Shown: positions 1 through 64,000 of the stretch, piece after piece
How the letters are laid out: each line of letters begins with the position of its first letter
How positions within the stretch are numbered: position 1 is the stretch's first letter
NCBI GenBank assembly: GCA_938075565.1
Contig: CALJGU010000030.1
Coordinates: 1 to 64,000, forward strand
Reading direction: 5' to 3'
From: an uncultured Opitutales bacterium
GTDB taxonomy: Bacteria > Verrucomicrobiota > Verrucomicrobiia > Opitutales > UBA2995
Length of the DNA stretch: 64,000 nt
The notes under the pieces: generated by a model
Databases searched by the model: none
Told to the model about the DNA's origin: nothing
What the model saw: only the letters and a program-made list of their open reading frames with translations
Position numbers and translations under genes: made by a program

Positions 1-1
1 G

Positions 2-586
2 GATATTAAAGTAATTCGGACACGGTTTTTCGTAAACTTCGTGGCGCTCGTGATTCCATTATTCGTCGCAATAATGTGGATACAAAATGAAATGTCCTTA
101 AATTATCTGAAGGGTAGCATTGCTGAATTGGCAGAAGAAAAAGCTTCTATGCAGTCCACCAATAACGAGCTCGTAGAGTTAAGCAGGGAGTTTCTCAAAG
201 AATCAGCCAAGATCGAATCTCTAGATGAATACTATTATAACCTATTTCCAGTTAGCGACTATTTGGTGACTCTATCGGATCAAGTCAGAGAAGACATGGT
301 GGTCTCCTCTTTGGAACTTAAGAAATCAAACAGAGTTTCAGGTAACGATGTGATCGATGTATGGGAATCTCGAATCGCTGGTTATGTCGCACACGTTGAT
401 CAAGAAGCCATTACACGCGTAAACAATTTTGTAGAGGAAATCGGCAAAGAGGAACTTCTTGAGCCACATATCGATGAGGCATTTTTGGATAATCTCGCCC
501 GTGATCAAGAGACCGATACACTTAACTTCGTGGTCAGCATTACGATGTTGGACAGTGATCTAACCGGAGACGAAGACGCAGAGTAA
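2..586 (+). CDS. PilN-like inner-membrane assembly protein, 5'-truncated at window edge
   Basis: Frame is open from position 2 through the ORF called at 41; hydrophobic N-terminal helix then coiled coil; first of a PilN/O/P/Q-like overlapping gene series. Confidence 0.55.
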   Translation, partial: DIKVIRTRFFVNFVALVIPLFVAIMWIQNEMSLNYLKGSIAELAEEKASMQSTNNELVELSREFLKESAKIESLDEYYYNLFPVSDYLVTLSDQVREDMVVSSLELKKSNRVSGNDVIDVWESRIAGYVAHVDQEAITRVNNFVEEIGKEELLEPHIDEAFLDNLARDQETDTLNFVVSITMLDSDLTGDEDAE

Positions 587-1158
587 TGAATAAAGAATTT
601 ATATCTGAAAAATATAGGGAATACCGAGTCCTAGTAATAGGAATCGCTGCTTCTATCTTGCTAACTGGAGTCTACTTCATTCGAACGGGTTCCGCTAATG
701 ATCTAAAAGCTGAGTACGATGAGCTCACTGCCGAAGTAGATCTACTTACTAAAAATGCCAAGAACGGTGGCGAACTAGTAGGGAACCTTGAGAAGGTTAA
801 GCAGTACACTGAGTTGATGAACGGCCGGTTCATCTCTCAAAATCTGGCTGATATCCACGATGTTTTTTACACCTTGGAGAGAGAATCAGGTGTTTCTTTG
901 GAAGGCTTTCAACGGCCAGAGATGCATTCGGAACCCATAAAACCAACAGCTAATGAGGTAGAATACCAGCCTCTCAGCATGGCTGTTACCATTTCCGGAA
1001 CTTTTAAAAACGTATTAAAATTTATACACTCTCTTGAGAACAGCCCGCTTCTATTTCGTTATAGCGCCCTGATGGTTTCCGCACGTCCTAGAACTCCTGA
1101 AATTGATGCTGTCTCTTTAACTTTGAACCTGGAACTCCTCTCTTTTAATGAGCAATAA
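586..1158 (+). CDS. PilO-like protein (single TM, coiled coil, ferredoxin-like C-terminus)
   Basis: ATGA overlap with preceding ORF; N-terminal TM and PilO-type architecture; position between PilN-like and secretin genes. Confidence 0.55.
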   Translation: MNKEFISEKYREYRVLVIGIAASILLTGVYFIRTGSANDLKAEYDELTAEVDLLTKNAKNGGELVGNLEKVKQYTELMNGRFISQNLADIHDVFYTLERESGVSLEGFQRPEMHSEPIKPTANEVEYQPLSMAVTISGTFKNVLKFIHSLENSPLLFRYSALMVSARPRTPEIDAVSLTLNLELLSFNEQ

Positions 1159-1645
1159 AATGAAAGTCCAATCGTTACTAGCTTTGATCATCTGGGTCGC
1201 AGGTGTTCACAGTACTCAGGCACGTGTTGTCGTCACCAGCGAAAAACAAGCCGAGTACTTAGGTACTGCTCGTCTGCTATTAAGCGATCCAGCTGGTTCA
1301 TCAGATTTGAACACCGACTCACTGGACGATCCATTCTTCCTTGATAAGATTGAGGAAGAGGTCGTTGAGGAGGTCGTTGAAGAAGCTGCTCCCGTAGCAG
1401 AGGTGCAACGCCCACTGGGCGATGATGAGATTCTCGGTCTCGTATCGCAAAAGCTGAAGCCTTCAGGATTCATCGATCAAGGTGGTCAGCAATACCTCAT
1501 CCTGAACGGTAAGAAGGTTCAGGACGGAGTCTCATTCAATTTCCCACATCAGGAAAAACTGTACTCAATCCTAATATCTGAAATTCATGCCAATTCTTTC
1601 ACCCTCAACTTAAACTCTGAATCGAAGACGATTTCAATGGAGTAA
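1148..1645 (+). CDS. PilP-like / pilus assembly periplasmic protein
   Basis: Signal-peptide-like N-terminus, acidic linker EEEVVEEVVEEAAP, position before secretin. Confidence 0.45.
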   Translation: MSNKMKVQSLLALIIWVAGVHSTQARVVVTSEKQAEYLGTARLLLSDPAGSSDLNTDSLDDPFFLDKIEEEVVEEVVEEAAPVAEVQRPLGDDEILGLVSQKLKPSGFIDQGGQQYLILNGKKVQDGVSFNFPHQEKLYSILISEIHANSFTLNLNSESKTISME

Positions 1646-1652
1646 ACTTGCT

Positions 1653-3530
1653 ATGACCAAAAAACTAATACTTCTATTCACAATTCTTTTGTTGCCCGGT
1701 AGTTTCGTGGTCGGACAAACCCCTATTCAGCGGGCGGAGGAAGTCATCATTCAAGCTGAGGATCGCGTCGCAGATTCAGACGAAGTTCTGAATTCCGACT
1801 TGGCCCAGACTGAATCCTCCGGAGATCAAGTTGTTGACCTGATCGATTTTGGAGACGAAGGCAGCGGAGGAGGCGGATCGCTTCTTCAAGCTGATGAAAC
1901 CATCACCATCGATTTTCCCGATGAAGAAATCCGATCTGTTCTCAGAAATGTGGCAGATCTCTACGAACTCAACTTGGTTATCCCTGATACCTTGGTCGGT
2001 CGCACCAGTGTAAAACTGAGTGAGGTTACTTGGGAACAGGTCTTCGAAGTTGCTCTATCTCCTGTAGGTTATACCTACGTGAGAGACAACAACATCATCA
2101 AAGTTATAAGTCGTGAAGAGTTGGCCATGGAGCCTACCGATACTCGAGTATTCTTGATCAACTTTGCACGTGCTGAAGATATTCATAAGACAATCGAGCC
2201 TCTGGTTAGCCCAGAAATTGGCGGCCGTGTACAAGTAGATGTTCGCAGTAATGCTCTTGTTATTACAGAGCGTCCTTCTCGCATGGATAAGATCCAGGAG
2301 ATCATTGATCGCTTGGATAAGCCAACCGATCAGATTATGATCGAATCAAAATTCATTGAGGCCTCTGACCGTGATGTTAAAAACCTCGGTGTTAACTGGG
2401 CTTCTTTGAACGGATTCGGTGTTCAAGCGGGTCCTTTTACCCAGAACGACACTACTGGATATAATCGTGGTAATACAGCTTCCAACACGAATGGATTCGA
2501 CAACACCAGGACTACCAGCTCTGAGAATGGCAATAGCTTGGTGAATCAGACTGTCGTGAATAATCTGACAGGATTGCCAGTAAGTAACAATTCTACCAAT
2601 ACAACCAATATCGCTAACAATGTTCTTACAGACGGAGTAAATACAAGTTCCGTAGCGAATGGGATCACAAATGGAAACTCCTTTGACCGCATGACAACCT
2701 CTGTCCTCTCGGCTGATCAGTTCCAGATTGTTATGAGTGCTCTTAAAACAGATACAGACATCAAGTTGGTATCTAACCCGACCATCGTTACGCTCAACAA
2801 CAGTGAAGCTACGATCAACATTGGTGAGGATTATCCAATTCCTAAATTCACTTACAATGAAGAGCGTGGGACGTTCGAAATTAGTGATATCGAGTATAAG
2901 TCTATTGGTATCAACTTGAACGTGACACCACAGGTTAATAGTGCGGGATTTATCAATCTCGATATTCAACCTGAAGTTAGTGCCCGCGCTGGCACGGTTA
3001 CTCTTGGTGGTGCTAGTGGAACGGAAGTACCTATTATTTCTACTCGTAAGACTAATACCAAGATCACTTTGAAGGACGGTTACACACTCGCCATTGGTGG
3101 TTTAATTGAAAGCACGGATACAAAGATCGACACTCGTGTGCCTCTCCTTGGAGACATTCCTGGCTTAGGTCGTCTATTCCGTTCGAATTCTGACAATTTG
3201 GTTCAGCGTAATCTGATCATCTTCATTACTGCGAAAACTCTTAATCCGGACGGAAGCTCTTACGAAGAAGTGGTTGATCCACGTATGCTTCATCAAATGG
3301 ACATTCGTGCAGAGGACATCCCCGGTTATGAGTTGAGTGACCGTGAGCGTGAATTACTTGAAGCAGTAGAACAATACCGCAACCAAGTGACTGACGTAGA
3401 AAATCAAATGCAGCTCCAGAATCAATTGGGTAACCTCAAGGATCTTGAAGCTCGTCGTGAAAGAGAGCGCGAAGCTGCTGAGATTTCAGGTGAAGGCGAC
3501 GATCGTCCATTTGTTTTAAAGCGTCGCTAA
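1653..3530 (+). CDS. Type II/IV secretion-family secretin (PilQ/GspD-like)
   Basis: Signal peptide, STN-like and N-domain sequence, secretin core (KLVSNPTIVTLNNSEATINIGEDYPIP; GYTLAIGGLIESTDTKIDTRVPLLGDIPGLGRLFRS). Confidence 0.9.
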   Translation: MTKKLILLFTILLLPGSFVVGQTPIQRAEEVIIQAEDRVADSDEVLNSDLAQTESSGDQVVDLIDFGDEGSGGGGSLLQADETITIDFPDEEIRSVLRNVADLYELNLVIPDTLVGRTSVKLSEVTWEQVFEVALSPVGYTYVRDNNIIKVISREELAMEPTDTRVFLINFARAEDIHKTIEPLVSPEIGGRVQVDVRSNALVITERPSRMDKIQEIIDRLDKPTDQIMIESKFIEASDRDVKNLGVNWASLNGFGVQAGPFTQNDTTGYNRGNTASNTNGFDNTRTTSSENGNSLVNQTVVNNLTGLPVSNNSTNTTNIANNVLTDGVNTSSVANGITNGNSFDRMTTSVLSADQFQIVMSALKTDTDIKLVSNPTIVTLNNSEATINIGEDYPIPKFTYNEERGTFEISDIEYKSIGINLNVTPQVNSAGFINLDIQPEVSARAGTVTLGGASGTEVPIISTRKTNTKITLKDGYTLAIGGLIESTDTKIDTRVPLLGDIPGLGRLFRSNSDNLVQRNLIIFITAKTLNPDGSSYEEVVDPRMLHQMDIRAEDIPGYELSDRERELLEAVEQYRNQVTDVENQMQLQNQLGNLKDLEARREREREAAEISGEGDDRPFVLKRR

Positions 3531-3556
3531 ACATCGGACATAGCAACATTACTTTC

Positions 3557-3591
3557 AGAAGCGGAGGATTTTTCCTCCGCTTCTTTTTTTT
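3557..3591 (+). terminator. Rho-independent terminator after secretin gene
   Basis: Perfect 12-bp stem AGAAGCGGAGGA/TCCTCCGCTTCT, loop TTTT, followed by T-run. Confidence 0.9.
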
Positions 3592-3602
3592 GCTTACAAA
3601 TA

Positions 3603-4211
3603 CTAATAGAGTCCGGATACATGTCCCTGCGCCAGCTTTACAAAGAAGACGGCGGCATTGGAAGCAGCATGAGCTGCAATACAGGGCCAGAGGCTTTTGG
3701 ACGGATTGCCGCGCGAGATGCGTAGGACATAAAACCAAAATGAATTAAGAAATACGATACCTGTGCTGAAAAAGGTTTTGGCGCTAAATTGAATTTCCAA
3801 ACGTCCATCTTCCCAAATCCATAAGTAAGGATGAATGACTGCGAAGAGAAACGAAAACCCTAGTACACTGGCCCATAACCACACGCGGCCCTTATTTTGG
3901 ACAAGCAGATAGCCTCGAAACACCAATTCTTCGCCGAAGCCGGCACCTATGCTAACCAAAGCGAAGAGGACAGTCATGGAAGATTGCTCATTGCTGATCC
4001 CCAACATGTTTTCCCCAACTGTTTCGCCAGCTACCAGAAACAACGCTCCAGCAACTCCAACAAGAATGAGTGTATAGGAACAGTGGAATGCGCCGGGTAG
4101 GGCTCCTGCAGATGGCTTTTTGAAGCGAGCTGATCGTAAATCGGACAACCAGAGGCGAAACAAATAGCCTATTAACAAAAGAAATCCTATATGTACCAAG
4201 GGTGTGTCCAC
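3603..4211 (-). CDS. CPBP family intramembrane metalloprotease
   Basis: Motif GFGEELVFRGYLL (EExxxR) and multiple TM helices. Confidence 0.8.
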   Translation of the reverse strand: MDTPLVHIGFLLLIGYLFRLWLSDLRSARFKKPSAGALPGAFHCSYTLILVGVAGALFLVAGETVGENMLGISNEQSSMTVLFALVSIGAGFGEELVFRGYLLVQNKGRVWLWASVLGFSFLFAVIHPYLWIWEDGRLEIQFSAKTFFSTGIVFLNSFWFYVLRISRGNPSKSLWPCIAAHAASNAAVFFVKLAQGHVSGLY

Positions 4212-4297
4212 GTTTTGAGACGGAAAGACCTCTTAAGATACTTGGAAAGCAAATTCGTTCAATCTTCGATTGATGCCCTAGAATACCTGATTTTTGG

Positions 4298-4963
4298 TTG
4301 ATTTTCATAGGTTCCAGCCTAGCTTCTTCTTCCGTGAGCTTCGTAAAGTCCATCACTCAACCATTTACCGGGTCTGATCAGGCATTGTCTGAAAGAGATG
4401 CGGATTGGCTGGTTGTCCAGCGCGTTCAGGCGGGTGATGTGGCTGCATTTGATGAATTGGTCATTAAATACAGAGAGCGAATTTATTCAGTTATCTACAA
4501 TCTCACCTCCAATAAAGAAGACTCCTTCGACCTCTCCCAGGACGCATTTATTAAGGCATTTCAATCTATTGCCCGGTTTAAGGGTAAGTCTTCGTTTTTC
4601 ACTTGGCTCTACCGAATTTCAGTCAATACCACCCTTTCATTCCTTAAAAAAAACCGCCATCGTAGGTTTTTGAGCTATGAAAATATCTCTGAGGAGACAG
4701 GCACAAGTGACATTATTGAGGTCCTGGCAGCCAAAACCGGCACTGAAAAGCCTACTTTATTGAAAGAATTGCAGCATAAATTGAACGAAGCGCTGCAAAC
4801 GTTGTCTGTTAAGCATAGAACAGTCCTTGTATTGTTCGAAATTGACAACCTGTCCCACCAAGAAATTGCCGAAATCATGAATTGTTCAGTCGGAACCGTC
4901 CGGTCTCGTCTGCACTACGCCAAAAAGCAGCTCCAATCCGAACTGCAAGACCTGCTCGATTAA
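4298..4963 (+). CDS. ECF-type RNA polymerase sigma factor (RpoE-like)
   Basis: Sigma70 region 2 (DLSQDAFIKAFQSIARFKGKSSFFTWLYRISVN) and region 4 (LSHQEIAEIMNCSVGTVRSRLHYAKKQL). Confidence 0.9.
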   Translation: MIFIGSSLASSSVSFVKSITQPFTGSDQALSERDADWLVVQRVQAGDVAAFDELVIKYRERIYSVIYNLTSNKEDSFDLSQDAFIKAFQSIARFKGKSSFFTWLYRISVNTTLSFLKKNRHRRFLSYENISEETGTSDIIEVLAAKTGTEKPTLLKELQHKLNEALQTLSVKHRTVLVLFEIDNLSHQEIAEIMNCSVGTVRSRLHYAKKQLQSELQDLLD

Positions 4964-4972
4964 GTTTCGATT

Positions 4973-5554
4973 ATGTCGGAAAATCCTAACAAATTAAATT
5001 TAGACCAACTGCTCGACCTAAAACGAGCTGAGAAGCCTGCTGACGATTTTTGGGATGGATTCCAGAGGGAATTCCGCCAGCGCCAATTGCAGACCTTGAT
5101 TGAGAAAGAATCTGGATGGAAGCAGACGGTACGCATGTTGTTTGCACGTTCTAGCTTATTGGTCCCATTTTCAGGCGTCGTGGTGGCGCTCTTTGTTTTG
5201 GCTCTTAACTTCAAGCAAGAAGATCCTTTGCAAAAAGGGTATTATGAGGTGGTTGATCTGGTTCAGTCCAACTCCCAACCTTCTTCAGTGGAGACCTCTC
5301 AGGAAATTTCGCAAATTACACCCGATGTAGAAGAAGTTCGCACAAACCCAGTAGACTTATTTCCTGCAGCTGCTAGTTTTGTAATGGATTCGATTCATAA
5401 TGAAGAGCCTGAGCCTCTGAATTATACACGTGAATTTCCAACTTCCACCATTCCAGCTGAAAAGCGGGCGGTGGGTGCCTTGGTATCCTACACCATTGCA
5501 CGCGATAATCCGTCATTTGGCTTTTCTGCTCGGCCTCAGACAATCGGATTCTAG
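4973..5554 (+). CDS. Hypothetical single-TM protein, possible anti-sigma factor
   Basis: Starts 10 bp after sigma gene; soluble N-terminus, one TM (LLVPFSGVVVALFVLALNF), extracytoplasmic C-terminus. Confidence 0.5.
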   Translation: MSENPNKLNLDQLLDLKRAEKPADDFWDGFQREFRQRQLQTLIEKESGWKQTVRMLFARSSLLVPFSGVVVALFVLALNFKQEDPLQKGYYEVVDLVQSNSQPSSVETSQEISQITPDVEEVRTNPVDLFPAAASFVMDSIHNEEPEPLNYTREFPTSTIPAEKRAVGALVSYTIARDNPSFGFSARPQTIGF

Positions 5555-5567
5555 GAGAATCCTTCTG

Positions 5568-6725
5568 ATGAAAGTAGGGTTGAAGAATGTCGGTATCCTA
5601 TCTGGGTACAATCTGATTACGCATTTCGGAAGATCCCTCGTGATAAAGGCTGGTTTCAGCCTAGTCTTGCTCGTTCTGGGAATTTCATCAGGAAATCTGA
5701 TGGCTCAGACCCAAAGTGAATTTAATGCGCTACAACGTCGCATAACAGGTATTTACGATGACAATGCTACGGGTGTAATTCGAGTGTTTGCTGCTCATTC
5801 CACCTTTGATGAACGCGGGGATTTACAGGAAGGGGTCCAAATCGGCTCAGGGTGTTTTATTAGTCGAGAAGGGCACATCTTGGCAGCAGCCTCCGTGGTA
5901 TCGAATTCCAATAGAACATGGTTTGAATATAAAGGAGTCACTTACTCCTCAGAGCTGATTGGAGTTGAACGATCTATTAACCTGGCTCTCTTAAAGGCAA
6001 ATAACCTGCCTGAGGATTTTACTTTTTTCATCCCTGAAGCTAATCAGGCTTTGCCTGATGTCGGTTCTTTAGCGGTTATCATATCTTGCCCGCTGAATCT
6101 CGCGCCATCTCCTTCCTTGACCATGGTTGCTGGGGCTGAGTCCAAATTTGGAGCACGAGAGTTTCCGACCACTCAACTAAGAATAAACAAACGAGTTCGA
6201 GATGGTGAAGGTGGCTCTCCGGTAATCGACTTGAACGGACGGTTTTTGGGAATTCTTGCCTGGTCCGTTCCGGAAATCGAATCAGGTTATGTATTACCTG
6301 CTCGGTCTGTTCTTCGAGTGCGAGACGACCTCCTATTTGCCGGGAAATTCATCCATGGTTGGATTGGAATAGATATTAAAAGTAGATCCACCATTCGGGA
6401 TGGATTACAGATATTTCTGGCGGATATTGTGGAGGGTTCACCTGCTGCTGAAGCCGGCTTGTTGCAAGGCGATGTCTTGGTTCGTATGGGGGATTTTGGC
6501 ATCCATTCATTTTCCGATGTGAGAAACGCCATGTTCTTTGCTCGAGCAGGTCAATTTTTGGATGTTCAAGTATTTCGCGATGGTGTCTTGCAAGACTACA
6601 CAGTCAAAGTAGTCGAGCGACCTGAAGATCAGCCAACGGCTCCTGAACCAGCGGAAGTTACTAATCCTGCTGAAGAAAGCCCTGCCAGCCCTGAAGACGA
6701 GGGAGAGGAAGAAGAGCCTTCCTGA
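5568..6725 (+). CDS. HtrA/trypsin-like serine protease-fold protein with PDZ domain, apparently lacking the catalytic triad
   Basis: Signal peptide; GSGCFISREGHILAAASVV, INLALLKA and DGEGGSPVIDLNGRFLGI align with HtrA motifs; C-terminal PDZ (DIVEGSPAAEAGLLQGDVLVRMGD); acidic tail. ORF track start at 5430 overlaps the previous gene; ATG at 5568 preferred. Confidence 0.8.
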   Translation: MKVGLKNVGILSGYNLITHFGRSLVIKAGFSLVLLVLGISSGNLMAQTQSEFNALQRRITGIYDDNATGVIRVFAAHSTFDERGDLQEGVQIGSGCFISREGHILAAASVVSNSNRTWFEYKGVTYSSELIGVERSINLALLKANNLPEDFTFFIPEANQALPDVGSLAVIISCPLNLAPSPSLTMVAGAESKFGAREFPTTQLRINKRVRDGEGGSPVIDLNGRFLGILAWSVPEIESGYVLPARSVLRVRDDLLFAGKFIHGWIGIDIKSRSTIRDGLQIFLADIVEGSPAAEAGLLQGDVLVRMGDFGIHSFSDVRNAMFFARAGQFLDVQVFRDGVLQDYTVKVVERPEDQPTAPEPAEVTNPAEESPASPEDEGEEEEPS

Positions 6726-6741
6726 GCGTTCGTCATATTCT

Positions 6742-7161
6742 ATGTCAGTTTCTCAGTCTACTGTTTCAATCGGTACTCATGGTAAGGGGACTCAGGAGAT
6801 AACTGATTTGCTTCGCAGCAAAATTTTGGAGTCTGAGTGTGACGTAGGGACTATTTCGGTATTTTGTCATCACACCAGTTGTAGCTTAGTTCTCATGGAA
6901 AATGCGGATCCCTCTGCACGACGAGATTTAGAGGATTGGATGGAGCGCATCGTACCAGAAAACGATCCAAATTTTACCCATACTTACGAAGGTCCCGATG
7001 ACATGCCCAGTCATATAAAAATGGCTCTTACACGGTCTTCCGAAACGATTCCCTTTTCCGGTGGTCATCCTCTTTTAGGAACATGGCAGGGCTTGTTTTT
7101 ATGGGAGCATCGAAGCCGGCCTCACCAAAGGAAGCTAACCATAACTGTGGTTGGAGACTAA
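6742..7161 (+). CDS. YjbQ family (UPF0047) protein
   Basis: Family-like motifs HHTSCSLVLMENADP, GGHPLLGTWQGLFLWEHR, full length. Confidence 0.85.
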   Translation: MSVSQSTVSIGTHGKGTQEITDLLRSKILESECDVGTISVFCHHTSCSLVLMENADPSARRDLEDWMERIVPENDPNFTHTYEGPDDMPSHIKMALTRSSETIPFSGGHPLLGTWQGLFLWEHRSRPHQRKLTITVVGD

Positions 7162-7164
7162 AGA

Positions 7165-8145
7165 TCAGACGACCCGAAGCTTTGGTAGGTCTTGACCATC
7201 GACGACTCCGACAGGCTTTTTGTTTTCATCCACAACAAGAAGGTCATCGATTTTATTTTCCTCAAAGGCCTTTAAGGCATCAGCTACGAGTGAGCCGGAC
7301 GATATTACAATGGGCTGCCGAGTCATGTAATCATCTATCAATTTTGGAAATACCTCAGTGTCTTTGAGAATCGCACGTCTCAAGTCTGCATCTGTAAAAA
7401 TCCCGGCTAGTTGGCCTGATTCCTCAAGAATGGAAATTGAACCTGCCTTAGCCCGAGTCATCTCAACTATAGTTTCTTGAACGGTGCTTCCCACTGGAAT
7501 GCTGGCAAAGCGTTCGCCGGATCTCATGATCTCATCTACCTTAAGGAGAAGACTTGCTCCCAGAGATCCCGACGGATGGAATTTCGCAAAGTCTTCTTTA
7601 CTAAAGTGCCCCTGATCCAGGAATACCATGGCCACAGCATCAACTAAAGCTAACGAAGCCGTTGTGCTAGCCGTGGGTGCCAAATTGAGAGGGCAGGCCT
7701 CTTCATTGGCAACATAGCTCAACGCAAAATCGCAGACAGTCCCCAGGCTACCTGTTTTATCACTGGTAACGGCGACCGTTTGGACTCCTAAACGACGAAG
7801 TAGTGGGATTAGTTCTATGACTTCGCGCGTCTCACCACTATTGCTGAAAACAATTGCTAGATCTTCAGCTTGGCACATCCCAAGATCACCATGTACAGCT
7901 TGAACTGGATCTAGAAATGACGATGAAACGCCTATGCTATTGAATGTTCCGACAAGCTTTTGGCAGATGCCCGAATTTTTCCCCAAACCTGCCAGAATGA
8001 GCTTTCCCTCTTTATCCACCGCCGCTTGGATGGATTCTACGACTTGGACAAATGATTCGTCTAAGGCATCAGCCGTATCGAGGATCGCCTGGGACTCGAC
8101 TTGCATAAACTGTCTTGCCCGTTGAAGTATTGATTTAGAATCCAC
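7165..8145 (-). CDS. kdsD: Arabinose-5-phosphate isomerase (KpsF/GutQ/KdsD): SIS domain + two CBS domains
   Basis: SIS-domain GLGKNSGICQKLVGTFNSIG, HGDLGM, LAPTASTTASLALVDA, HPSGSLGASLLLKV; tandem CBS. Confidence 0.9.
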   Translation of the reverse strand: MDSKSILQRARQFMQVESQAILDTADALDESFVQVVESIQAAVDKEGKLILAGLGKNSGICQKLVGTFNSIGVSSSFLDPVQAVHGDLGMCQAEDLAIVFSNSGETREVIELIPLLRRLGVQTVAVTSDKTGSLGTVCDFALSYVANEEACPLNLAPTASTTASLALVDAVAMVFLDQGHFSKEDFAKFHPSGSLGASLLLKVDEIMRSGERFASIPVGSTVQETIVEMTRAKAGSISILEESGQLAGIFTDADLRRAILKDTEVFPKLIDDYMTRQPIVISSGSLVADALKAFEENKIDDLLVVDENKKPVGVVDGQDLPKLRVV

Positions 8146-8222
8146 GTTAAAATACTATTGTTAGTTTGATCTAACTTCCCCCACACTATTTCCCTGTTTT
8201 TGGTATTCAATACCTTTCACTA

Positions 8223-9050
8223 ATGCCTGCATTTCTAAAGTTAATTCTCAAGTTTCGACCAGTTTCTGAAATCCTGGTTGCATCTCTCATCGTAATGGCT
8301 GGATGTGTCCAGCCAAAGGGTGAAGAATTATCAGAGCGTGAGATCTCTAGTTTCAGAACAGGAGAGAGCTATCTCAGCCAGGGGCGCCACGACCAGGCAT
8401 TGTCTGCTTTTCTTAAAGTTGTGGAAATGACTCCCATTGCCCCTGAATCACATCTCTACTTGGGGCAACTGTATCTGGAGCATACTAAAGATCCAGTGCT
8501 GGCGATTTACCATTTTGGACAATACTTAAAGTTCAACCCGACTTCACGGCAGGCACCCATGGTGCGAGAGCTTATAAATACCGCCAAAAAGGAATTTGCG
8601 CGGACCTTTCCGGCGGATCTGTTCAATGCGGAGCTAGAGCGTATGGATATGCTCGCTGTGATAGAACAGAAAGATGCTGAGATCCTTTCTTTGAAAAAGG
8701 AATTAGCCCGTTTGCAGGCTGAACAGAATTCCTTAAATCTGCGGTTACAGGAGATGCAGTCGAGAACACCCTCGTACACTGCACCTGAAGCTCCGGTAGT
8801 CACACAACAACAACGTCGAGTTCAGCCATTGCCTCGGAGTAATCTCCTTGGAGGGCAAACAAATGCCCCGGCTACAGCTTCTGGAAGCGAGCGTATACAC
8901 GTTGTAAAACCAGGAGATAACCTGGGCATAATAAGTCGTGAGTACTACGGAGATTCTAGCAGAATTTTTGACATATACGAAGCGAACCGAGATATCATTC
9001 CTAATGTAAACACCATCTCGGAAGGGCAGAGGCTAAAAATTCCAGATTAG
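8223..9050 (+). CDS. Lipoprotein with TPR-like repeats, coiled coil and C-terminal LysM domain
   Basis: Lipobox VMAGC; TPR-like segment; C-terminal IHVVKPGDNLGIISREYYGDSSRIFDIYEANRDIIPNVNTISEGQRLKIP. Confidence 0.8.
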   Translation: MPAFLKLILKFRPVSEILVASLIVMAGCVQPKGEELSEREISSFRTGESYLSQGRHDQALSAFLKVVEMTPIAPESHLYLGQLYLEHTKDPVLAIYHFGQYLKFNPTSRQAPMVRELINTAKKEFARTFPADLFNAELERMDMLAVIEQKDAEILSLKKELARLQAEQNSLNLRLQEMQSRTPSYTAPEAPVVTQQQRRVQPLPRSNLLGGQTNAPATASGSERIHVVKPGDNLGIISREYYGDSSRIFDIYEANRDIIPNVNTISEGQRLKIPD

Positions 9051-9056
9051 CATTGT

Positions 9057-10214
9057 ATGGCCTACTTTGACTACAATGCCACCACTCCTCTTAGTTCGGC
9101 TGGCAAGCAGGCGTTGCTGGATGGGCTGGAGTCAAATTGGGTAAACCCATCGAGCCCTTATCGTGATTCTGCTCGAGTTCATAATTTGCTTGAAGAGTCC
9201 CGGCTATTACTTGCTGAGCGATTGCAGAAGTCGCCAAGTGAGCTTGTGTTCACAGGGGGCGCCACCGAGGCGAACAACGCAGTTATTCGATACATTGCAC
9301 GACAGATTCCAGAGGATTCTGAACTCCTCATTTCTCCGTTTGAGCATCCTTCTGTCTCAGAAACGGCAGATTCTACATTTGGTGGAAGAGTTCGTCGACT
9401 AAAGGCACTAAAGGATGGTCGCATCGATTTGGAGGATCTTATTGATACGATCAATTCGGTAAATATTGGCGTGTGTTCTCTAATGGCGGTGAACAACGAA
9501 TCGGGTGTTGTTCAGCCATGGGAGAAGGTATCTCAAATATGCCGAAAAGCCGGTATCTTGATGCATTGCGATGCCTCCCAATGGTTCGGAAAGTTTGAAG
9601 AGGGTGACTTTTCAAATTGTGACTTTGTAGTTGGTTGTGGGCATAAGTTTTGTGGACCAAAAGGAGTGGGTTTTGTAGCCCTTTCAAGCAATAGCCATGG
9701 ATTTCGATCTCAGTTGGGAGGTGACCAGGAGTCCGGAAGACGAGGTGGAACTGAAAATGTTCCTTCGATACTGTCTATGGTGGCTGCGATGAATGAAGCT
9801 GAGTCCTGGTTGCAGAAGATGGGGCAGCAATCGTCCTTTCGGGATGAGTTTGAAGACTGTTTGAAAACTAACATTCCCGATTTAGTCTGTATCGGAAATA
9901 CAGCTACGCGTGCTCCCAATACATCATTCATAGTGATGCCCAGATTTGAAAATGTGCGTTGGGTAAGGAAACTGGACCTGAGAGGATTTCAGGTATCTAC
10001 AGGATCTGCTTGTTCAACTGGTTCCACTCACTCCTCTCCTTTGTTAGAGGCTCTTGGGTTTTCTGAAGATGCTGGCCGGCAGACTATTCGTATAAGCTCT
10101 GGTCCAGAGACCTTGGGTTCCGACTGGCAGGCATTATCAAGTGCATTCCAAGAGGTCTGGGAGGAGTTGTTGAGCTCCGGTAACTCAGGTAATACAGAAG
10201 TGATCTCAATATAG
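9057..10214 (+). CDS. Cysteine desulfurase (NifS/IscS-like)
   Basis: YFDYNATTPL, GATEANNAVI, GHKFCGPKGVGF, Cys loop STGSACSTG. Confidence 0.88.
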   Translation: MAYFDYNATTPLSSAGKQALLDGLESNWVNPSSPYRDSARVHNLLEESRLLLAERLQKSPSELVFTGGATEANNAVIRYIARQIPEDSELLISPFEHPSVSETADSTFGGRVRRLKALKDGRIDLEDLIDTINSVNIGVCSLMAVNNESGVVQPWEKVSQICRKAGILMHCDASQWFGKFEEGDFSNCDFVVGCGHKFCGPKGVGFVALSSNSHGFRSQLGGDQESGRRGGTENVPSILSMVAAMNEAESWLQKMGQQSSFRDEFEDCLKTNIPDLVCIGNTATRAPNTSFIVMPRFENVRWVRKLDLRGFQVSTGSACSTGSTHSSPLLEALGFSEDAGRQTIRISSGPETLGSDWQALSSAFQEVWEELLSSGNSGNTEVISI

Positions 10215-10219
10215 TCTAG

Positions 10220-11305
10220 ATGCAGGTTTCTCAGATCAGGTTACAAAATTACCGGAATATACCTTTGGTTGATCTGTCTCTTCATGGGCTGACTCATTTT
10301 TTTGTCGGTGAAAATGCTCAGGGTAAAACGAATCTCCTTGAATCAGTGGGGCTCTTGTCTGCTCTTCGATCCTTTCGTACCCATGATCTAAGTACGCTGC
10401 TTATGCAAGGAGCTCCGGAGGCCAAGCTTGGATTCAACTTGGTGGATGAGGAGATGGGTGACACGGAAGTATGGATGACCTTGAAGCGGAAAGGCAAAGA
10501 AGTTGAAGTTGATGGAGAAAAGATAACTCGTTTCCGTGACTTCATCGGTCGTTTCCCGGTGGTGGTCCTTAGCTCACAGGACATCCAGTTGCTTCGCGGA
10601 TCTCCGGGTGTCCGTCGCCAATGGTTGAACTTGGCACTCTCCTCCGCCAATTCCTCACACTATGATGATTTGAAAGATTTTCATAAATTGCTTCAGGAAC
10701 GAAACTCACTGCTCAAGCGCAATGCTTCCTCCTCGGAGTTAGATGTGTTTGAAAAAATGCTGGCGACAAAATCGGCGCGGGTGAGAGCGAGTCGCCATGT
10801 TGAAGTAGAAAAATTGAATGAACTACTTCAAGAAGTTTACCAGGTAGTTTCTCCGAACGAAGAAGATCCTGAGCTCGTTTATAAACCCGATAGCGAAACG
10901 TCCTCCGAAGAGGAGTTTCAAGAAAACTTGCTTAGAAATCGTGAGCGAGACCGGATGCTCAAGTCTACCCAACAAGGACCTCACCGTGATGACTTACTGA
11001 TTCGTCTTCAGTCAAGAAAAGCCCGAGATTATGCATCTGAAGGTCAGCAACGCAGTCTCATTATTAGTTTAAAAATTGCTCAATTGAGATATCTACATCG
11101 TTCTTCAGGAGTGCTTCCTGTGCTACTAGCAGATGATGTATTGGGTGAACTCGATCATCAGAGAAAAACGAATTTCTGGAATGCCGTGGGGTCTGACGTA
11201 CAGGTCATCGCAACAGGTACCGAAGTTCCAGAAAAGGAAAACCGGAACGAATGGCAGGTGTTTGAAGTAGAGAACGGAAATTTCTCCCTCAAAGAACCCA
11301 AGTGA
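10220..11305 (+). CDS. recF: DNA replication/repair protein RecF
   Basis: Walker A GENAQGKTNLLES, signature EGQQRSLIISLKIAQL, Walker B PVLLADDVLGELD. Confidence 0.92.
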   Translation: MQVSQIRLQNYRNIPLVDLSLHGLTHFFVGENAQGKTNLLESVGLLSALRSFRTHDLSTLLMQGAPEAKLGFNLVDEEMGDTEVWMTLKRKGKEVEVDGEKITRFRDFIGRFPVVVLSSQDIQLLRGSPGVRRQWLNLALSSANSSHYDDLKDFHKLLQERNSLLKRNASSSELDVFEKMLATKSARVRASRHVEVEKLNELLQEVYQVVSPNEEDPELVYKPDSETSSEEEFQENLLRNRERDRMLKSTQQGPHRDDLLIRLQSRKARDYASEGQQRSLIISLKIAQLRYLHRSSGVLPVLLADDVLGELDHQRKTNFWNAVGSDVQVIATGTEVPEKENRNEWQVFEVENGNFSLKEPK

Positions 11306-12054
11306 TGGAATCCTTGGATCCTCAGTTGTGGTGGTTGGCCATTTTTGGGGCTTTTGTCCTAGGACTCTCAAAAGGGGGGATCATGGGATTGAACAACATC
11401 ACTATTGTTCTTTTTGCCCTTATGTTTCCTCCCAAACTTTCAATCGGCATTATTCTGCTGCTCTTGATTGTAGGGGATTGGGGAGCTTTCTATTTTTACC
11501 GTAGGCATGCCGTATGGCGATACCTCATCCCTACCATCCCGTGGGCGATTGGAGGTGTTATCATTGGGTGGTTGTTATTGGATCGTATGGATGGAGAGCA
11601 AGCTGGCCGTTTAATTGGCTCTTGTTTGCTGGTATTGATGGCTCTGCATATCACCCGAAGATATGTATTTAAAGCAGAGGAGAAGGAGTGGAAAGTTCCA
11701 CATACATGGTGGTTTATTGGCCTCGTAGGATTCCTTGCAGGCTTCACTTCCACGGTGGCGAATGCCGCGGCACCCATCATGTTGCTGTTCTTTCTGGCAG
11801 TAGGCTTGCCCAAACTCGAATTCCTGGGAACTGGCGCTTGGTTTTTCATGTTTCTGAACCTATTCAAAATCCCATTTTATTGGTCGATTGATTTGATTAC
11901 CTGGGAAACTGTGATAATCGATCTGAAGTTGGCGCCTGTGGTGATTTTGGGTGTGGTCCTCGGGCGTTACGTAGTGCTAAAGATCCCTCAAAAGGGCTTC
12001 GAGATTTTTGCGCTTGTCGTTACGATTATAGCCAGCTTGCGATTGATCTTTTAG
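11302..12054 (+). CDS. TauE/SafE family sulfite exporter-type permease
   Basis: Multiple TM helices, GLSKGGIMGLNN motif, duplicated architecture. Confidence 0.8.
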   Translation: MMESLDPQLWWLAIFGAFVLGLSKGGIMGLNNITIVLFALMFPPKLSIGIILLLLIVGDWGAFYFYRRHAVWRYLIPTIPWAIGGVIIGWLLLDRMDGEQAGRLIGSCLLVLMALHITRRYVFKAEEKEWKVPHTWWFIGLVGFLAGFTSTVANAAAPIMLLFFLAVGLPKLEFLGTGAWFFMFLNLFKIPFYWSIDLITWETVIIDLKLAPVVILGVVLGRYVVLKIPQKGFEIFALVVTIIASLRLIF

Positions 12055-12121
12055 CTATCCAAATCACGAAAGATTCCCTAGGGTGAAATTATCCTTATCC
12101 TAACATATATCTTGAAATCTA

Positions 12122-12691
12122 ATGGCTAAAACCTCTGCTCGTAAGTTGTGGGCGATGAAATTGGCTGGGAATTTACCTGCCTCTTCGTCCGCGCAGGTAC
12201 CACAAATTGGTAGAAAAAAGATCGAAGGAATCATCCTGGGTATAGATCCCAGTCTAAGAGGAACCGGCTTGGCTGTTCTCAAAATCCAAGGAGACCGACG
12301 TCAGTTACTTACAAGCAAAACCGTTCAGATGAAGGCCAAGGCCACCATGCCCCAGTGCTTAGCCGAAATCTATAAAGCAGTAAGCAGTATGATTGAAGAT
12401 TTTGATGTATCGATCGTCGCGCTCGAGCAGACCATTTATGTGCAGAATTTTCAAACCGCTCAGATCTTGGGTGCGGCTCGTGGAGCTGCAATTGCAGCAG
12501 CTGCTGTATTGGAAAAACCAGTTTTTGAATATCCTCCACTTCGGATAAAGCAGGCTGTGGTTGGTTATGGTCGCGCTAGCAAACAACAAGTGGCGCAAAC
12601 GGTTAAGCAAATGCTGGTTTTAGAAGAAGCTCTTGCCTTCGACGAAGCGGATGCGGCGGGCGTGGCCCTATGCCATGCGTTTACTGGTTGA
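12122..12691 (+). CDS. ruvC: Holliday junction resolvase RuvC
   Basis: GIDPSLRGTGLAVL, ALEQTIYVQNFQTAQILGAARGAAIAAA, DEADAAGVALCHA. Confidence 0.88.
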   Translation: MAKTSARKLWAMKLAGNLPASSSAQVPQIGRKKIEGIILGIDPSLRGTGLAVLKIQGDRRQLLTSKTVQMKAKATMPQCLAEIYKAVSSMIEDFDVSIVALEQTIYVQNFQTAQILGAARGAAIAAAAVLEKPVFEYPPLRIKQAVVGYGRASKQQVAQTVKQMLVLEEALAFDEADAAGVALCHAFTG

Positions 12692-12759
12692 AGATCTAGG
12701 AGCTTAAGTTGTGCGCGGTTAGCCTACTTATCTTGTCTTCATTTGAAAGACTCCGATCT

Positions 12760-15700
12760 TTAGGACTCCTTTTTCCGCATCCAGGGCTTCAATTGTTCAA
12801 ATTCCTGAACGGGCGCAGTTTGGATGAATACAGTTACTACCGAAGGATGGTTTTTTAACTTAGAGAATGTGGCTGGCTCGATCTGCCAAATCAAAGAGGA
12901 CGCTATCTCTCCCCAGAGTACTTTATTATCCTCCACCAGCATTCCAAGTTGCACACGAGTTGAGCCGCTTTGGTGTTTGTCTAGGTCTACTCGAAGGATC
13001 GATAGGAATTCTTCGGCCTGGTTGTTTGGATCGAGTACCCAATGAACCTCCTTGATCATACGAGGAATGGCCCCGCGAAGGTGGGAAACCTCACGGACGC
13101 TAAACCGGAGGTCATCATCTTTGCGGTTCATGACCGTTCCGGATATCATCACCGTCTTCCCGTCTTCCAGGATATGGCCATAGTCCTCGAATGCTTCCGA
13201 ATACATGTTCATCTGGAAATTGTGAGTCTTGGTCGCTACATTGAAAAAGGCCCAAGGTCGGTTGTCTCTTCGCGACAGCTTTTTAGTAACGTTGCTGACG
13301 ACACCGCAAAAACGAAACGGGTTTCTATCCGGTAAATCGTCGGCCTTGTCTGGATCAAAATTGGTTATGGCTTGTGCCAGGCCATTGAACTCGTTCATCG
13401 GATGACCCGATATGTAGAATCCTAGAAGCTCGTTTTCATACTGCAATTTTTCGGCAAGTGGCATGGCTTCTCCGGTTGGTTTTCTTTTCAGACTGTCCCC
13501 TGGCTTCTTGGCTTCAGCCGTGGGTTCTGCCAACATGTCCATGAAGGATTCCTGCCCGCGTTCTAGGTCTCTTTGTCGTTCAGCTGCGGAACTGATCGCT
13601 GCATCCAATCCGTCTAGCAGTTCTTTTCGGCTTTCACCGTTGGAGTCAAACCCACCCGATTTGATCAAGCACTCCATCACTCGACGGTTCACCGTCTTGG
13701 CATCTACGCGGGTGATGAAATCCTCAAAATCTTCAAAGGGTCCATTCTCTTCACGTTCTTCAATTATCTTTTGCGAAGCTGCATCTCCCACTCCTTTGAT
13801 GGCAGCCATGCCAAAGCGTATGTCTTCTTTCCCTGTTTCGAGATCTATTACTGGAGTAAAGTTCTCTCGCGAAATATTCACATCTGGCCCCAAGACTGAA
13901 ATCTTCATAGCCGAGCATTCATTGACGAAGTGGGCGACCTTGTCGGAGTTCCCCAATTCGTTTGAGAGGATGGCCGCCATAAACTCGACCGGGTAATTGG
14001 CTTTCAAATACGCTGTCCGATAGCTCAGCATCGCATAAGCCGCAGAGTGAGACTTGTTGAACCCGTATTGAGCAAATTTTTCCAGAATTCCGAATACATC
14101 GAGCGCTTTCTTCTTAGAGATCTGGTTATGTTCTAGAGCACCGTCGACAAAGATTTCTTTTTGGGCGTCCATGACCGAAGCAATCTTTTTGCCCATTGCA
14201 CGGCGAAGAATATCCGCACCACCCAGGGTGTAACCAGCAATGATTCTGGCGGCTTCCATTACCTGCTCCTGGTAAACGAGAACTCCGTATGTTTCTCCTA
14301 CCAGTTCCTCCAGTAGAGGGTGGGGCACTTTGACGGTTGTGGGATCTTTCTTCCCTTCAATGAATTGAGGTATGAACTGCATGGGGCCAGGCCGATAGAG
14401 TGCAATCAAAGCGATGATCTCTTCAAAGGAGCTCAAGCCAATTTGGCGACACAGTGATTGCATGCCGCCCGACTCCAACTGGAACACCCCGGTTGTCTTA
14501 CCACTGTTTAGTAGATCAAAGGTTTTGCCGTCATCTAGTGCAACTTTCTCAATGTCAAAGTCCGAAAGATTGCGCGTTTTCTGCACATTATCCTGAGCAT
14601 CCGAGATGACGGTCAGGGTTTTTAGGCCCAGGAAATCCATCTTGAGCAATCCTAGGTCTTCAACTGGGCCCTTGGGAAACTGAGTCGTCAAATCGCCTTC
14701 CTGTAGCGTGACTGGAACCAGGTCTTTGATGGGCTGATCTCCAATGATGACACCGCACGCATGCTTGCCGGTATTGCGCACCATTCCTTCGATTATTAAT
14801 CCATGTTCGACAATCTTTCCGGCAACAGGATTGCCTCGAATCTCACTCTGCAATTCACCGGATTTTGCGATCGAGTCTTCCAGGGAGATGTTCAACTCAT
14901 CTGGAATCATTTTCGCAACACGGTCAGCTTCAGCATAGGGAACATCGTTCACGCGAGCAAGGTCGCGAACGACCATCTTGGCACCAAATTTTCCAAAGGT
15001 AATGATGTTTGCTACCGCGTCGGCGCCGTATTTGTCGCGCACGTAATTCACGACCTTGTCACGCCGGCGCATACAGAAATCGACGTCGAAGTCGGGCGGT
15101 GAAACCCGTTCCAAGTTCAGCATCCGCTCGAAGAGTAGGCCAAATCTCAACGGTTCGATATCAGTAATTTTTAGCACGTAGGCGACCAGGCAACCTGCAC
15201 CAGAACCACGTCCTGGACCTACCGGAATATTTTCCTTTCGAGCCCAGTCGATGAAGTCCCATACGATGAGGAAGTAGTCGATGAACCCTGTGCCCATGAT
15301 AATGGCCAGCTCGTATTCAAGTTTTGAGCACAAGAATTTGTTGTACTCCTCGGAGCCAGGTTCGGGCGGAGTGCCTTTGCCTTCATCCGCTGTGGTGGGC
15401 GCATCTTTATCGCCTTTGCGGATTTCATCGTAATCGATACCGTAGCGTTCCTTCAGGCCTGTTTTGCAGAGCTCAAATAAAAACAAACCATTACTACGGT
15501 ATTCCTGACGGGTCTTCTTATCGATGGTCGCTGGTTCATCGACACCATTCTGTTTGTTCACTCGCTCTTTTTCCGAGACGTAGACATCTAGAATGCGATC
15601 GAAGTTGTCAGGATCTTTTTTGTAGGAGATCTCGATCGGTTTCTCGAAAATGGGGTAGTGGTTCTCACCGAAAGGAATGTCGATGTTGCACATTTCTGCC

Positions 15701-16584
15701 ACATGCAGCGTATTGTCTAGAGATTCGGGTATCTCTTTGAATACTTCCAGCATCTCGGCCCGGCTCTTCAGGTAGAACTCCTGGGACGGGTATTTCATCC
15801 GGTTCTCATCGATTATCTTTCGTCCGGTTTGTATGCACAGCAGCGCATCGTGTGGCTGCCAGTCGCCCTTCTTTACATAGTGAACGTCGTTAGCGGCGAC
15901 CACTTTGAGGTCGAATTCTTTGGCCAGTTTGAGTTGCCCAGGAATGATCTTTTTCTGAAAGGAGAGTCCGTGATCCTGGACTTCGATAAAATAGTTTTCC
16001 TTTCCAAAAATGTCGATGAAGTCGGCCGTCGCCTTGCGCGCCATTTCGTAGTTGTTGTAGAGCAAATGCTGAGAGGCCACTCCGTTGATACAACCACTGA
16101 GACCGATAAGCCCTTTACTATATTGAGCGAGGTGTTCGACATCGACTCGAGGTCGATAATACACCCCTTCAGTATGAGCTTTGGACACTAGCTTTGATAG
16201 GTTCATATAACCCTCATAGTCCTTTGCCAGGATCGTCTTATGGTGGATCTGGTTCTTAGGAAAATCTTCTGGCTGAAGCTGGTGATCTTCTGGGAGGTCA
16301 CCGATGTCGTCCATGCGCTTCCGCTCACGCCGTGGCTTTTCAAACATGGTGTGATCGTGCACCAAGTAGATTTCACACCCGATGATCGGATTGATATCCG
16401 CTTTCTTCATCTTTCGGTAGAAATCAATCGTACCAAACAAATTGCCATGGTCGGTCATGGCCACCGACGACATGCCGAGCTCCTTTGCACGTGCAGCTAG
16501 CCGATCGATCCTACACGCCCCATCGAGAAGGCTGTAGTCGGTGTGCAAATGCAGGTGGGCGAAATCTTGGCTGGAGTCGGACAT
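12760..16584 (-). CDS. dnaE: DNA polymerase III subunit alpha
   Basis: 1274-aa ORF; PHP domain [15 protein letters not shown], polymerase motif [32 protein letters not shown]-fold region. Confidence 0.97.
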
Positions 16585-16716
16585 AGAGCGGATAAATGGG
16601 CGAGGTTGGGAGCTCGCTTAGTAGGTCTTACTGTTGGTCAGGAACGACCAGCCGCAAGACTGATTTATCCACAATCTACTAACCTACTTATGAACAAGGA
16701 GTTTTTGGAAACTAGA

Positions 16717-18138
16717 TTATCGTGCTGCAGTGCCGCCCTTTTTAAATGTGCGACTCAAAGCGTCCATCTCCGTTTCGGCCCCCCGGTCGCCTTGTTCGTC
16801 CATCCACCGAAGCAGGCGGATGCGAAGATCTTTTTGGGCGGCCTGATATTTTTTCTCACCAGCAAGGTTATTCAATTCGTAGGGATCATTTTCGGTATCG
16901 TAGAGTTCCTCAGTTGGTCGCCATTGGTAGCGCTGGGTCGTCTCCTTCGCAAAATCATCAGATTTGGCTGCATCGACCCAAGTGGGCCAAAACTCCGTCC
17001 AACCACCTTTATTTTCAGTGAGGTTGTTTTGGAACGGAACATTCGGTGTTAGATTGATGAGTAATTTGTATTTGTGAGATCTTATGGATCGAATGCCGTA
17101 GTGGTCGGAGCCGTTATTTATCCCGCGTGTAGTCTGTATCCCATAGGCATAATCCTTGTGGTGATCACGAGCTCCGAGGAGGACAGGAAGGAAACTTTGC
17201 CCATCTAGGCTGGATGACTCGGTGGCTCCTGCAGCTTCCATAAATGTTGGGAGAATATCCACATATTCTATCATCGCGTTGCTGACTGAGCCCGGTGAGA
17301 TTTTTCCAGGCCAGCGAGCCACAAAGGCGGCTTGGAGCCCCTGGTCATAGCAGGTCCATTTGGCAAACGGCATCGCCATACCTTGTTCGCTAACAAATAT
17401 CAGCAGGGTGTTGTCCTTCATTCCCAATCGATCAATCAGGGCAATCACGTCGCCTACGGAGTCATCGAGGTGTTTCACTTCGGCGTAGTAGTCGGCCAGG
17501 TGTTTACGCGTAGTTGGAGTATCAACGAAGTAGGGTGGAAGTACCAATTTGTCCGGATCGAATTGAGAAGCGTCTCCACGCGTCCAAGGTGTGTGAGGTT
17601 CATTGTAGCAGATAAAAGTGCAACTAGGTTGATCCTGATCCCGCGTAAGAAACGCCTCGATGGCCTCCAGGTTTGGATCGTTCTCATTCGCGTCTGGATC
17701 GGCATTACGGTTTAGGTAGTCAAAGGGGAATACGCTTTCTGGCCAGATGTGGAGCTTCCCGGTAATGCCAACCCTATAACCGGCGTCGCCCAAATAGTGT
17801 GCCACGCTTTTATTACCTTCGTATGCCAGCGTGGAATTAGGGTATGCGCCCGATTTAACCGGATATAATCCTGTGTAAATATTGTGGCGAGTAGGTGAGC
17901 ACATGGCAGATGCCTGAAAGCAGCGTGCGAACCGCATGCCCTCCTCAGCGATAGAATCAATATTCGGAGTAGCTACATTTTGCCCTCCGTAGCAGCTGAT
18001 GTCCGTGAAGGTCAGATCATCGGCAACAATGAATATGATATTGGGTTGGCTGGCCGAAAGCACTTGCAGCCCCATGGCTGCTATTAAAGTCAAAAGGCCA
18101 CATCTTAAGGTAGAAAACACTGAATATGAGTAAGGCAT
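16717..18138 (-). CDS. Sulfatase (arylsulfatase family), secreted
   Basis: Signal peptide; IIFIVADDLTFTDISCYGG; formylglycine motif CSPTRHNIYTG. Confidence 0.92.
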   Translation of the reverse strand: MPYSYSVFSTLRCGLLTLIAAMGLQVLSASQPNIIFIVADDLTFTDISCYGGQNVATPNIDSIAEEGMRFARCFQASAMCSPTRHNIYTGLYPVKSGAYPNSTLAYEGNKSVAHYLGDAGYRVGITGKLHIWPESVFPFDYLNRNADPDANENDPNLEAIEAFLTRDQDQPSCTFICYNEPHTPWTRGDASQFDPDKLVLPPYFVDTPTTRKHLADYYAEVKHLDDSVGDVIALIDRLGMKDNTLLIFVSEQGMAMPFAKWTCYDQGLQAAFVARWPGKISPGSVSNAMIEYVDILPTFMEAAGATESSSLDGQSFLPVLLGARDHHKDYAYGIQTTRGINNGSDHYGIRSIRSHKYKLLINLTPNVPFQNNLTENKGGWTEFWPTWVDAAKSDDFAKETTQRYQWRPTEELYDTENDPYELNNLAGEKKYQAAQKDLRIRLLRWMDEQGDRGAETEMDALSRTFKKGGTAAR

Positions 18139-18287
18139 AGTATGTTAAAGTAAAGTAGGTCTTTGGCTGGCTAAAATCTACCTTTAAAAGCATGGAACCG
18201 TTTCAGTGGGCACATGGAGGCCGAAAAGGGTGCTTTGGCTTCCATTCTGAACGGGTATCTAGGCTTAATATTTTCCCGTTATTTCGG

Positions 18288-18317
18288 TTGACCTGTGGAG
18301 TGGAAAGGCTCTTATTA
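18288..18317 (+). promoter_or_regulatory. Candidate sigma70-type promoter for rpsU
   Basis: TTGACC (18288) - 18 nt - TTATTA (18312), 21 nt upstream of ATG. Confidence 0.3.
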
Positions 18318-18338
18318 GCGAACTTTCTCCAATTCCAT

Positions 18339-18536
18339 ATGGCTTTAGAAGTTCAAATACGCAAAGGCGAGCCCACCGAAAGGGCCCTACGCCGTCTCAA
18401 GAAAAAACTCGATCGCGAGGGTGTAATCCGCGATGTGCGTGCCAAACGCTATTTCGAGAAACCTTGCGAGGTTCGCCGTCGTAAGAAGAAAGTCTTGGCT
18501 TTTACAGATATGCTCCGTCGTCGTTACAACACGTAA
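18339..18536 (+). CDS. rpsU: 30S ribosomal protein S21
   Basis: MALEVQIRKGEPTERALRRLKKKLDREGVIRDVRAKRYFEKPCEVRRRKKK, 65 aa; track start at 18192 is over-extended. Confidence 0.95.
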   Translation: MALEVQIRKGEPTERALRRLKKKLDREGVIRDVRAKRYFEKPCEVRRRKKKVLAFTDMLRRRYNT

Positions 18537-18565
18537 AGCAATCGTAAGCATTTTTTTTAAGCTTG

Positions 18566-18596
18566 AGAGATCCGCCGCTTGTGTGGATCTCTTTTT
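18566..18596 (+). terminator. Rho-independent terminator after rpsU
   Basis: Stem AGAGATCC/GGATCTCT followed by T-run. Confidence 0.85.
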
Positions 18597-18632
18597 GCGT
18601 AGCAACTTCGTCGGTTAGCATCGCCTCTCATC

Positions 18633-19580
18633 ATGATCTCAAATCCTATTGCCCTCTCAACTTGCTGGAATTCGCACCGCCACAAGAACGGGTACGATAT
18701 GCTCGAAGAAATCGCGGATCTTGGATTTGAGTGGACGGAACTAAGTCATGGCGTGCGTATAACCTTGGTTCCTGGCATTCACAAAGCCGTCCAAGAGGGG
18801 GTTGTTAAAGTGATCTCGGTTCACAATTTCTGCCCGCTCCCGCATGGAACACAGCATGCAGCTCCCAATCTCTACGAACCTTCCTCACTGGACGATCGAG
18901 AGAGAACCCAATGGTTGAAGTACTCCTGCCGTTCGGTCGATTTTGCTTCGGAAGTGGGGGCTAAGTACATGGTGGTTCACCTCGGCTCTGTTCACTTCTT
19001 TTGGCGAGGAGTAGCCGATAAGCTCACCAAATACTTGGATAATAAGAAACCGGCAGATCCTTTTTCAGATGATCGGTACCAAGAAATGCTGGGTAAGGCC
19101 CAGGAAAAGCTCCGTCAAAAGAAGGAGAAGCACATGGAGCTACTCCACGATTCTTTAGATGCTTTGGTTCCCTATGCTGAAGAAAAAGGCGTCACACTTG
19201 GGTTTGAAAATCGGGAAGACCTCGAGGAATTACCCATGGATGAAGATATGCCTCCTTTGCTCGACGAGTACTCAGCCTATCAAAACGTAGGTTTCTGGTA
19301 TGACCCGGGACATTCACAGGAGAAAAATGACTATGGCGTCCTGACTCCTAAACAAGTACTTGAGCAAAACGGCCCGTTCATGAAGGGAGTCCACTTTCAG
19401 GATTACACAGATGAAGGGAAAGGCCATAGAGCTCTTGGAGATGGTCTCATCGATTTTGATCCTATCTTTAAGTATCTAAATCCAGAGACGCCTTGCATAC
19501 TTGAACTGAGCCCGAGTGCTTCTCCGGAAGGTATTCTTCGTTCCAAAGACTACTTGGAAGAGAAGCTGCGAAACGGCTAG
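18633..19580 (+). CDS. Sugar phosphate isomerase/epimerase family (xylose isomerase-like TIM barrel)
   Basis: Spaced metal-ligand segments VVHLGS, GFENRED, FWYDPGHSQEK, GVHFQDYTDEGKGHRALGDGLIDF. Confidence 0.8.
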   Translation: MISNPIALSTCWNSHRHKNGYDMLEEIADLGFEWTELSHGVRITLVPGIHKAVQEGVVKVISVHNFCPLPHGTQHAAPNLYEPSSLDDRERTQWLKYSCRSVDFASEVGAKYMVVHLGSVHFFWRGVADKLTKYLDNKKPADPFSDDRYQEMLGKAQEKLRQKKEKHMELLHDSLDALVPYAEEKGVTLGFENREDLEELPMDEDMPPLLDEYSAYQNVGFWYDPGHSQEKNDYGVLTPKQVLEQNGPFMKGVHFQDYTDEGKGHRALGDGLIDFDPIFKYLNPETPCILELSPSASPEGILRSKDYLEEKLRNG

Positions 19581-20638
19581 AGCAGTTCGAGCTGATCCTT
19601 CTGCAGGATTTCCTGGATCCACCGTTTGTGCGGACCCGATAGCGTAGCGGAATCCAATTGATCACGATCAATCCAAACAAGATCTGGATTATCTGCGACA
19701 CTGATCCCTGTAAGTTGCCAAATCGGTTCTGTGATTTGCGAGTTACTGATTCCGCGCTTTTTGGTCAGAAAAGGTGACTGACCTTGCTTCTTAAGCGCCC
19801 GGTTCGAAGTCCCAAGCATTTCCAGAGCTGGCAGTTCCAGAATGCCTGATAGTCTGCGGCTGGCGTCATTGGCTTTGTGCAGTAAAAGTTGTTTGTCCGT
19901 TAATACCCAGGCACGGTCGATCGTTTCGAGCTTCACTTTCTTGGCTACTTTCTTGGGCAACGATTCCGGCTTATCATCTTTGGCCAGGCACCCAAGCGCG
20001 AGCGGGCACACTTGGCATTGTGGATTTGCCTTGGTGCACAAAGTAGCCCCCAGCTCCATCATTGCTTCGTTGTGTGTGCCGGGCTCAACGTGATCGAGAA
20101 GTGCGTCCGCAAGCGGTGTGAATGCCTTCATCGCCTGGGTATTGTCTTTGTATATGGTATGGTCGGCGGTAAGACGGCAAAGAATACGGATGACGTTGCC
20201 ATCTACGCAGGCAACCGGATGTTTGTAGGTGATACTGGTGATCGCTGCGGCTGTGTAGGCTCCAATGCCTTTGAACTGTTGCCAATCTTCTGGGTCTTTG
20301 GGGATGTTTTCCAGCTTCGATATATCTTTGGCCAATTGGTGCAAATTCCGCGCCCGTGAATAATATCCCAGACCTTCCCAGTGTTTGAGAACCGTTGCTT
20401 CCTTCGCCTTCGCTAATGTCTGGAAGTCAGGAAAACGCTTTAGCCATTTATCATAATAGGGAAGAACCGTTTTAACCTGGGTCTGCTGGAGCATGAACTC
20501 CGAGACTACGGTTGGGTAGAGGGAGGCTAATCGGCGCCAGGGAAGGTCGCGTTTATTTTTCTTAAACCACTCGGAAAGCGAGCTCCTCAGCTTGGGAGCC
20601 ATTTTATTCAAGTAGGAAACTGTTGTATTTTTGGGCAA
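19577..20638 (-). CDS. mutY: A/G-specific adenine glycosylase MutY
   Basis: DLPWRR, EFMLQQTQVKTVLPYYDKW, FKGIGAYTAAAI, VDGNVIRILCR, FeS ligands CTKANPQCQVCPLALGC. Confidence 0.93.
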   Translation of the reverse strand: MPKNTTVSYLNKMAPKLRSSLSEWFKKNKRDLPWRRLASLYPTVVSEFMLQQTQVKTVLPYYDKWLKRFPDFQTLAKAKEATVLKHWEGLGYYSRARNLHQLAKDISKLENIPKDPEDWQQFKGIGAYTAAAITSITYKHPVACVDGNVIRILCRLTADHTIYKDNTQAMKAFTPLADALLDHVEPGTHNEAMMELGATLCTKANPQCQVCPLALGCLAKDDKPESLPKKVAKKVKLETIDRAWVLTDKQLLLHKANDASRRLSGILELPALEMLGTSNRALKKQGQSPFLTKKRGISNSQITEPIWQLTGISVADNPDLVWIDRDQLDSATLSGPHKRWIQEILQKDQLELL

Positions 20639-20661
20639 AGGTCGCTGAAGATAGTTGTTTT

Positions 20662-21636
20662 ATGAGCCGAAATTATAAAGACTTTGAGGTCGAGGAAGAA
20701 AAGAAGATCACCATGTATACGCGAAAGCTGTCGGACGACGAGGCCGACAAGCTGGAGAATTGGTGTAAGGGCCGCGGTTGGGGTGAAAACGAAGTAGCCT
20801 ATGCGCGCTTTGCCTTCAAGGGTCCAAAAATAAACTTGGTCATGTATACCAGCGGTAAGTTGGTGATTCAGGGTAAGATGACCCAAGACTTTGTGCAGGA
20901 TGTTATAGAGCCGGAAATCATCATGGTCGCTGAGTTGGGTTACGATGAGGTGCTTCATCCTGAATGGTTTGAACCGCATGCAGGTATGGATGAATCAGGT
21001 AAGGGTGATTTATTTGGGCCAGTGATCTGTGCCACAGTTATCGCCGATGGAGATATGGTTCGTAAATGGATGGATGCTGGAATTAAAGACAGTAAAAAGA
21101 TTGCTGATCCTCAGATCCTCCGACTCGAAAAAGTTATTTTAAGAACCAAAGGGGTGGTCGTTGAGAAATCCTTTTGTGGAATGTCTAAGTATAACGAGCT
21201 GATGGGGCGACCGAAGGCCAATTTGAATAAGCTCATCGCTTGGCTGCATGCCAAGGCGCTCGAAGCTGCACTTGATAAAAAGCATGTTCCCTGGGGAATG
21301 CTTGATCAATTCAGCAAGCAACCTCTGGTGCAAAAGCAGGTGAAGCGGAAAGATTTTGAATTAAAGATGGAAACCAAGGCTGAGTCCGACCCGGTTGTTG
21401 CGGCGGCTTCCATCATCGCTCGTGCGGAATTCCTCCGACAGTTGAGAAAAGTTTCCACCGGATTTGGTGAGGAGTTACTAAAAGGTGCGGGAGCTGCAAC
21501 CAAAGCTCAGGGCGTTAAGCTGGTTGAAAAGCTTGGCCCCGATCGCTTGGGAGAATTTGCCAAAATGCATTTCAAAACTAGTTACGAAATCCTTGGACTT
21601 CCCGTTCCACAAAAAACGACTTGGGTGAAGAGATAG
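20662..21636 (+). CDS. rnhC: Ribonuclease HIII
   Basis: N-terminal substrate-binding domain plus GMDESGKGDLFGPVICA, KDSKKIAD, catalytic C-terminal segment. Confidence 0.9.
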   Translation: MSRNYKDFEVEEEKKITMYTRKLSDDEADKLENWCKGRGWGENEVAYARFAFKGPKINLVMYTSGKLVIQGKMTQDFVQDVIEPEIIMVAELGYDEVLHPEWFEPHAGMDESGKGDLFGPVICATVIADGDMVRKWMDAGIKDSKKIADPQILRLEKVILRTKGVVVEKSFCGMSKYNELMGRPKANLNKLIAWLHAKALEAALDKKHVPWGMLDQFSKQPLVQKQVKRKDFELKMETKAESDPVVAAASIIARAEFLRQLRKVSTGFGEELLKGAGAATKAQGVKLVEKLGPDRLGEFAKMHFKTSYEILGLPVPQKTTWVKR

Positions 21637-21640
21637 GTCC

Positions 21641-22342
21641 ATGCAGCTCCTCGACTTTGATCTGCAACACCTGGAGGACGTTCCTGCAGTCATTGGAGTA
21701 GACGAAGCGGGCAGGGGACCTCTAGCTGGGCCGGTCAGTGCGGCGGCTGTTTATTTAAGGAAAGACTTTTATCAATCAGAATGGGCGGCTGAGAATGCGA
21801 CGGAGATTAATGACTCCAAGCAATTAACTGAGAAGAAGCGCGAACACTTGTTCGAGGCCATTATCCAGGCAGAGCCGGGGTTGATTCATTTCGCCAGTTT
21901 CATGGCCGACATCGATGATATCGAGTCACTCAACATCCTAGGGGCGACCCGGAAATCGATGGCTAATTGTATTCAACAGCTTCAATCCTTGGACGATTGT
22001 CCCTTCCAGGTGCCAGACGAAGGAAACGATTGGCTATTTCGTGAATCCGAAGGATCAACCGTGGCTCGTATCTTGGTTGATGGAAAACCACTGAAGCCAT
22101 TCCCATTCGTTCATACCGCGATTGTAAAGGGTGACGGCAAGTCCCTGGCTATTGCCATGGCGTCCATCATAGCCAAAGTTACGCGAGATCGCTATATGCA
22201 AAAGCAAGCGGAGCGTTATCCTGCCTATGGATTTACTTCCAATAAAGGCTATGGGACCAAGAAGCACATCGAGGCTTTAAAGTCACATGGCCCCTGTAAA
22301 ATTCATCGACCCAGCTTCCTAAACAACATTCTCTCTACCTAG
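21641..22342 (+). CDS. rnhB: Ribonuclease HII
   Basis: GVDEAGRGPLAGPVSAAAV, NDSKQLTEKKRE, ILVDGKPLKPF, AMASIIAKVTRD. Confidence 0.92.
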   Translation: MQLLDFDLQHLEDVPAVIGVDEAGRGPLAGPVSAAAVYLRKDFYQSEWAAENATEINDSKQLTEKKREHLFEAIIQAEPGLIHFASFMADIDDIESLNILGATRKSMANCIQQLQSLDDCPFQVPDEGNDWLFRESEGSTVARILVDGKPLKPFPFVHTAIVKGDGKSLAIAMASIIAKVTRDRYMQKQAERYPAYGFTSNKGYGTKKHIEALKSHGPCKIHRPSFLNNILST

Positions 22343-22343
22343 T

Positions 22344-23912
22344 ATGAATCGCGCACGAGGTATCGCACGTATCAAATCCGAATCTCTCCCCTGGGATATG
22401 GTCATTATTGGTGGAGGAGCTACCGGATTGGGTTGTGCCTTGGATTCCGTCTCCAGGGGCTATCGAACATTGTTGCTGGAACAGGCGGACTTCTCCAACG
22501 GAACGTCGAGTCGCAGTACCAAGTTGATCCATGGAGGCGTTCGATACTTGCGACAGGGAAACGTATCATTGGTTAAAGAGTCCTTGGCTGAACGCGGTTG
22601 GCTTTTAAACCATTTGCCTCATCTGGTAACACCGCAGCTATTTCTTATACCCACCTATTCCTGGGTTGAAACCTGGTACTATCGCATGGGACTTTGGATG
22701 TATGATCGCCTGGCAGGAAGCCTGCGAATTCATTCCTCCAAGCGCTGCAACAAAGAGCAGGCGCTTGAGCGAGTTCCTGCTTTAAAATCGGATACCCTCG
22801 CTGGTGGGGTGGTCTATTGGGATGGTCAATTCGATGATGCTCGGTTGTGTGTGCAGACAGTGAAGACCATTTGGAGGCGTGGTCATTTGGCTCTCAACTA
22901 TATGAAAGTGACCCGGCTCAACAAAGAGGCCGGTCGAGTAACCGGTATTGAAGTTCTTGATACGGTCGGTAATGAAACCTTTTCGATCAATGCCCGTGTC
23001 GTTATTCAAGCCACTGGAATCTTTTCTGACACGATCCGTGCCGAAGACACTCCGAATGTGAAGCCGATCATTCGTTCTAGTCGAGGAAGCCACTTGGTTG
23101 TAGATGGAGATTTTCTTCCAAACGGAAACGCCATCATGGTGCCGAAAACATCTGACGGGCGCTTATTGTTTCTAGTCCCCTGGTTGGGGAAAGTAATTGT
23201 TGGGACGACCGACGTGCCCGATGACGATCTCTGCCTGGAACCGAAGCCAACAGAAGAAGAAATAGAATTCATGTTGGAGAATGCGGCTCCCTATCTGACT
23301 CGTCCCATTGAGAAGAAAGATATCCGCAGCGTGTATTCCGGTCTCCGCCCGCTAGTTATGGATCCGAAAAAACAGGGCGATACATCCGCCCTTTCACGGA
23401 ATCATGTCATCGAAGTGAGTCCCTCAGGTTTGATAACGATTGCCGGTGGTAAATGGACAACTTTTCGGAAGATGGGAGAGGATGCCATCGATAAGGCTAT
23501 CGAAGTGGGGCAACTCGCCGAACGAGCCTCCCGTTCCATGGCTACTCGTTACTCGGCTTACGACGAAGACCTTCCCAAAGAGCCCACTCGGTTTGGCCAA
23601 TTTGGGCTCGATGCCAGGCATTTGAAGACGATGATTTCCTGGAAACCGAAATTGGACGAAGCCATCCACGAGCGATTACCCTATTGTTGGGCTGAGGTCT
23701 TATGGGCCATTGAAAACGAACTCGTGGAATCGGTAGAAGATGTTTTATCGCGCCGAACACGTTCTTTACTGCTTGATGCGCAGGCGGCTATCGAAGCCGC
23801 TCCAGAAGTCGCCCGGTTCATGGCCAAGAAAATGGATCGTGATGAAGCTTGGATTCAATCTTCCGTTGATTCCTTTTTGGAAATCGCAAATAACTATTTA
23901 CCAAAATCATGA
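22344..23912 (+). CDS. glpD: Glycerol-3-phosphate dehydrogenase (FAD-dependent)
   Basis: FAD motif VIIGGGATGLGCALD; SSRSTKLIHGGVRYL; GGKWTTFRKMGEDAID. Confidence 0.9.
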   Translation: MNRARGIARIKSESLPWDMVIIGGGATGLGCALDSVSRGYRTLLLEQADFSNGTSSRSTKLIHGGVRYLRQGNVSLVKESLAERGWLLNHLPHLVTPQLFLIPTYSWVETWYYRMGLWMYDRLAGSLRIHSSKRCNKEQALERVPALKSDTLAGGVVYWDGQFDDARLCVQTVKTIWRRGHLALNYMKVTRLNKEAGRVTGIEVLDTVGNETFSINARVVIQATGIFSDTIRAEDTPNVKPIIRSSRGSHLVVDGDFLPNGNAIMVPKTSDGRLLFLVPWLGKVIVGTTDVPDDDLCLEPKPTEEEIEFMLENAAPYLTRPIEKKDIRSVYSGLRPLVMDPKKQGDTSALSRNHVIEVSPSGLITIAGGKWTTFRKMGEDAIDKAIEVGQLAERASRSMATRYSAYDEDLPKEPTRFGQFGLDARHLKTMISWKPKLDEAIHERLPYCWAEVLWAIENELVESVEDVLSRRTRSLLLDAQAAIEAAPEVARFMAKKMDRDEAWIQSSVDSFLEIANNYLPKS

Positions 23913-24346
23913 AGGATAATCTAAAACAACTCCACCAGAAGGCGCGTTTGGCGCGTGATCCAATTGCTACTGAGGCCTACGGCGCTGCGCTAGCTGCTAT
24001 TCAAGAAGGCGAAGTCCGAGCAAATAAGGACTTTGATGAGGCTCAGCAGATCCAAGTGGTGCAGAAGGAGGCTGGTAAATTCAAAGAGTCTGCTGAGGCC
24101 TTTGCCAAGGCAAGTCGCGATGACAAGGCAGGTGAGTTAAATCAATGTGTTGAATTACTTACAGCCCTGCTCCCGGCCAAGCTGGAAGAAAGTGCCTATC
24201 CTGAATTAGTTGCCAAAGCGATTGAAGCGACGGTTGCTAGTAGCATGAAAGAAATGGGAATCGTGATGGGGCAGCTAAAGAAAGAGCATGGAGCTGCATT
24301 GGATATGAAGATCGCCTCGGCCCAAGTGAAGGCTGCGTTATCCTAA
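23909..24346 (+). CDS. GatB/YqeY domain-containing protein
   Basis: Overall YqeY-like composition; C-terminal MGIVMGQLKKEHGAALDMKIASAQVKAAL. Confidence 0.8.
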   Translation: MKDNLKQLHQKARLARDPIATEAYGAALAAIQEGEVRANKDFDEAQQIQVVQKEAGKFKESAEAFAKASRDDKAGELNQCVELLTALLPAKLEESAYPELVAKAIEATVASSMKEMGIVMGQLKKEHGAALDMKIASAQVKAALS

Positions 24347-24417
24347 AACAGTTTTGGTTTTAATTATCTGGAACGACATGAGTGGAGGCTCTACGGTGCC
24401 CCTCCCTGAATTTTATT

Positions 24418-25176
24418 ATGAGCCAACAAGAGCTATTACTCGGTGTTAACATCGATCACTGCGCAACGGTCAGACAAGCCCGGTATCGTGAGTCCGCTGA
24501 AACAACGGGCGGAATTGTGGAGCCGGATCCTGTATTTTTTGCCCAGCAATGTGAGATTGCTGGAGCTGATAGTATAACCGTTCACTTGCGTGAAGACCGG
24601 CGCCATATGCAAGAGCGTGACGTGGAGCGACTTCGTGAGTGTCTTCGGATTCCCTTGAATCTGGAAATGGCAGCTACGGATGCGATGCTGGACTTTGCCT
24701 TAGAGTTGAAACCTGACTACGCCTGCATCGTTCCCGAAAGTCGGGAGGAGATTACAACCGAAGGAGGACTTGATGTCATCGAGTTCAAAGATCGAGTTGC
24801 CAAGGTCGTCAATGGCCTGAATGAGGCCGGCGTCATTGTAAGTCTATTCATCGACCCAGAGCCGGCGCATATCCAGGCTTCGGCTGATTTAGGAGCGACT
24901 GCAGTGGAGCTTCATACTGGGGCCTACTCGAATGCTTATTATTCTTCGGAACGGGAGAATGAGTTTTCACGACTCAAATCCGGCGCGGAATTGGGTCACG
25001 GGTGTGGATTACAGATTAATGCAGGCCATGGCATCAATTACGTGAACGTGAGTGAAGTTCGTACGCTTCCGCACTTACATGAATTGAACATCGGGCATAG
25101 TCTTGTCAGCCGTGCGTTATTCACGGGTGTTCAAGAATCGGTGCGCGAGATGAGGAGGTTGATGAATGTCCTATGA
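24418..25176 (+). CDS. pdxJ: Pyridoxine 5'-phosphate synthase
   Basis: LGVNIDHCATVRQARY, ITVHLREDRRHM, NLEMAAT, VSLFIDPEP, INAGHGINYVNV. Confidence 0.95.
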   Translation: MSQQELLLGVNIDHCATVRQARYRESAETTGGIVEPDPVFFAQQCEIAGADSITVHLREDRRHMQERDVERLRECLRIPLNLEMAATDAMLDFALELKPDYACIVPESREEITTEGGLDVIEFKDRVAKVVNGLNEAGVIVSLFIDPEPAHIQASADLGATAVELHTGAYSNAYYSSERENEFSRLKSGAELGHGCGLQINAGHGINYVNVSEVRTLPHLHELNIGHSLVSRALFTGVQESVREMRRLMNVL

Positions 25177-25615
25177 GGAATCCAGCCTGACTGAGTTGGC
25201 TGCGACTTTTCCCGCTGGAGCCACCTTTCTCAATGTGGGCGTTGACGTGATCGAAGTCGAGCGTGTGCGAGAAGTCTATGAACGACAAAAAGATCGTTTC
25301 CTCAAACGTGTATTCACTCAAGAGGAGCAAGATTACTGTATGAGTAAATCCAATCCGTTTCCGCATTTAGCGGTACGGTTTGCAGCAAAGGAAGCGGTCT
25401 CAAAAAGCTTTTCTACAGGAATTGGAAAACTCTTCAGTTGGACCTCCTGCTCTATTTACCATGGCTCGCGTATGGAGCCACTTGTGCGTTTCGATGATCT
25501 GAGTAAAGCTTTGTTGGAAACACTAGGGGCTACGGATGTTCGTATCACATTATCCCATACAAGCACTACCGCAGTGGCTGTTGCAGTTTTAGTAAGCGAA
25601 ACCAAAGGCGAATAA
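25166..25615 (+). CDS. acpS: Holo-[acyl-carrier-protein] synthase
   Basis: VGVDVIEVERV, RVFTQEEQDYC, RFAAKEAVSKSF, ITLSHTSTTAVAVAV. Confidence 0.92.
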   Translation: MSYEESSLTELAATFPAGATFLNVGVDVIEVERVREVYERQKDRFLKRVFTQEEQDYCMSKSNPFPHLAVRFAAKEAVSKSFSTGIGKLFSWTSCSIYHGSRMEPLVRFDDLSKALLETLGATDVRITLSHTSTTAVAVAVLVSETKGE

Positions 25616-25616
25616 G

Positions 25617-27185
25617 ATGACCCTTCGAGATCCCGGCTACATGCATCCAGTACTTGATTGTGCCGAGTCTCAAACTTTTGAGAAAGACTACGTTCAAGAC
25701 GATGAAGTAGAAGAGTGGAAGGCTATGAATTGTGCTGGCGCAGCAATCGCTCACCAGGCACAGCTTGATGTTCAGGAGGTATTGGGAGAGAGACCGATAC
25801 GTCGTGCACTCATACTTGTTGGCAAAGGACACAATGGGGGTGATGCATTGATTGCTACAGGCCATATCCTGACTTCGAATATCGAGGCACAGGCAGACTT
25901 GGTTTTTCCTTATGGGCTAGGGCACCTGCGACCCTTAGTCAGTCGATGCCTGGACCAGTTGCAGGCAGCATGTGGTAATAGGCTTCGTTACCTATCATTA
26001 AGATCTGGAGACCAGGGCACCATTGAAGGGCAGTTGAGATTATTTCTCGGAGACGAAGGGTTTGATCTTTGTCTGGATGGCATTTTGGGGATGCAATTTA
26101 AGCCTCCTCTTCGCATGCCGGCCTTGGAGCTACTGAAATGGACGAATGCTCACGAAGGAATCGCCTGTCGAATTGCGGTCGATCTTCCTAGTGGGATAGG
26201 GGATGATGCCGATCAGGATGCATTTCGAGCCGACTTCACTTACGCTACCGGAATTGCCAAGTCGGCTTTGTTCGCATCTGCAAATCGATCAAAGGTAGGT
26301 CGTATCCGCTATCTTGACATCGGGTTTTTCGAGCAATCTGTAGAGGCCAGCCGTTACGTATTGTCCAAAGCTATCCTGGCTTTTCAAAGAAGCCTGCGTT
26401 TGTCACAGACGCACAAGAAAACTTATGGACATGTCTTTTTACTGGGCGGTTCGACCACCATGCCTGGAGCTATATTGATGGCGACTCGATCTGCACTTAA
26501 AAGCGGAGTGGGCCTGGTTACCTGTTTCGTCCCGGAAAGTATCGTTGCTGAAGCAGCGGCAAAGATTCCTGAAGCCATGTGGGTAGGTTTGCCCGAGATC
26601 CCAGATCATGGGGGATTGGCCCTGGAAGGTATTGGTCTGATTCGCCAGCATGCCAAAAAAGCAAGTGGGTGGGTCATCGGCCCGGGAATGGGTACGCATG
26701 ATGAGACAGCAACTTTGATTGAAGAGGCACTTGCATTGAGTGATGCTCCAGTATTGCTCGATGCAGATGGATTACGCCCGAGCATCGTTGCTCGTGATTG
26801 GCAGGGCCGATCTTGCGTAGTCAGTCCTCACGTTGGAGAATTTAATCGGCTCTTAGGTCGTGAGTTGAATACTCCCGTTTCCGAGATGGATGTTTTGAAG
26901 TTCGCCAAGGATACCGGTTGCGTTGTCATCATGAAAGGATCGCCTACTTTAATCTCAGACGGGGAACTTGCTGTATACTCCTGTGCCGGTGGTCCAGTCT
27001 TGGCGCGGGGTGGTAGTGGCGATATTTTGTCGGGTCTCGTAGGGGGACGCATTGCTATCCCGGATAATGATTTATTGGTGTCCGTCGCTGAAGGGGTAGC
27101 CTGGCAAGGCAGCGCGGCAGATGCCATGGCCCAACGGCAAGGACAAGTGGCTGCGCAAGCGACTGATATTTTGAGTTTTCTTTAA
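25617..27185 (+). CDS. nnrD: Bifunctional NAD(P)H-hydrate epimerase / ADP-dependent NAD(P)H-hydrate dehydratase
   Basis: N-terminal YjeF_N (GKGHNGGDALI) and C-terminal carbohydrate-kinase-like (GGPVLARGGSGDILSGLVGG). Confidence 0.9.
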   Translation: MTLRDPGYMHPVLDCAESQTFEKDYVQDDEVEEWKAMNCAGAAIAHQAQLDVQEVLGERPIRRALILVGKGHNGGDALIATGHILTSNIEAQADLVFPYGLGHLRPLVSRCLDQLQAACGNRLRYLSLRSGDQGTIEGQLRLFLGDEGFDLCLDGILGMQFKPPLRMPALELLKWTNAHEGIACRIAVDLPSGIGDDADQDAFRADFTYATGIAKSALFASANRSKVGRIRYLDIGFFEQSVEASRYVLSKAILAFQRSLRLSQTHKKTYGHVFLLGGSTTMPGAILMATRSALKSGVGLVTCFVPESIVAEAAAKIPEAMWVGLPEIPDHGGLALEGIGLIRQHAKKASGWVIGPGMGTHDETATLIEEALALSDAPVLLDADGLRPSIVARDWQGRSCVVSPHVGEFNRLLGRELNTPVSEMDVLKFAKDTGCVVIMKGSPTLISDGELAVYSCAGGPVLARGGSGDILSGLVGGRIAIPDNDLLVSVAEGVAWQGSAADAMAQRQGQVAAQATDILSFL

Positions 27186-27227
27186 GGCGGGATTGATGCA
27201 GGGTAGTTACTAACTCTCTGATTCTCA

Positions 27228-28337
27228 ATGGAACTCAATCGTTACAACGCCTTCATCGTTCTAAATGATTTGCCGAATATTGGGCCTATCACTCTTCGGC
27301 GATTATTGGATGCATTTCACGGAGATCCGGTGTCGATTTTCAATGCTAGTTCCAGCCAGCTGAAGAGTGTCAAGGGTGTCGGTGACGCCATTGTGAATAC
27401 CTTACGTTCTTGGCAAACGCATCTCGACCTCGAAAAACAGCTCAGGCAAATGGAGCAATCCGGGATTCGATTTGTAATTACAGAATCGGACGAATATCCC
27501 TCATTGTTGAAGGAGATCTATGACCCCCTATTGGGCTGTATTGGAAAGGTGAATATGATCTGGACCGACCCGCTGTCGCCATTGTCGGCAGTCGGAAGAC
27601 TTCAGTTTATGGTAGGCAAGTCGCACGTAAGTTAGGTTGTGAGCTGGCGCGTTGCGGGTTTTGCATTGTGAGTGGCGGTGCGCGCGGAGTGGATACCGAA
27701 GCTCACAAAGGAGCCTTGGAAGTAGATGGGAAAACCATCGCTGTGATGGGATGTGGCATGGACATCGTCTATCCCGCTGAGAATTTTGAATTGTTTAATC
27801 AAATTGCCCAGACGGGTGCGGTAGTGAGTGAGTTCCCATTTGGTCGGCGGGCTGACCGTCATCCCCATGCGCAACCGTATTGTAAGCGGCATGTGCCAGG
27901 GTTTGATTGTGGTAGAGTCGGACCTCTACTGCGGTAGTATGATTTCTGCCCGGTTTGCTGCTGAGCAAAGTAGGACCGTGTTTGCCGTGCCTGGGCGCAT
28001 TGATCAATCGACCAGTCGTGGTTGCCATCAATTGATTCGGGAAGGTGCCAGCTTATTGGCTAAGCCCGAAGATGTGGTAGAAGAGCTTGGCTACTTGTTG
28101 ATCGACAAGTCGACCAACGAGCCGGCGGAAGCCGTCAGCCAATCGTTTCAATTATCAGAGGATGAGCAGCTGATCATGAAACAATTTGAAGGAGGGGAAG
28201 TGCTCGATATGGATCGCCTGATTGATCGAACTGGAAAATCTTCACCCTAATTGGCATCGACCTTGATGCTACTGGAGCTTAAGCATTTGATCGTGAAACG
28301 CTTCGACGGCACGTTTGAAGCGAGTCTTAATTTTTAG
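27228..28337 (+). pseudogene. dprA: DNA processing protein DprA, degraded (two frameshifts and one in-frame stop)
   Basis: Fragments in frames 0, 2, 0: ...YPSLLKEIYDP / GEYDLDRPAVAIVGSRKTSVYGRQVARKLGCELARCGFCIVSGGARGVDTEAHKGAL...SEFPFGRRADR / PMRNRIVSGMCQGLIVVESDLYCGSMISARFAAEQSRTVFAVPG; lesions near 27524-27528 and 27858-27866; TAA at 28248 followed in frame by LASTLMLLELKHLIVKRFDGTFEASLNF*. Confidence 0.88.
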
Positions 28338-29742
28338 CAGGGCTAGCTGCCTTGTCCTTCAGGATCAGTCTAAGGACCCCAAACGTTGCCAACGCCGACA
28401 ATATCCCTGGCGCACCTTCGTAGAATTGCTGCCCTAGTCCTGAAGCCCTCCACGAGAATGCCACCGTCATTCCCACGAGCATCATGAGAAAGCAGAGCCA
28501 CTCGCGTGGACGAGCACCGAGTGCATGAATGATGACGAGTGGGCCGATTGAGCAGGCAAGCGCGGTCCATGCAAATATGACCAGGTTGAAAACGCTGGCC
28601 GTGGCAAATAAGGCGATAGCCAAGGAACCAATAGTAATGATGAGAGTGGAAATACGTTTCCCGTTGGCTCCTTTCCAGAGATTGAAGTCTTCACTGAGAA
28701 CAGCCGAGCAACTAAGCACTTGAGAATCTGTTGTGGACATACTCGCCGCAAAGACCCCACCAAGAATCACTCCGACCGCCAGGCCCGGCATTAGGATCTG
28801 AGACAATTCGGGGAGTGCGAGTTCTGGATCAAAGCCGCTCGCTTGGGTGATGTAGAGTCGGGTAGCCAAACCTACTCCCAAAATGGCTAATAGAAAACTA
28901 CCGCTCCAGAGGAAGTACAGGAACCCCGTCTTCTTTATATGTTCGGTTTTATCCAACGCCATGAAACGAATCATGACCTGAGGCTGCCCTGTGACTCCTA
29001 TGCCATTAAACAACCATCCGAAGGCAAACAACAGGGTCGCTTGGATGGATCCGAAGCGAGTCACTCCCGGATCGAGATAACCGGGTTCTACCAACTTCAG
29101 TTTCTCCACAAATACTGTGACTCCCCCTACGTGGACGATGGCCGAAATCAGCAGGAGCAAAATCGCCGTCATCATGAGAATCGACTGTGCCGCATCTGTC
29201 CAAATAGAGGCTCGTAGACCTCCAAAGAGACAATAAACGAGTATTAGACCTGCGCCGATCAGGGCACCCGAAACCGTCGGCCAACCGAATATCGCATACA
29301 GTGCTTTTCCTCCGGCGTTTAGCTGGGCACCCGCATAGGTGCACAAGAAGATTAGGGTGAGTATCCCGACAGCGATTCTAAGGTATCTATAACTTCCCGA
29401 ATGCCATCGGCTCAATAGTTCAGCAAAGGTCGAGACCTTTGTGTCCTCGGTCGCTTTTCTCAGGTGTCGGTGAACGAAACTGTAGGCAATGACATCCCCG
29501 AATAGAAATCCGCAGATAAGGCAAATAGCTGAAATGCCATAGGTATAGATATAGCCGATTAGTCCAATGAACATGTAGCCACTGTATTTTGTGGCGGCGG
29601 CCGAGAGTGCGGTGAGTAGGGGATTAACCGTTTGGCCGGCCAACAAGTAATCATTGCCTGCCGAAGTTCGCTTCTTATTGGACCAGAGCCCAATTCCAGC
29701 GAACACAGCTAGGAAAAATATAAAACCCGCTATCTCCAACAT
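28327..29742 (-). CDS. Sodium:solute symporter family protein
   Basis: Multi-TM SSF architecture; NDYLLAGQTVNPLLTALSAAATKYSGYMFIG; GGVFAASMSTTDSQVLSCSAVLSEDF. Confidence 0.88.
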   Translation of the reverse strand: MLEIAGFIFFLAVFAGIGLWSNKKRTSAGNDYLLAGQTVNPLLTALSAAATKYSGYMFIGLIGYIYTYGISAICLICGFLFGDVIAYSFVHRHLRKATEDTKVSTFAELLSRWHSGSYRYLRIAVGILTLIFLCTYAGAQLNAGGKALYAIFGWPTVSGALIGAGLILVYCLFGGLRASIWTDAAQSILMMTAILLLLISAIVHVGGVTVFVEKLKLVEPGYLDPGVTRFGSIQATLLFAFGWLFNGIGVTGQPQVMIRFMALDKTEHIKKTGFLYFLWSGSFLLAILGVGLATRLYITQASGFDPELALPELSQILMPGLAVGVILGGVFAASMSTTDSQVLSCSAVLSEDFNLWKGANGKRISTLIITIGSLAIALFATASVFNLVIFAWTALACSIGPLVIIHALGARPREWLCFLMMLVGMTVAFSWRASGLGQQFYEGAPGILSALATFGVLRLILKDKAASPAKN

Positions 29743-29748
29743 GCCCTA

Positions 29749-30093
29749 TCAACCTGGAGGCCAACTCATTTGTCGTCCACCAAGAAGATGAACGTGTAGA
29801 TGGGGAACGGCTTCACCACCATGCGGACCATTGTTGATTACAATACGAAAGCCATCATCCAATCCGACTTTCTTGGCTACGTCTCTAGCGGTGAGTAGCA
29901 AGTGTCCCAGTACGGCTTGGTCTTCGTCTTCAGCCAAAGCCGTTCGAACAATGGGCTTTTTAGGAATAACAATAATATGGACCGGGGCTTGAGGATCGAT
30001 ATCTCGAATGGCAACGCAGAGATCGTCCTCGTGCTCAAAGTTTCCCGGGATCTCTCCATTGATGATTTTAGTGAATAGGGATGGTTCTGACAT
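29749..30093 (-). CDS. HIT family (histidine triad) protein
   Basis: LFTKIINGEIP, GPHGGEAVPHLHVHLLGGRQMSWPPG. Confidence 0.93.
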   Translation of the reverse strand: MSEPSLFTKIINGEIPGNFEHEDDLCVAIRDIDPQAPVHIIVIPKKPIVRTALAEDEDQAVLGHLLLTARDVAKKVGLDDGFRIVINNGPHGGEAVPHLHVHLLGGRQMSWPPG

Positions 30094-30108
30094 GAGATGT
30101 ATAAAAAC

Positions 30109-30134
30109 TATTTTAACCGCAGATGAACGCGGAT
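30109..30134 (+). repeat. Left terminal inverted repeat of GxxExxY cassette
   Basis: TATTTTAACCGCAGATGAACGCGGAT; 25/26 identical to reverse complement of 30525-30550. Confidence 0.9.
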
Positions 30135-30537
30135 TCACTCAGATGGATTATGAATAATTCTCTCAAACTCCAGTTTTGGGTGTTTGAAGTTATGAAGCAA
30201 GCCAAGTCGGAGGCCAGTTACCTTTAAGTAATTTAGCATCTGGCCGCGTTCGCGATCTGTTATCCTATCAATCGTTTTGGTATCCACGATTAATTTCCCA
30301 AATGCGATTAGATCGGGGATAAATTTCCCAATTTCTACTCCTTCATATTCGATAGGATAGCTTGCTTGCTGATTATAAGAAATTTAACTTTTGTGGAAGC
30401 CAACTACCAGTGCATTCTCGCAGATCTTCTCTTGGAAGCCATGACCGACTTTATTGAGAATATTTATTGCTAAACCTATGATTTTATATGTTTCATCTTT
30501 CAGATATTCATCTGATTTGTGTTCATCCGCGTCCATC
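30135..30537 (-). pseudogene. GxxExxY family protein, interrupted by an in-frame TAA
   Basis: Reverse-strand translation MDADEHKSDEYLKDETYKIIGLAINILNKVGHGFQEKICENALVVGFHKS*ISYNQQASYPIEYEGVEIGKFIPDLIAFGKLIVDTKTIDRITDRERGQMLNYLKVTGLRLGLLHNFKHPKLEFERIIHNPSE*; stop at 30386-30384. Confidence 0.88.
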
Positions 30538-30550
30538 TGCGGTTAAAATA
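30525..30550 (-). repeat. Right terminal inverted repeat of GxxExxY cassette
   Basis: ATCCGCGTCCATCTGCGGTTAAAATA; contains the GxxExxY start codon and the stop codon of the neighbouring ORF. Confidence 0.9.
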
Positions 30551-31025
30551 ACACCACGGTTAGCTGCGAATTCTTGGTCGACCAGTAGGCGGCTAGTTCC
30601 CTGACAAATGCCACCGCCTCTTCATATTCCTGATCAAGCTTCGGTGTCCATCTTAGCTGCTGCCCTTGTATCGCGGTTCTCAGCCCGGTGCCGAAGAACA
30701 TCGCTTTCTTGAAACCAGCTACTTGTTTGAGGCCGGTGATAACTTCTTCCCGCGCCCAAAGTGGATTCCAGCCACAATCTTGGACGGTAGCCTCCCAGTG
30801 ATAGAAACCGAAATTTTGATCCTGGGTTAAATACTTCTCCAGAAGTTGGATCAGGGCGTCGTTGAAGTCTTCTGTGTCTCCAGCTTGTTCGGGATTTCCA
30901 GTAGTGGCGAAGTTAATGGTGTGCTCTATTTGTTTGGCCAGATAAAGGTCCTCCCCTGTCAACAGCGGGAAAAGCGTGTTGAGTAGATGGAGGCGGGTGA
31001 TTTGGTCCCTTTGATTAGCCTTCAC
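30543..31025 (-). CDS. Hypothetical protein (160 aa)
   Basis: Open frame in gene-dense same-strand context; stop codon lies within the cassette inverted repeat. Confidence 0.6.
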   Translation of the reverse strand: MKANQRDQITRLHLLNTLFPLLTGEDLYLAKQIEHTINFATTGNPEQAGDTEDFNDALIQLLEKYLTQDQNFGFYHWEATVQDCGWNPLWAREEVITGLKQVAGFKKAMFFGTGLRTAIQGQQLRWTPKLDQEYEEAVAFVRELAAYWSTKNSQLTVVLF

Positions 31026-31030
31026 GTGTG

Positions 31031-31480
31031 TCAGGTGTTTAGGTTGGAAATGTCCTGCATGAGCTCGTTGATATCGCGGAAATCTTTGTAGACGCAGGCG
31101 AAGCGGACGTAGGCAATCTGGTCGATCTTCTTGAGTCGAAACATGATGTTCTCTCCAATCGCGCGGCTGGGAATCTCGTAGTCGTATTCTTCCATCAGCT
31201 CCTCGATCACGTCATTGACCAGCAGGTTGATCTGCTCGATGTCAACGGGGAGCTTTTCGGTCGCTCGACGAATGCCGTTAAAGATCTTGGAGCGGTCAAA
31301 TTCTTCGCTCCGCCCATCGCTCTTTAATACCATCAGGCCCTCGTGCAGGATTTCTTCGATGGTATTAAATCGGTGGCTGCATTGGATACACTCCCGACGC
31401 CGACGTATGGAGTTGCCTTCTTTGGCAACCCGAGAGTCGATCACCTTGATGTCGGTGGACGAACAGCGTGGGCATTTCAT
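31031..31480 (-). CDS. nrdR: Transcriptional repressor NrdR
   Basis: MKCPRCSSTDIKVIDSRVAKEGNSIRRRRECIQCSHRFNTIE zinc ribbon + ATP-cone. Confidence 0.95.
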   Translation of the reverse strand: MKCPRCSSTDIKVIDSRVAKEGNSIRRRRECIQCSHRFNTIEEILHEGLMVLKSDGRSEEFDRSKIFNGIRRATEKLPVDIEQINLLVNDVIEELMEEYDYEIPSRAIGENIMFRLKKIDQIAYVRFACVYKDFRDINELMQDISNLNT

Positions 31481-31682
31481 AAGGATGTAGGAGTTGGGAG
31501 CAAACAAACGCTAGGCGTTCATTTGCCCGAATGGATTAATGGATTTCGGCGGAGAGCGTCAAGCGAGTTGCAAGATTGTGAATAAGAACTCAAATCGAGT
31601 AAAATTGCTGTAAGCTGCCAGGATAATTGGCTTTCATTGTTTTGAGACATAGCCTAGCAATCTACCAACATCATCCTATCTC

Positions 31683-32630
<948 letters not shown>

Positions 32631-32638
32631 CTCCGAGT

Positions 32639-33079
32639 TTAATCAGAGCTGTTTTTGTTCAAGTAGTCTTCTACACTCCATTTTCCTGGCTTGTGATGCC
32701 AAAGGAAAATGCAAACACCCAGTAAGCACAGGTTCTTTGCCAGGTTGCTGCGTTGGAGAATGTCCCACAGCCACATGTTCGACTCTGTGACAAACTCGGG
32801 TTTCATAATGAGAGCTGGCACATGGACTGCCAAGGTTGCGACTACGACGAAGCTACCAAGCAGCACCGCTGCAAATCGTAGTTGCCAGCCCAATACGATG
32901 CAAATTCCACCTACCGACAATACGATGCCCACCAAAATGGATGCTAGGCCCGGGGCAGGCATCCAAGTAGGCATCAATCGCTGAAGTAGATCGTCGCTTA
33001 GAATGTGCTCACTTCCCAGTGCGAGGAATATCAGACTAAAAAGAATTCGAAACAGGAGATCGCAAATATCCTTACTCAT
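32639..33079 (-). CDS. DoxX-like membrane protein
   Basis: Four-TM small membrane protein, LLFRILFSLIFLALGSEHI; start chosen at MSKDICD. Confidence 0.55.
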   Translation of the reverse strand: MSKDICDLLFRILFSLIFLALGSEHILSDDLLQRLMPTWMPAPGLASILVGIVLSVGGICIVLGWQLRFAAVLLGSFVVVATLAVHVPALIMKPEFVTESNMWLWDILQRSNLAKNLCLLGVCIFLWHHKPGKWSVEDYLNKNSSD

Positions 33080-33947
33080 GTTCTGCCTTTCCCCAGGATT
33101 TGATTCCCGGCAAGGAACGATACAGTAGCCAATGATAAAAGCGGCGAGGCAGAATGCGACGAAGGATGGAGAAAAACCTCGCATCGGGAGTCCCAGCAAC
33201 ACGGAGAGGCGGATTTTTCATGCAACTGATTTTATAAATCATCCTGGCCGCACTTTCAGGAGTGCACGGTGTTCTGGTCATTAATTTTTCTATGAACCAC
33301 GACATATTGTGGTAGTGATGGTAATAGATGCGTGAGCGATCTTGTGGGTCGGTTCCATCTCCATACTTTACTTTCCTAAATGAATTGGAATTGATGAATC
33401 CGGGCCGCACCAATGTGACATGGATGCCGAAAGGGCGAACTTCATACCATAATGATTCTGACGCCCCTTCCAGTGCGAATTTTGAAGCAGAGTAGGCTGA
33501 CATAGTCGGCATGGCCATCATACCTCCGACGGAAGAGATGTTGATAATGTGGCCACATTTTCTCTGCCTCATGCCTGGCAATACCATGCGGACCAAATGC
33601 ATGGGACCTAAATAGTTGGTCGCCATTTGAATCGCTTCATCAGGTTCTGACATTTCTTCAACGACGGTCCGGTAGGATATGCCTGCGTTATTTATAAGGA
33701 TATCGATGGGTCCGTATTTGTTTTCAATCGTTCTGATGACTTCGGTGCCTTCATCGAGGTTTGTTACGTCCAGAACAAAAGGAATTACATCAGCGTACTT
33801 GCCTTTGAGTTCTGCTTTGAAGGCCTCTAATCTGGGCTGCCTCACTGTGGCAAACACTCGGAACTCATCTCTGCAAAATTCATTCAATAGTCTCCGTCCA
33901 ATACCTGAACTACTACCTGTGATGAACACGTTCCTTTTATCCGCCAT
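33072..33947 (-). CDS. SDR family NAD(P)-dependent oxidoreductase
   Basis: VFITGSSSGIGRRL, INNAGIS, SAYSASKFALEG. Confidence 0.92.
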   Translation of the reverse strand: MADKRNVFITGSSSGIGRRLLNEFCRDEFRVFATVRQPRLEAFKAELKGKYADVIPFVLDVTNLDEGTEVIRTIENKYGPIDILINNAGISYRTVVEEMSEPDEAIQMATNYLGPMHLVRMVLPGMRQRKCGHIINISSVGGMMAMPTMSAYSASKFALEGASESLWYEVRPFGIHVTLVRPGFINSNSFRKVKYGDGTDPQDRSRIYYHHYHNMSWFIEKLMTRTPCTPESAARMIYKISCMKNPPLRVAGTPDARFFSILRRILPRRFYHWLLYRSLPGIKSWGKAEHE

Positions 33948-34130
33948 GATCTTAATTATCAAAGATGATCCGCAGATGAGCAATCCTTATGACAGCCACT
34001 TGCTTTTGTTCTTATACTGCTTAACCAGGTATCTCAGATTTGGACCCGCGGAACAGTGATTTTAATCCGCCCTCGACAAGACTAGGGCGCTTGTTCATTT
34101 TCGACGATCCATTTCAATCGGATTACTTTC

Positions 34131-35414
34131 ATGAAACTCGAAACACAATGCCTTCATGCTGGTCAAGTGCCAGACCCCACTACTAACGCCCGTGCCGTAC
34201 CTGTTTATCGCACGACTGCTTACGTGTTTGATAACACGGAGCATGCTGCGAATCTCTTCGCTCTGAAAGAACTGGGGAACATCTACTCCCGGATCATGAA
34301 TCCGACCCAAGATGTCCTTGAGCAACGTGTGGCTCAACTGGATGGAGGTGCAGCTGCGCTGGCTGTTGCGTCTGGAACGAGTGCGATCTTTTACTCCATC
34401 ATTAATCTTGCTCAAGCGGGTGATAACATCGTTTCGGCAAACAATCTTTATGGAGGCTCTTATACTCAGTTTAATGATATCCTCCCGACCATGGGTATCA
34501 ATGTGAAGTTTGTTGATCCATCGGATCCGCAAAACTTTGCGGCCGCGATTGATGAGAATACCCGCGCGGTGTTCTGCGAAACCGTTGGCAATCCCGCGGG
34601 CCAAATTGCCGATTTGGAAGCCATTGCCGATGTCGCGCACGATAAGGGAATCCCTCTGATTGTCGATGCCACCTTTTCAACTCCAGTACTTACTCGTCCG
34701 ATCGACCACGGAGCTGACATCGTAGTGCACTCCTTAACTAAATGGTTTGGCGGGCACGGTGCAGGTATTGGTGGAATCGTGGTGGACTCTGGAAAGTTTA
34801 ATTGGGCGAATGGCAATTTCCCTCTATATGATAATCCGGATTCTTCCTATCACGGGCTTCGCTGGGGGCACGATTTGCCTGAGCCATTGGCTCCTCTCGC
34901 TTACATCTTGAGAATGCGCACCGGCCCACTTCGGAATCTCGGTGCCTGTATCTCACCCGACAACGCTTGGATTTTTCTTCAAGGAATCGAAACCCTGCCG
35001 CTCCGTATGGAACGTCATTGTGACAATGCATTGGCAGTGGCCAAGCACTTACAAGGGCTGGATCAAGTTGAGTGGGTCCGCTATCCAGGACTGGAAGGTG
35101 ATCCCGAGTATGGCAAGATCGACAAGTATCTTTCTGGCAAGGGTGGGGCTATGGTTGTCTTTGGAATCAAAGGTGGTGCAGAAGCCGGCTCCAAGTTCAT
35201 CGACTCACTGGAGCTGTTTAGTCACTTGGCCAACGTAGGTGATGCCAAGAGTCTTGCGATTCATCCAGCTACCACCACTCATAGCCAATTAACCGAAGAA
35301 CAACAGGCGGCAGGCGGGATTACTCCTGAAATGGTGCGCTTGGCTGTGGGGATTGAGCATGTCGACGATCTTGTCGCTGATATTAGTCAAGCTATCGCCA
35401 AGGCGGTTGATTGA
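34131..35414 (+). CDS. metY: O-acetylhomoserine sulfhydrylase (Cys/Met metabolism PLP enzyme)
   Basis: METQCLHAGQVPD-type start, VYRTTAYVFDNTEHAANLFALKELGNIYSRIMNPT, VHSLTKWFGGHG, HPATTTHSQL. Confidence 0.93.
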   Translation: MKLETQCLHAGQVPDPTTNARAVPVYRTTAYVFDNTEHAANLFALKELGNIYSRIMNPTQDVLEQRVAQLDGGAAALAVASGTSAIFYSIINLAQAGDNIVSANNLYGGSYTQFNDILPTMGINVKFVDPSDPQNFAAAIDENTRAVFCETVGNPAGQIADLEAIADVAHDKGIPLIVDATFSTPVLTRPIDHGADIVVHSLTKWFGGHGAGIGGIVVDSGKFNWANGNFPLYDNPDSSYHGLRWGHDLPEPLAPLAYILRMRTGPLRNLGACISPDNAWIFLQGIETLPLRMERHCDNALAVAKHLQGLDQVEWVRYPGLEGDPEYGKIDKYLSGKGGAMVVFGIKGGAEAGSKFIDSLELFSHLANVGDAKSLAIHPATTTHSQLTEEQQAAGGITPEMVRLAVGIEHVDDLVADISQAIAKAVD

Positions 35415-35438
35415 TCCATCATTTCTACCAGATTTTTC

Positions 35439-35467
35439 AAAGGGCTCCTGCATAGGAGCCCTTTTTT
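35439..35467 (+). terminator. Rho-independent terminator after metY
   Basis: Stem AAAGGGCTCCT/AGGAGCCCTTT, loop GCAT, T-run. Confidence 0.9.
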
Positions 35468-35534
35468 GGATGGTATTATGAGAGCTATTCCTTTGACAGG
35501 CTTCTTATTGAGAAATAATCAATATAAGTCCGCT

Positions 35535-36524
35535 ATGAATATTAAAACTCCAGTACTCGCCGCCGCTCTCCTTTCCTCATTGTTAATCTCCACGCCTAGT
35601 CATGCTTTCCTGAGTAAGCTTACCAAGAAAAGCTCAGAGACGAAAACAAAGGACGACACCGCAGAAAACAAATTGCCGGAATACACAGGTGTGAAACATG
35701 CCCTCGGAGTTATCAGCTTTGATAATGAAGCAGGTTTTGTTTCGGAATGGAATTTAGGCGACAATCTCGGACTTATGCTCGAGTCGAGTCTCTATGATAC
35801 CGGGCGCTTCGTTATTGTTGAGCGAGCCGAGTTGGGAGCTGTCATGGCCGAGCAGGATTTGCAGAATAGTGGCCGTACGGCACAAGCATCTCAGGTAGCG
35901 AGCACGGGACAGATCCGTAGCGCAAAATACCTGGCAACCGGGGCTATCACAGAAGCGAGTTACAAAACCTCAGGTGATTCTGGAGGTTTGCGGATCAAGG
36001 GTTTTAATATCGGTGCCAAGTCCGACAAAGCCATTGTTGTGGCTGTCGTGAAAATAATCGATTCAACGAGTGGTGAAGTTGTAGCCAGTAAGCGAATTCG
36101 CGGTGAGGCTGGTAAATCAGGATTATCACTCGGTTATTCAGAACGCGGATTCGGTACACAGTTAGGTGGATTTACGAAAACTCCTCTGGGTGAAGCTGCT
36201 CAGGATGTTATCGATCAAGCGACTCAATTTATTGCGCTCGAAATGGAAGATTACGACCTCGAAGGAAACGTAGTCATGGTGAGCAAAAAAGGCCAAGTCA
36301 TCATCAATAGAGGCTCCAATTACGGCGTGGCGCCGGGACAAATATTCGTGGTGCGTGAAGAAGGTGAGGTTCTTATTGATCCTTCTACAGGTGCAATTCT
36401 AGATATGGAGGAAGGCGAAGTTACTGCCAGCATTTCCGTAACTAAGGTCTCTGAGAAGGTTGCCTATTGTGACCTAGTAGACGGTATGCCTCCCGAACGC
36501 GGAGCAGTTGTCGTCTTCCAATAA
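35535..36524 (+). CDS. CsgG/HfaB-family-like secreted protein
   Basis: Signal peptide (ALLSSLLISTPSHA), GRFVIVERAELGAVMAEQDLQNSG, AKYLATGAITEASY, ARIID-type segment KIIDSTSGEVVASKRIRG. Confidence 0.75.
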   Translation: MNIKTPVLAAALLSSLLISTPSHAFLSKLTKKSSETKTKDDTAENKLPEYTGVKHALGVISFDNEAGFVSEWNLGDNLGLMLESSLYDTGRFVIVERAELGAVMAEQDLQNSGRTAQASQVASTGQIRSAKYLATGAITEASYKTSGDSGGLRIKGFNIGAKSDKAIVVAVVKIIDSTSGEVVASKRIRGEAGKSGLSLGYSERGFGTQLGGFTKTPLGEAAQDVIDQATQFIALEMEDYDLEGNVVMVSKKGQVIINRGSNYGVAPGQIFVVREEGEVLIDPSTGAILDMEEGEVTASISVTKVSEKVAYCDLVDGMPPERGAVVVFQ

Positions 36525-36645
36525 GTCTCCTAAAAAGTAAGGAACTAACGCCTCCCGGGGGTGACAAACGGTATCCCCAAGAGATGCAACTCTGCGGTTG
36601 CTTCCTAGTAGGTAACTACCTACATTGCCCCGTTTTTATCGCACC

Positions 36646-39636
36646 ATGCTGTCCTTTATCTTTAAACGATTTGCTGATCGGCCCTACAAGAAATTCATTA
36701 AGAAGTCTCAACCGATCATCGAACGAATCAACGAGCTCGAAGAGAAATACCAACGTTTGAGCGATGCGGAGCTGCGTCATAATACCGAATTATTTCGTGA
36801 GCGCCTCGAGGCTGGCGAAACACTGGAAGACATTCTGCCAGAGGCTTTTGCCACTGTAAAAAACGCGGCGCGCCGTATGTGTGGCCAGACTCACCAAGTA
36901 AATGGCCATCCACTCGAGTGGAATATGGTACACTACGATGTGCAGTTGCTTGGAGGTTTGGCTCTCCATAATGGCAAGATTGCGGAAATGGCCACTGGTG
37001 AAGGTAAAACGCTTGTTGCTACTTTGCCCCTCTATCTGAATGCGCTGCCTGCTCGTGGTTGTCACTGTGTAACAGTGAATGACTACTTGGCCAATCGAGA
37101 CAGCGAATGGATGGGTTATCTATTCAAATTCCTGGGATTGACTGTCGGATGTATCCAGAACTCCATGCCTCTCCCTCAGAAAAAGGAGATGTACCAGGCC
37201 GACATCACCTACGGAACGGCTTCTGAATTCGGCTTTGATTACCTGCGCGACAATGGCATGGCCATGGTTTCCGACGCCCAGGTTCAACGGGATCATTTCT
37301 TCTGTATTGTGGATGAAGTGGACTCCATTCTGGTCGACGAAGCGAGAACGCCTCTGATCATATCGGGTCCGGTTCAGATTACCCGTGAGTTACCGTTCAA
37401 CGAATTCAAGCCAGTCATCGAACGATTAGTGCGCGAGCAGAATCGTTTTTGTAACGATATGGTGGCCAAGGCCAAGGCCGAGATGGAAAAGGGTGAACTG
37501 GAAGATGATTTCGCGACAAGTATGCAGTTGCTACAGGTGCGCATGGGAATGCCCAAGAACAAGCAACTCACCCGCATGATGGAAGAGGGGCCGAGCCGAA
37601 AGATGATTGAGAAGGCCGACCTGGAAATGCATAACGATTTTCGTAAGCAAGAGCTGTTTGAATTGAAGGAAGAGCTCTACTTCGTGATCGACGAGAAGCA
37701 GCATCAGGCCGACCTTACGGAAAAAGGCCGAGATTTTCTCCGACCCAACGATAAAGATGCATTTATGCTGCCCGATCTGCCCAGTATCTTTAGCGATTTG
37801 GACAAAGACCAATCGATGGAAGAACGCGATCGGGAAGAGCAGAAGGCGATCCATCAGGAAGCGTTTGAGAAGGCCAGTGAGGAAATCCACACCATTAGCC
37901 AGCTTTTACGCGCATACTCGCTTTACGAAAAAGACAACGAGTATGTTGTGCAGGACAACAAGGTTCAAATCGTTGACGAAAATACTGGTCGTTTGATGCC
38001 AGGTCGTCGTTGGAGCGAAGGTCTACACCAAGCCGTTGAGGCTAAAGAAGGTGTTACGATCGAAAAGGAAACCAAGACCTACGCGACCGTTACGATTCAG
38101 AATTACTTCCGCCAATATGAGAAGCTGTCCGGTATGACCGGAACAGCGGAAACCGAAGCGGCTGAGTTCTTCGATATTTATAGTATGGAGGTCATGGTCG
38201 TGCCGACTAACAGACCGAACCAGCGCACTGATCTAAACGATGTTATTTATAAAACCCGCCGCGCAAAATACAGTGCGGCCATCGCAGATATCCAGGAAGC
38301 TCACAACCAAGGGCAACCGGTACTTGTTGGTACTGCATCTGTAGAAGCATCGGAGTTATTAAGCCGCATGCTGAAACGGAATAACATCCCGCACACTGTT
38401 TTGAATGCGAAGCAGCATGGTAAGGAGGCTGAAATTGTTGCCCGCGCAGGTCAACGCGGAGCCGTAACGATCGCCACCAACATGGCTGGTCGTGGTACCG
38501 ATATTAAGCTCGGTGATGGCGTTGAAGAGCTGGGTGGACTTTTAGTTCTAGGAACTGAGCGTCACGAGTCTCGTCGTATCGATCGCCAGCTTCGTGGTCG
38601 TTGTGCCCGTCAGGGGGACAATGGTGCTTCGAAGTTCTTCATTTCGCTGGAGGATAACTTGATGCGCTTGTTTGCTCAGCCAGGCCCCATCGCCAATATT
38701 ATGGAGAAATCCTTCAGCGAGGAAGATGAGTTAGCTCACCCCTTACTGAATCGGTCCATCGAAAGCGCGCAGAAGAAAGTGGAGCAGCAAAACTACGCGA
38801 TTCGGAAGCGTTTGCTGCAATATGATGACGTCCTCAACACGCAGCGTGAAGTCATTTACGGAATGCGTAACAGCGCTCTTCATGACGAAAAGCCCAAGAT
38901 GATCATCTATGATATGATCAAAGAAGAGCTCGATGAGCGCTTGAATGATGAATCGCTCTACGTGTCCGATGCGAATGACGAAACGATCAGCGGACTCTTG
39001 CGCTGGGTGAATACCCACTTCCCAATTGCCATTCAGGAAGATGATGTTGATTGGACCGGCGAAGAAACAGCTCATGCATCCATCTTTGGGAAGATCTCTG
39101 AGGCCTACGACAAGAAGGAAGACCTGCAACAGCCGGATGCCTTTAAGAAACTCGAGCGTTGGATCGTTATTTCAGCGATCGACCGTCATTGGCAAGATCA
39201 CCTGACCGAGATGGAAGATCTACGACGTAGTGTAGGCATTCGCGCTATTGGGCAAAAGAACCCACTGCACGAGTACCAGAAGGAAGCCTTCGACTATTTT
39301 GAACAAATGGAAGCCAGCATTCGTACCCAGATCGCAACTTCGCTATTCCGCTCTGCAGTTATGTTAGAGAAGAATATCATCGAAGCATTGCAGGATCGGA
39401 TGAATAAGGCTCAAGCTACTCAACCAAGTTTGAGTGCTGCTCAAGCTCCGGCTCCCGAAGCAGGGGCTCAACAGCAGAATCTCCCACCACAGTTACAAAG
39501 AGGACCTCAGCCACAGATGAACCCTGCTGCAACGCAGAAGGCCGAACCGATCAAACGCGAGCTGCCTAAGGTTGGACGCAACGAACCTTGCCCTTGCGGA
39601 AGTGGTAAAAAATATAAGCACTGTCACGGCTCCTGA
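36646..39636 (+). CDS. secA: Preprotein translocase subunit SecA
   Basis: [51 protein letters not shown]-terminal zinc motif [14 protein letters not shown]. Confidence 0.97.
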
Positions 39637-39670
39637 TATCTAAGTCGGGTTACCCGTTGCGGTAAATCGA

Positions 39671-41338
39671 ATGAGCGAAAGCAAATCGCAGAATAAAACG
39701 GTTACCAAGTATTGGGCCTTAGGTGCATTTCTTTGTACCTTTTGTTTTCATACCTTTTCTTTCGCGCCGTTTGATGTCCCGGAACTGGCCTACCTGATTC
39801 CAATCCCCGCCTTTCTCTGGTTGTTTTATCAGCAGCCAAGCCGCAAGCAATTCACCCGAGTCATGGGTGCATCCTTCTGGTTGAGTTGGCTTGTATTGAT
39901 TATCTGGTTACGCCATGTGACCTGGGTGGGCTGGTTTTTTCTTTCGACCATTATGGCCTTGTTCCCCTGGGTTTGGGCACAAGCTGTCTGGTGGGCTGTG
40001 CCGCGTTTTAAGGATGGCTCCGCATTCATGCGTATCCTCGGTATGCTCGGAGTCTGCAGTGTTTGGGCGCTGTTGGAGTTTATTCGTAGTATCTTTCTGA
40101 GTGGATTCCCATGGTTGCCGCTGGCCGCTTCTCAATGGGACCGTCCATTAACACTGCAGCTTGCCTCGCTTACGGGTTCATATGGAGTCTCGTTCCTCCT
40201 GTTGTTCGTAGGCATGACCATTGCTTTTTACCTGCGGCATCTCTTCAAAGGGAAACGGAAGGGTTGGATTCACCTATGTCCGGAATTTCTGGTCGGTATG
40301 GCCGTATGGATGTTTTTCACTTTCGGCTTATTTCAAATGCGCTTCGAACGCGGGGAAAGGGAAACGTTTTTTAAAGCAGCCTTGATCCAGCCCTACGTTC
40401 CGCAAAATGAGAAATGGGATTCTTCAAAGGCCCAGAGTATTATGAGTGAGATCCAGCGGCAGTTGGTTTTTCAGAAGCAAATCGGTGCTGACATAGCGGT
40501 TCTTCCGGAAGCGGTGTTGCCCTACGCCATTATAGGTGACCCTGCTATGCAAAGCTGGGCGGAGCAGTTGACGAATGACTTCGGCGGACCGGTATTGATG
40601 GGAGCGTTGGCTGCCGAAGGAGCCACCTTGAGTGATGATCCCTGGTACAATGGCTTCATGGCCCTTTATCCGGAGAGTGGTTTGGATCGACCTTACTATA
40701 AGAAACGGAAACGGGTCCCTTTTGGGGAATACATACCGTTCAGAAACATTTTGTTTTTCTTGGAAAAATTTGTGCCCATTGGCGGCGACATTTTTCCTGG
40801 AGAATCTTCTTCTCCGCTTCGACTGAATCTTGAGTCTGGTGAGTTACCGGTGGGCTCGCTCATTTGTTATGAGGACATTTTCCCGAGCTTGGCTCGGCGA
40901 TCGGTTCAACAAGGAGCACGCGTCCTGTTCGTTGCTACCAATGATGCTTGGTATGGTGAAGAGGGGGCTGCTTATCAACATGCGGCCCATTCAGTTTTGC
41001 GTGCGGTGGAGACTGCTCGACCCGTAGTCCGCGTTGGTAATGGCGGCTGGAGTGGGTGGATAGATGAGTATGGCACCATACGCCATGTGCTCGAGTCTAT
41101 GGACGGCTCTGTCTATTTTCGTGGCAGTGAAGTCGTGGAAGTAACTTACAATCCAAAAACCTACCGTGACCTCACATTCTATGTGGTGTATGGTAATTGG
41201 TTCCTCTGGGTCTGTTTGGTGATAATCGGATTACTTTATTACTTGTTGCGACGGGATGTTACGCACGTCTCAGAGGATGACGAATGGGATTCGATCAAGG
41301 ACCTGAAGATTAGCACCGCAGGATCTGAGGATTCTTAG
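39671..41338 (+). CDS. lnt: Apolipoprotein N-acyltransferase
   Basis: Multi-TM N-terminus plus nitrilase domain (VLPEAVLPY, KKRKRVPFGEYIPFR, GSLICYEDIFP, ATNDAWYG). Confidence 0.9.
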   Translation: MSESKSQNKTVTKYWALGAFLCTFCFHTFSFAPFDVPELAYLIPIPAFLWLFYQQPSRKQFTRVMGASFWLSWLVLIIWLRHVTWVGWFFLSTIMALFPWVWAQAVWWAVPRFKDGSAFMRILGMLGVCSVWALLEFIRSIFLSGFPWLPLAASQWDRPLTLQLASLTGSYGVSFLLLFVGMTIAFYLRHLFKGKRKGWIHLCPEFLVGMAVWMFFTFGLFQMRFERGERETFFKAALIQPYVPQNEKWDSSKAQSIMSEIQRQLVFQKQIGADIAVLPEAVLPYAIIGDPAMQSWAEQLTNDFGGPVLMGALAAEGATLSDDPWYNGFMALYPESGLDRPYYKKRKRVPFGEYIPFRNILFFLEKFVPIGGDIFPGESSSPLRLNLESGELPVGSLICYEDIFPSLARRSVQQGARVLFVATNDAWYGEEGAAYQHAAHSVLRAVETARPVVRVGNGGWSGWIDEYGTIRHVLESMDGSVYFRGSEVVEVTYNPKTYRDLTFYVVYGNWFLWVCLVIIGLLYYLLRRDVTHVSEDDEWDSIKDLKISTAGSEDS

Positions 41339-41345
41339 ATTTTCA

Positions 41346-42767
41346 CTAGTCCTTAAACTGTCCAACCAAGTCGGTGACCGTGGCTTTCGCATCGCCGTAG
41401 AGCATTCTCGTATTTTCCCGGAAGAAGAGTTGGTTCACCAAGCCTGAGAAGCCAGCTCCTTGGCCGCGCTTCAGTGCAAACACGGTTTTGGCTTCGAACA
41501 CGTTAATGATGGGCATGCCGTAGATGGGGCTGCTTGGGTCTTCACCGGCCGCCGGGTTCACCACGTCGTTGGCGCCGATCACAATGGCTACATCGACGGT
41601 CGTCATGATGGGGTTCACGTCGTCCATTTCGGAAAGTTGTTCATAAGGCACGTCGGCCTCAGCCAAGAGTACATTCATGTGCCCCGGCATGCGACCCGCA
41701 ACCGGGTGGATGGCATAGCGCACTTCGGCCCCATTCTCCTCAAGAATTTCGCCGAGCTCTTTCACTGCATGTTGGGCTTGTGCAACAGCCATGCCGTATC
41801 CGGGAACGAACACCACACTGCTAGCTGCTTCCAATACGTAATAGGCATCTTCTCCGCTGATGGCTTTCATCTCACCCTCTTGCTTGCCACCAGCCTTTTG
41901 TGCGCTCGCGCCAAAGCCGCTGAAAAGAACGTTGGCCAGGGTTCGGTTCATAGCCTTGCACATAATAATAGTGAGGATGAGTCCACTGGCCCCGACTAGG
42001 CAGCCGGCGACAATCAATACGTTGTTTTGAATCACAAAACCCGCCGCGCAAGCCGCAAGCCCCGAGCAGCTGTTGAGCAAAGAAATGACCACGGGCATGT
42101 CGCCACCGCCGATAGGCATGACTCCAAAAATTCCGACCAGGAGAGAAAGCCCCACAAAAGCCAGGAATAGTCCGTAAGCATGTTCCCCATCGGGTGCAGC
42201 TGCGTAAAGCACCCCACATGCAAGCACCCCTAGCATGAGCATCATGTTGAAGGCTTTCTGACCACTGAAGACTTTGGCCTGACCGCCAATTTTACCTGAG
42301 AGTTTGCCCCAGGCATAGATACTACCTGTAAAAGTTATGTCACCGATAAACACGGCCAGGAACACAACCGATGCAGTAAAGTGATCGAGACTGGGATTTA
42401 GCAGGTCGCCAATCAGTCCGTCGTTGGCGTCTTTGATTTTCTGATACTCTGCCCACCCAACGAACAAACTAGCCAATCCACCAAAGCCATTAAATAGGGC
42501 AACCAATTCTGGCATGGAGGTCATTTGGACTTTCTTGGCGGCAATAAATCCGATAACCGCACCTGCACCGATACCGCCGGCAATCCAGACCCAGCTGTCA
42601 AAGACTTGCTTATCGATGAGGGTGACGATGACCGCGATGAGCATGCCGATCGATGAGAGCCTATTGCCTCGGCGTGCCGTGTCGGCTGATCCCAGCATCT
42701 TGATGCCGAGAATGAACAAGATCGCAGAAACGATATAAAAGAAATTTATGAGGCTTGAGGCTTCCAT
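41346..42767 (-). CDS. pntB: NAD(P) transhydrogenase subunit beta
   Basis: GYGMAVAQAQHAVKELGEILEENGAEVRYAIHPVAGRMPGHMNVLLAEADVPYE; VIGANDVVNPAA. Confidence 0.95.
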   Translation of the reverse strand: MEASSLINFFYIVSAILFILGIKMLGSADTARRGNRLSSIGMLIAVIVTLIDKQVFDSWVWIAGGIGAGAVIGFIAAKKVQMTSMPELVALFNGFGGLASLFVGWAEYQKIKDANDGLIGDLLNPSLDHFTASVVFLAVFIGDITFTGSIYAWGKLSGKIGGQAKVFSGQKAFNMMLMLGVLACGVLYAAAPDGEHAYGLFLAFVGLSLLVGIFGVMPIGGGDMPVVISLLNSCSGLAACAAGFVIQNNVLIVAGCLVGASGLILTIIMCKAMNRTLANVLFSGFGASAQKAGGKQEGEMKAISGEDAYYVLEAASSVVFVPGYGMAVAQAQHAVKELGEILEENGAEVRYAIHPVAGRMPGHMNVLLAEADVPYEQLSEMDDVNPIMTTVDVAIVIGANDVVNPAAGEDPSSPIYGMPIINVFEAKTVFALKRGQGAGFSGLVNQLFFRENTRMLYGDAKATVTDLVGQFKD

Positions 42768-42769
42768 GC

Positions 42770-43057
42770 TTACTTGCCCCCTTTCTTTTTAAACATGCTT
42801 AGCATTCGGTCGGTGACCAGGTAACCGCCAACCACATTGATGGTGGCCAGCACCAGAGCGGCTAAGCCGAGGATCATGGCCATCGTTCCTTCCGGATTAT
42901 GCATGGTCGCCAAGATGGCCCCGACAATGGTGATGCCGGATATAGCGTTCGAGCCCGACATGAGAGGAGTGTGCAACTGGGAGGGCACTTTAGCTATCAG
43001 CTCGAAGCCAAGGAACGCTGCCAGAGTAAAAATAAAGAGAAGAAGAATGATAGCCAT
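42770..43057 (-). CDS. pntAB: NAD(P) transhydrogenase subunit alpha part 2 (TM)
   Basis: Small 3-TM protein, VPSQLHTPLMSGSNAISGI, FGGFLVTDRMLxMF-like end (GGYLVTDRMLSMFKKK). Confidence 0.92.
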   Translation of the reverse strand: MAIILLLFIFTLAAFLGFELIAKVPSQLHTPLMSGSNAISGITIVGAILATMHNPEGTMAMILGLAALVLATINVVGGYLVTDRMLSMFKKKGGK

Positions 43058-43068
43058 AGTTCTGTGGT

Positions 43069-44208
43069 TTATGCCTCCTTTAGTTTCTCAATGAAAGTTG
43101 GATGGCGTAACTCGCCATTGTGCGTGAGCAGGCAGCCCTGCATGATCTCGTCATCGAGGTCGAGCTTCAGGCTTTTGCTTTCTGGATCCCAAAAGTGTTC
43201 GAGCAGATTCGCGATGTTGGATGCATAGACTTGAGAAGCGTGGTAGGCCGCTTGTCCTTCCAGGCAACCGTCTCCGACTATGATGACGCCATTTTCGGTG
43301 ATGGCTTCTTCGTTGAGAACGGTGCCTTCGACGTTGCCACCTCCCGCGGCTGCGAGGTCTACGATTACTGAGCCAGGCTTCATCCCATCGATCATGGTCT
43401 TGGTAACCAGAGTAGGGGCTTTGCGTCCAAACAACTTGGCTGTGGTGATGACGATGTCTGACTGAGCACAAATTTTGGCCATTCCCTGTTGCTGCATTTC
43501 GATTTGCTCTGGCGTGAGAGCCTTGGCGTATCCCTGATCTGTTTGCCCTGTTTCTCCGAGATCGATCTTCACAAATTTGGCTCCGAGGGATTTCACCTGT
43601 TCCTCTACCACCGGGCGGGTATCAAAAGCTTCTACTCTGGCGCCGAGTCGTTTGGCCGTTGCAATGGCCTGCAAGCCAGCCACACCGACTCCGATTACGA
43701 AAACTCTGCAGGGTGAAATAGTGCCCGCTGGAGTCATCATCATGGGCAGCACCTTATTGAGACGTTCGGCCCCTTTAATAACTGCGAAGTATCCAGCGAT
43801 ATTCATTTGGGAGCTCAGCACGTCCATCTTCTGCGCCAAAGTGGTCCGCGGAATCATTTCCATGGAAATCGCATTTACCTTAGCCGTCGCAAAAGCCTTC
43901 AGAAGATCCAGATTGAAAAACGGATCCAGGTAACCAACGAAGAGGCTACCTTCTTTCATTCGCGAAATGAGCTCTGGTGTCGGCAGGTCCAAACCCAGGA
44001 CGAGGTCCGTTGAGCCGACAGTGGAACCATCCGAACCTATGACGACGCCTGCTGCTTCATAGTCATTGTCCTGATATCCACTCTTGATACCGATGCCTTG
44101 TTCCGCCTTCAGGGAGAGGCCCAAGGAGATGAGTTTGCCAGCTGAGTCCGGTGTGAGTGCGGTGCGGTTCTCGCCATTGATTTTAGATTTCGGTATGAAA
44201 CCATCCAT
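43069..44208 (-). CDS. pntAA: NAD(P) transhydrogenase subunit alpha part 1
   Basis: NRTALTPDSAGKL, VIGVGVAGLQAIATAKRLGARVEAFDTRPVVEEQVKSLGAKF. Confidence 0.94.
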   Translation of the reverse strand: MDGFIPKSKINGENRTALTPDSAGKLISLGLSLKAEQGIGIKSGYQDNDYEAAGVVIGSDGSTVGSTDLVLGLDLPTPELISRMKEGSLFVGYLDPFFNLDLLKAFATAKVNAISMEMIPRTTLAQKMDVLSSQMNIAGYFAVIKGAERLNKVLPMMMTPAGTISPCRVFVIGVGVAGLQAIATAKRLGARVEAFDTRPVVEEQVKSLGAKFVKIDLGETGQTDQGYAKALTPEQIEMQQQGMAKICAQSDIVITTAKLFGRKAPTLVTKTMIDGMKPGSVIVDLAAAGGGNVEGTVLNEEAITENGVIIVGDGCLEGQAAYHASQVYASNIANLLEHFWDPESKSLKLDLDDEIMQGCLLTHNGELRHPTFIEKLKEA

Positions 44209-44410
44209 AGTCTCTTGAGCTTAGTGTTGAGAAGAAAGCGGTCTGGAGACTTGGAATATGGCCTGCTTCGGGTGAAATGAAAAGCAGGAATCTTCACTAA
44301 ACTGTAAAATGGGCTGTTCTCCAGCTGATTTGGGCAAGAAATTTTCTCGAAAGGGGAACCGTAACCCTATTGACTGGAACTAACGTTTAAACAACAGCTT
44401 ATATTAAACT

Positions 44411-44866
44411 ATGAAGAACGTTAAGACCCACAAAACAAGCTCTCCTAATTCTCAAAAATTCAACCGTCGCAAAAGCGGTTTCACCCTGATGGAAATTCTC
44501 TTGGTCATGGCCCTACTTGGTGGGCTCGTGGTCTTGGGATTGATGAACGTCGACAAAATTCTTGGTGGAGGCCAGCAGGACACGGTTCGCATTTTTGTGA
44601 ACGATACGATGAAAGCTTCTCTTTTCAGATACCGGATCGACAATGGCCGCTATCCAAATTCGGAAGAAGGTCTCCAGGCACTCGTTACCGCTCCTAATAA
44701 TTCACAGAACTGGAAGGGGCCATACATGGACGAAATGCCAAATGATCCTTGGGGTTCAGATTACCAATACCGCATGCCTGGAAAGAATAATCCGGACAGC
44801 TACGACATTTACTCCTTTGGCAAAGATGGCGTAGAAAGCGCCGATGACATAGGCAACTGGCAATAG
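44411..44866 (+). CDS. gspG: Type II secretion major pseudopilin GspG
   Basis: Prepilin site KSGFTLMEILLVMALLGGL; RIDNGRYPNSEEGLQALVTAP, GPYMDEMPNDPWGSDYQY. Confidence 0.93.
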   Translation: MKNVKTHKTSSPNSQKFNRRKSGFTLMEILLVMALLGGLVVLGLMNVDKILGGGQQDTVRIFVNDTMKASLFRYRIDNGRYPNSEEGLQALVTAPNNSQNWKGPYMDEMPNDPWGSDYQYRMPGKNNPDSYDIYSFGKDGVESADDIGNWQ

Positions 44867-44874
44867 TCCCCGCC

Positions 44875-45381
44875 ATGTCCCACGCTATGAACAAGCGAGG
44901 TTTTACTCTGCTTGAGGTTCTACTTGCTATCGTGTTGGTGGGAACTGCTTGGGTCATTTTTGCGGTCAACATGGAGTCCTTACTCGATAAGGATCCACTT
45001 GCGGAGCTGGAGAGCTCCTTTGTATTGGCGCAAACTGAAGGGCGCATGATGGCCTTCGAGGACCGCGAGTCTATTGAGTTAACTTGGGACGAGAAGGCCA
45101 GGCGATTTGTGCTGCTCCGCAGTGATGTGGTCGCGACTTACGAAGTCGATGGATTTGAAGACGTGGATGAAGGAGTGGACATGGAAGTTAGTTTTTTCTT
45201 CCAAGAGCCTCGTTACAAAGGCGAGAGCTTTGAGAACCCTGACTGGTTTGCCGCTGAAAGTGTCATTCTGTATCCAGATGCGACATCTGCCGCTTTCAAA
45301 GTGCAACTCATTGCTGGAGATCGTGAGCGGGAACTCGTTGTGGAACCATTCACTGGTTTTTTTAGTGAGCGAAACGGATGA
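44875..45381 (+). CDS. GspH-like minor pseudopilin
   Basis: Prepilin motif KRGFTLLEVLLAIVLVG, operon context. Confidence 0.7.
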   Translation: MSHAMNKRGFTLLEVLLAIVLVGTAWVIFAVNMESLLDKDPLAELESSFVLAQTEGRMMAFEDRESIELTWDEKARRFVLLRSDVVATYEVDGFEDVDEGVDMEVSFFFQEPRYKGESFENPDWFAAESVILYPDATSAAFKVQLIAGDRERELVVEPFTGFFSERNG

Positions 45382-45854
45382 AGACTAATCAACAGGGGTT
45401 TACTATTCTTGAAGTCTTGGTTGCCGTGGTGATCTTCGCCGGGGCAGCTACAGTTCTTGTCGCCTCTTACATAAATATTCTGAGCAATTTCGAAGCCAGT
45501 CGTATCAAAACCAATTTTGAGGAAGAGCTCGCCTACGTACGAGCCGAACTCCAACTCATCAGCGACGTCGAGGAAGCGATGGATGGGGATGAGTTTGATA
45601 TGGGAAATGGAGTGACTGGAAACTGGTACTCAGAGATCGAGATGACCGAGATCCCCAATCTCTTTGCGATAAGCATGTTTGTCGATATGGTGGATGCGGA
45701 GGGTGAAAGAATGGAATTAACCCAGCTATTTTACCTGCTGCGACCCTCTTGGAGCGAGGCGGATGAAGTAGATCGTGCCCGGCAAGATTTGCAGGAACGC
45801 ATGCAGGATTTCCGAGATGACCAACAATTCGGGTGGGACTTTAAAGGAATATGA
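45378..45854 (+). CDS. GspI-like minor pseudopilin
   Basis: Prepilin motif QQGFTILEVLVAVVIFA, overlap with neighbour. Confidence 0.7.
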   Translation: MKTNQQGFTILEVLVAVVIFAGAATVLVASYINILSNFEASRIKTNFEEELAYVRAELQLISDVEEAMDGDEFDMGNGVTGNWYSEIEMTEIPNLFAISMFVDMVDAEGERMELTQLFYLLRPSWSEADEVDRARQDLQERMQDFRDDQQFGWDFKGI

Positions 45855-46513
45855 ACCCGCGGAATCAGAAGTTGAACGGCTTTACGCTTTTAGAGGTCCT
45901 ATTGGCCATTCTATTGGCGAGCGGGATCATGACTTCTGTGCTATTATTGACTGTAAGCTTGGGTGACCTCTGGCGCGGAACTACTCCGGTACGCAATATG
46001 GAAGTTCATAGCCGTCAGGTAATTGATTTCCTGAAGCGTGGATTCCAGCGGGCTATGCCTGTCGACTCAGGCGGATTAGCTTATGTTTTCCTCGATCATA
46101 CATCGGGCGACTTTACGACTTCTGGAACTCCTTTGCTCACTTGGGAGGTTCAGGACAGCGATGGGATACTACCTTGGGAGCACCAACAGCTACCCTATGT
46201 CATTTACCAGTTGGAAGTCGTGAAAGACGTAGGCTTGGTTCTCTATTGGCAGTCGAGACTCGAGGTAGACTTCGAAGAGTATGTGCCCAGGCAAACACTA
46301 CTCTCCAAATACGTGACTGGAATAGAGTTTCATTACTACGATATTGAGCGCGAGATGTGGGAACAGGAACCGGAACCCCGGCGCAATACGGAACGACTCT
46401 ATGATATCCCCAATCGTATTAAAGTGACCTTCGAATCCGAGATCGAAGATGAAGACGCTATGACGTTTATGATTAACCTACCCAACGCAAATGAAGGGTT
46501 GCCCATTTTTTGA
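45851..46513 (+). CDS. GspJ-like minor pseudopilin
   Basis: Prepilin motif LNGFTLLEVLLAILLASG, operon context. Confidence 0.7.
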   Translation: MNPRNQKLNGFTLLEVLLAILLASGIMTSVLLLTVSLGDLWRGTTPVRNMEVHSRQVIDFLKRGFQRAMPVDSGGLAYVFLDHTSGDFTTSGTPLLTWEVQDSDGILPWEHQQLPYVIYQLEVVKDVGLVLYWQSRLEVDFEEYVPRQTLLSKYVTGIEFHYYDIEREMWEQEPEPRRNTERLYDIPNRIKVTFESEIEDEDAMTFMINLPNANEGLPIF

Positions 46514-46599
46514 TCATGGATTTCAAAAATCAGTTAATTCTAGATCATGAGGGAGCAAATCTAAATCGCTCGTTTCGAAACGCTTCCAATGAGGGCATA

Positions 46600-47703
46600 A
46601 TGTCAAAATCTAAGATCCAGTTTAAAACCAAATCCTCCCGGCGAGGTAGCATCATCATCTTTGTCATGGGCATGATCTTCCTGCTCAGTATTTTGACGGT
46701 GCAGTTCATGGAGCAGATTCTTCCTCACATCCAAATGAACGCGATGAAGAATGCGGAGAGCGATCTACGTCGTGTGGCCTATTCGAGCTTGGAAGTGACT
46801 CTGGCCGTCATGTCGGAATATGCCGAATATGATAGTGCCATGTATTCGCCTACCCAAGGTTGGCAGGATCCATTGAATTTTGCTGGAATAACATTCCCGG
46901 ATGCCACCGTCACGGTGGAGTTTCAAGACGAGTCGGGTAAGCTACCTTTCTCAAGCCTCTACAATGACAACATTATGTTCACGATCATTTTAAGTGATCT
47001 GGGATTTGATGACTACACCGCCACCGAGTTGGTGGATAAATTTCAAGATTGGGTGGATGAAGATGACTTGGAGCGACCTGATGGAGCTGAGAACGACTAT
47101 TATCTGGATGCGCCCATACCCTATGAGCCGGCCAATGCGCCGATCAGCTCCTTGAAGGAATTGGCACTGATTGGAGGATTCCAGGAGACATTTTTCGACA
47201 TCTATGGACGGCCAAATGAGTTATACCATAGATTGGAGTCTCTTTTTTCGCCGGTAAATGATGGGAATGTTAATATTAACAGTGCTGATGCGTCTCTATT
47301 TACCTTGGGTGAAGAGGGCATCAACTTTGAGCAGGATTCTTTTTGGGAATACCTTGCAGGAGAAGACGAAGTGCGTGGGACTACTGATGATCGCTATCTG
47401 ACGGATACGACTCAGGTTCCTCCTTCGATTCGAGATGGCATCCCAGGAGTTACCGTTTCCAGCGAAATCCAGTGGCTCACCATTATCATCCGGGCACAAC
47501 GAGGATTGAGTGTATTTGAGCTCAGAGCTCTTGTTTCCATGGGTGGCTCACTTCCAGGTAACCAAAATACAAGTTTTGATCGTTTTAACCGAGAGGAGCA
47601 GGTATTCTCTGTGGAAGATAACACTGAACGAAGCACTGAAATTGGAAACCTGCAGTATCCTTTTGCTGTCGTCCAAATATACGAAAATGAAATTGTACTT
47701 TAA
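46600..47703 (+). CDS. GspK-like minor pseudopilin
   Basis: SRRGSIIIFVMGMIFLLSILTVQFMEQ; helical insert and NINSADASLF segment typical of GspK. Confidence 0.75.
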   Translation: MSKSKIQFKTKSSRRGSIIIFVMGMIFLLSILTVQFMEQILPHIQMNAMKNAESDLRRVAYSSLEVTLAVMSEYAEYDSAMYSPTQGWQDPLNFAGITFPDATVTVEFQDESGKLPFSSLYNDNIMFTIILSDLGFDDYTATELVDKFQDWVDEDDLERPDGAENDYYLDAPIPYEPANAPISSLKELALIGGFQETFFDIYGRPNELYHRLESLFSPVNDGNVNINSADASLFTLGEEGINFEQDSFWEYLAGEDEVRGTTDDRYLTDTTQVPPSIRDGIPGVTVSSEIQWLTIIIRAQRGLSVFELRALVSMGGSLPGNQNTSFDRFNREEQVFSVEDNTERSTEIGNLQYPFAVVQIYENEIVL

Positions 47704-47746
47704 CCCTCAACAAAAGCCCTTAGCCTCGTCGCTTTAAAATCCTTTG

Positions 47747-48982
47747 ATGCCTAAGTTCCCGCAATGGATCCAACAACTCGCCGGATCGGAAGAATCGATT
47801 GAGCCGTTACTCGTGCCAGGAAACTGGTTTGTGACGCGGGCCTTCGCCGTACCCGAAGAACTGAATGCGAAAGAAATCGATGAATTCGCTGAGTTGAGTG
47901 TGGAGGAAATCTCACCTTTCAATTTGGTGCAGCTTAATTGGGGCTACTATTTCGATGAGGAAAGCAATCGAGCTTTCGTCTATACCGCCTTTGACCAGAA
48001 GTTGCGGAAGGATTTAGCAGAGTCGGAATTATTTGACTATGCTTTCCCGGATTTCTCCCAAACGTTCGGGCTGAAATTTGACTCCGCGACATTGATTTTC
48101 CTAATCCACGAGTCGACGCTCAGTGGTATCCTTCTCCCTGCTAACGATTCTGTCCCACAGGCTGTGGTCGGAATTACGCTGGATGTAGAGTTCTCGCGCG
48201 AAGATTTGGAGACTGCTAAGGAGCATATTATTCAACGAATTAGAGCCCAGGTGGGTCGAGTCGAGGAGTCTAGCCTAGCGGAGCCAGTGAGCAATTTCGA
48301 CTTAGTCGAAGTGGGTAAAACTATTTACCACAGGAACTGGGACCAGGCGGATACTAAGGGAAAACCTGCGATTGAATTACTTCCCTATGGAGATGAACGA
48401 GGGAATCCTTGGCGAGTGGAGGTTCCAGCCAATAGCAGCTTCTGGGCTATGGACATCCGCAAGGCCGAAGAAAAAGAGCTTCTTGAAAAGCGGCACGGAT
48501 GGACTAACTGGTTTTGGCGAGCGAGTGTAATCGTGCTCTTTCTATTTCTCCTTCTTGGGATATCTGAGTTTGGAATCATTGCTTTAAATAAATGGTACGA
48601 GAAGGAGTTGGCGATCGCTGCCGAAGCACGACCTAAGGCAGAGGATGTTGAGCAGAAGATGGACATTCTGGCCAAGATCAACCAGATCACGACGAACCAG
48701 CTCTTACCTTTTGAGATGTTGAATGCCATTAACGTGGTCCGTCCGAGTAATATCTACTTCACGCGGATTTCCGCTGAAGGGGGGAATTCGCTTCAGATCG
48801 AAGCCGTGACCCTCAATGCCTCAGAGATCGATGGGTTTGAGAAAACACTCAAAGATACTGGAATGCTGTCCTTGGTCGAAATTAGCAATTTTAGGGACAA
48901 TAAAGGACGTGGAACCTTTCGCCTGAGAGTAGAGTTTAACCCAGGCAGCTTACAGCCGCAAAATTTCCTGGCCGACTCATGA
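47747..48982 (+). CDS. GspL-like cytoplasmic/TM protein (divergent)
   Basis: Position between gspK and gspM-like; N-terminal soluble region, central TM (FWRASVIVLFLFLLLGISEFG), PilN-like C-terminus. Confidence 0.5.
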   Translation: MPKFPQWIQQLAGSEESIEPLLVPGNWFVTRAFAVPEELNAKEIDEFAELSVEEISPFNLVQLNWGYYFDEESNRAFVYTAFDQKLRKDLAESELFDYAFPDFSQTFGLKFDSATLIFLIHESTLSGILLPANDSVPQAVVGITLDVEFSREDLETAKEHIIQRIRAQVGRVEESSLAEPVSNFDLVEVGKTIYHRNWDQADTKGKPAIELLPYGDERGNPWRVEVPANSSFWAMDIRKAEEKELLEKRHGWTNWFWRASVIVLFLFLLLGISEFGIIALNKWYEKELAIAAEARPKAEDVEQKMDILAKINQITTNQLLPFEMLNAINVVRPSNIYFTRISAEGGNSLQIEAVTLNASEIDGFEKTLKDTGMLSLVEISNFRDNKGRGTFRLRVEFNPGSLQPQNFLADS

Positions 48983-49524
48983 TTGCCGATTTAAGAAAAC
49001 TCTATAAGAAGACCAGCACTCGAGAGAAGTTCCTGCTGCTGCTCTTCATTGGCGCTATCGCAATAGTCTGGATGTCGTATTCGTTCTCCAGATACAATAA
49101 CGGGTTCAGACTTCTGTTTGGAACACAAACTCAGATCGAGGCGTATGAGATGATTTTATCTCAGAAGGACCTCGTCGAATCCCAACTCATCGAAAAGTCT
49201 TCCGAGTTGGATTCTTCTAAAACGCTTTCTAGTACTGAGTTGCTGGGTCGGATTTCTGAGCTCATCAAACCGATGGACATTGAAAACTACACCATCAATA
49301 GCCCACAGACAGAAACAGGGGCCTTGTTTACATTCCACAATATTCGTTTGTCCGTGAATCGTGCGGATAAAGAAGAGGTGCTACGCTTGTCCGAAAAGCT
49401 CAAGACCTTGGTGCCTTATGTTACCCTCGATCGGATCACGATGAACTCTGACCGATCGGACTCCAACCTCATGAATGTGCAGTTCTTTATATCCTCTCTG
49501 GAAATGTCTGCATTCCCCCAATGA
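48979..49524 (+). CDS. GspM-like protein
   Basis: Single N-terminal TM, coiled coil, ATGA overlap with upstream gene. Confidence 0.5.
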   Translation: MIADLRKLYKKTSTREKFLLLLFIGAIAIVWMSYSFSRYNNGFRLLFGTQTQIEAYEMILSQKDLVESQLIEKSSELDSSKTLSSTELLGRISELIKPMDIENYTINSPQTETGALFTFHNIRLSVNRADKEEVLRLSEKLKTLVPYVTLDRITMNSDRSDSNLMNVQFFISSLEMSAFPQ

Positions 49525-49656
49525 TTTTCAGCGTTAAAACTATGTTAGACTTTCAAAGCCCGGAACTTAGGTGCCATAATAGATACTTAGTGATCATGCA
49601 CAACAAACTCAGCAATTGGGATTCTCGGTTTAACGAATCATCCATCGACTTTAGCT

Positions 49657-51714
49657 ATGACTCCTAAACGGATATTTCATTCCAATCGTGCCTTCGGTAT
49701 CAAAGGGCTTCTTTTCTTGTGGGTACTTGCATTGTCAAATCCGGTTGCGGTGTTGCAGGTCCAAGCTCAAAACAGCGCGGTGGCCCCACTCATTCTTCGA
49801 GGGGATTCCGTCGACTCAGTGTTAGCCTTACTTGAGAAGCTCACGGGTCGTTCCATTATTCGGCCTCAAGGACTCCCTGCACCCTTATTTAATTTTACCA
49901 GTCAGAAACCCTTGACGGTGGCCGAACGTATTGTGGCACTGGAAAGTTTATTAGCTCTCAATGGTATCGCAGTGATCCCCCAAGGAGAGCTTTTCTTGAA
50001 GGTGGTGCCTTCTTCTTCCGTAACGGGTCGCAGCCCACAGTTTGCGGAAGGTGAATTGGCGGATATACAGCCAACGGATGGGATCTACTCACGCTTCTTT
50101 ACTTTACAGCATCTTACGACCTCTGAGATTCAACCTCTCATTCAACCTTTCCTGAGCCCCGGTACCGGCCAGATCTTTCTCTATGAAAAGGCGAATGCCA
50201 TGCTCATTACGGATAGCATGGTGAACCTGCAGCGTGTTGAGGAAATTCTGGAAGAGGTTGACCGTCCATCGAACCCCAATGTCATTGTTAAGTTTTACGA
50301 CATCGAGCATGCGCTTGCAGCGGACATAGTTGCACAAGTGGATAGCATAATAGCTGCCGGCTACGGCAAATACCTGAATGCGAATTCCACGATTCGTGCT
50401 GATGAGCGTACTAATCAGGTGATTGTCGTTACGCACCCGAGCAACCTGCCCATCATTGAGCAGTTCATCCTCGAGATTGATAAGGACCAAGGGCTGTCTG
50501 TATTTAATGAAGCCATTGCTTTGCGCCATGGGGACGCCGCCGAAATTGCCGGTATCTTAAATGAGATTGTCTCTGGGCAGGCAGATCCCAATACGACAGG
50601 GCAAAACAATCGCCAAAATCAAACTCAAACACGTCCGAATCCACCCGCCGGTCAAACTCCTCAACCAACTCCATCGGTTACCGTTCGAGGAACCAGAGGA
50701 GAAGGATCCGGCGAATATGGGCTGCAGTTTAGTGAGTTGCTCACCATCGTTGCCGATGAGAGGAGCAATGCCTTGATCGTAACGGGAACCAAGCGCGACA
50801 TTGAGCAAGCAAAGCAATTGATCGAAAAGATTGATGTTCTGTTACCACAGGTTCGCATCGATGTGGTTATTGCCGAAGTGAGTCTGACAGATACAACTGG
50901 CACAGGAATCCAACAGTTTGGTTTTAACTACGCCGGAGATTGGGACGGAAGTTCATTCGATGGCTTTTCTTTGGGGGATGGTTTTACAGTGACTCCAAAA
51001 GAGGGGGCAGAAGGAATTTTTCCTAATGCTCTGACTTTCGATATGATTTTTGATATCGCTGATACGAAAAGTAACATTCGCCTTAAAAGTGTCCCGACCA
51101 TTGTAGCTACTCACAACCAAGAAGCCAATATCGTAGTCGGTGAAGCTCGGCCGGTGGTTACTGGAACACAGACCAGTGGCGTTAGTGGTGCTTTGTCCAG
51201 TTCTGTGCAATACCGGGATATCGGAATTGAACTGACGGTGACACCTTTGATCGGTGCAGATGGATCCATTCAGATTGAGATTGAGCAAGTAGTGGATAAC
51301 TTGGGTGGAACGATCTTAATTGATGGCAATGAACAGCCGATCATTACGACTAGACGTGCATCTTCCTTTCTCACGGTTGCGGATGGTGAGTTGATCACCT
51401 TAGCTGGTTTTCAGGAAGCATTCACTGAGAACACCGATAGCAAGGTCGCCATCCTGGGAGATATCCCGATTGTGAATCTACTTTTCCGTCCAAAGTCCCA
51501 AGATGTTCGAGACACTGAACTCATTTTCTTCATTCGCCCAAAGATTTTGAGGACGTCTTCAGATGCTAACCAGGATGCGCTTGAATCCGCTGCCAAATTC
51601 TCCGATCGGGAATTAGTAAATGATGTACTCCCCGGGACGGTGAAAGCGATGGGGAATCAACAGGAAGTACAACCGGCGAGCGCCCAACCAATTAGAAAAG
51701 GATTCAACAAATGA
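49657..51714 (+). CDS. gspD: Type II secretion secretin GspD
   Basis: N-domains, RTNQVIVVTHPSNLPIIEQFILEIDK, secretin core IRLKSVPTIVATHNQEANIVVGEARPV, GELITLAGFQEAFTENTDSKVAILGDIPIVNLLFR. Confidence 0.92.
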   Translation: MTPKRIFHSNRAFGIKGLLFLWVLALSNPVAVLQVQAQNSAVAPLILRGDSVDSVLALLEKLTGRSIIRPQGLPAPLFNFTSQKPLTVAERIVALESLLALNGIAVIPQGELFLKVVPSSSVTGRSPQFAEGELADIQPTDGIYSRFFTLQHLTTSEIQPLIQPFLSPGTGQIFLYEKANAMLITDSMVNLQRVEEILEEVDRPSNPNVIVKFYDIEHALAADIVAQVDSIIAAGYGKYLNANSTIRADERTNQVIVVTHPSNLPIIEQFILEIDKDQGLSVFNEAIALRHGDAAEIAGILNEIVSGQADPNTTGQNNRQNQTQTRPNPPAGQTPQPTPSVTVRGTRGEGSGEYGLQFSELLTIVADERSNALIVTGTKRDIEQAKQLIEKIDVLLPQVRIDVVIAEVSLTDTTGTGIQQFGFNYAGDWDGSSFDGFSLGDGFTVTPKEGAEGIFPNALTFDMIFDIADTKSNIRLKSVPTIVATHNQEANIVVGEARPVVTGTQTSGVSGALSSSVQYRDIGIELTVTPLIGADGSIQIEIEQVVDNLGGTILIDGNEQPIITTRRASSFLTVADGELITLAGFQEAFTENTDSKVAILGDIPIVNLLFRPKSQDVRDTELIFFIRPKILRTSSDANQDALESAAKFSDRELVNDVLPGTVKAMGNQQEVQPASAQPIRKGFNK

Positions 51715-52343
51715 AATCCGCTGCGTTAGTTTTATTGTTCCTTGGTGCGGCTGGTCATTCACAAGCACAGACAGGTGTTCCCTTATTGGAGAACTGGCCG
51801 TTCGTCCCTCCGGGAAGTGCTCAGACTGCGGAGATAACAGCTCCTGAAGGTCCAGCATCTTTAGCCAAGTTGCAGTTAAGAGGTATTACCTCGGTTGACG
51901 GCGAGTATATTTTTTCGGTTTACAACCCCGACACGCGAGAGAGCAAATGGTTACCCGAAGGGGCGGCCTTAGATGGCTTGGTTATTAAAAGTTTCGACCC
52001 GAACAAAAACAGTGTAGTCATTCACTCCGAAGCAGAAAACCTTTCCCGGCAGATGCAGATGAATGATTATTCTGCTCCTTCCGGTATTAGGGCGACGCCT
52101 CCTCGACCTGCTCCTCAGGCTTCAAGCTCGGGTACGGCCAATAACTCTACTCCGCGGACCGTGTCTCCCACCGGAACTTTGACTCGCACACAACAAACCG
52201 TCCAACGTCCTACGCGTAGAAACTTAGAGACTCTGCGAGCAAGACGTGCCGAATTGGCTGAGAAATTACGCAAGCAACCTAAGCCGGGAGAAACAAACCC
52301 GACGCCTGGTGGTACCAATCAGTCAAATGGAGGCTCTCAATAG
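51711..52343 (+). CDS. Hypothetical periplasmic protein, possible GspC analogue
   Basis: Signal peptide, overlaps gspD stop and gspE, Pro/Thr-rich C-terminus. Confidence 0.4.
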   Translation: MKSAALVLLFLGAAGHSQAQTGVPLLENWPFVPPGSAQTAEITAPEGPASLAKLQLRGITSVDGEYIFSVYNPDTRESKWLPEGAALDGLVIKSFDPNKNSVVIHSEAENLSRQMQMNDYSAPSGIRATPPRPAPQASSSGTANNSTPRTVSPTGTLTRTQQTVQRPTRRNLETLRARRAELAEKLRKQPKPGETNPTPGGTNQSNGGSQ

Positions 52344-54057
52344 TTTTTTTAAGATGGTTTCATTGAGTTTCGATAAGATCCCGATGCTTGACCGGCTCTC
52401 AGAAGAAGAGCAGTTCGAAGTCAGGGAATCCCATCCCAAAGAACGCTTGAAAGTACTCTCCGAGTATTCAGGCCAAACTGTGGAAGAATTGATGGGACTG
52501 GTATCCCAGGAATCCCGTATAGAGATTGATGCCAATCCCGAGTTTGATTCAGAGAAAGTGAGGGAGATGCCTTCGCGATTTGTTCATGCTTACCATTGCT
52601 TGCCTATAAAAAACGAAGAGGGCGAAGATCTGTTTGGAACGGTTTGGCCTCCGGATTCTTTGATGGACGATTGGATGTTTGCTACCACAGGGAAGCACGT
52701 GTCCTGGAAACTGGTACATCCGGAATTAGTGAATCGTTTTGTAACCGAGTTTTTTGGAGTTGGGTCTGAGAGTTTTCAGGATGAAGAGGAAGACCTAGAG
52801 GAAGCTGCCCTGGAGGTGGATGAAGAAGATCAGGACGCCGCGATCATTCGATTTGTGAATGAGATCATTCATCAAGCGGTGGAAGACAAAGCCACAGATA
52901 TCCATATCGAACCACAGGCTGAGGAGCTTCGGATCCGCTATCGGGTGGATGGTGGACTAGTGTCCATTCCTGTCCCAGACACCTTGAGGCGTTATCAGGA
53001 CGCCGTAATTTCGCGCATGAAGATCATGTCGAAACTAAATATTTCTGAACGTCGCCGTCCCCAGGATGGGCGCATTAAATATAAGAGTGCTGATAGCGAG
53101 ATAGACATTCGCTTGTCCACCGTTCCGACTTTGTATGGAGAGAGCGTAAGTTTGCGTCTCTTGAACAAGAAATCGAAGCCTTTGAGCTTTCTGCAGTTGG
53201 GCCTACCCGAAGAAGACCGGGGAACCATTGATGAGGTGCTTGCACTGCCACACGGTATTGTTCTGGTAACGGGACCCACGGGTGCTGGTAAATCAACCTC
53301 ACTCAATGCATTTATTCGCGAAGTAAATTCTTCGGACAAACGCGTCATCACTATTGAAGATCCAGTCGAGTATGAGGTGGAAGGTGTAAACCAAATTCAG
53401 GTCAATAATGAGATCGATTTTGGGTTTGCTCAGGCGCTTCGACACGTTCTTCGGCAGGATCCTGATATCATCATGGTGGGGGAAATGCGTGATTCGGAAA
53501 CAGCCGAAATCGGTATCCAGGCTTCACTTACAGGTCACCTGGTATTCAGCACTCTCCACACTAACGATGCTCCCGGAGCATTGACTCGATTGATCGACAT
53601 GGGCATCGAGCCATTCCTTATTGCGTCAGCGATTGAGATGGTCATCGCCCAGCGCCTGGTGCGCCGCCTCTGTCGGCAATGTTCCGAAATCATTCATTTC
53701 CCAGAGGAAGAAATGTTGGAAACCATGAGGGCCCTTCGCTTGGACCCCAGTAAGGGAAGAGGAGTCACTACGATCCAGCGACCAGTAGGTTGCAGCCAAT
53801 GTCGCAATACGGGTTATTCCGGACGGGTAGGGTTGTACGAAATTTTGCGTGTGGATGACCATTTGCATGAATTGATTGTTGAACGAGCTTCTTCCCGTGA
53901 AGTGCGGAAGAAAGCATTGCAGCACGGCATGAGACCGCTCGAAGAATCGGGCTGGAATCTGGTCAAACAAGGAACCTCCTCTTTGGAAGAAATATATAGG
54001 GTGATCGAGATGGATTCGTCTACTGACGATGTCGAAACCCTCCCTGCTGATGGCTGA
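52327..54057 (+). CDS. gspE: Type II secretion ATPase GspE
   Basis: Walker A GPTGAGKSTSLN, GEMRDSETAEIGIQASLTGHLVFSTLHTNDAPGALTRL, zinc tetracysteine CRQC...CSQC. Confidence 0.93.
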   Translation: MEALNSFFKMVSLSFDKIPMLDRLSEEEQFEVRESHPKERLKVLSEYSGQTVEELMGLVSQESRIEIDANPEFDSEKVREMPSRFVHAYHCLPIKNEEGEDLFGTVWPPDSLMDDWMFATTGKHVSWKLVHPELVNRFVTEFFGVGSESFQDEEEDLEEAALEVDEEDQDAAIIRFVNEIIHQAVEDKATDIHIEPQAEELRIRYRVDGGLVSIPVPDTLRRYQDAVISRMKIMSKLNISERRRPQDGRIKYKSADSEIDIRLSTVPTLYGESVSLRLLNKKSKPLSFLQLGLPEEDRGTIDEVLALPHGIVLVTGPTGAGKSTSLNAFIREVNSSDKRVITIEDPVEYEVEGVNQIQVNNEIDFGFAQALRHVLRQDPDIIMVGEMRDSETAEIGIQASLTGHLVFSTLHTNDAPGALTRLIDMGIEPFLIASAIEMVIAQRLVRRLCRQCSEIIHFPEEEMLETMRALRLDPSKGRGVTTIQRPVGCSQCRNTGYSGRVGLYEILRVDDHLHELIVERASSREVRKKALQHGMRPLEESGWNLVKQGTSSLEEIYRVIEMDSSTDDVETLPADG

Positions 54058-55315
54058 TTTTGCATATTCAGCGCGCGATACGGCGGGCAAGTTGGTCAGC
54101 AGTAATCTTCAGGCAGCCGATCGGAAAGAAGCCCTCAGGAAGATTCGGAGCCGCGGATTGACCCCCATAAAGGTTGCTTCGGGTGGCGGATCTGCATCGG
54201 TCAAGCCGGTTAAGGCAAAACATAAGGAAGCAAAGAAGAGTAAGTCCGTCTTTGCCCGGAAGTCTTCCAAACCGGTTAAAGTGGGGCGCAAACACGTGCT
54301 GCCCTTCCTTAAGAATTTCTACGAACTACACAAGAGTGGGCTCCCCATTGCTGAGGCTTTGCGGATTTTGAGCGGTCGGGTAAAAGACCCAGCTCAGCAA
54401 ACCATTAACAAAGGGCTACTTCGTAATATTCAGGAAGGAAAATCCTTTTCTGATTCCCTGGCTGACATGGGCAAGGTGTTTGATTCCGGGGCGATTAATT
54501 TAATCGGTGCTGGAGAGACGACCGGTAATTTGCACGAGGTGCTGGATCGTCTTATCGAATACATGGTGAATCGGAGGGAGATGCGCAACAAAGTGATCAC
54601 CTCCATGGTGTATCCCTGTATCATCCTGATAGCTGCCATCATTGTCGTTGCGTTGTTTCTCTTTGTGCTGATGCCGAAGATGCAAGGCCTCTTTGATTCC
54701 TTGGGTGGGGAGTTGCCGTTTGCGACTCGTATGCTTTTGGGGCTTTCTGACTTTCTTCTCTATGTAGGGCCTTTTATTCTGGGGGGACTATTTTTCCTCT
54801 CCACTGCACTCTGGCGTTGGAAAAAAACCGAACGAGGTGGGCTTATCGTGGACCGATTCCTTCTCAGGATACCATTGGTCGGAAGTATGGTCATTTACTC
54901 GGAGACGACTCAAATCACCCAGACCCTTGGGCTTTTGTTGGAAAATGGAGTGACCACGGTAGAGGCATTTAAGCTTACGGAACGTACCATCGGTAATCGC
55001 TTTATCGCTCAGGAATTTCGTGATGCCCGCCAAAAGGTGACTGAGGGTATTGCCGTCTCCAAAGCGCTCGAAGGAATGGGAGTGATGCCCGACATTATGA
55101 TCGATTTGATCTCTGTGGGTGAAAATACCGGCAACCTGGTGCCAAGTTTTTACGAAGTAACTCGAATTTTCCAGGAGCGTTTAGGTCAGATCCTTTCACT
55201 TCTAACAGGCGTTATCTCGTTGGGCGCCTTGCTCTTCGCCTTTGCCTTTGTGGCTCTCATTGCATTTGGAATCGTATCTGCGATCTTCAGTGTCAGTTCG
55301 AGTTTGAGCCATTAG
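54050..55315 (+). CDS. gspF: Type II secretion inner membrane protein GspF
   Basis: FLKNFYELHKSGLPIAEALRIL, IGAGETTGNLHEVLDRL, TQTLGLLLENGVTTVEAF. Confidence 0.93.
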   Translation: MADFAYSARDTAGKLVSSNLQAADRKEALRKIRSRGLTPIKVASGGGSASVKPVKAKHKEAKKSKSVFARKSSKPVKVGRKHVLPFLKNFYELHKSGLPIAEALRILSGRVKDPAQQTINKGLLRNIQEGKSFSDSLADMGKVFDSGAINLIGAGETTGNLHEVLDRLIEYMVNRREMRNKVITSMVYPCIILIAAIIVVALFLFVLMPKMQGLFDSLGGELPFATRMLLGLSDFLLYVGPFILGGLFFLSTALWRWKKTERGGLIVDRFLLRIPLVGSMVIYSETTQITQTLGLLLENGVTTVEAFKLTERTIGNRFIAQEFRDARQKVTEGIAVSKALEGMGVMPDIMIDLISVGENTGNLVPSFYEVTRIFQERLGQILSLLTGVISLGALLFAFAFVALIAFGIVSAIFSVSSSLSH

Positions 55316-55405
55316 ACCCGAACTTCTAAATGAATTTCGATGCTGTTTACTCGCGGAAAACTTACCTTGATCGGGTCCACTATATGAACATGGTGAGAAT
55401 GCTTC

Positions 55406-56611
55406 ATGCTACCGTTTAAGAAAAAGAAGCCGGCTTTCATTAGCTCCATTAAGCAACGAATCCTGAAGGATGAGTTGACGAAGCTGCGCGTGAAGCACGA
55501 CCTCTGGTACCAAGCATTTGAAAAACAGGAGCGCAACAAGGTGTGGCTAGATGGAAAGCAGTACCTTATGCTTTCGAGCAATGACTACCTTGGTTTGGGC
55601 TTTGATCTGCGCGTCAAAGAAGCTGCCAAAGAAGCTTTAGATATTTGGGGTACCAGTCCAACTGGCTCCCGTTTCGCCAATGGTAGCCGAAATTATCACA
55701 AGGAATTGGAAGAGCAAATAGCGGACTTCTTAGGAAAGGAGTCCTGCCACGTTCATTCAGCCGGATATCTTTCCTGTGTAGCCTCCGTATCCTGCTTCGT
55801 AGGCAAGGGGGATGTGGCTCTCGTGGATCGCAATGTGCACTCCAGTTTGTGGGAAGGATTGAAGCTTTCCATGGCGACAATCGAAAAATTCCGTCACAAT
55901 AATCCAGCTAGTTTGGAAGAAGAGTTATCCTTTGTGGGGGCTGACCGTAAGAAAATGCTGGTAGCTGAAGGTGTTTATTCAATGGAAGGGCACGTCGCTC
56001 CCTTGGATCAGTTTGTCGAGATCGGACAGCGGCATGATTGCTTTATCGTAGTTGATGATGCTCATGGGTTTGGTGTGTTGGGAGATCAGGGGAGAGGTAC
56101 GGCCGATTATTTCGGTGTTACGGATTCCGTGGACGTGATTTCTGGAAGCTTTTCCAAATCCCTTGCAAGTACTGGCGGGTTCGTAGCTGGTGACAAAGAA
56201 GTGATCGATTACTTACGGACCTACTCCAAGCAGACTATATTTTCTGCGGCTATCAATCCGACCCAAGCGGCAATCGCCAGCAGGGCATTAGAAATTCATT
56301 TGGAAGAACCGGAGCATCTGGAACGCCTCTGGAGCAACACCCGCAGGTATCATAAGTTTCTTGAGGGTATTGGTCTGGATTATTGGGAAAGTGTAACTCC
56401 CGCTACTCCTATCGTCGCCGGATCCAAAGAACGCGCTTATTTCTTTTCTGAACGTCTTAAAGAAAAAGGCGTTTATGCAAACATCATTATTCCTCCCGGT
56501 GTTCCACCTGGCAAAGAGTTGGTGAGAACTGGAATGTCCGCGAGTTTTTCCGATGATGACCTTGATCGATTAGAGGCAGCTATCACCTATGCTGCCAAAG
56601 CATTGAAGTGA
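55406..56611 (+). CDS. Alpha-oxoamine synthase family PLP enzyme (BioF/SPT/KBL-like)
   Basis: SNDYLGLGFD, GTSPTGSRFANGSRNYHKELEEQIADFLGKE, VVDDAHGFGVLGDQGRG, SGSFSKSLASTGGFVAG. Confidence 0.88.
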   Translation: MLPFKKKKPAFISSIKQRILKDELTKLRVKHDLWYQAFEKQERNKVWLDGKQYLMLSSNDYLGLGFDLRVKEAAKEALDIWGTSPTGSRFANGSRNYHKELEEQIADFLGKESCHVHSAGYLSCVASVSCFVGKGDVALVDRNVHSSLWEGLKLSMATIEKFRHNNPASLEEELSFVGADRKKMLVAEGVYSMEGHVAPLDQFVEIGQRHDCFIVVDDAHGFGVLGDQGRGTADYFGVTDSVDVISGSFSKSLASTGGFVAGDKEVIDYLRTYSKQTIFSAAINPTQAAIASRALEIHLEEPEHLERLWSNTRRYHKFLEGIGLDYWESVTPATPIVAGSKERAYFFSERLKEKGVYANIIIPPGVPPGKELVRTGMSASFSDDDLDRLEAAITYAAKALK

Positions 56612-56835
56612 TCGAATTAGCTTCACTCACCTTGTCGGTGAGTCGGTTTGTAAAAGAATTCCGCATAGGAGTGCGGGTTTCTGTGAAAAGATTGATAAAA
56701 GGTGGTTCTCAACCGTTTTGATGGGACAGGCATCGAAGCCTATTTAGAAAAGGAAGCATCCTATCACTCACCTGTCGCGGACGCTCTCATCCTGTCTGTT
56801 GGAAGCAACAAGTATCTTATCAATAACTGATTGCC

Positions 56836-57222
56836 ATGAATATGCCCGACTCTGTGCTTCTTGTAGAAGACGAAGCTCACATCCGTTTAATGTTTCGAAA
56901 AGTTTTCGAACTCATGGGTATTCCCGATATCCGGGAAGCTAAGAATGGTTTAGAAGCCTGTAACATGTATGGATCTGATCCCACTGACGTGGTGATGATG
57001 GACATCAATATGCCTGAGATGAATGGCCTTGATGCCATGGAGCGAATCTTGAAGGCCGATCCTGACGCGACCGTTGTCATGCTCACTTCCCTGAGTAATC
57101 GCAATACGGTTGATACCAGCCTGAAAGCCGGAGCGACCTACTTTATCCGGAAAGATACTCCGATTACCGAAATGCAGGCCACACTCACTGAGGTGTTCGA
57201 ACGAGTGTTTGCTACCAGCTAG
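56836..57222 (+). CDS. CheY-like single-domain response regulator
   Basis: VEDEAHIRLMFRKVF, VVMMDINMPEMNGLDAMERI, VVMLTS, KAGATYFIRKD. Confidence 0.92.
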   Translation: MNMPDSVLLVEDEAHIRLMFRKVFELMGIPDIREAKNGLEACNMYGSDPTDVVMMDINMPEMNGLDAMERILKADPDATVVMLTSLSNRNTVDTSLKAGATYFIRKDTPITEMQATLTEVFERVFATS

Positions 57223-57256
57223 ATTTTCTCCTCCAACTCTCCAGCCGCTTAGTCCA

Positions 57257-59131
57257 ATGCCTATCAAGAAAAAAGACGAACCGCAGATCATTCGGTACAA
57301 TCTTAAAGAACTCATGCAAAGTGCTCAGTATGAGCGCGAAAATAATGTGATCGGTAAAGAACGGATTGACCGTTTGGAAATCGAGCAGATGTTCCGCAAT
57401 AAGCTGGAGAAAAAAGGTGCTAAGAAGAAAGAGAAGAAGACGTTTGATGAGTTGATCAATATCGTTGATCCGATCATTCCTGAAGAGCATCGCATCATCA
57501 TTAAGGAGCATTTGGAGACCGACTCTTTAAAGGGTGTCGAGGACACGGTGATAAAGGGTCTGATTGGTAAACGGCAAGCTGGTGAGCTATGGGCTAATAA
57601 ACTTGGCATTGCTTATTTAGATCCCATCTAATCCGTCATTACTGAAGACGCTCTCGCTCTCATTCCTGAGGAAATTGCGCGAAAGGCACATGTACTACCT
57701 CTATACTTTCTAAACAACGTCCTCACGGTTTCTACTTCTGTGCCATTGGATGAAGAACAGCTCAGACGCTTAAAATTTATTAGCGGACATGAAATCAGTC
57801 CGATCTTCGGATTTCCTTCTGAGATCAGAGATGCGATTGATATCCATTACGCTTCCGAGGAAGATGTAAGCTCAGTTATTAAGCGCTTTCAGGAGCAAAA
57901 GAAAGGCATCCTGGATGACCTCGATGAGCTTGAGTTGGATTCACTCGCTGAGTCTGAGACCTTGGCAAACATCCTGGATTCGATCGTACACTTTGGCATC
58001 AAGGAAAATGCATCTGATATCCACATCGAACCGATGGAGACCAAATGTCGCGTTCGTTTTCGTATCGATGGTCGACTGCGTGAAATCTTAAGTATTCACA
58101 AATCACTCCTGCCTGCTCTCGCTTCGCGTGTGAAGGTCTTGTGCAAGTTGGACATCGCAGAAAAGCGCTTCCCTCAGGATGGCCGTTATGAAATGGCACT
58201 GGGTATGAACAAAGCTGAGTTCCGGGTTTCGTTCATTCCGGCGAGTTACGGATCCAAGATTGTTATTCGTATTCTAGGTTCTACAGGACGTAAAGGAGCC
58301 ATGTCTTTGGATGACATGCTTGTCTCACATAACATCCTAAAACCTTGGAGAAAGATCATTCGTAACCCAAACGGTATTGTTTTTGTTACTGGACCTACTA
58401 GTAGTGGTAAAACAACTACTTTATATGCTTCTTTGCAGGAGTTGAATACTCCGGATGTAAATATTTCAACTATTGAGGATCCTATTGAAATTACCTTGGA
58501 GGGATTAACTCAATCACAGGTTAATCACTCTATCGAACTGGGATTCCCTGATCTCCTGAGGTCTTTGCTTCGTCAAGATCCGGATATTATCCTGGTAGGA
58601 GAAATTCGTGACTTGGAAACCGCCAAGATTGCATCTGAAGCGGCTCTAACTGGTCACTTGGTATTTGCTACTTTGCACACGAACAATGCGCCACAAGCGG
58701 TGACTCGTTTATTGGAAATTGGAATTGAGCCTTATATGGTCGCTCCTTCCATTAGCGCTGTGTTGGCTCAACGGCTTTGCGCACGTCTTGATGACGACAA
58801 CAAGGAAGCTTATCGTCCTTCTCGCGAAGTTTTGGCACCTTTCTTTGAAGACGTTTTAGATATAGATGATTTATTGCTGTTCCGACCTACTGCAAATGTA
58901 GCTGGAACTCCTCAGGCCTATAAAGGGCGGGTTGCGATTCATGAAATGGTAACCATTTCTGACGAAATCCGATCGTTGATCTCTGATCGAGCAAGTGTTC
59001 AGGCTCTAACTCGAGCAGCTGAAAAAGTTGGCTATCGTACTCTGCGTTACGATGCACTGAAGAAAGCGTTACTGGGTCTTACTTCCCTCGAAGAAGTCGA
59101 TCGCAATACGCCTCAAGAATGGCGTTGTTAG
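57257..59131 (+). pseudogene. GspE/PilB-type secretion ATPase interrupted by a single in-frame TAA (57629-57631)
   Basis: ORFs 57209-57631 and 57740-59131 share a frame and the 108 nt between them stay open apart from the TAA: LGIAYLDPI*SVITEDALALIPEEIARKAHVLPLYFLNNVLTVSTSVPLDEEQ...; Walker A GPTSSGKTTTLYA and GEIRDLETAKIASEAALTGHLVFATLHTNNAPQAVTRL intact downstream. Confidence 0.8.
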
Positions 59132-60207
59132 TCGCGGTTCTCTTCAGCGTATTTTTGAGCAAGTAGGGACAATTCAGCCGAGATGAATGCGTGCTCCTGT
59201 GTCATTGCATTCTCAGTTCGATTGATACTATCCAGTATCAGTTCTCCAAAGAAGGGAAAGTGTTGAGCCCCTTCGAATGTGAATTCTCGTTCCTCTTCCT
59301 GATTAACTAGAAGAACGGATGGAGGATTGTTAGGTCGCCCAACATCTAAGTACTTTCGGACTTCAATGTATCCGTCTGTTCCTAGAGCAAACAACCGTCC
59401 ATCTCCCCAGGCTCGTGCCGCATCTGGCGTAAACCAATCAATACGACAATAACACGACGTCCCGTTGTCTAGGGTTAATGAGGCTTCACCAAAATCGTCG
59501 AGTTCAGGTTTGTCGGGATTATTGAAATTCTCAACCCGAGCAAAGTTTACTTTCCCTTGGGTGGTATTTCCGAAATAGAGGAATTGTTCGAATTGGTGGC
59601 TACCAATATCGGTGAGGATGCCTCCATAGCGCGACTTGTCGAAAAACCAATCGGGCCTGTTGTCCTTACTCAGCCGATGAGGTGCAGCGACTATCACCTG
59701 AAGAAGCTTACCAATAGCTCCTTGGCGGACGAGCTCACCCGCATGGAAGGTGGGAGCGTTGTGTAAACGTTCGCTGAAGTAGACCATGTATTTTTGCTTG
59801 GTCTCTTCAACCTTCGCTCTTGCCGAAGCCAATTGATCCAAGGTCGTGAACGGTGCTTTATCCGTAAAGTAATCCTTACCGGCATCCATGACCTCCAGTC
59901 CCACTTTGCAGCGCTCATTTGGAATCGCAGCGGAGGCAACCAGCTTAATTTCCGGATCATCCAGAATACGGCGGATATCATCCACAATTTCTGCTTGTGG
60001 AAATTGCTTCTGCCAGGTTTTTACGCGTTCAGCATCTGTGTCGAAGACATAGCGAAGATCACCTCCCGCTTTTTGCAGGGCTCCGGTCATGCCATTGATA
60101 TGCATGTGATCCAAGTGGGCCACGGCGAAGGGGAATTCGCCGGGTTCGACTACTGGTTTTGACTGCCCTTGCGGGTCATATGACATTCCGTCTGATGCCT
60201 GGCTCAT
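59128..60207 (-). CDS. Gfo/Idh/MocA family oxidoreductase
   Basis: Rossmann-type N-terminus, DAGKDYFTDKAPFTTLDQL, GGILTDIGSHQFEQFLYF. Confidence 0.85.
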   Translation of the reverse strand: MSQASDGMSYDPQGQSKPVVEPGEFPFAVAHLDHMHINGMTGALQKAGGDLRYVFDTDAERVKTWQKQFPQAEIVDDIRRILDDPEIKLVASAAIPNERCKVGLEVMDAGKDYFTDKAPFTTLDQLASARAKVEETKQKYMVYFSERLHNAPTFHAGELVRQGAIGKLLQVIVAAPHRLSKDNRPDWFFDKSRYGGILTDIGSHQFEQFLYFGNTTQGKVNFARVENFNNPDKPELDDFGEASLTLDNGTSCYCRIDWFTPDAARAWGDGRLFALGTDGYIEVRKYLDVGRPNNPPSVLLVNQEEEREFTFEGAQHFPFFGELILDSINRTENAMTQEHAFISAELSLLAQKYAEENRD

Positions 60208-60211
60208 GATC

Positions 60212-61258
60212 TTATAAATTTATAGGTTGTCCGTTGTTCTTTGCGCTTTCGTAAATAGCAGAGATGAGAGCGATTGCTTTCCTGGCCTCATGGCCATCCA
60301 CGTAGGGTATACGATTCTCCTCAATCGCTGACACTACGTCTTGAAAATTATACTGGTGACTTTCCGGAGTGATCGCGGATGGATCGTTGGCACCGATAGC
60401 CGCGACTTGAGGGTCGATCAGGTATTCCTCGAGGATGCTTTTGTCACTGGATTCCTCTTCGCGAAAGCTCCATTGTCTAAACTTGTCATCGGACAGGACG
60501 ACTGATCCTTGATCGCCATTGATGTAGACCTCGGCTGGGTTCCCATTTTCCGACCAGCATGCGGTTGAGCCTTCAATGATTCCTCGGGCTCCGCTTTCAA
60601 ATTCGAGAGTCGCTACCGCAGTGTCTTCCACTTTGATGCCTTTATGCAGGGCACGAGTGCTACTCGCAGAGACTCGTTTAACCGGACCAGCAAGGTAGAG
60701 AAGCAAATCAATCGCGTGGATACCTTGGTTTTTCAAAGCGCCGCCACCGTCCCAGCGCCAGGTTCCTTTCCAATTGCTTGTTTTGTAGTAGTCAGGTTCG
60801 CGATACCAGCGAATGGATGCTCCGGCCAGGGCGACATTCCCAAAGCGCTTTTTGTCGACTGCGGCTTTGAATGCCTGGGTTGCTGGATTAAAACGTCGGT
60901 TGAAAATCCCGGCCAACGTTACGCCTCCTCGATCCGCCGCTTCTATCATTTGGTCCACACGTTCGAGGGAAACCTCCAACGGTTTTTCGCAAATGATGTG
61001 TACTCCAGCAGATGCTGCCTTTTGGGCGGGTTCTAAATGAGCCCCAGAGGGAGTGGCAATGGTCACAATCTCAATTCCACTCTCTTTGAAAAACAGATCT
61101 TCGTCCGAATAAGCTTTGCAGCCAAACTCTTCTGCCAGGGCGTCGGCTGACTCCTGACGACGAGCAAAAACTGCGGTGAGTTCAGAGCCCTCCATCGCTT
61201 GGATCGCTTGAGCATGAAATCGTGCGATCATACTTCCGCCGTATATTCCGAATTTCAT
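60212..61258 (-). CDS. Gfo/Idh/MocA family oxidoreductase
   Basis: GIYGGSMIARFHAQAI, IATPSGAHLEPAQKAASAGVHIICEKPLEVSLERVDQMI, GGGALKNQGIHAIDLLLYLAG. Confidence 0.92.
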   Translation of the reverse strand: MKFGIYGGSMIARFHAQAIQAMEGSELTAVFARRQESADALAEEFGCKAYSDEDLFFKESGIEIVTIATPSGAHLEPAQKAASAGVHIICEKPLEVSLERVDQMIEAADRGGVTLAGIFNRRFNPATQAFKAAVDKKRFGNVALAGASIRWYREPDYYKTSNWKGTWRWDGGGALKNQGIHAIDLLLYLAGPVKRVSASSTRALHKGIKVEDTAVATLEFESGARGIIEGSTACWSENGNPAEVYINGDQGSVVLSDDKFRQWSFREEESSDKSILEEYLIDPQVAAIGANDPSAITPESHQYNFQDVVSAIEENRIPYVDGHEARKAIALISAIYESAKNNGQPINL

Positions 61259-61318
61259 CTACTATTGTGTGTGTTTTTGGCTGAGAGTGGGATGACTATG
61301 TTAGTTATGAAAAAATTC

Positions 61319-61338
61319 AGTCTAGACTAACACGTGTT
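61319..61338. promoter_or_regulatory. Two abutting perfect 10-bp palindromes (candidate operator)
   Basis: AGTCTAGACT (61319-61328) directly followed by AACACGTGTT (61329-61338) in the divergent intergenic region. Confidence 0.5.
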
Positions 61339-61437
61339 GGGTTGAGTTGAATCACTCCTTCTGCTCAATTCAAGCGCGGAAAATCAGTTACCGCAAAAAT
61401 CGGAACAAATCTCACCAACAGCGAATTTAATCACATC

Positions 61438-62598
61438 ATGGAAAACGAAGTACGACTAGGAATCATTGGATTGGGAAATATGGGTCAGTTTTATGCCCGT
61501 GCTATTTTGGATGGGGAAGTCCCCGGATTGAAGCTGACGGCTGTGTGCGATATGGATAAAGACCGGGTATCAGCTTTTGAAGGTGTCGAGCCATTCACTG
61601 ATACTGATGAACTTTTAAAATCCGGGGTCGTCGACGCGGTTCATATCGCAACCCCCCACTACTTTCATACGACCTTGGGTATTGCTGCTCTTGAGGCAGG
61701 CTTGCATGTGCTCGTTGACAAACCTGTGTCGGTTCACAAGGCCGACTGTGAACGTTTGAATGCCGCCCACACCAACAAAGATCTCGTTTTCTGTGGTATG
61801 TTTAACCAGCGGACAGATCCGCATTACTTGAAACTCAAGAGCCTCATCGATAATGGTGAGCTCGGAGAGATTCGCCGCATCCAATGGACCGTTACAGATT
61901 GGTTTCGCACTGAAGCTTATTATGGATCTGGTGCCTGGCGCGCTACCTGGAAAGGGGAGGGCGGCGGCGTGCTGCTTAACCAGTGTCCTCATCAGCTGGA
62001 TCTCTGGCAGTGGCTCTTTGGTATGCCGGCTGAAATTTATTCTCAATGTGACTTGGGTCGCTTTCACGACATCGAAGTCGAGGATGCTGTTACCGCTCTC
62101 ATGCGATACGACAATGGTACCACCGGAGTATTTATTTCCACCACAGGTGAGTCTCCTGGAGTGAACCGTCTGGAAATCGCCTGCGAACGTGGATTGGTGC
62201 TTTTGGAAGATAACGAGATTCGCTGGACCCGCAATGAGGTCGAATCCTCGGTCTTTTCCCAAGAAAGCGACCAAGGCTTTGCTAAACCCGATTCTTGGAA
62301 TGTTGAAATCCCTGTGGACGGAAACGGTGAGCAGCATATGGGAGTCTTCAAAAATTTCACCCAAGCCATTCTCAAGGGAGAAGATCTATTCTGCCCTGCG
62401 GAAGATGGCATTCACTCCGTCGAGTTAGCCAACGCCATTCTTTACTCTGGCCTGAAGCACGAACCTATTAAACTTCCGCTAGATAGTGCCGAGTATGAAG
62501 CCTGCCTCAATAAATTGATCGAGGAATCTACCCATGTGAAGAAAGTAGTGGAGACCAAGGTTGAGACGAACATGAGCGCTTCTTTTCAGAAGAAGTAG
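61438..62598 (+). CDS. Gfo/Idh/MocA family oxidoreductase
   Basis: LGIIGLGNMGQFYARAIL, IATPHYFHTTLGIAALEAGLHVLVDKPVSVHKADCERL, GGGVLLNQCPHQLDLWQWLFG. Confidence 0.93.
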   Translation: MENEVRLGIIGLGNMGQFYARAILDGEVPGLKLTAVCDMDKDRVSAFEGVEPFTDTDELLKSGVVDAVHIATPHYFHTTLGIAALEAGLHVLVDKPVSVHKADCERLNAAHTNKDLVFCGMFNQRTDPHYLKLKSLIDNGELGEIRRIQWTVTDWFRTEAYYGSGAWRATWKGEGGGVLLNQCPHQLDLWQWLFGMPAEIYSQCDLGRFHDIEVEDAVTALMRYDNGTTGVFISTTGESPGVNRLEIACERGLVLLEDNEIRWTRNEVESSVFSQESDQGFAKPDSWNVEIPVDGNGEQHMGVFKNFTQAILKGEDLFCPAEDGIHSVELANAILYSGLKHEPIKLPLDSAEYEACLNKLIEESTHVKKVVETKVETNMSASFQKK

Positions 62599-62649
62599 GG
62601 GAGATCGTCGAGCCCCAGCCATTTCTTGCGCGCTATGAGTACAAAAAAA

Positions 62650-62724
<75 letters not shown>

Positions 62725-62921
62725 GCATTACAAAGAACGGGTGAGATTTGGATTTTGGATCTAAATGTCAACCTTTGCTTCTGACATCTTTGAAAAAAGT
62801 TTAGGACCCCTCTATTTTTTTCGATCTTTTAGTTGATTTCTAAAAGCCAACTGGTACTGTCACTCGCTTTTTCCTTAGTCCCGGTCTGTCTAAAACGCCG
62901 GATATCAAGATTTTCAAAACC

Positions 62922-63578
62922 ATGTCAGAACTAAGTATTTCAGTCGACGCTCGCGAGGATGTAGGCCGCGGGGCAAACCGCCGCCTCCGCACCACCGGAA
63001 GATTCCCGGGCGTAATCTATAGCAAAGGCGAATCGCGCTCCGTATCTCTTGATAGCAAAGAGTTTGCGAAACTCCAGAAAGACCTGTTGGGGATTACTCC
63101 ACTGGTGACACTTATGGAAGGCAAAGAGGAAGTGATGGCTCTAGTCCAGGAGGTTCAGCGCCATCCGATTAAGGATTATTATATCCATGTGGACTTTCAT
63201 GAAGTCACCCGTGGAGAGGAGATTACTGCTCAAGCCTCATTGCACTACCTCGGTGAGCCTATTGGCGTGAAAAATGATGGCGGAACGCTCGAAACGCAGC
63301 TTCACGAGGTCGAAGTTCGTTCTCGTCCGAGAGATATTCCTAATTTTATCGAAGTGGATGTGTCCGGCCTTAACGTTGGCGACTCCCTTCATGTGAGTGA
63401 TCTCCCTGTCATTGAGGGAGTAACTTTTGTTACGCACGGAGACACGCTGATTGTAAGTGTGGGCGGTGCGATGCGCGAAGAAGAACCAGAAGTCGAAGTT
63501 TCAGAAGCTGCGGTAGAAGGAGATTCTGATGCTCAAGAAAAAACTGATGAAGGTATTTCCGGAGATGGGGAGTCCTAA
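62922..63578 (+). CDS. rplY: 50S ribosomal protein L25/general stress protein Ctc
   Basis: REDVGRGANRRLRTTGRFPGVIYSKGE; HVDFHEVTRGEEITAQ; acidic C-terminus. Confidence 0.93.
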   Translation: MSELSISVDAREDVGRGANRRLRTTGRFPGVIYSKGESRSVSLDSKEFAKLQKDLLGITPLVTLMEGKEEVMALVQEVQRHPIKDYYIHVDFHEVTRGEEITAQASLHYLGEPIGVKNDGGTLETQLHEVEVRSRPRDIPNFIEVDVSGLNVGDSLHVSDLPVIEGVTFVTHGDTLIVSVGGAMREEEPEVEVSEAAVEGDSDAQEKTDEGISGDGES

Positions 63579-63606
63579 TCGGTTTTTTTAATCCTGTTCT
63601 TTGAAA

Positions 63607-64000
63607 ATGTCTGTCTCCGTAATTGCCGGTCTCGGCAATCCGGGGAAATCCTACCAGGACACCCGCCACAATGTGGGTTTCCAGGTTGTCGATGCCTATG
63701 TTGAGAAGTTGGGCGGATCCTGGAAAGAGGAAGCCAAGTTTCTCGGTACTATATATACTTGGAAGCGAGGGCCCCGAAAGGTGCATTTTATCAAACCTCA
63801 GACTTTTATGAATCTGAGTGGAGATGCGCTCTCCAAGCTATTGAACTATTTTAAGATTCCTCTTGAGGAACTTGCTGTCGTCTACGATGACATCAATCTT
63901 GATCTGGGCCGCTTGAAAATTAATCAGGATGGTGGTGCTGGAGGGCACAACGGTATTGAGGATCTTTTCAACAAACTGGGCCGCCGGTTCATCCGTTTTC
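63607..64000 (+). CDS. pth: Peptidyl-tRNA hydrolase, truncated at window edge
   Basis: VIAGLGNPGKSYQDTRHNVGFQVVDAY, KPQTFMNLSGDAL, VVYDDINLDLGRLKINQDGGAGGHNGI. Confidence 0.95.
   Translation, partial: MSVSVIAGLGNPGKSYQDTRHNVGFQVVDAYVEKLGGSWKEEAKFLGTIYTWKRGPRKVHFIKPQTFMNLSGDALSKLLNYFKIPLEELAVVYDDINLDLGRLKINQDGGAGGHNGIEDLFNKLGRRFIRF

Follow-up and report, generated by a model that had tools for sequence, protein, structure and literature searches.

The control of envelope-stress sigma factors is understood chiefly from Proteobacteria, in which a live HtrA protease (DegS or AlgW) reads the C termini of outer membrane proteins (OMPs) and the anti-sigma factor has RseB as its guard. DegS and AlgW cut RseA and MucA, the respective anti-sigma factors of E. 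coli and Pseudomonas, once OMP C termini occupy the PDZ domains of these proteases, and a cut by RseP follows (PMC7593790). RseB and MucB bind RseA and MucA and block DegS and AlgW (PMC8545111, PMC7593790). The PDZ domains of HtrA proteins bind aromatic C termini, with YxF recognized by DegS and the WVF of MucE by AlgW (PMC8545111). Some HtrA-like proteins of magnetotactic bacteria are pseudoproteases, among them MamO, in which His and Asp are kept (H116 and D149) and the nucleophile is Thr; MamO also binds metal and carries a C-terminal transporter domain (PMC4794232).

A three-gene unit headed by an RpoE-like sigma gene

The window analyzed here, a stretch of 64,000 nucleotides from an uncultured Opitutales bacterium, contains an RpoE-like ECF sigma gene, a gene for a single-transmembrane (single-TM) protein, and a gene for an HtrA-like protein with an inactive catalytic triad (pseudo-HtrA; P0001 in the window), in that order (Table 1). 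The initial annotation had placed the HtrA-like gene behind genes for an ECF sigma factor and a single-TM protein, and both are present upstream of it. Across the first sets of loci, 89 distinct units have this order, almost all with the sigma gene directly 5' of the single-TM gene, and the single-TM gene lies beside a pseudo-HtrA in 19 of 20 further families across the class; many of these units share ancestry, and their number is not a number of independent events. In Opitutales, YjbQ is often encoded next after the pseudo-HtrA. No published account of such a module in this class was found in the open-access literature.

TABLE 1 Coordinates of the sigma unit and of features within its products (positions in the window)
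Feature	Position	Strand	Basis
ECF sigma factor, RpoE-like, 209 aa	4334..4963	+	Sigma70 r2, r4_2; TIGR02939
Single-TM protein, proposed anti-sigma factor (ASF), 193 aa	4973..5554	+	Family alignment, model
ASF cytoplasmic two-helix segment, residues 10-43, LLDLKRAEKPADDFWDGFQ, proposed sigma-binding part	5000..5101	+	Best-conserved part of family; pLDDT ~90
ASF TM helix, residues 48-80 in model	5114..5212	+	Model; hydrophobic run, basic residues on N-terminal side
ASF periplasmic tail, residues 141-193, ending TIGF	5393..5551	+	dN/dS 0.025
ASF C terminus Ile-Gly-Phe, proposed PDZ ligand	5543..5551	+	Terminal F/Y statistics
HtrA pseudoprotease P0001, 385 aa	5568..6725	+	Sequence, Pfam, AlphaFold2/Foldseek, homologue alignments
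Signal peptide of P0001, residues 1-46, ...NLMA	5568..5705	+	Predicted from sequence
Trypsin-like domain without triad, residues 93-229	5844..6254	+	Trypsin_2 E 7e-11 (Pfam)
Ser109 at catalytic His position	5892..5894 (TCC)	+	Homologue and profile alignments
Asn138 at catalytic Asp position	5979..5981 (AAC)	+	Homologue alignment
Gly215 at catalytic Ser position	6210..6212 (GGT)	+	Homologue alignment
PDZ domain, residues 265-348	6360..6611	+	PDZ_2 E 1e-11 (Pfam)

The unit resembles rpoE-rseA-rseB and algU-mucA-mucB, which also place an ECF sigma factor, a single-TM anti-sigma factor (a role proposed here for the single-TM protein), and a periplasmic regulator in succession, and the sigma factor is RpoE-like: its best specific model is TIGR02939 RpoE (E 9e-46, below the equivalog cutoff). 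The resemblance ends at the third gene, which encodes a pseudo-HtrA rather than RseB and whose part in sensing is proposed by analogy. The GTG start of the sigma gene at 4334 is inferred from conservation within the genus, the mechanical open reading frame beginning at a TTG at 4298. Just 5' of this likely start, the sequence GGTTGATTTTC (4296-4306) is kept, with minor variation, in both the genus and the family, and the sequence 3' of it is unconserved. It may form part of the sigma operon's own promoter; because it occurs only 5 times in the window genome, no regulon could be drawn from it.

The window copy of the single-TM protein matches no Pfam or NCBIfam model, including Pfam anti-sigma domains, and three members of its family match NF052375 (antisigma) weakly. 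In the model, helices at residues 10 to 19 and 24 to 43 precede the TM helix and the tail is disordered; a 37-row alignment contains the motif LLxLKRxExPxxxFW, in which K17, P22, F26, and W27 are invariant. Two helices ahead of a TM helix are likewise found in the class II anti-sigma factor CnrY (PMC7406223). Class I anti-sigma domains often carry the motif Hx3Cx2C (PMC7406223), which is also present at the N termini of ASF relatives from other classes of the phylum (L209:2711-3244 and L213:2311-2958), ahead of KRYEQP or KRHEQP, suggesting that a zinc-type anti-sigma motif was lost in the class under study. Given the CnrY-like helices, the Hx3Cx2C of the outgroup relatives, and the position behind an ECF sigma gene, the single-TM protein is probably the anti-sigma factor of the adjacent sigma factor. 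Unlike CnrY and class I domains, it has no recognized Pfam anti-sigma domain, and its binding of the sigma factor is putative; it departs from anti-sigma factors of the RseA/MucA type in its short two-helix cytoplasmic part and its conserved aromatic C terminus.

In the one species pair available for these short stretches, the window genome and its sister species, dN/dS is 0.22 in the proposed sigma-binding part, 0.52 in the linker that precedes the tail, and 0.025 in the last 53 residues. Often, an aromatic-V-x-[D/E/S]-x-hydrophobic motif occurs twice in the tail (FVMDSI and VSYTI in the window, residues ~138 to 172) and may be a second docking element. One genome encodes a second, long anti-sigma-like paralogue that ends in ALTLRF (L118:2125-2907), with no sigma gene detected beside it, as well as a standard unit of sigma factor, anti-sigma factor, pseudo-HtrA, and YjbQ (L117).

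Triad loss and purifying selection in the pseudo-HtrA

The pseudo-HtrA shares with the HtrA/Deg proteases (DegP, DegS, DegQ, and AlgW; S1C) its fold and its order of signal peptide, trypsin-like domain, and PDZ domain, but its family everywhere lacks the catalytic triad and scores far under the NCBIfam cutoffs (for P0001, 90 bits against degP_htrA_DO, whose cutoff is 416 bits). The reading frame, coordinates, and three substitutions given in the initial annotation (S109, N138, and G215) are correct, and the HtrA-like fold and PDZ domain that it described are borne out by Trypsin_2 and PDZ_2 matches above cutoff. The single-chain AlphaFold2 model has a mean pLDDT of 85.7, and its best Foldseek matches are DegP, DegS, and DegQ (E ~1e-22, TM-score by target of at most 0.84). 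Aligned to the DegP, DegQ, DegS, and AlgW chains (E 1e-39 to 1e-61), the family profile pairs "ltnasvv" with "LTNNHVV," "tnlalLk" with "SDVAVLK," and "gGegGapv" with "GNAGGPL" of the solved structures. No alternative catalytic geometry is present in the profile alignment or the fold of P0001, and assignment as a DegP/DegS protease is ruled out, there being neither a His-Asp-Ser triad nor a GNSGG motif.

The orthologues have the same hydrophobic N-terminal stretch as P0001, ending in A-Q. Its single PDZ domain follows the trypsin-like domain and opens with W265-I-G-I, which corresponds in position to the carboxylate-binding loop in HtrA PDZ domains; C-terminal of it, Pfam finds no further domain, and there is only a 35-residue acidic tail. 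Sequence and model together support a secreted protein with an ordinary HtrA fold and an empty active site.

Loss of the triad extends through the family. The 115 operon-linked homologues come from Opitutales, from many other families and orders of the class, and from a single genome belonging to another class; the catalytic His and the catalytic Asp are missing from all 115, and no orthologue with an intact triad occurs. The Asp position holds Asn in 76 of the 115; the Ser position holds Gly in 57 and Ser in 13, the latter keeping Ser alone. A match to P0001 is present in 49 of 53 related genomes, and most of these are orthologues. In the first alignment, the catalytic His is missing from all readable orthologues and the Asp from all except L026, a homologue at a contig edge and beyond the 115, which has Asp together with Asn in place of His and Pro in place of Ser. 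The Asn at the former catalytic Asp (5979-5981) is far better conserved than the residues at the other two dead positions, being nearly invariant in the order, which suggests that it has a structural role. Cleavage of peptide bonds by the pseudo-HtrA is, on this evidence, almost certainly absent.

Other HtrA proteins of related genomes (L051-L057) keep His, Asp, and Ser along with GNSGG, and the triads of the two same-genus copies (L056 and L057) read as intact. In a quick tree, in which L187 was counted as a pseudo-HtrA and triads were read individually in part of the other HtrA sequences, all 35 of the latter fall on one side of a branch with 100% support. The named matches of the family in a genome scan (11-row alignment) are Opitutales, Puniceicoccaceae, and Coraliomargarita, from which we infer that the family belongs to Verrucomicrobiota.

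The loss of all three triad residues is what would be expected of a decaying duplicate of an HtrA protease, but the chance that this gene is a pseudogene is negligible. Compared with a sister that is 95% identical, the window genome shows dN/dS values of 0.013 for the protease-like domain (residues 47 to 255) and 0.035 for the PDZ domain; over the whole gene, the values are 0.052 and 0.11 in the two measurable pairs. The family is conserved in at least 115 loci, with the recurrent Asn noted above, and the reading frame of the window copy is undamaged. The low dN/dS of the protease-like domain and the breadth of conservation thus rule out decay: the gene is maintained under strong purifying selection, as the initial annotation had argued for a nonproteolytic protein.

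Selection has likewise kept a noncatalytic HtrA fold in MamO and other magnetotactic pseudoproteases (PMC4794232). In contrast to MamO, the pseudo-HtrA lacks His, Asp, and the transporter domain and is partnered with a sigma module, and membership of P0001 in the MamO family is ruled out by its domain architecture and residues.

Within the family, the PDZ domain is the part that outlasts the rest. Its opening of W-hydrophobic-G-hydrophobic is kept in 97 of the 115 operon-linked homologues. In one family (f29), the trypsin-like domain has fallen below the Pfam cutoff in the six proteins scanned, all with a clear PDZ domain (E 4e-9 to 9e-15), and the anti-sigma factors of this family still end in F.

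An aromatic C terminus on the proposed anti-sigma factor

The tails of the ASF are nearly unalignable, with a median ungapped identity of 5% over the 20 residues preceding the end. Of 89 HtrA-linked tails, 86 (97%) nevertheless terminate in F or Y, as do 54 of 57 tail clusters; aromatic residues occur at 1 to 18% at positions -2 to -20 of the same 89 tails, and F or Y is terminal in 4.5% of 399 flanking open reading frames. All of the further HtrA-linked units (6/6 and 19/19) have the F/Y end, giving 111 of 114 in total, the three remaining units ending in K, M, or N. An aromatic-ended periplasmic protein also controls the Pseudomonas pathway through an HtrA-type PDZ, that of AlgW (PMC8545111), which is the kind of contact proposed here. 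MucE, however, is a protein apart that activates a live protease, whereas in the present unit the proposed ASF itself carries the aromatic end and the PDZ protein linked to it is dead.

The aromatic end and the pseudo-HtrA do not coincide throughout. In one family (f13), the anti-sigma gene is mostly followed by its customary downstream neighbors with no pseudo-HtrA in between, and the aromatic end is kept, as it is in L217 and the units from other classes (L209-L211), which end in F or Y and have no adjacent HtrA. A single lineage (f33) lacks both, with no pseudo-HtrA and the aromatic end lost in 5 of 6 units. The anti-sigma factors of f13 (L109-L116, L122, L123, and L125) have a much longer tail with an F end, mostly a conserved -(L/I/V)KF. 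Because the aromatic end also occurs in units with no adjacent pseudo-HtrA, another PDZ protein may read it; and because it is not exclusive to pseudo-HtrA units, the pairing of the two is plausible rather than proven.

These same units (f13, L217, and L209-L211) favor an account in which the aromatic end is a degradation cue for the PDZ of RseP, for Prc, or for an active HtrA, with the pseudo-HtrA acting elsewhere (for example, on the FVxDxI segment within the tail) or serving solely as a chaperone for the regulon. Prc recognizes its substrates through a PDZ (PMC7593790), and the RseP-like M50 protease of the window genome (M50 match, E 3e-50) has two PDZ matches. We regard this account as unlikely: it leaves unexplained both the presence of a PDZ protein beside the anti-sigma gene in dozens of families and the persistence of the PDZ past the protease domain. 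The pseudo-HtrA and the anti-sigma tail probably interact in the periplasm, and the contact is, by a slight preference, that of the PDZ groove with the F/Y C terminus.

A proposed guard in an envelope-stress pathway

The window genome resembles those with RpoE-type modules in encoding, besides the RseP-like protease and HtrA paralogues, OMPs with aromatic ends: BamA ends in FNFGTRF, and F, Y, or W is the final residue of most of the TonB-receptor barrels. The RseB family (PF03888) has no match in the window genome or in the order members listed. From this absence, and from the third position of the pseudo-HtrA in the unit (the place of rseB and mucB), comes the proposal that the pseudo-HtrA fills the RseB slot, where it would grip the anti-sigma tail with the terminal aromatic residue in its PDZ.

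While bound, the pseudo-HtrA would shield the tail from site-1 cleavage, as RseB and MucB do for RseA and MucA. The C termini of unfolded OMPs, which are likewise aromatic, would compete for the PDZ and cause the pseudo-HtrA to let go, upon which processing of the anti-sigma factor, first by an active HtrA and next by the RseP-like M50 protease, would free the sigma factor. That the pseudo-HtrA is, within an envelope-stress sigma module, a periplasmic regulatory partner of the membrane anti-sigma factor seems to us an evenly balanced proposition. The sequence of shielding, displacement, and release is more tentative, and its direction, with the pseudo-HtrA as a guard, is drawn from the likeness to RseB and MucB. 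Similarly tentative is the more general picture of an anti-sigma factor with a built-in, OMP-like aromatic PDZ ligand that is read by a class-wide pseudo-HtrA, such that competition by misfolded OMPs for the PDZ of a dead protease, instead of their activation of a live one, might switch the sigma factor.

The main rival reverses the direction of control. The pseudo-HtrA would sense OMP ends through its PDZ and, as an activator or adaptor, stimulate or recruit an active HtrA to cut the anti-sigma factor, by mixed oligomers or by allostery; loss of the gene would then silence the stress response. MamO provides a precedent in its noncatalytic activation of the protease MamE (PMC4794232), a possible partner is available in the HtrA paralogues that these genomes encode away from the sigma unit (with triads intact where checked), and the constraint on the trypsin-like fold within the genus (dN/dS 0.013) exceeds the needs of a simple PDZ adaptor. 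We nevertheless consider such activation rather improbable, as the unit persists in f29, where the erosion of the protease-like domain past the Pfam cutoff is a poor fit to mixed trimers.

A general periplasmic chaperone or holdase, cotranscribed with the sigma factor and standing outside the signaling, is less probable still. Protease-dead DegP reportedly retains chaperone activity, but a DegP-type cage is not expected of a protein with a single PDZ, and the pseudo-HtrA is steadily linked to the anti-sigma gene, whereas the DegP-type paralogues are located elsewhere. The initial annotation had left the role as sensor, chaperone, or scaffold; its nonproteolytic part is supported, and the neighboring gene, which encodes a likely anti-sigma factor with a conserved aromatic C terminus (a feature new to the present analysis), narrows the choice by pointing to a scaffold with a regulatory role in an envelope-stress sigma module.

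In this module, one dead HtrA appears to occupy the place of RseB, and the proposed ASF has an OMP-like end. Were this end read by the PDZ, sensing and guarding would be merged in one noncatalytic protein. The family also forms a deep natural series from protease to pseudoprotease, extending from a near-intact fold to an unrecognizable protease domain with the PDZ kept.
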